The notes under the pieces: model-generated
What the model saw: only the letters and a program-made list of their open reading frames with translations
Databases searched by the model: none
Told to the model about the DNA's origin: nothing
Position numbers and translations under genes: made by a program
IMG/VR virus record: IMGVR_UViG_3300042691_015129
Coordinates: 1-20,183 of that record
Strand: one strand, 5' to 3'
DNA: 20,183 nucleotides
Source of the DNA: a virus
Shown here: positions 1 through 20,183 of the stretch, one piece after another
Layout of the letters: every line of letters starts with the position of its first letter
Numbering within the stretch: position 1 is the first letter of the stretch

Positions 1-249
1 AACATAGTAAGGGTATTTTATGTTTTGGAAATTTGATGCGGGAACCGGAGCACTATTTTGAGAATTAAAGGCTGGTTCTAAAATGAAATTATTAGTTTGA
101 TCAAAATTTTCAATTACGTCATATGAAACTTCACTATCCCCTATTTGGAAATAACTAATGTTAAAATTACCCTGAGACATTTTTTCTCTCCCTGCGTCGG
201 TAATTCTCGTGTTAATTAAACCTGATGTATTTTTTAATATGTAAGCCAT
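1..249 (-). CDS. Partial phage structural protein, N-terminal 83 residues
   Basis: This is the 5' end of a gene that runs off the left edge of the window, with 83 codons visible. It begins MAYILKNTSGLINTRITDAG and continues with a segment reading NFNISYFQIGDSEVSY. The start lies 17 nt after the stop of the 537-residue gene, and it has no Shine-Dalgarno sequence. The coding strand upstream contains AATAAATA (plus-strand 269-276), followed by an A-rich leader ending AAAAAAATGG. The reading frame is open throughout, and the N-terminus looks like the start of a soluble, ordered protein with no signal peptide or membrane segment. I recognise the style as one seen in tail or baseplate genes of uncultured marine phages, but I cannot name a function. 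The position after the adhesin-like genes suggests another tail structural component. Confidence 0.75.
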   Translation of the reverse strand, partial: MAYILKNTSGLINTRITDAGREKMSQGNFNISYFQIGDSEVSYDVIENFDQTNNFILEPAFNSQNSAPVPASNFQNIKYPYYV

Positions 250-266
250 TTTTTTATCGTAATTTT

Positions 267-1880
267 TTATTTATTGGGGGATGTTTTCATAATTGATGAA
301 TTAACATTTCTAGCAGTTACTGAACAACAACTACATCCTGTTATAGTCGATGATAACAATGTAAAGAAATCTAATGATTCTAAAACACACACATTACCAG
401 GTAATGTCTGATTAACTTGGATGTTCAATGTTCCAGTTATGATATCGGTTCCTGAAAAAGTTATTGTTGAATATGTTTTAGTTGTTGCGGTTGTGTATTT
501 TACAGGTTGTGTGGGACCACAAAGATTATTGGTCGGTGTTGTACTATTTGTTACCGTAGTTGTTGGGGTGATCCCTAAATTAACTCCATTTTTCTTTAAT
601 GAAATCACTGATGATACGGAGCCAGCACCTAATATTGTTGTGCCAAAACTATTATTGTGCGATAGGCTAAATGTTATTTGAGTACCGGTAGGTAATGATG
701 TGACTAAATTATTTAAACTGTCTCTTACTTCTAATGTGAAATTTAATGTCCGATTACTACTATTTGTTGTAATAATACTACTCGCAAAATTTAAACTATA
801 CGTAGTTTGAGGTTGTGCGGTCGGAACAACAACACTTTGAGTTATTATACTTGATGACGCATCTTGAACCCAAACACTATACGTTCCCGAATTTAAGTTA
901 GCAAATAAAGGACTTGATTGGGTTGTTAATCCGTTATTAATTGAATAAAGGATTGGTGGTTGAGCGTCAATGGTGTCAATAAATATAGAACCAGTGTTTG
1001 GTGTTTTTTCACATATTGGTCTCTGAATTGTAATGTTTTTAAAACTAAATTTTCTTGAACCGCAAGGTCCTGTAACCACAATTGCGGAAGCTCTTTGTCC
1101 TATTACGGTGTATGTTCCAAGTGGTGATGATGCGTTAGTGTTATAGAAGAAATTACTACCTATCGTTACTTGCCAAGATGGTTGTGGTGTTAAATTCCAC
1201 TGTAAGGTATATGTTGATGAGGACCAAGTTGGTTTACCGTTAACGTAATTTTGTGTAGGGTTAAAATTATACCCTGTTGTTACGTTGTCCTTAGTTAAAA
1301 AAAGACATAATAACTGTGAATTTACGGGTAACGGAGTTGGTGTTGGTGTTGGTGTTGTGGTCGGCGTAGGCGTTGGTAACGGTATTGAACATACTGTTGT
1401 CGCTGTAAAATCGGGACCACCGCTAGACCAATTATAATCTGTTACTGTTATCGTATAATTTTGACCTGGTGTCGCATTATTTAATACCGGTCCAACGAAT
1501 CCATTTGACCAAGATATTGTGTATGGTGGAGTTCCTCCCGACGCTGTAATTGTTATAGTTGATGTAGTAGAATCAGCACTACAACTTATTGATAATGGCG
1601 AAATTGTGATTACATCACACTCGCTAGTTGCCGTAACCCTAATACAAGGATATGTCTGATTACAAGTTTGACAATCAGAAAATTCTGTTAATGTTACTGA
1701 ATTTTGTAGATATGTTGGCGATCCTGGTAAAATCTTATCAGATGTTACAACTTCGGTACAACCTGTAAAATAATTAGGTATTTGAGCGTAATAAAAATCA
1801 CCAGTTAATGGTGATAAAAAATCAGTAATGATGAAAGTTGTGTTACTGTCACAACATGATTTAAAATAATAAGTTGCCAT
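267..1880 (-). CDS. Modular Cys-rich, SprB-like tail adhesin candidate, 537 aa
   Basis: Function is not known; the architecture suggests an exposed, multidomain tail or baseplate adhesin. Residues 4-79 are a Cys module with CC at 9-10, C41 and a C-x2-C-x5-C end at 70-79. Residues about 87-164 form an SprB-like beta domain (GGTPPYTISWSNG, then NYTITVTD). Residues 168-185 are a Thr-Pro linker (PTPTPTTTPTPTPTP). A second, shorter SprB-like domain follows at about 288-355 (PPILYSINNG, then LNSGTYSVWVQD). The C-terminal third is Ser/Thr/Asn-rich and predicted beta, and ends near a C-x-CC cluster (GCSCCS). There is no signal peptide or membrane helix, as expected for a virion protein. It follows the 245-residue gene after 15 nt that include the ATAAATA element. 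Module order and the first Cys module link it to that neighbour. The structural role is inferred. Confidence 0.8.
   Translation of the reverse strand: MATYYFKSCCDSNTTFIITDFLSPLTGDFYYAQIPNYFTGCTEVVTSDKILPGSPTYLQNSVTLTEFSDCQTCNQTYPCIRVTATSECDVITISPLSISCSADSTTSTITITASGGTPPYTISWSNGFVGPVLNNATPGQNYTITVTDYNWSSGGPDFTATTVCSIPLPTPTPTTTPTPTPTPLPVNSQLLCLFLTKDNVTTGYNFNPTQNYVNGKPTWSSSTYTLQWNLTPQPSWQVTIGSNFFYNTNASSPLGTYTVIGQRASAIVVTGPCGSRKFSFKNITIQRPICEKTPNTGSIFIDTIDAQPPILYSINNGLTTQSSPLFANLNSGTYSVWVQDASSSIITQSVVVPTAQPQTTYSLNFASSIITTNSSNRTLNFTLEVRDSLNNLVTSLPTGTQITFSLSHNNSFGTTILGAGSVSSVISLKKNGVNLGITPTTTVTNSTTPTNNLCGPTQPVKYTTATTKTYSTITFSGTDIITGTLNIQVNQTLPGNVCVLESLDFFTLLSSTITGCSCCSVTARNVNSSIMKTSPNK
1326..1379 (-). 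repeat. Thr-Pro linker encoded by GTTGGT tandem repeats
   Basis: The plus strand carries GTTGGT three times in perfect tandem from 1336 to 1353, followed by degenerate copies to about 1378. On the coding strand this gives ACC/CCA-type codons for alternating Thr and Pro. It encodes residues 168-185 of the 537-residue protein, between an SprB-like domain and the rest of the chain. Such linkers are extended and protease resistant, and they usually space surface domains apart. The 6-bp unit keeps the reading frame, so slippage would change linker length without breaking the gene. Confidence 0.8.
1644..1871 (-). repeat. Cys module C (residues 4-79 of the 537-aa protein)
   Basis: This is a compact domain starting YYFKSCC, with a middle FTGCTEVVTS and an end SDCQTCNQTYPC. 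The cysteines fall at 9, 10, 41, 70, 73 and 79. Spacing from CC to the central Cys and from there to the terminal pair is almost equal (31 and 29 residues). It matches module B of the preceding gene in the CC start, the GCT-x-V centre and the exact C-x2-C-x5-C ending. The cysteines could form disulfides or bind a metal; the sequence alone does not decide. Confidence 0.65.
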
Positions 1881-1888
1881 TGTATACG

Positions 1889-1895
1889 ATAAATA
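1889..1895 (-). promoter_or_regulatory. ATAAATA element before the 537-aa gene
   Basis: The plus strand reads ATAAATA, which is TATTTAT on the coding strand, 8 nt before the ATG at 1880 and directly after the stop of the previous gene. The same 7-mer occurs in three other intergenic gaps of this operon (8778, 17573, 19936). Here there is no clear inverted partner. It is a candidate phage promoter core or translation-related element. Confidence 0.4.
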
Positions 1896-2633
1896 TTAAC
1901 AAGTGTTTATTTCGGTACAATCATCACAACTTTTCATAATCGGAAACGGGTATAGGGTTGAATATTCGGTATTAGTTAAATCATTCCAATCGGTTTGGTC
2001 ATAATTATGTGTTGGAGTTTCGTAATTGCTGATTACTATTGTACATCCAGTGTAACCAGTACCGTCACCTAACCCTGATGGGGGTATATTAACATACCAA
2101 CTAATATTCGGTGTAAATCCTGATTGGAATTCGTTATTAAACTTAAAAGTGTAGTCATAACAACAAGCACTAAAATATGTCGGGGAGTTGTTGTTAAAAC
2201 ATTCTTGACAATTACCATACTCGTTCTCTATCGTTAATTCTTCGGAAGTATTAAATGTAAATTGATAACCTGAATAAACCCAACATTGTTCTAATTCTGA
2301 AAACGTAACTGATTCACCGATACTTAAATTGGGGTTATTTTCTATATAATGACAAATAGAATTATCACTACAATTACAAAAAGTGTGGAAAACATTACCG
2401 AAGTAAGAACAAACCACATTTTGGGTCTTTTCACAATTTGTTGTTGTTTGTATTATCTTCACAGTTAACGCAGGAGCTCCACTAAACACCGAGGGAATTG
2501 GATAAACTTTTATAGGTGAAATAGTATCTGTAACCGTCTCCATAAATTCACATGTAATACCTAAATAATCACATATATAAATTTCATAAGGTGGAGTTAA
2601 TCCTGTTACTTGTGATATGATAATATTTTCCAT
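1896..2633 (-). CDS. Cys-rich modular virion protein, 245 aa
   Basis: No named function. The protein holds 16 cysteines in 245 residues, arranged in three segments. Residues 1-75 are a beta-rich domain with PPYEIYICDYLGITC near the start and a C67/C75 pair at its end. Residues 84-146 are Cys module A (CNC at 86-88, C94, an EQCWVYSG centre, and NCQEC at 141-145). Residues 151-245 are Cys module B (YFSACC, YTGCTIV, and CDDCTEINTC as the very C-terminus). No signal peptide or membrane helix is visible. Its ATG directly abuts the stop of the SprB-repeat gene (TAAATG), so translation is probably coupled. It most likely works with the SprB-repeat and 537-residue proteins as an exposed tail component, but this rests on context and shared modules only. 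Confidence 0.78.
   Translation of the reverse strand: MENIIISQVTGLTPPYEIYICDYLGITCEFMETVTDTISPIKVYPIPSVFSGAPALTVKIIQTTTNCEKTQNVVCSYFGNVFHTFCNCSDNSICHYIENNPNLSIGESVTFSELEQCWVYSGYQFTFNTSEELTIENEYGNCQECFNNNSPTYFSACCYDYTFKFNNEFQSGFTPNISWYVNIPPSGLGDGTGYTGCTIVISNYETPTHNYDQTDWNDLTNTEYSTLYPFPIMKSCDDCTEINTC
1899..2183 (-). repeat. Cys module B (residues 151-245 of the 245-aa protein)
   Basis: The module begins YFSACCYDYTFKF, has YTGCTIVISN in the middle and ends SCDDCTEINTC. Cysteines are at 157, 158, 197, 236, 239 and 245, with equal 39-residue spacings between the CC pair, the central Cys and the terminal pair. It shares its CC start, its GCT-x-V centre and its C-x2-C-x5-C ending with module C at the start of the next gene, and its C-x2-C ending with module A just before it. 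Confidence 0.65.
2196..2384 (-). repeat. Cys module A (residues 84-146 of the 245-aa protein)
   Basis: This is the shortest and most divergent copy. It reads FCNCSDNSIC at the start, ELEQCWVYSGYQF in the centre and EYGNCQECFN at the end. The central Cys (117) is 23 residues after C94 and 25 residues before the terminal C-x2-C pair (142, 145). It lacks the CC doublet and the last Cys of modules B and C, but keeps the order of the other cysteines and the central C-x-V-x-S pattern. Confidence 0.5.
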
Positions 2634-4874
2634 TTAACAACTGACACAGTTTATATCATAAACAATTTTTAATTGTATTGTTAGATTTTGATTCGCCAAA
2701 GGTATTGTCGCATCCTCACAAGATGTATTAACCGTTATTGAGTTATTTTCAGAATCTAAAACTACATTACCGACACCTGTTGCCCCGCTAATTAAATCCG
2801 TAATAGTATCACCCCATAATTCTGTCGTTGGTACATCGGTCAATGTGTTAGCTGTGAAAAATGATATACTATAACCTGTTCCACCAACATTGGTAACCGC
2901 CGAAAAAATAGCACTACTCAATAAACAATCCGTACAACCAGACGTTAAATCTAAATAACCTTCTACCAACATTTTACCCAAAGATCTTTCAACTAAGTTA
3001 TTGGTCGTGGATAATTCTGATTCACAAATATTAAATAATACAGTCGTAGACACATTAAAAGTACCTTCTAAAACCACCGTATTAGTTAACGTACATCCAC
3101 TATTATCAGTTACAGTGAGTGAATACGTGCCGGCAGATAAATTACTTACAGTTGTTCCTGTCTGACCATTTACATTTGATGACCACGTTAGTGTAAACGG
3201 AGGTGCTCCCTCGTAAATATTTGCGTAAATTTGACCGTTAGAACCGTTGGTTGAATTTGTCGGTAATAATATAAAATTCACATTTTGACTACTGTTTATT
3301 GTTACATATTGTAACTCCTCGCAACCTGACTGGTCTTCTACTTTAACCGAATAGACACCACTTGATAAGTTGTTGAAGGTATATGAACTAGTCCCTGTGT
3401 TTGTTGCCGTCTGATTTCCTGTTCCGTCGTTTTTAACAATTGAATAAGTGTATAAACCTGTTCCTCCTGTTGTAACACTAATGTGTACAACTCCATTATC
3501 ATCACCACATGTGGTTCCTGTTACGAATGTAGTTGCCGTAAAACTAGATACTGAATTAACCGTGTAAACTTGTGAAAAAGTACAATTACCATCAGTTATT
3601 GTTAATAGATATTGTCCGGCTGTTAATTGTGTGAAATTAGATAACGTGGACCCTTGTTTACTAACAACAGAACCACTTTGACCTGATAAACTGTATGTAT
3701 ATGTTTTATTTCTATCACCAATTAATAAAATAGATAAAGCGCCGTTTGCGTTACCACAAGTTGCATTTTTAACATTAACCGAAGAGACACTAAAACTATC
3801 AGGTTGATTTAATTGTACCGTAACTTTTGTTTCACACAGGGCAGAATCTGTTACGATAATTTCATAATTACCACCTGGTAATCCACTAAATACATACGTT
3901 TGAGAATAACTAATATCAATAAAAGACCTTGATGGTATGTAATATCTGTATGGTGCCACACCATTTTTAACTGTAATGGTTATTTCACCGTTTTCATCAA
4001 AACATGTTGGTGGGGTGGGTGTTACAGAGGCGATGGTTACTGGTTCTATTTCCGTGACAATACCTGTTTTAGTTAATGTACAGTTTTGCGAATCCGTAAC
4101 TGTAACTGAATAAGCACCTTCCGTAAGTCCTGTAATCGAACTACCTGATAATATTTGCCCACTTTGAGGTAAATACTGTGGATTTGTTATCGATGACCAT
4201 AAATAAGTATATGGAGGGATTCCTGTTAAACCAGTTATGAATAATTTACCAACACCGCTATTAACATTACCGCAATCCGCGTCATTTACAATATATAAAC
4301 CGTAATCTAACTGAAAGGATGGTTCAACGATTACATTTTCACTTGATCCTGTACAACCACCACCATTATTTGCGTTAACGTAATAAATACCACTTGGTAA
4401 ATCGGTAAAAACATATGATGTTGTATCAGTAAAAGCGGTTCTATAACTTAAACCGTTCTGATATAAAATCATTGTGGCGGTTCCATTTATATTTTCCGTA
4501 GTAGCAGTTAATATACCATTATCTAAACCACATGTGGTTGATATGACACCATCAATATTAACACAGGAACTACCTGATGAAACTGTTATATTAATAGTTT
4601 CTCGGTTATTCTGAGTCGGATCACCAGGTGACCCACAAGAGTCATTAACTGTAAAAACATAAGTTCCCGCTGAGACATTTAAATATTCTCTCGGACCATT
4701 CATTACGTTAAGTTCAGTCGTGGGACCACCATATGGCGGCCATGGGTTTGGTTCAAACCAAGTGATACTCATTGGTTCTGATGTGGATGACAGATATAAA
4801 GTAAACCCACCAGAACCGTTATTTTGACAGTCACCTGTAACTGTAAATTGACTAAAACTATATGAACACGGCAT
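2634..4874 (-). CDS. SprB-repeat phage adhesin candidate, 746 aa
   Basis: This protein has seven tandem SprB-like repeats of about 80 residues (roughly 14-98, 103-184, 196-275, 279-357, 361-440, 444-527 and 531-602), then a different C-terminal domain (603-746). Each repeat follows a loose pattern: C-G/D-x-NG with a beta strand, then GxxPYTY or PPFTLTW, then L-x-x-G-x-Y-x-V-x-V-x-D and a Cys. Clear examples are GIPPYTYLWSS, NNLSSGVYSVKVEDQSGC and SNLSAGTYSLTVTDNSGC. SprB repeats are known from very large gliding and surface adhesins of Bacteroidota. In a phage baseplate operon they probably form a rod or fibre that displays a binding end, though the receptor is unknown. No signal peptide or membrane helix is seen. 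It starts 3 nt after the stop of the gpI-like gene and its stop abuts the next ATG. Confidence 0.82.
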   Translation of the reverse strand: MPCSYSFSQFTVTGDCQNNGSGGFTLYLSSTSEPMSITWFEPNPWPPYGGPTTELNVMNGPREYLNVSAGTYVFTVNDSCGSPGDPTQNNRETINITVSSGSSCVNIDGVISTTCGLDNGILTATTENINGTATMILYQNGLSYRTAFTDTTSYVFTDLPSGIYYVNANNGGGCTGSSENVIVEPSFQLDYGLYIVNDADCGNVNSGVGKLFITGLTGIPPYTYLWSSITNPQYLPQSGQILSGSSITGLTEGAYSVTVTDSQNCTLTKTGIVTEIEPVTIASVTPTPPTCFDENGEITITVKNGVAPYRYYIPSRSFIDISYSQTYVFSGLPGGNYEIIVTDSALCETKVTVQLNQPDSFSVSSVNVKNATCGNANGALSILLIGDRNKTYTYSLSGQSGSVVSKQGSTLSNFTQLTAGQYLLTITDGNCTFSQVYTVNSVSSFTATTFVTGTTCGDDNGVVHISVTTGGTGLYTYSIVKNDGTGNQTATNTGTSSYTFNNLSSGVYSVKVEDQSGCEELQYVTINSSQNVNFILLPTNSTNGSNGQIYANIYEGAPPFTLTWSSNVNGQTGTTVSNLSAGTYSLTVTDNSGCTLTNTVVLEGTFNVSTTVLFNICESELSTTNNLVERSLGKMLVEGYLDLTSGCTDCLLSSAIFSAVTNVGGTGYSISFFTANTLTDVPTTELWGDTITDLISGATGVGNVVLDSENNSITVNTSCEDATIPLANQNLTIQLKIVYDINCVSC
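3069..4835 (-). repeat. Array of seven SprB-like repeats
   Basis: This is a protein-level tandem array covering residues 14-602 of the 746-residue protein, with a period near 80 residues. The repeats are divergent: the conserved anchors are an early Cys, a PY/PPF turn, an L-x-x-G-x-Y strand, a V-x-D turn and a late Cys. No near-identical DNA copies are visible, so the array is old or has diversified rather than being recently expanded. The early and late cysteines recur in nearly every unit and could pair within the repeat. Confidence 0.75.
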
Positions 4875-4877
4875 TTA

Positions 4878-7856
4878 TTAAAAACAATTAATTGTGAAAT
4901 TTATACCTACGTTAATTTTAAATTCAGAATTTAAATTTAGATTATCGCAAGTTATTGTTGATATTGTAACGGTGTCCCCTGATATTGTGTAGTCTAAACC
5001 GTATAAAATTAAATCATCCAATTGTGACTCTAAGGCAGTTAACCATTGAGATTCAGTTGGGTAACTAATTTGAGGTATAGATAATCCGATACCATTAAAA
5101 AATGGGTAATTGAATATCGTATTACCAGATAAAGAAATGTTGACGTACCAAGTACTATTAATAGTATTAACATCACAATTTGGATTTTGCGTATAGTTAG
5201 ATACTACGTTGTTTAACACTCCACCGAATGAATTACCAACATTAGGGTTTGAGGTCCAAGGGTATATATCACAAGTAGTTTTAATTTCAGGACAATCGTA
5301 AGTTAATATTGGTCCCGAAACAGTACAAGGGTTACAAGGTATCGGTATAAGTTGACAACCTCTTTGTCTTCTCCATACAAATTTTTGCCTGTGGAATATT
5401 GAATTTTCAAAACGAACACCTGTGTTCCATATTGTGGTGGCAGGAACCATTTGTTCTACTAATCTAATCCAATAATCACCTAAACCTTGTACATAGTTTA
5501 TCATTTTTTGATAAGTAAATAAACTGTCAGGGATTTCCTCTAAATTAATAGATTTTAGATATTTCCAATAAACCGATTCTAGTGTTGGGTATCCACCTGT
5601 TTTACCGTTCGTAATGAATTGTCTGTCTCTAACATTGATCATATTTTGCCAAAATGTTTGAGCAAACTCAAAGAATGTCTTATCGGATGGATTTGGATCT
5701 ATTAATGTCTTATCTAAAATGGTTGGATTTAAATACGTCGGGCAGTAACAATTACCGCTTATAGTATATCCCGTTGAAGGTATTGGGTAATTATAATTGT
5801 TTGATAAGAACCAAACGTCGTATGTGATACCTTGGGCCGGATTTAAGAACAAATCTATATTTTTAACATTTAGAATTAATCTCTCATCATCAACAAAATA
5901 AAACGAGTTGTTACCGTCGGAATTTCTTCTAAGACCTGTTTGGTTATCAACCCAACTTTTTTTATTATCAATGGTTTTATTAAGTGAAAATCCTAAATTC
6001 GTATATGGAAAATCCACATATCTGTTAAGGTATTTTTGACCGTATGTAAAATTTTCTAAAACAGTTTGTATGTTAGGATTTTGACCTGTAAAGGTACTTG
6101 AAGTCGCATCGAATATTTCGTTAGACCTATGTTTTGGTGTTTGTTCAAACCACCCCGCACCTATTTGGAAATAGTAACTGTCGGTTGATTCAGGCATTTT
6201 TGGGTAACCGTTTTCATCGACTGGGAAGTCGTCTCTACCTAAACTAACATCTTCAATTGTTGTTTGAGTGGTAAATCCCGTGAATTCTCTACCTAATATT
6301 CTGAATGTATTTGTTGGTTCTAACACCGGTAATTCAATAGCGTATGTACCACCTGATATCTGAGCAAATTCAGAATCAAATTGAGACATATTAATTTTTT
6401 GGTCCGCAACATAAATGTATTCATTAAAATCAACTAACGCTTCGGGAGCCCCAATTAATCTTAATAAATTTTCAATAGAACCTCTGGTTCCTTTTGATTT
6501 AAATAAATGAGCAGAATTTAATATTAAGTTCCTATAAAATTGATAACTGATTTCATCAGGTGTTGATGATACCGGAACTCCTTGGAATTGACTTGGTGTG
6601 TCGTTGTTAAATACTGAATCTAAAAAATTTTCGTTAGTTATTGGTGATATGTTTTCCGACCAACCTAATGTTTGAGATAGATTTTTTAACAATTGTGATG
6701 GTATATCGTTAGTGACGTTATAATTTACCGAATTCATGTACGCTAACGCTTCGGCAAATGTCCTGACTTGGTCAAAACTCCTACCGTATATTTCCAACAA
6801 TTTTGTTATTTTTTGATCGTCCGTATCAAAATCTTTAAACGCCCCTGTGGTTAAGAACCTAACGATTAATTTTGTTTTAAATTCATCTAGATTTTCGGCG
6901 AAAACATTAAGTTTTTCTAGATAATCTGTAAACCTTGGGGTGATAATATCAATATTCCATTTACCGTATGTCGGCCATGTTATCGACTCTTGTGTCACGT
7001 ATGATTTACCGTCATCGGTCTCTTTAAATACCGTAAATTTAGCAGTATATATTGGACTCACTTTTCGGTTCAATAAAAACTTTTCAACATCATCAAAACT
7101 TTCATTAAAAGTCATTTCAGTGGTCATAGGATCTAATTTGAATAATAAATCATCATAGACCTCAGTATTACCTGAAAATGGATTTCCCTTAACGTACAGT
7201 TTAAGGGTCCCACTCGTTATGGACGTTGTTGGGGTTAAGAAAGTAACTTTATACGTTTTACCACTTAGTTCTAAATTATATTTAGAATAATTAGTGGTCA
7301 TATCCCTAAGTGGGGATATCTCGATTTCACTTAATTGTAAATTTCTACTTGCGTTTTCGGTAAAATCTATCGCAAATGGATTCAGTATTCTTGAAACGTC
7401 TATCTCCATATACGTTTCATCGTTAGATGAATTATAGGAAATGTTATTAGCGGTAGAACCTGTCGAATAATTGGGTCCTAAAAAAGGAACATCAAAACCA
7501 GCAGGGAAATAATTAATGATTTTGGTAATAGATACTGATAATCTCTTAACCAAAGAACCGTATTGGGAAAAACTAGTAACATTACTTAAATCAAAATTAG
7601 GGTAAACCTTAAAATTCTTTTCAATTATAGCCTTAGATTCTTCAATATTTTTAATACCCATAGAATCTAAGGTAATCGGGTCCGAAAAGGTTCCAATTAT
7701 GAATTCTCTATTTGACTTTTCAGTGATAGATGTCGTGAATTCAAAATTACCTTGTGTCAAACCACCCCCATCTACAATTTGAAAACCTACTAAGTTATCT
7801 GAGAATGTATTATCGGCGGTAGCCTGTTGCGGTGGACAAGTATATTTTTTAGCCAT
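4878..7856 (-). CDS. Baseplate wedge protein with gpI-like tail segment, 992 aa
   Basis: This is probably the wedge component that joins gp6-like arms to peripheral baseplate parts, equivalent to T4 gp7 or the Afp12/gpI-type proteins. The key evidence is a helical stretch at about residues 315-475: EFKTKLIVRFLTTGAFKDFD, then YGRSFDQVRTFAEALAYMN, then HLFKSKGTRGSIENLLRLIG at 450-469. The K-GTR-x-x-I-x-x-LL-x-L-x-G motif is typical of phage tail protein I and the related contractile-injection tail domain. Residues 1-310 are predicted beta. Near residue 832 comes a Cys-rich joint (RGCQLIPIPCNPC), followed by a C-terminal beta domain ending GINFTINCF. The start overlaps the previous stop by one base (TAATG). 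Assignment as gp7-like rests on this motif plus synteny with gp25 and gp6; full-length homology is not shown. Confidence 0.8.
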   Translation of the reverse strand: MAKKYTCPPQQATADNTFSDNLVGFQIVDGGGLTQGNFEFTTSITEKSNREFIIGTFSDPITLDSMGIKNIEESKAIIEKNFKVYPNFDLSNVTSFSQYGSLVKRLSVSITKIINYFPAGFDVPFLGPNYSTGSTANNISYNSSNDETYMEIDVSRILNPFAIDFTENASRNLQLSEIEISPLRDMTTNYSKYNLELSGKTYKVTFLTPTTSITSGTLKLYVKGNPFSGNTEVYDDLLFKLDPMTTEMTFNESFDDVEKFLLNRKVSPIYTAKFTVFKETDDGKSYVTQESITWPTYGKWNIDIITPRFTDYLEKLNVFAENLDEFKTKLIVRFLTTGAFKDFDTDDQKITKLLEIYGRSFDQVRTFAEALAYMNSVNYNVTNDIPSQLLKNLSQTLGWSENISPITNENFLDSVFNNDTPSQFQGVPVSSTPDEISYQFYRNLILNSAHLFKSKGTRGSIENLLRLIGAPEALVDFNEYIYVADQKINMSQFDSEFAQISGGTYAIELPVLEPTNTFRILGREFTGFTTQTTIEDVSLGRDDFPVDENGYPKMPESTDSYYFQIGAGWFEQTPKHRSNEIFDATSSTFTGQNPNIQTVLENFTYGQKYLNRYVDFPYTNLGFSLNKTIDNKKSWVDNQTGLRRNSDGNNSFYFVDDERLILNVKNIDLFLNPAQGITYDVWFLSNNYNYPIPSTGYTISGNCYCPTYLNPTILDKTLIDPNPSDKTFFEFAQTFWQNMINVRDRQFITNGKTGGYPTLESVYWKYLKSINLEEIPDSLFTYQKMINYVQGLGDYWIRLVEQMVPATTIWNTGVRFENSIFHRQKFVWRRQRGCQLIPIPCNPCTVSGPILTYDCPEIKTTCDIYPWTSNPNVGNSFGGVLNNVVSNYTQNPNCDVNTINSTWYVNISLSGNTIFNYPFFNGIGLSIPQISYPTESQWLTALESQLDDLILYGLDYTISGDTVTISTITCDNLNLNSEFKINVGINFTINCF

Positions 7857-8764
7857 TATTCAGTAATATTTGTAAAGTTTTTACTAAAATCTATATTATC
7901 TCCTCTATCTTGTCTAACCTCATAAAGAAGACTATTAAATTCATCTCTAACCTCATAAAGATTGTATTGTCTAAATATATTGTTGTTCTTGTCGTAAATC
8001 GTATAAATCCCGTCTTCCATAGATTTAGTTTGATTACCGTAAAGAGCAATTGCTAACGTTGAAATGTCGTCTTCCACAATTTCGACCTCAACATTAATTG
8101 GGTTAAAATATGTGTTGGTTATAATAACACTCTGATTAGGTTGACCAATGAATGGAGTAGCGTTTGGTTTATTAGTTGGTGATGATGATGGTGATAAAGT
8201 ACAAAATATTAAATTTGTTGCTCCATCGACATATCTATATCTTATAGCCTTTTGAGAACTATTTGTTAGATTTTCAGTAACAGGTTCACAAAAAAAAGAA
8301 GATGTTATTATTCTAAAAAAATTAGGTATTTTTGAACCGTCGGAATTTAAGTATTCCACTCTAAAACCAACAAGTCCTTGGGCCACAAATTTATTTCTAA
8401 ATTCAGATGGCACTTGGTCTAAATTAAAAATTAAACCTTTAACGTTGGGTAACGCCGATAGAACTCCACAATCATTAATTACAGTCCTAATTTGAGCTGG
8501 TCTAATATAAATGTTATATATCCCTAACGCATTGAATTTATCTGATGGTAATTTCAAATTATATAAACCACCTAATATTTCAACATCCGCATTTCCTCCT
8601 GTTTCTGAATTGTTAAAATATGGTCGTAAAACCTCTTGTGAATTAAGTGTTGATAAGACAAAATTATCTGTGTCATCTCTACTTGGTGTATAATTAACAA
8701 TAATTTCTACATCTTCGGGTGAAACATCCGCAGGTCTAATAGTTCCGTAACTTCCTGTTGCCAT
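7856..8764 (-). CDS. Phage structural protein of unknown function, 302 aa
   Basis: I do not recognise a family. The protein begins MATGSYGTIRPADVSPEDVE. It has a mixed alpha/beta look up to about residue 180, a low-complexity Ser/Pro/Asn linker (SPSSSPTNKPNATP, about 191-204) and a C-terminal part with an internal echo: NLYEVRDEFNSLLYEVRQDR holds YEVR twice. No signal peptide or membrane helix is seen. It starts 27 nt after the 395-residue gene, in a gap holding the palindromic ATAAATA element, so a promoter may lie there. Its stop shares a base with the ATG of the gpI-like wedge gene, which suggests that the two proteins are made together and may interact. A baseplate or wedge role is inferred from position. 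Confidence 0.72.
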   Translation of the reverse strand: MATGSYGTIRPADVSPEDVEIIVNYTPSRDDTDNFVLSTLNSQEVLRPYFNNSETGGNADVEILGGLYNLKLPSDKFNALGIYNIYIRPAQIRTVINDCGVLSALPNVKGLIFNLDQVPSEFRNKFVAQGLVGFRVEYLNSDGSKIPNFFRIITSSFFCEPVTENLTNSSQKAIRYRYVDGATNLIFCTLSPSSSPTNKPNATPFIGQPNQSVIITNTYFNPINVEVEIVEDDISTLAIALYGNQTKSMEDGIYTIYDKNNNIFRQYNLYEVRDEFNSLLYEVRQDRGDNIDFSKNFTNITE

Positions 8765-8776
8765 TTTATTTTTCTC

Positions 8777-8794
8777 TATAAATACTTTTATTTA
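8777..8794 (-). promoter_or_regulatory. Inverted-repeat ATAAATA element before the 302-aa gene
   Basis: The plus strand reads TATAAATACTTTTATTTA. TAAATA at 8779-8784 pairs with TATTTA at 8789-8794 across a CTTT spacer. On the coding strand TATTTAT lies 13 nt before the ATG at 8764. The right arm overlaps the stop codon of the 395-residue gene. It is nearly identical to the element before the gp25-like gene. The plus strand also matches the T4 late promoter core TATAAATA exactly, but pointing away from the genes. Confidence 0.45.
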
Positions 8795-9979
8795 AGTTTT
8801 TGTGACTTTAAAAAATTTGTATCCGTATGATGTTAACCCACCAATGGTTGATACTTCATTTAATCGTCTAACTTTTTCAAACGCCGAAACCTTACCTCTT
8901 TCAATATAAACATTTGAAAAAATTTCGGGTTCACTAATAACATTCATTAATACCTCGTCTTTGGTGATACCTGATGATACCAACCAATCAGTCGTTAATC
9001 CTGATGAATTAAGAACAAATAATGTAGTACCATCATTGTAGTCGTAGTAATCAACATCATTTATCTTGTAACTAACGGCTAACCCGTCATTAGTTTCACC
9101 ATAATAAATACCCACAGTTCCACTAGTACCCGTTATCTGTTGATTTAACCTAAAAGATTTCCCTCCCTTTTGAGTATTTCCTTTATACACCGATAAATCA
9201 GTTAATGTTGATCTTGTGAATCCTGTAACTATAAAAGGTATTTGAGTAAATACTGACCCTGTAAAATCACTAATATTAGGGTTTGAATCACCCGAAAATA
9301 TAAAGTCGTATGAAACTGGTGTTGCGGACCAAGACCCTGATTGTGACACAAAATATGCGGTTCCTTTTGGGTTAGTAATTGTAGTTCCTGTGAATGGAAT
9401 TGATACTTGTTTCTCAATTATTGATACACCAAAACTAGTTACCCCTGTCATTGTTATTGTATAATCATTTGGGGTTAACGGATATGTGTGTGATATAAAA
9501 TTTGGGGAAAAATCATTTACTGTTTGAACAGGCGTATTATCACCCCAATCAACTTTAAATGTAGATTCCTTTAAGAATTTTTTATATTCTTTATCTGATG
9601 TGTTATAAAGATATATCGTGGATGAATTAGAACCTGTTACGGCAGAAAAAATAAAGTTAGTAATAACATCTTTTTGTATTACTGCCCCATCAAAAACAGA
9701 GTAATAACCAATATCCACGACGTTCTGAGTAAATAAAATGGGTATTGTTAACCCTGTCATCAATGATGTTCCACCAGTATTTCCTGTAAGAACTTGACTC
9801 ATCGTTAATATAACTCCGGTTCGTCCTGTGGTCACTGTATTACTCTCAGTGTATGACGTAAAATCACAACATTCTTGATCTATGATAAATGTAACACCCG
9901 TGGACGCAGTATAAGTTACGGTGGTTACATCACTCTTAATCACTTCTGGCGATATTTTTATATAATATTTGTTTTCCAT
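8792..9979 (-). CDS. PKD-domain phage structural protein, 395 aa
   Basis: This is a beta-rich protein with a PKD-like domain at about residues 125-197. The hallmark motifs are FKVDWGDNTPVQTV (W145, G146, D147) and HTYPLTPNDYTITMTG, matching the usual WGDG and HTY-x(n)-Y-x-V-x-L-x pattern. PKD domains are Ig-like folds used as spacers or for sugar and protein contacts. The first 120 residues hold Thr/Gly-rich strands and a CC pair (DQECCDF). The last 200 hold Ser/Thr-rich beta sequence ending in a basic tail (FEKVRRLNEVS...FFKVTKT). No signal peptide or membrane segment is seen. It starts one base after the stop of the 273-residue gene. The likely place is an accessory baseplate or tail-tip subunit; I cannot say which. 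Confidence 0.75.
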   Translation of the reverse strand: MENKYYIKISPEVIKSDVTTVTYTASTGVTFIIDQECCDFTSYTESNTVTTGRTGVILTMSQVLTGNTGGTSLMTGLTIPILFTQNVVDIGYYSVFDGAVIQKDVITNFIFSAVTGSNSSTIYLYNTSDKEYKKFLKESTFKVDWGDNTPVQTVNDFSPNFISHTYPLTPNDYTITMTGVTSFGVSIIEKQVSIPFTGTTITNPKGTAYFVSQSGSWSATPVSYDFIFSGDSNPNISDFTGSVFTQIPFIVTGFTRSTLTDLSVYKGNTQKGGKSFRLNQQITGTSGTVGIYYGETNDGLAVSYKINDVDYYDYNDGTTLFVLNSSGLTTDWLVSSGITKDEVLMNVISEPEIFSNVYIERGKVSAFEKVRRLNEVSTIGGLTSYGYKFFKVTKT

Positions 9980-9980
9980 T

Positions 9981-10802
9981 TTACGGGTTTATATATTCAT
10001 ACCATTTTATTGGGTTAGTAACACTCCCCACTCTCACATCCTGTCCTGTTGTGTAATCAAAAACTTCATAAGTATAATCGTCATAATTTAACTTAACTTT
10101 ATAATAGAAGTATGTATCACTATCAAATGAGAACTTATTTGATGATAAATTAGTTCCTCCCTGACTTTTATTAATTAACCTAATAAATTGACCTGTGGAA
10201 CCATTAAAAAACTTAGCACTCATATAAAAAGTGTCAAGATTATAGAAATCTTTTGATTTTAACCAATAGATAAAATAACCTTCTTTTTGGTTAATATAGT
10301 CTAAATTATAGGTTGGGACACTTATTTTAACATTAGGTAAAAATGGTGAAATGGCGGCCTCAATGTCCGAACTTTGATTTGCGGGTAAAATTATTGTAAA
10401 ATAATTTTTTTGAGTCTTACTTTCATTAGTGTCGTAAAAATCCAATTTAAAAAATGAGTTTAAAAACGGTTTGGTCGTGTAATATATCTCCTCATTAGAA
10501 AATCCTTGACTGTTGTAGGTTATACCCCAATTAGATTGGGTGGCACTTGATATACTTTGAGTCAATCCCGTATAGAAATAGAAACTATAATTCACTGAGG
10601 TATCAAATGAATTCACATATTGCTTGTTTTGAAACCTTGACAACTCAAAGTCCTTGGGTTGTCCAATAGCCTTTTCAACTGTTTCTTTTTGGAATACATC
10701 TAATGAATCGTCTTGACCGTAAAAATCCCATTTCATCTCGATTGGAATGTCTAACTGTCTATCTAACGTAGATCTTAATATCTTAAATTTATTCACAATC
10801 AT
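9981..10802 (-). CDS. Phage structural protein of unknown function, 273 aa
   Basis: No family is recognised. The protein is rich in Tyr, Phe, Asn, Ser and Lys. It begins MIVNKFKILRSTLDRQLDIP, followed by EMKWDFYGQDDSLDVFQKE. Near the end is a run of aromatic beta strands (SDTYFYYKVKLNYDDYTYEV). A fold like a concanavalin-type or other beta-sandwich is possible but is only a guess from the strand pattern. The start codon lies inside the end of the 591-residue gene, giving a 14-bp overlap in another frame, so the two are probably translationally coupled. No Shine-Dalgarno sequence, signal peptide or membrane helix is visible. Its role in the baseplate is inferred only from position. Confidence 0.72.
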   Translation of the reverse strand: MIVNKFKILRSTLDRQLDIPIEMKWDFYGQDDSLDVFQKETVEKAIGQPKDFELSRFQNKQYVNSFDTSVNYSFYFYTGLTQSISSATQSNWGITYNSQGFSNEEIYYTTKPFLNSFFKLDFYDTNESKTQKNYFTIILPANQSSDIEAAISPFLPNVKISVPTYNLDYINQKEGYFIYWLKSKDFYNLDTFYMSAKFFNGSTGQFIRLINKSQGGTNLSSNKFSFDSDTYFYYKVKLNYDDYTYEVFDYTTGQDVRVGSVTNPIKWYEYINP

Positions 10803-12564
10803 CGGTAGTTGGTAATGAAACGGTATTAAAGTTTATTGATGTTGAACCTTCGGGAATTAATCTAAAAATTAGATTCTTAAAGGGATAATGAACTCCATTT
10901 AAAAATGGATAATCAACTCCGATATTATCATTATCAATAAATCCATATTGGTATATATCTCTCCAAATGAAATTATTGGTTGATGTATTATACGTCGCCC
11001 AATTTGGTATTCCTGTTGTGTCATCAGAACTTCCTTCTTCGATGTATGATGAGAAAGCTCGTAAGGTTATTGGATGGTGTGTTTGATAGTAAAACCCAAA
11101 TGGGTTATACTCTTGGGACTCATTGGTTATATTAATATCAAATACATTTTCATTATAAATAATTTTATGATAAATATTTGATATCACCCTTTCAGAATAT
11201 TCGGAATCGTTCCATTCACAAAAATCACCGTCAATGGTATCACCCTTAGATAGAGGTTTATTATAGTAGAACACTATTGGTATGTTGTTAAAACTACTTT
11301 TAGTATAAGATTCTACTTGTATTCCTGCATAAGAATTAACATTTAGATTTTGTGGGTCATTGTCCCACCAGTCATTAGGTTGACCGTCTTTTAGCGGTAA
11401 GTTAAAATCAAAACCTTGTTTTAATGCGTATTGCGAATAAGTTGGTTTTGATGTCCAACCCAATCTACCTATCCATTGGAAAGTAAAAAATAATTCAGTT
11501 ATGGGTCTTTGTTGATTATCGATTAGATTCTGAATATCGATATTATCGCTAAAAGATAGATTATATGTTTGACTACCTTCTTTAACAGAAATTCTTGATA
11601 TTTGATTTGGTGTTAATGCGGATGGTTCGTATTGTTTTTGTAATTTAAAAGGGTTTAATTCGAATCCAGCGTTAGTTAAAACTGATTCAGTTTGATTCGT
11701 TAAAACTTTATGTCTTCTGACATAATATTCTGATTTTGTCGAACTCACGTTATTTATATCAATCACTCTTTTAAATGTTCCTGAAACGCCTTCGGCAAAG
11801 GTAGTACCCGTATACCCAATATCACTTATACTAAAAATAAAAAGTTCAGAATCTACTTTACCATCCCCTAATTGTTCTACTTGAAATACGTTTCTCCCAT
11901 TATAATTAATCGATAACTCAACGAATTCTCCAACACTCAGTCCGTGTTTACACACTGATCTAAAAGTTATTAAATTTTGACCGTTAGAGGTTGAATTATT
12001 TATAATGAATGGTAATCCGTCAACACTATTCCATAATAATTCTTGATTAGTCTGGGGTTCCACCGCGTACATTGGTTTTTGAACATTTTCATATGGGTAA
12101 GTTAAAAAAAAGTTCCAATTATATGATGAAGCACTAGTACTAATAAAATCAATTTGACCACCGGTATTTGGTGTGGTGTATCCGTCGGTATCATTATCAG
12201 TTCTTGTTAAATCAAATTCATTATACAATGGATAACCTGACCAATATACATTAGCGTTTCCATTACTACAAAACTGACGACTTGATTCCAACGCATTGAC
12301 GTAATATAAATTTTCATAAAAAGGTTTATAGTTAGTTTCACCAACATATGTATTTTTAAACAAAAAAGTTACCTTAGTTAGAGGTCTGAATTTGTTAGAA
12401 TTTTGTCTTTCATTATTAAAAACCTCGTTCAAATCGATATTTTCACTTCTATCATATTCCGTTATATTTTTGGTATTCTGATTAAATGGAATGTCGATCA
12501 TTGAGCTCACGTTTGGTGCGGACTTATACTTTTTACGACTTAAAACGATTCTATTATTTTCCAT
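10789..12564 (-). CDS. Phage structural protein of unknown function, 591 aa
   Basis: I do not recognise this family. The protein starts MENNRIVLSRKKYKSAPNVS and is dominated by Asn, Tyr, Phe, Ser and Thr, with beta-strand character and no membrane helix or signal peptide. Recognisable stretches include SEYYVRRHKVLTNQTE and IGRLGWTSKPTYSQYALKQG. The early N-terminal region is polar and charged, and may be a flexible attachment arm. It starts 2 nt after the stop of the giant 1663-residue gene and overlaps the next gene by 14 bp. In T4-like baseplate clusters, genes in this position encode wedge or peripheral subunits such as gp8-like proteins. I see no motif to support a specific match, so gp8 equivalence would be speculation. 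Confidence 0.72.
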   Translation of the reverse strand: MENNRIVLSRKKYKSAPNVSSMIDIPFNQNTKNITEYDRSENIDLNEVFNNERQNSNKFRPLTKVTFLFKNTYVGETNYKPFYENLYYVNALESSRQFCSNGNANVYWSGYPLYNEFDLTRTDNDTDGYTTPNTGGQIDFISTSASSYNWNFFLTYPYENVQKPMYAVEPQTNQELLWNSVDGLPFIINNSTSNGQNLITFRSVCKHGLSVGEFVELSINYNGRNVFQVEQLGDGKVDSELFIFSISDIGYTGTTFAEGVSGTFKRVIDINNVSSTKSEYYVRRHKVLTNQTESVLTNAGFELNPFKLQKQYEPSALTPNQISRISVKEGSQTYNLSFSDNIDIQNLIDNQQRPITELFFTFQWIGRLGWTSKPTYSQYALKQGFDFNLPLKDGQPNDWWDNDPQNLNVNSYAGIQVESYTKSSFNNIPIVFYYNKPLSKGDTIDGDFCEWNDSEYSERVISNIYHKIIYNENVFDINITNESQEYNPFGFYYQTHHPITLRAFSSYIEEGSSDDTTGIPNWATYNTSTNNFIWRDIYQYGFIDNDNIGVDYPFLNGVHYPFKNLIFRLIPEGSTSINFNTVSLPTTDDCE

Positions 12565-12566
12565 AA

Positions 12567-15500
12567 TTATTCAGTTAATTCTTCTGTATTTATCCATTTA
12601 GACGCGAACCTATCAAACGCACTAGCACCTTTTGTTAAACCGAAATAGAAATAAAAAGGAGCTCCCATTAAATATTTTTGAGGTATTCCAGGTTCTGGTT
12701 TATAATCAAATTCATTTGTCTCAGGGTTTACAAGACCATTATCAACGTTATAAATCCAACCCTTATGATATTTTATTTGGTTTATTCCCGAATCTGGTTG
12801 AAATGTTTTAGACGACGGTTCTAATCTATTAATCGCCTGATAATTATATTTGAAGGCGTGTACTCCGTCTAAAGTCCACTCATTTTCTTGGGTTCCAAAA
12901 ATATTTGAATTTGTATTATTTGGTTTTATGTCCCATAGATAAAAAGGTACTTCTTGTGAATTTAATGGGATAAAACTATATGAACATTCATTATCTACAT
13001 CACCATCAGGATTATAAACTGTTATGTTAGGTGATATATAGTCTCGTATTTGACTATTACCTGTGTAAAAAATACCAAAAGTGATATCCCCAACATTGGA
13101 TACTCCAGACGGGAAATATAGGGGTGAGTTATATGTTATCAAATCTTGAGGTTCAGGATAATCTCCTGGGTCATAAGGGGCAATACCAAACTGTGAGTTT
13201 GTAGCAATCATTTGAGCAAAATCAGAATCAACCATTCGTTTTTCTCTTGAGAAAAATCTTAGAATATTAACCCCTTCTCCTTGTTGGAACAAGGCGCCGA
13301 ACGAAGTATTCGCAAATCTTGATAATATAAATAAGTTTAATATGTCAGACGTATCCCCAAAAGTTGTTGACTCTAATTTATTAACTATATAACCATCCCA
13401 ATTACCGCTTTGGGATAAAAATTTTTGTATTTCATCTCTTGGTCCCAAATCCATTATTGTTGTTGGGAACATCAAATCTTTCTTGTTACCTATTAATTCG
13501 TTATTCAATGGATTTCTATATCCTTCCCTACCTATGTACTCGTTAATATTATCACTGTACGGAGCACTACGATAATAAAAATTAAAAGTGTCAGGATGTA
13601 GGAAAATTGTTTCGTTACAAAATTTATTGTAAGGTTGATTTGGTGGGTTATCATTAGGACCTGTAAAAAATCTTGAATTTTTAAATGGGAACATATATAA
13701 GGTTCCGTTTACCCAGTTATTCACAAATGTATGAGAAAAAACCTCTCGACAGGCTCCGAAATTTATATTTATTCTAGATAACCATTCGGTTACTAATTGT
13801 AAATCTTTCTTTAAATTTTGACCTAAATATGGTGGATGAACAAGGGAATAACAAGACCCTTGGACAAAGAACCTTTCACTTGTTCCTGGATAATATTGAC
13901 ATAACTGTTCAGGTAAAAGTTGAATACTATCGTTAGGACCATTACTGTAACATTCAATTGGTACTAAAGATTCGCAACTAAATGTATTTAGTAAAACTGC
14001 GGTCTGTCCCGTTTCCGGTTCTTCGGGGGATGCGGTACTGAACGAAGGTGTATTTAAACCTGGTTCGGGTGTTAAAATCTCACCATTGTCAGATATTTCA
14101 ATAATTAAAAACTGACCATTATTCATACCGTTATAACTGTTATTACTGAAAGTTTGAAAGAACTCTGATGTCGGCATTCTATCACTTCTCATAACAATTT
14201 TTTGCGAGTTAGACATGTTCATCGTTGTCGAACTAGGATATTTGGGTGAAAAATATAAAGTATCGTATGAAAAAATCGCCTCAGTTGGTAAAGTATGCGT
14301 TCTCATACCCATTAATGAACCACCTTCTACACATTCAAACGGAATGTAATTAGCCCCTTGATACATTTGCGGGTATTGGTTTATACCATACATATTATTT
14401 GGAGATATTCTTAACCCTTTACCATTAACTGTCGCTACTGATGTGTAATCACCCACTGTTAAAAACTGAGTGAATGGAAACTCTCCAGGATTTTTAGGTG
14501 AAAAAGTGATGGATGATTCATCAAGTGATGAATAATGGGATATTTTATTATTTAAATATGTAGTCCATTGGTTACCTGGTGAAAAATGGTATGATTGAAA
14601 ATAGATTCTACCTTTAGAATATCCATTATCAAACGAATCATTATTAGGTAACACATCATGTTTTACGCATCGTTGAGCCAAACCCTCTGCGGTATTGTCT
14701 GATGTTTGGTTTGGTGATTGTCCGAAATCTAAACCGTCATTAGGTTGTAATGGTATGTTTAATTTAAAATTTCCAGTGATTGATACATCCCAATGATCTT
14801 CTCTACAAAATAATCGTCCAATTCCGTATTTTACTTTTTGTCTAGTAGAGTGGGGGTCAACTCCTCTCACCATAATTGTTATGTATGTTTGGTCTTTTTC
14901 CGTATAAGAATCCCAAGCATTTACAGACAAAAACGGAACAAATAATGGTGGTGTTAATGTTACAAATTCGATATTAGTTGTGGCATCAAAAACTCTATTT
15001 CTTAATGATTTTTGATAAGCATTAGAAGCTGGACTACATCCAAATAATGAATTATTAATAATATTAACATATTCATTATATGTCATTGACGTTATAACTT
15101 GGAAGTATTCGGCATCAGTTGGGAATTTCAAATATCTATCAGTATCTTCATTTGTTTGCGATACATTATATTGAGTAATAATCCTTTTACCATTTAAGGG
15201 GTTGGTTGAACTCACGGTAATTTGTGATAAATTCGTTGCGTTTCCTGTGATAGCAAAATTACCGAATTCGTTCTCAGTGGTTGAACTTAAATTAACGTCA
15301 TTACTTTGATAAATATTCTGAAACGTTATGATTTGTTCGGATTGGTACTGTTGTTCAGTTAACAACACCATTGTATTATCGAAATGATAAATATTACTAC
15401 CATTTAAGTCAGTGTTAAAATTAACTTTTATCTGATTACTACCTCCTCCAACATTCACCAAAGTGTTGGTTGTTGGGAATTGGTACGTATTAATCGGACC

Positions 15501-17558
15501 ATTCACATTTAAATCGGTACTATCACTAAGACTCCCAAAGAATTTTCCTTTAAAATTCATTAAGTTAACCCTTTCGGGTATATTAAGATTTTTAGTATAA
15601 TATAAAGTACTATTTTCCAAATTTAAAAAAACTCTAGGTGTTCTAAAAGCGTAGTCAGTTGATATTACATTACTTTCATAGACTCCAACGGTTTGTTGTA
15701 TGATTTGAGCTCCAAGTTCATTTGTGGTTAAATTAGAAACATAATTGTCTTGATTTATAACATCTGCCAAAACGGAGTCATTAGTAAATGGGTCTGCGTT
15801 TTGTATCAATACTGATGCAGGTATCGGACTTGTGGTCGCCTTACAACTACATAATTCACAGTCAGGGAATGTGAACATAGGTATATTTAGATTTGAAAAA
15901 TTACTTTGTATTTCTCGTAATCTATTATTACTACCAGGTAAAATGTCAATTAACAGTTCTAATAAACGACAAATTACATGATATATAACCACCGTAACCT
16001 TTAAAAGTACCGAGATAAAAGTTGATAAAATAACAAATAAAATGAAAAGTAAATCAAATCTAAATTGAGCGTCGTTCGCGGGAAATTTATTATTAGTACT
16101 CTCACACTCCTCATCGGTTATGTTTTTTACACCTAAATAGCGTCTTAAAGCGTTACCGTTTCTGTAACGAGTAATTAATTGTGATACTGTATACACTTTA
16201 TTGTATGACATATCATAGAAAGTGTCTTTACAGTCTATAGCGTCTTGAATCATTTGTTGACCCGCAGATGTAATCCCCGAATAACCATAATCATTCCAAT
16301 CTAAACTAAAAGCGTATGATGATTTTAATAATTGATAGTTAACATTATTTAGTATAATTGGGTCAGAATTACTATTAATCCAACCATGTTCTTTAATATT
16401 AGGTACTAAAAAATTAGCTCGTTTTACGGGTGCCGATAAATCAGGGGACTGATTCCATTTTATTTTAAACCTATATTTCGCTCTTGTAGGTATTCCCTTT
16501 CGTTCATCATTCGAAAAAACCTGTTCTCCAAACTCATTTGTTATAACATAATCTAAATTCATCGGTAAATCGACCAACCAAGCACCATTCTCATCAATTA
16601 CATTACCGTTATTTTCTAACTCATACTCCTCTAAAATAGGTTTACCAGTATTATCTTGTCTTATTGTTTGTCTAATTGACAATATTTGTCCAGGTGCGGA
16701 TACTAATGAACACATTAACCCGTTTTTTAACGGTGGTTTACATTTTTTTTTAACCGCGGATTTATCTGTATCCGAAAAAATTGAACCCATAAAAATCGCG
16801 GTAGGTTTTATTTCAATATTAGCCTCCGCGGTTAAGTCAAAATCAGTTCTTGTAATTGATACTTGGCAAAGTTCTTCATCCCCCCACAATGGATTTACCA
16901 CAACCTCTTTGTTAATTGTTATAATTTGGGGTAGTGTCGTAATATTTTCCGAAGTCTTAAATGTTGTTCCGTTAACTTGATTTTCTGTCGCAATACCTAA
17001 TCTAATTAAATCTTGTGGTGATTGTGAAAATGGTCCGATATCGGATAAATCAACGTTCATTATTAGGGTTTGGGACCCTGTTGGAACACCGAAGATCATA
17101 AAATCACCACTATCGTTTGTTGTTACGGTGAATTTATAATACTTGTCAAAAATTTGTATTGCGGTGGGGTTGGTTAATACATCCTCCAAATCAGGGAACG
17201 AACCTGTTGCCGAATGTCCCGGGTATGATGGTTTGTAAGGTAATAAATTATACTTATAACCATCCTCATTAACGTCATTAAAAGTTTTATATGGATATAT
17301 TGAACTTATAACGGGGTTATTCTCATCTTCCTGCGTAACGGGAATAAAGATTGATAATTTGGCGTTAGGAATACCGAAACCATCGTTAACCGATACTCTA
17401 CCTGCAACAACCCCATAATCAGAACATTGTCTTACATATAAATCCGATTGCGAAAGTTTTAGTGATAAGATCTCTAAAAACTCAAAATCTTGTTGTAAAT
17501 CTATATTTACTTGCTTATCGACCCCAACTTGGGTTCTTACTCTAATTGATTTAGACAT
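12567..17558 (-). CDS. Giant baseplate/tail protein with hydrophobic hairpin, 1663 aa
   Basis: This is the largest gene in the window. It begins MSKSIRVRTQVGVDKQVNID. Around residues 46-190 is a domain like carboxypeptidase regulatory or Ig-type folds: DYGVVAGRVSVNDGFGIPNA, then TNDSGDFMIFGVPTGSQTL. A second, similar beta unit may follow (NENGAWLVD-like segment near 315-330). At 503-540 are two adjacent hydrophobic segments separated by K520, followed by PGSNNR and by a C-x2-C-x-C cluster at 567-572 (CELCSC). The last thousand residues are Asn/Ser/Thr/Tyr-rich and probably beta. Length exceeds T4 gp7 (about 1030 residues), and I see no clear match to it. Placement straight after gp25 and gp6 supports a baseplate role. 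It follows the 72-nt gap, where a promoter element lies 14 nt before the ATG. Confidence 0.78.
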   Translation of the reverse strand: MSKSIRVRTQVGVDKQVNIDLQQDFEFLEILSLKLSQSDLYVRQCSDYGVVAGRVSVNDGFGIPNAKLSIFIPVTQEDENNPVISSIYPYKTFNDVNEDGYKYNLLPYKPSYPGHSATGSFPDLEDVLTNPTAIQIFDKYYKFTVTTNDSGDFMIFGVPTGSQTLIMNVDLSDIGPFSQSPQDLIRLGIATENQVNGTTFKTSENITTLPQIITINKEVVVNPLWGDEELCQVSITRTDFDLTAEANIEIKPTAIFMGSIFSDTDKSAVKKKCKPPLKNGLMCSLVSAPGQILSIRQTIRQDNTGKPILEEYELENNGNVIDENGAWLVDLPMNLDYVITNEFGEQVFSNDERKGIPTRAKYRFKIKWNQSPDLSAPVKRANFLVPNIKEHGWINSNSDPIILNNVNYQLLKSSYAFSLDWNDYGYSGITSAGQQMIQDAIDCKDTFYDMSYNKVYTVSQLITRYRNGNALRRYLGVKNITDEECESTNNKFPANDAQFRFDLLFILFVILSTFISVLLKVTVVIYHVICRLLELLIDILPGSNNRLREIQSNFSNLNIPMFTFPDCELCSCKATTSPIPASVLIQNADPFTNDSVLADVINQDNYVSNLTTNELGAQIIQQTVGVYESNVISTDYAFRTPRVFLNLENSTLYYTKNLNIPERVNLMNFKGKFFGSLSDSTDLNVNGPINTYQFPTTNTLVNVGGGSNQIKVNFNTDLNGSNIYHFDNTMVLLTEQQYQSEQIITFQNIYQSNDVNLSSTTENEFGNFAITGNATNLSQITVSSTNPLNGKRIITQYNVSQTNEDTDRYLKFPTDAEYFQVITSMTYNEYVNIINNSLFGCSPASNAYQKSLRNRVFDATTNIEFVTLTPPLFVPFLSVNAWDSYTEKDQTYITIMVRGVDPHSTRQKVKYGIGRLFCREDHWDVSITGNFKLNIPLQPNDGLDFGQSPNQTSDNTAEGLAQRCVKHDVLPNNDSFDNGYSKGRIYFQSYHFSPGNQWTTYLNNKISHYSSLDESSITFSPKNPGEFPFTQFLTVGDYTSVATVNGKGLRISPNNMYGINQYPQMYQGANYIPFECVEGGSLMGMRTHTLPTEAIFSYDTLYFSPKYPSSTTMNMSNSQKIVMRSDRMPTSEFFQTFSNNSYNGMNNGQFLIIEISDNGEILTPEPGLNTPSFSTASPEEPETGQTAVLLNTFSCESLVPIECYSNGPNDSIQLLPEQLCQYYPGTSERFFVQGSCYSLVHPPYLGQNLKKDLQLVTEWLSRININFGACREVFSHTFVNNWVNGTLYMFPFKNSRFFTGPNDNPPNQPYNKFCNETIFLHPDTFNFYYRSAPYSDNINEYIGREGYRNPLNNELIGNKKDLMFPTTIMDLGPRDEIQKFLSQSGNWDGYIVNKLESTTFGDTSDILNLFILSRFANTSFGALFQQGEGVNILRFFSREKRMVDSDFAQMIATNSQFGIAPYDPGDYPEPQDLITYNSPLYFPSGVSNVGDITFGIFYTGNSQIRDYISPNITVYNPDGDVDNECSYSFIPLNSQEVPFYLWDIKPNNTNSNIFGTQENEWTLDGVHAFKYNYQAINRLEPSSKTFQPDSGINQIKYHKGWIYNVDNGLVNPETNEFDYKPEPGIPQKYLMGAPFYFYFGLTKGASAFDRFASKWINTEELTE
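15939..16052 (-). other. Hydrophobic hairpin within the giant protein
   Basis: Residues 503-519 (LLFILFVILSTFISVLL) are uninterrupted hydrophobic or small. After K520, residues 521-540 (VTVVIYHVICRLLELLIDIL) form a second, more amphipathic stretch. P541-G542 ends the pair. This is the only membrane-helix-like sequence in the window and it sits in the middle of an otherwise soluble, polar protein. It could be a buried coiled bundle, a membrane-inserting segment released during infection, or a true transmembrane hairpin. Confidence 0.65.
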
Positions 17559-17572
17559 TCATTACTTTTTGA

Positions 17573-17585
17573 ATAAATAGTTTAT
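17573..17585 (-). promoter_or_regulatory. ATAAATA element before the giant gene
   Basis: The plus strand reads ATAAATAGTTTAT, with ATAAA pairing with TTTAT around a TAG spacer. On the coding strand TATTTAT lies 14 nt before the ATG at 17558. It lies in the longest intergenic gap of the window, which is where an internal promoter would be expected. It resembles the elements at 8777-8794 and 19936-19952. Confidence 0.42.
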
Positions 17586-17603
17586 ATTCTATTTTCAAAA
17601 AAT

Positions 17604-17634
17604 AATTGATTAAGGATAAAAATAAATTGATTAA
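17604..17634 (-). repeat. 10-bp direct repeat spaced 21 bp, end of the gp6-like gene
   Basis: AATTGATTAA occurs at 17604-17613 and again at 17625-17634 on the plus strand; the coding strand reads TTAATCAATT. Each coding-strand copy is followed by a T-rich run (ATTTTT). The 21-bp period is two DNA helical turns, so a protein could bind both copies on one face. The second copy overlaps the stop codon of the gp6-like gene. Function is unknown: operator, upstream activator site or chance in AT-rich DNA are all possible. No GC-rich terminator hairpin is present. Confidence 0.4.
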
Positions 17635-19469
17635 CTAAAGTTAACGGTTTTGAGATTTTTAACTCTAACACTTACGTCTTGACCCGGAAATCTGACTTGA
17701 TATATTTGTGTTGGTTCGGCAAAAATAGTATCGTCAATTAACTCAATTTGTTTAGTTTCTGAGTTGGAATATCTCTGAGAAGTTTGAGATGACGAGTATT
17801 GACCACCGACTAAGTTAAACACATCTATTTGTGCAATAGTTAATACACCATTAAGATTTTGTATCTGTCTTTTTATTTCAGACACATAAACATTCTCACC
17901 CATACCTCTATTATTTGGTGAGAAATAATTAGATATTATATCAACAATTTGAGTTATTATAGTTCCTTGATTCTGACTTGAATCTAAAACAACATAAATG
18001 TCAAATTTTAAGTCGATAACTTGGGCACTTTCAACAACGACATAATCATTAATCATTCTGTAATTAGATAGGTAATTTGCTATATTACTCTTTAATGTGT
18101 TTGAAATAACATTTGTTAATTTCCCTGTTGAATCATAACTAAGACATTGAATTTTAATTTTATTGTCTTGTTCGGTTATCGCAACCTTTGCCGGTGCTCC
18201 AAATTGAGACGGCATATTGCGAATAAGTGATTCATAATCGTTAATTGTTACCGCTCTTTTTTGAGCCGCAAAATTATATGTCACAAAATTTCTAACCTCT
18301 TCCAATGATGGTACATTAGCACCACCAATTGCCGCCGTTGTGTTGGTACAGCTTAAAGAATTAATAACCGAAGTATTCTGTGTTTGTGATGGACCATTAA
18401 CTTGGAAATTGATAGTTCCTAATTGATTAATTACATTAACCCCCAAATTAGACGATACTCCACCTCCGATTCGATATTGAATAAATAAGGTTGAGTTTGC
18501 TTTTAATGTACTACCTAAGGCGAAGTTATTGGAATATTTTTGTAAATTAAGTGGGTTACCAGTCGCAGCAAATTCTCTTAATTGTTCATCGGCAGATTGA
18601 CTACCACCACCAAATATCATTTTAAAAAAACCTTCGGGTGTAAATTCGGTAATAAACTTGTTACTTGTTGATATGTATTTACCAACTTTAATACCTGGCC
18701 TATCACTAACTTTGGTGCTATCCTCAATAAAAACTTTATCTTGAATTAACGCATCTACTTCATACCATTTATTATTGGTTCCTAAGAACTCTTGGTCCGA
18801 TGGTACGTTCGCGTATTCGGTTCCATCTTTTAACAAAACACTAGTTACACCTAATACGTTTTTTTCAGGTAAAAAAAGTTCAAAAAATGGTACAACATCA
18901 TTTGGTAAAATACTTCTTTTAAAAACTTTTGTAACACCATTAACAACAGTTTCTCTTTTAGTAATTGTGTAATTTAATATTTTACCATTAGCGTCAAAAT
19001 TGGGTACTTTTGTTCTATTCGGGAAACCTTCATTATTAAACGGTGATGAAAAATCTATATCGTATACTGTTTCAAATATTTGACCCGCACCGATACACTG
19101 AGAACCTCTTCTCAGTATACCGCAATACCTCAAATCCTCGTTATCTCCGAAAACGGGTACTGTAATTGAAAAATCGATTGAAGCCACCGAAGGTCTCTGA
19201 CCCGGTATTTTTAACCCGTATGTCCTTGCGATATTATAGATTGAAGACCTTTGTTGTGCGTACTGTAATACGGTTTCCTGAATACTTCTATCAATATTAA
19301 ATTGTAGGTTATCTGATACCGCAGCGTTTAGGTCCAATAATACCGAAAATACCGAAGCGTCGTTAACGTTACTAAGTAAATCGGGGTAGTAAGTTCTTAC
19401 AAAATTAATTAATTCAGTTCTTATTGATTGGAAATCCCTAACCGTATAAGATATTTTTTTATTCGCCAT
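17631..19469 (-). CDS. Baseplate wedge protein gp6-like (baseplate J family), 612 aa
   Basis: Forms the core of the baseplate wedge: in T4, gp6 dimers make the ring that surrounds the central hub. The N-terminus (YTVRDFQSIRTELINFVRTY, then a DASVFSVLLDLNAAVSDNLQ helix) is typical of gp6/J proteins that begin with a helical region. The family hallmark is at about 385-425, where NFVTYNFAAQKRAVTINDYE precedes SLIRNMPSQFG; D411-Y412 mark the conserved turn. The C-terminal part has the alternating helix and strand pattern of J proteins (about residues 425-560) and ends in a short beta tail. Length is close to T4 gp6 (660). It starts 5 nt after the gp25-like stop, the usual gp25-gp6 order in many contractile phages. 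No Shine-Dalgarno sequence is present. Confidence 0.9.
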   Translation of the reverse strand: MANKKISYTVRDFQSIRTELINFVRTYYPDLLSNVNDASVFSVLLDLNAAVSDNLQFNIDRSIQETVLQYAQQRSSIYNIARTYGLKIPGQRPSVASIDFSITVPVFGDNEDLRYCGILRRGSQCIGAGQIFETVYDIDFSSPFNNEGFPNRTKVPNFDANGKILNYTITKRETVVNGVTKVFKRSILPNDVVPFFELFLPEKNVLGVTSVLLKDGTEYANVPSDQEFLGTNNKWYEVDALIQDKVFIEDSTKVSDRPGIKVGKYISTSNKFITEFTPEGFFKMIFGGGSQSADEQLREFAATGNPLNLQKYSNNFALGSTLKANSTLFIQYRIGGGVSSNLGVNVINQLGTINFQVNGPSQTQNTSVINSLSCTNTTAAIGGANVPSLEEVRNFVTYNFAAQKRAVTINDYESLIRNMPSQFGAPAKVAITEQDNKIKIQCLSYDSTGKLTNVISNTLKSNIANYLSNYRMINDYVVVESAQVIDLKFDIYVVLDSSQNQGTIITQIVDIISNYFSPNNRGMGENVYVSEIKRQIQNLNGVLTIAQIDVFNLVGGQYSSSQTSQRYSNSETKQIELIDDTIFAEPTQIYQVRFPGQDVSVRVKNLKTVNFS

Positions 19470-19474
19470 ATATT

Positions 19475-19930
19475 TTAAATATTAATAATTACAAAATCGC
19501 TAGATTGAAAAGCGTTTGATGTGACTATATAATCAATTCTCACTTTCGCGGTATGTTCTTTTGTACCAATCCCTGGTACTCTATAAACTCTATCGTCACC
19601 TGTTGCGGTAACCGTTACTGTTTCATCTTCTGTTGACGCATCATACACTCTTATTTTAGTAATCTTTAAGTTTGGTATATATTTTTTAACAGAGTCCGTT
19701 ATCTCGGCCTCAATATCCGCAAATGACGGACCATCCAACGGTTCAAAAATGTATTCTAAAAGTCTAGTTCCAAAATCGGGTAAGAAATATCTCGTTCCCT
19801 TTCTTGTTAATAATAGATGAATTAAATCAGTTCTAATCTCCTCATCTGGTGTGTCAGATAAATCTAAATACTTACCATCAAAAGAATCTCTAAATGGAAA
19901 ATTTATTCCGTATGTTATTCCGTTTGCCAT
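19475..19930 (-). CDS. Baseplate wedge protein gp25-like, 151 aa
   Basis: This is the small wedge subunit of the GPW/gp25 family. In contractile tails it contacts the first sheath disc and the gp6 core, and nucleates sheath assembly. The diagnostic segment is residues 42-64, LLTRKGTRYFLPDFGTRLLE followed by YIFEP: the R-K-G, P-D-F-G and F-E-P residues are the family signature. The C-terminus has the expected alternating strands (LKITKIRVYD, ETVTVTATG, KVRIDYIV). Length is in the normal range (T4 gp25 is 132). The upstream gap of 14 nt holds the 7-bp inverted repeat, with TATTTAT 5 nt before the ATG. The family assignment is secure; whether the particle is a phage or another contractile machine is decided by the wider context, which favours a phage. 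Confidence 0.95.
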   Translation of the reverse strand: MANGITYGINFPFRDSFDGKYLDLSDTPDEEIRTDLIHLLLTRKGTRYFLPDFGTRLLEYIFEPLDGPSFADIEAEITDSVKKYIPNLKITKIRVYDASTEDETVTVTATGDDRVYRVPGIGTKEHTAKVRIDYIVTSNAFQSSDFVIINI

Positions 19931-19935
19931 ATGAG

Positions 19936-19952
19936 ATAAATACTTTATTTAT
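19936..19952 (-). promoter_or_regulatory. Perfect 7-bp inverted repeat before the gp25-like gene
   Basis: The plus strand reads ATAAATA-CTT-TATTTAT, a perfect 7-bp inverted repeat with a 3-nt spacer. It overlaps the stop codon of the upstream gene and ends 5 nt before the gp25-like ATG. Because it is symmetric, both strands carry the ATAAATA core of T4-type late promoters. The near copy at 8777-8794 differs only by one extra T in the spacer and by the outer bases. Confidence 0.5.
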
Positions 19953-20183
19953 TAATTTCTTGAATTGTATAATAATAACTATCGCTATCTTCTGAAACCC
20001 ACCTATCAGAACTAGCCTCTACCGATACTAACATATTATCAACCTTAATTTCGTTTAACTCCAAAGGGAATTTAGTTGTCACCCAATTTGGGTCTTTCCA
20101 AAAAATTCTATTGTTTGGTTGACATAAAAGATACCCATCGTCGGAGACAAGTAAATGACCACATTTATAATCCGACGGTTCAT
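19945..20183 (-). CDS. Partial hypothetical protein, C-terminal 78 residues
   Basis: This is the 3' end of a gene that enters from the right edge. The visible frame reads EPSDYKCGHLLVSDDGYLLC, then NNRIFWKDPNWVTTKFPLEL, and ends SYYYTIQEINK. It has no stop until the TAA at 19945-19947. The segment has CGH and, ten residues later, a second Cys, but too little is seen to call a metal site. The rest looks like beta strands with acidic patches. It lies 14 nt upstream of the gp25-like gene in the same direction. In other contractile systems hub, spike or PAAR-like genes often sit here, but I see no sequence feature that supports any of these. Confidence 0.65.
   Translation of the reverse strand, partial: EPSDYKCGHLLVSDDGYLLCQPNNRIFWKDPNWVTTKFPLELNEIKVDNMLVSVEASSDRWVSEDSDSYYYTIQEINK

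Follow-up and report, generated by a model that had tools for sequence, protein, structure and literature searches.

Three copies (A, B and C) of a small cysteine-bearing module lie in two adjacent genes of the window, which is the whole 20,183-base stretch analysed (IMG/VR virus record IMGVR_UViG_3300042691_015129, a single virus record). Profile comparisons identify them as anciently diverged copies of one homologous module, and very probably they represent a single family with a beta fold ending in a helix that opens with CxxC. As a whole, the module is best explained, we consider, as a bead stabilised by its cysteines that can be transplanted among the adhesion proteins of phages. The preliminary description of this DNA had proposed three module copies in two neighbouring genes, and this holds: the homology is significant and the cysteines are kept in nine genomes.

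Every long gene of the window is encoded on the minus strand, in an operon containing gp25-like and gp6/Baseplate_J wedge proteins, several large uncharacterised proteins, an SprB-repeat protein, and the two module-bearing proteins, P245 and P537. The features referred to below are as follows.
267..1880, minus strand: gene for P537, with module C, an SprB repeat, a Pro/Thr linker (about aa 166-184) and further domains.
1644..1871, minus strand: module C, aa 4-79 of P537, with cysteines C9/C10 - C41 - C70/C73/C79.
1896..2633, minus strand: gene for P245, with an N-terminal FN3/Ig-like beta domain followed by modules A and B.
1899..2180, minus strand: module B, aa 152-245 of P245, with cysteines C157/C158 - C197 - C236/C239/C245.
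2187..2381, minus strand: module A, aa 85-149 of P245, with cysteines C86, C88, C94 - C117 - C142/C145.
2394..2633, minus strand: N-terminal domain of P245, aa 1-80, a small domain that is free-standing elsewhere.
2634..4874, minus strand: SprB-repeat protein (746 aa), whose homologues elsewhere bear modules N-terminally.
4878..7856, minus strand: conserved tail-region protein (992 aa), the query used for finding relatives.
17631..19469, minus strand: baseplate wedge protein (Baseplate_J / gp6-like).
19475..19930, minus strand: baseplate wedge gp25-like protein.

This baseplate and tail operon, with its gp25, gp6 and SprB genes, agrees with the earlier assignment of the modules to virion genes, and it is quite probable that those of P245 and P537 are located in the virion tail. 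The SprB repeat domain is known from the Bacteroidota gliding adhesin. Several such repeats occur in the tail-region protein at 2634-4874, the Pfam model (PF13573) matches P537 at aa 102-127, after module C, and 78 ORFs of related contigs match the repeat as well. A search with the 992-aa neighbour protein retrieved 80 related IMG/VR loci.

Modules B and C share a CC start, a GCT-x-V centre and an exact C-x2-C-x5-C ending, at precisely the positions originally reported. B is a long variant, and its last cysteine is the final residue of P245. Module A has a CxC start, a central CW (C117) and the CxxC, and has neither the CC start nor the trailing cysteine; these two traits are usual but not universal in the family, and A is in this respect like a minority of its members. 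All three copies keep the order of first cysteine group, central cysteine and CxxC. The preliminary description had also pictured a module expanding symmetrically around its central cysteine. The gap values it listed are exact (39/39 in B, 31/29 in C and 23/25 in A), but near-equality of the two gaps (within two residues) was found in 41.6% of 125 modules versus 39.8% in shuffles, and over the same 125 modules the two lengths correlate only weakly (r 0.38). Symmetric expansion was therefore rejected as a family property, near-equality being at the shuffled level; the three symmetric gap pairs of A, B and C are a coincidence.

Relatives had been suspected in uncultured phages, and a profile search of IMG/VR contigs did find them: 284 modules in 117 proteins, with 1-10 per protein, a count in which overlapping loci of one contig are included more than once. 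The first HMM iteration drifted to SprB-like segments, and later searches were filtered on coverage and CxxC. When IMG/VR was scanned with a gapped DNA pattern describing the module, 77 stretches matched, and 69 of these proved to be modules in frame; in the full set of 80 scanned loci the number was 72, three of these 72 having come from another search. The same pattern gave 17 matches in 257 Gb of prokaryote genomes, none in frame, and the module profile, which does find modules in viral records, found none in 395 genomes of the phylum Bacteroidota; the absence from cells holds for these cellular genomes. When the modules and multi-module proteins were compared by tblastn with 50,697 phage records, no module was detected, one query matching in its SprB part only. 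Nor did the module occur in the whole records of the annotated phages nearest by baseplate protein (Flavobacterium phage immuto, Microcystis phage Mel-JY01 and two uncultured giants).

That no named domain shows this pattern was also confirmed in the libraries searched. Across 88 modules, none of the models in Pfam, PHROG or NCBIfam came up repeatedly, PDB sequences gave no match to the modules, and the PF13573, BACON and Ig-like Pfam models gave none over the module. PHROG 15511 overlaps the module arrays of L141 and L145, but among the families listed it is matched by no single module. No description of the module was found in the literature searched. As far as these libraries and this literature show, the domain family is unnamed, repeated domains of tail proteins being already known as such.

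Arrays of modules often end collagen-like fibres or adjoin SprB repeats and Pro/Thr linkers. In L115, 2031 residues of G-x-y are followed by six modules up to the C-terminus, with similar arrangements in L098, L123 and L088; L115 and L123 are called tail fibre by PHROG. The collagen-like (G-x-y) fibres at L115:4255-12858 and L098:3-8939 are 2000-2500 residues long and have three to six modules as a cap. An extreme expansion is seen in the 60-kb contig L145 (IMGVR_UViG_3300040815_002799), where three very long open frames contain 19 matches to the profile.

Module C was predicted by AlphaFold2 with a pLDDT of 95.1 and a pTM of 0.84, as strands at residues 2-8, 15-21, 29-34, 38-45, 56-58 and 63-67 followed by a helix (70-76) that opens with the CxxC. 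For P245, the input was restricted to its own orthologues and to homologues of its N-terminus, without the module alignment. In the resulting AlphaFold2 model, module A (pLDDT about 80) has predicted strands at 81-87, 94-97, 108-111, 117-125 and 135-139, and a helix at 142-149 that again opens with the CxxC, whereas module B is at pLDDT <50, so the fold of B rests on homology to C. Structure prediction, the check proposed at the outset, thus gave the same order of elements for A and C in separate predictions, with B at low confidence. Comparison of module C with PDB structures returned weak matches (Foldseek best E 2.7; VIA best Z 2.7 over 64 residues, rmsd 3.7), with no relative hinting at a ligand; in BFVD, the best viral-model matches by Foldseek were A0A6J5L4L9 and A0A6J5LDA4. 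By VIA-align (Z about 5-6), the N-terminal domain of P245 looks FN3/Ig-like. Its middling VIA matches include Bacteroidota T9SS C-terminal domains (mirolase, RemA), at a level too low to build on.

Four cysteines (the first C, the central C and those of the CxxC) are near-invariant, the invariance of the CxxC being partly imposed by the inclusion rule, and the module surfaces are very variable. In most modules there are six cysteines, all in register, which favours three disulfides, and disulfides are, on balance, the more probable chemistry when set against bound metal. Where the CC pair is missing, the trailing C is mostly missing too (Fisher p 4e-7, though from only about five independent events); this joint loss suggests that the second C of the CC would pair with the trailing C. 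The first C, central C and CxxC would pin the module core. It is conceivable, though somewhat unlikely, that the module is instead a zinc-like metal-binding domain, in which one metal is held by the first C, the central C and the CxxC, leaving the other two cysteines spare or joined as a disulfide. The four near-invariant cysteines, with a CxxC at the start of a helix, would fit such a site, as would the few modules having four cysteines only, and phage assembly takes place in a reducing cytoplasm. Against this, the six cysteines in register are an even number fitting three disulfides, and disulfides do occur in contractile tails, as in phage Milano (PMC10811340).

In the preferred reading, uncultured tailed phages would use this cysteine-pinned beta module of ~65-95 residues as an exchangeable bead of proteins that resemble tail fibres and adhesins. 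Exposed at the tail, the beads would help the phage to adhere to the host surface or to bind a receptor there, and their gain or loss by phages could alter binding targets. Judged from its position only, the module probably helps the virus to hold on to its host; an adhesion or receptor-binding role as such is given slightly better than an even chance. The modules might, on the other hand, be passive spacers or rigid beads that lengthen or stiffen tail fibres, with specificity residing elsewhere. Tandem arrays of variable number, near-invariant cysteines under very variable surfaces, and the 19 matches within one phage are all in keeping with spacers, yet we consider them the unlikely alternative: many proteins have a single copy, which would make a poor spacer. 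Moreover, the binding tips of fibres are usually at the extreme C-terminus, where arrays are often found (in 26 of 73 proteins the last module lies <=5% of the length from the C-terminus). The broader proposal that this is a phage-specific fold, unseen in solved structures, shuffled among uncultured phages (including those of 270-310 kb contigs) and acting as their main exchangeable host-binding bead, is put forward tentatively, as a possibility that we do not expect to hold in full. Since SprB repeats are present and a baseplate relative belongs to a Flavobacterium phage, a Bacteroidota host is likely.

Modular repeats at phage tails determine which cells a phage can hold, and this family is common in environmental phages. 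As it is absent from the domain libraries searched, fibres bearing it are read as 'hypothetical'. A module profile would aid fibre annotation, flag likely host-contact proteins in metagenomes, and give structural and binding studies a defined target.

The relationship among the three copies of the window was assessed with hhalign. B and C match each other directly (96.7%, E 3.9e-10), and still do with all cysteines masked (85.7%, E 5.5e-6). Against a family profile of 165 modules from other phages, from which the window's own clade had been removed, the values were 97.9% for C (E 4.6e-13), 94.8% for A (E 4.9e-8, score 35.6) and 68.5% for B (E 4.6e-5). Column-reversed control profiles did not match these 165 modules, and 40 column shuffles of A with the cysteines fixed reached a maximum score of 15.8, compared with 35.6 for the real profile. 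The A profile gave no match to B or C alone; these profiles are shallow, so the wider family is required for A to be matched. These misses, together with A's want of a CC and a trailing cysteine, are what could be said for A being a chance cysteine pattern and only B and C being related. This is very improbable, given the order-specific signal against a wide family lacking window-clade modules, the in-register match to A of a seed profile built without it, and the separate model of A, with the same element order and its cysteines at the same places. A is taken below as a true copy.

In a tree of 73 modules (few columns, with many forks open), A, B and C each form one clade. B and C lie within a larger clade with support (95/82) that also takes in modules of other phages, including one from a 308-kb contig, and A groups elsewhere. 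Because the clade of B and C is mixed with modules of other phages, the tree points to old members arriving in the operon and not to a fresh local duplication; on this phylogeny, A, B and C are old family members that came to the operon, not recent duplicates.

Eight relatives have both genes complete and, with the window, make up nine genomes keeping A, B and C, in all of which the cysteines and the gene split are conserved. The identities of B and C to L002-L009 are similar to those of the adjoining segments. Among the 80 relatives, modules are present in 27, at several gene positions, while none was detected in the other 53, some of which are contigs that end early. The modules sit at the C-terminus of P245 and the N-terminus of P537 in the window's group, at the N-terminus of an SprB protein in L020, L045, L067, L073 and L078, inside an SprB protein in L015 and L016, and within an 814-aa or 1112-aa protein in L017 and L015. 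These differing positions suggest that the modules are mobile and optional, moving between genes. Many relatives that lack A and B encode the N-terminal domain of P245 in the same place as an independent protein of 99-122 aa, so A and B look like additions to a small core protein. L006, L010 and L014 also have minus-strand copies of this small domain, 76-79 aa in length. In L017 and L018 a minus-strand protein of 636 aa (20770-22680) starts with it and continues with leucine-rich-repeat-like sequence.

The preliminary description had likened the B|C boundary to modules shuffled across a gene border. Mobility between genes agrees with this; a fresh split at that boundary does not stand, as B and C are monophyletic, long-diverged lineages and the split is kept in nine genomes. 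That the boundary is a split or read-through gene is hardly credible: P245 and P537 share a reading frame in the window, where one TAA and five codons (1881-1898) lie between them, as they do in L002, but in L004, L009 and L010 the two starts lie in different frames, the spacing varies among relatives by up to some 265 nt (from coordinates), and each gene retains its own start.

Several known systems resemble parts of this arrangement. BACON tandem repeats are associated with tail proteins of crAss-like phages, with horizontal transfer and duplication of single domains and a proposed function in host binding (PMC6949934). Both BACON and the module are small beta domains occurring as tandem repeats linked with phage tail proteins; BACON, however, is a named domain also present in bacteria, whereas the module is cysteine-pinned, has no Pfam match and is not in the cellular genomes searched. 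The repeat of SprB, a surface adhesin of Bacteroidota (PMC12635249), occurs in the same proteins as the module, often adjoining it, but in P537 and the 746-aa protein PF13573 covers only the segment after module C and the repeats of the latter, not the module. The proteins A0A6J5L4L9 and A0A6J5LDA4 of uncultured Caudovirales phage resemble module C with Foldseek probabilities of 1.00 and 0.94 (30-31% identity; E 1.7e-3 and 5.2e-2); they are uncharacterised and the module is unnamed there, A0A6J5LDA4 being annotated 'SprB repeat'. Phage Ig-like and FN3 decorations are likewise repeated beta domains of tail and head proteins, comparable with the N-terminal domain of P245, but the module differs in its C-terminal CxxC helix and in having no Pfam Ig-like match. 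Finally, phage Milano, in which disulfides crosslink the whole contractile tail, sheath subunits included, provides a precedent for disulfides throughout such a structure (PMC10811340).
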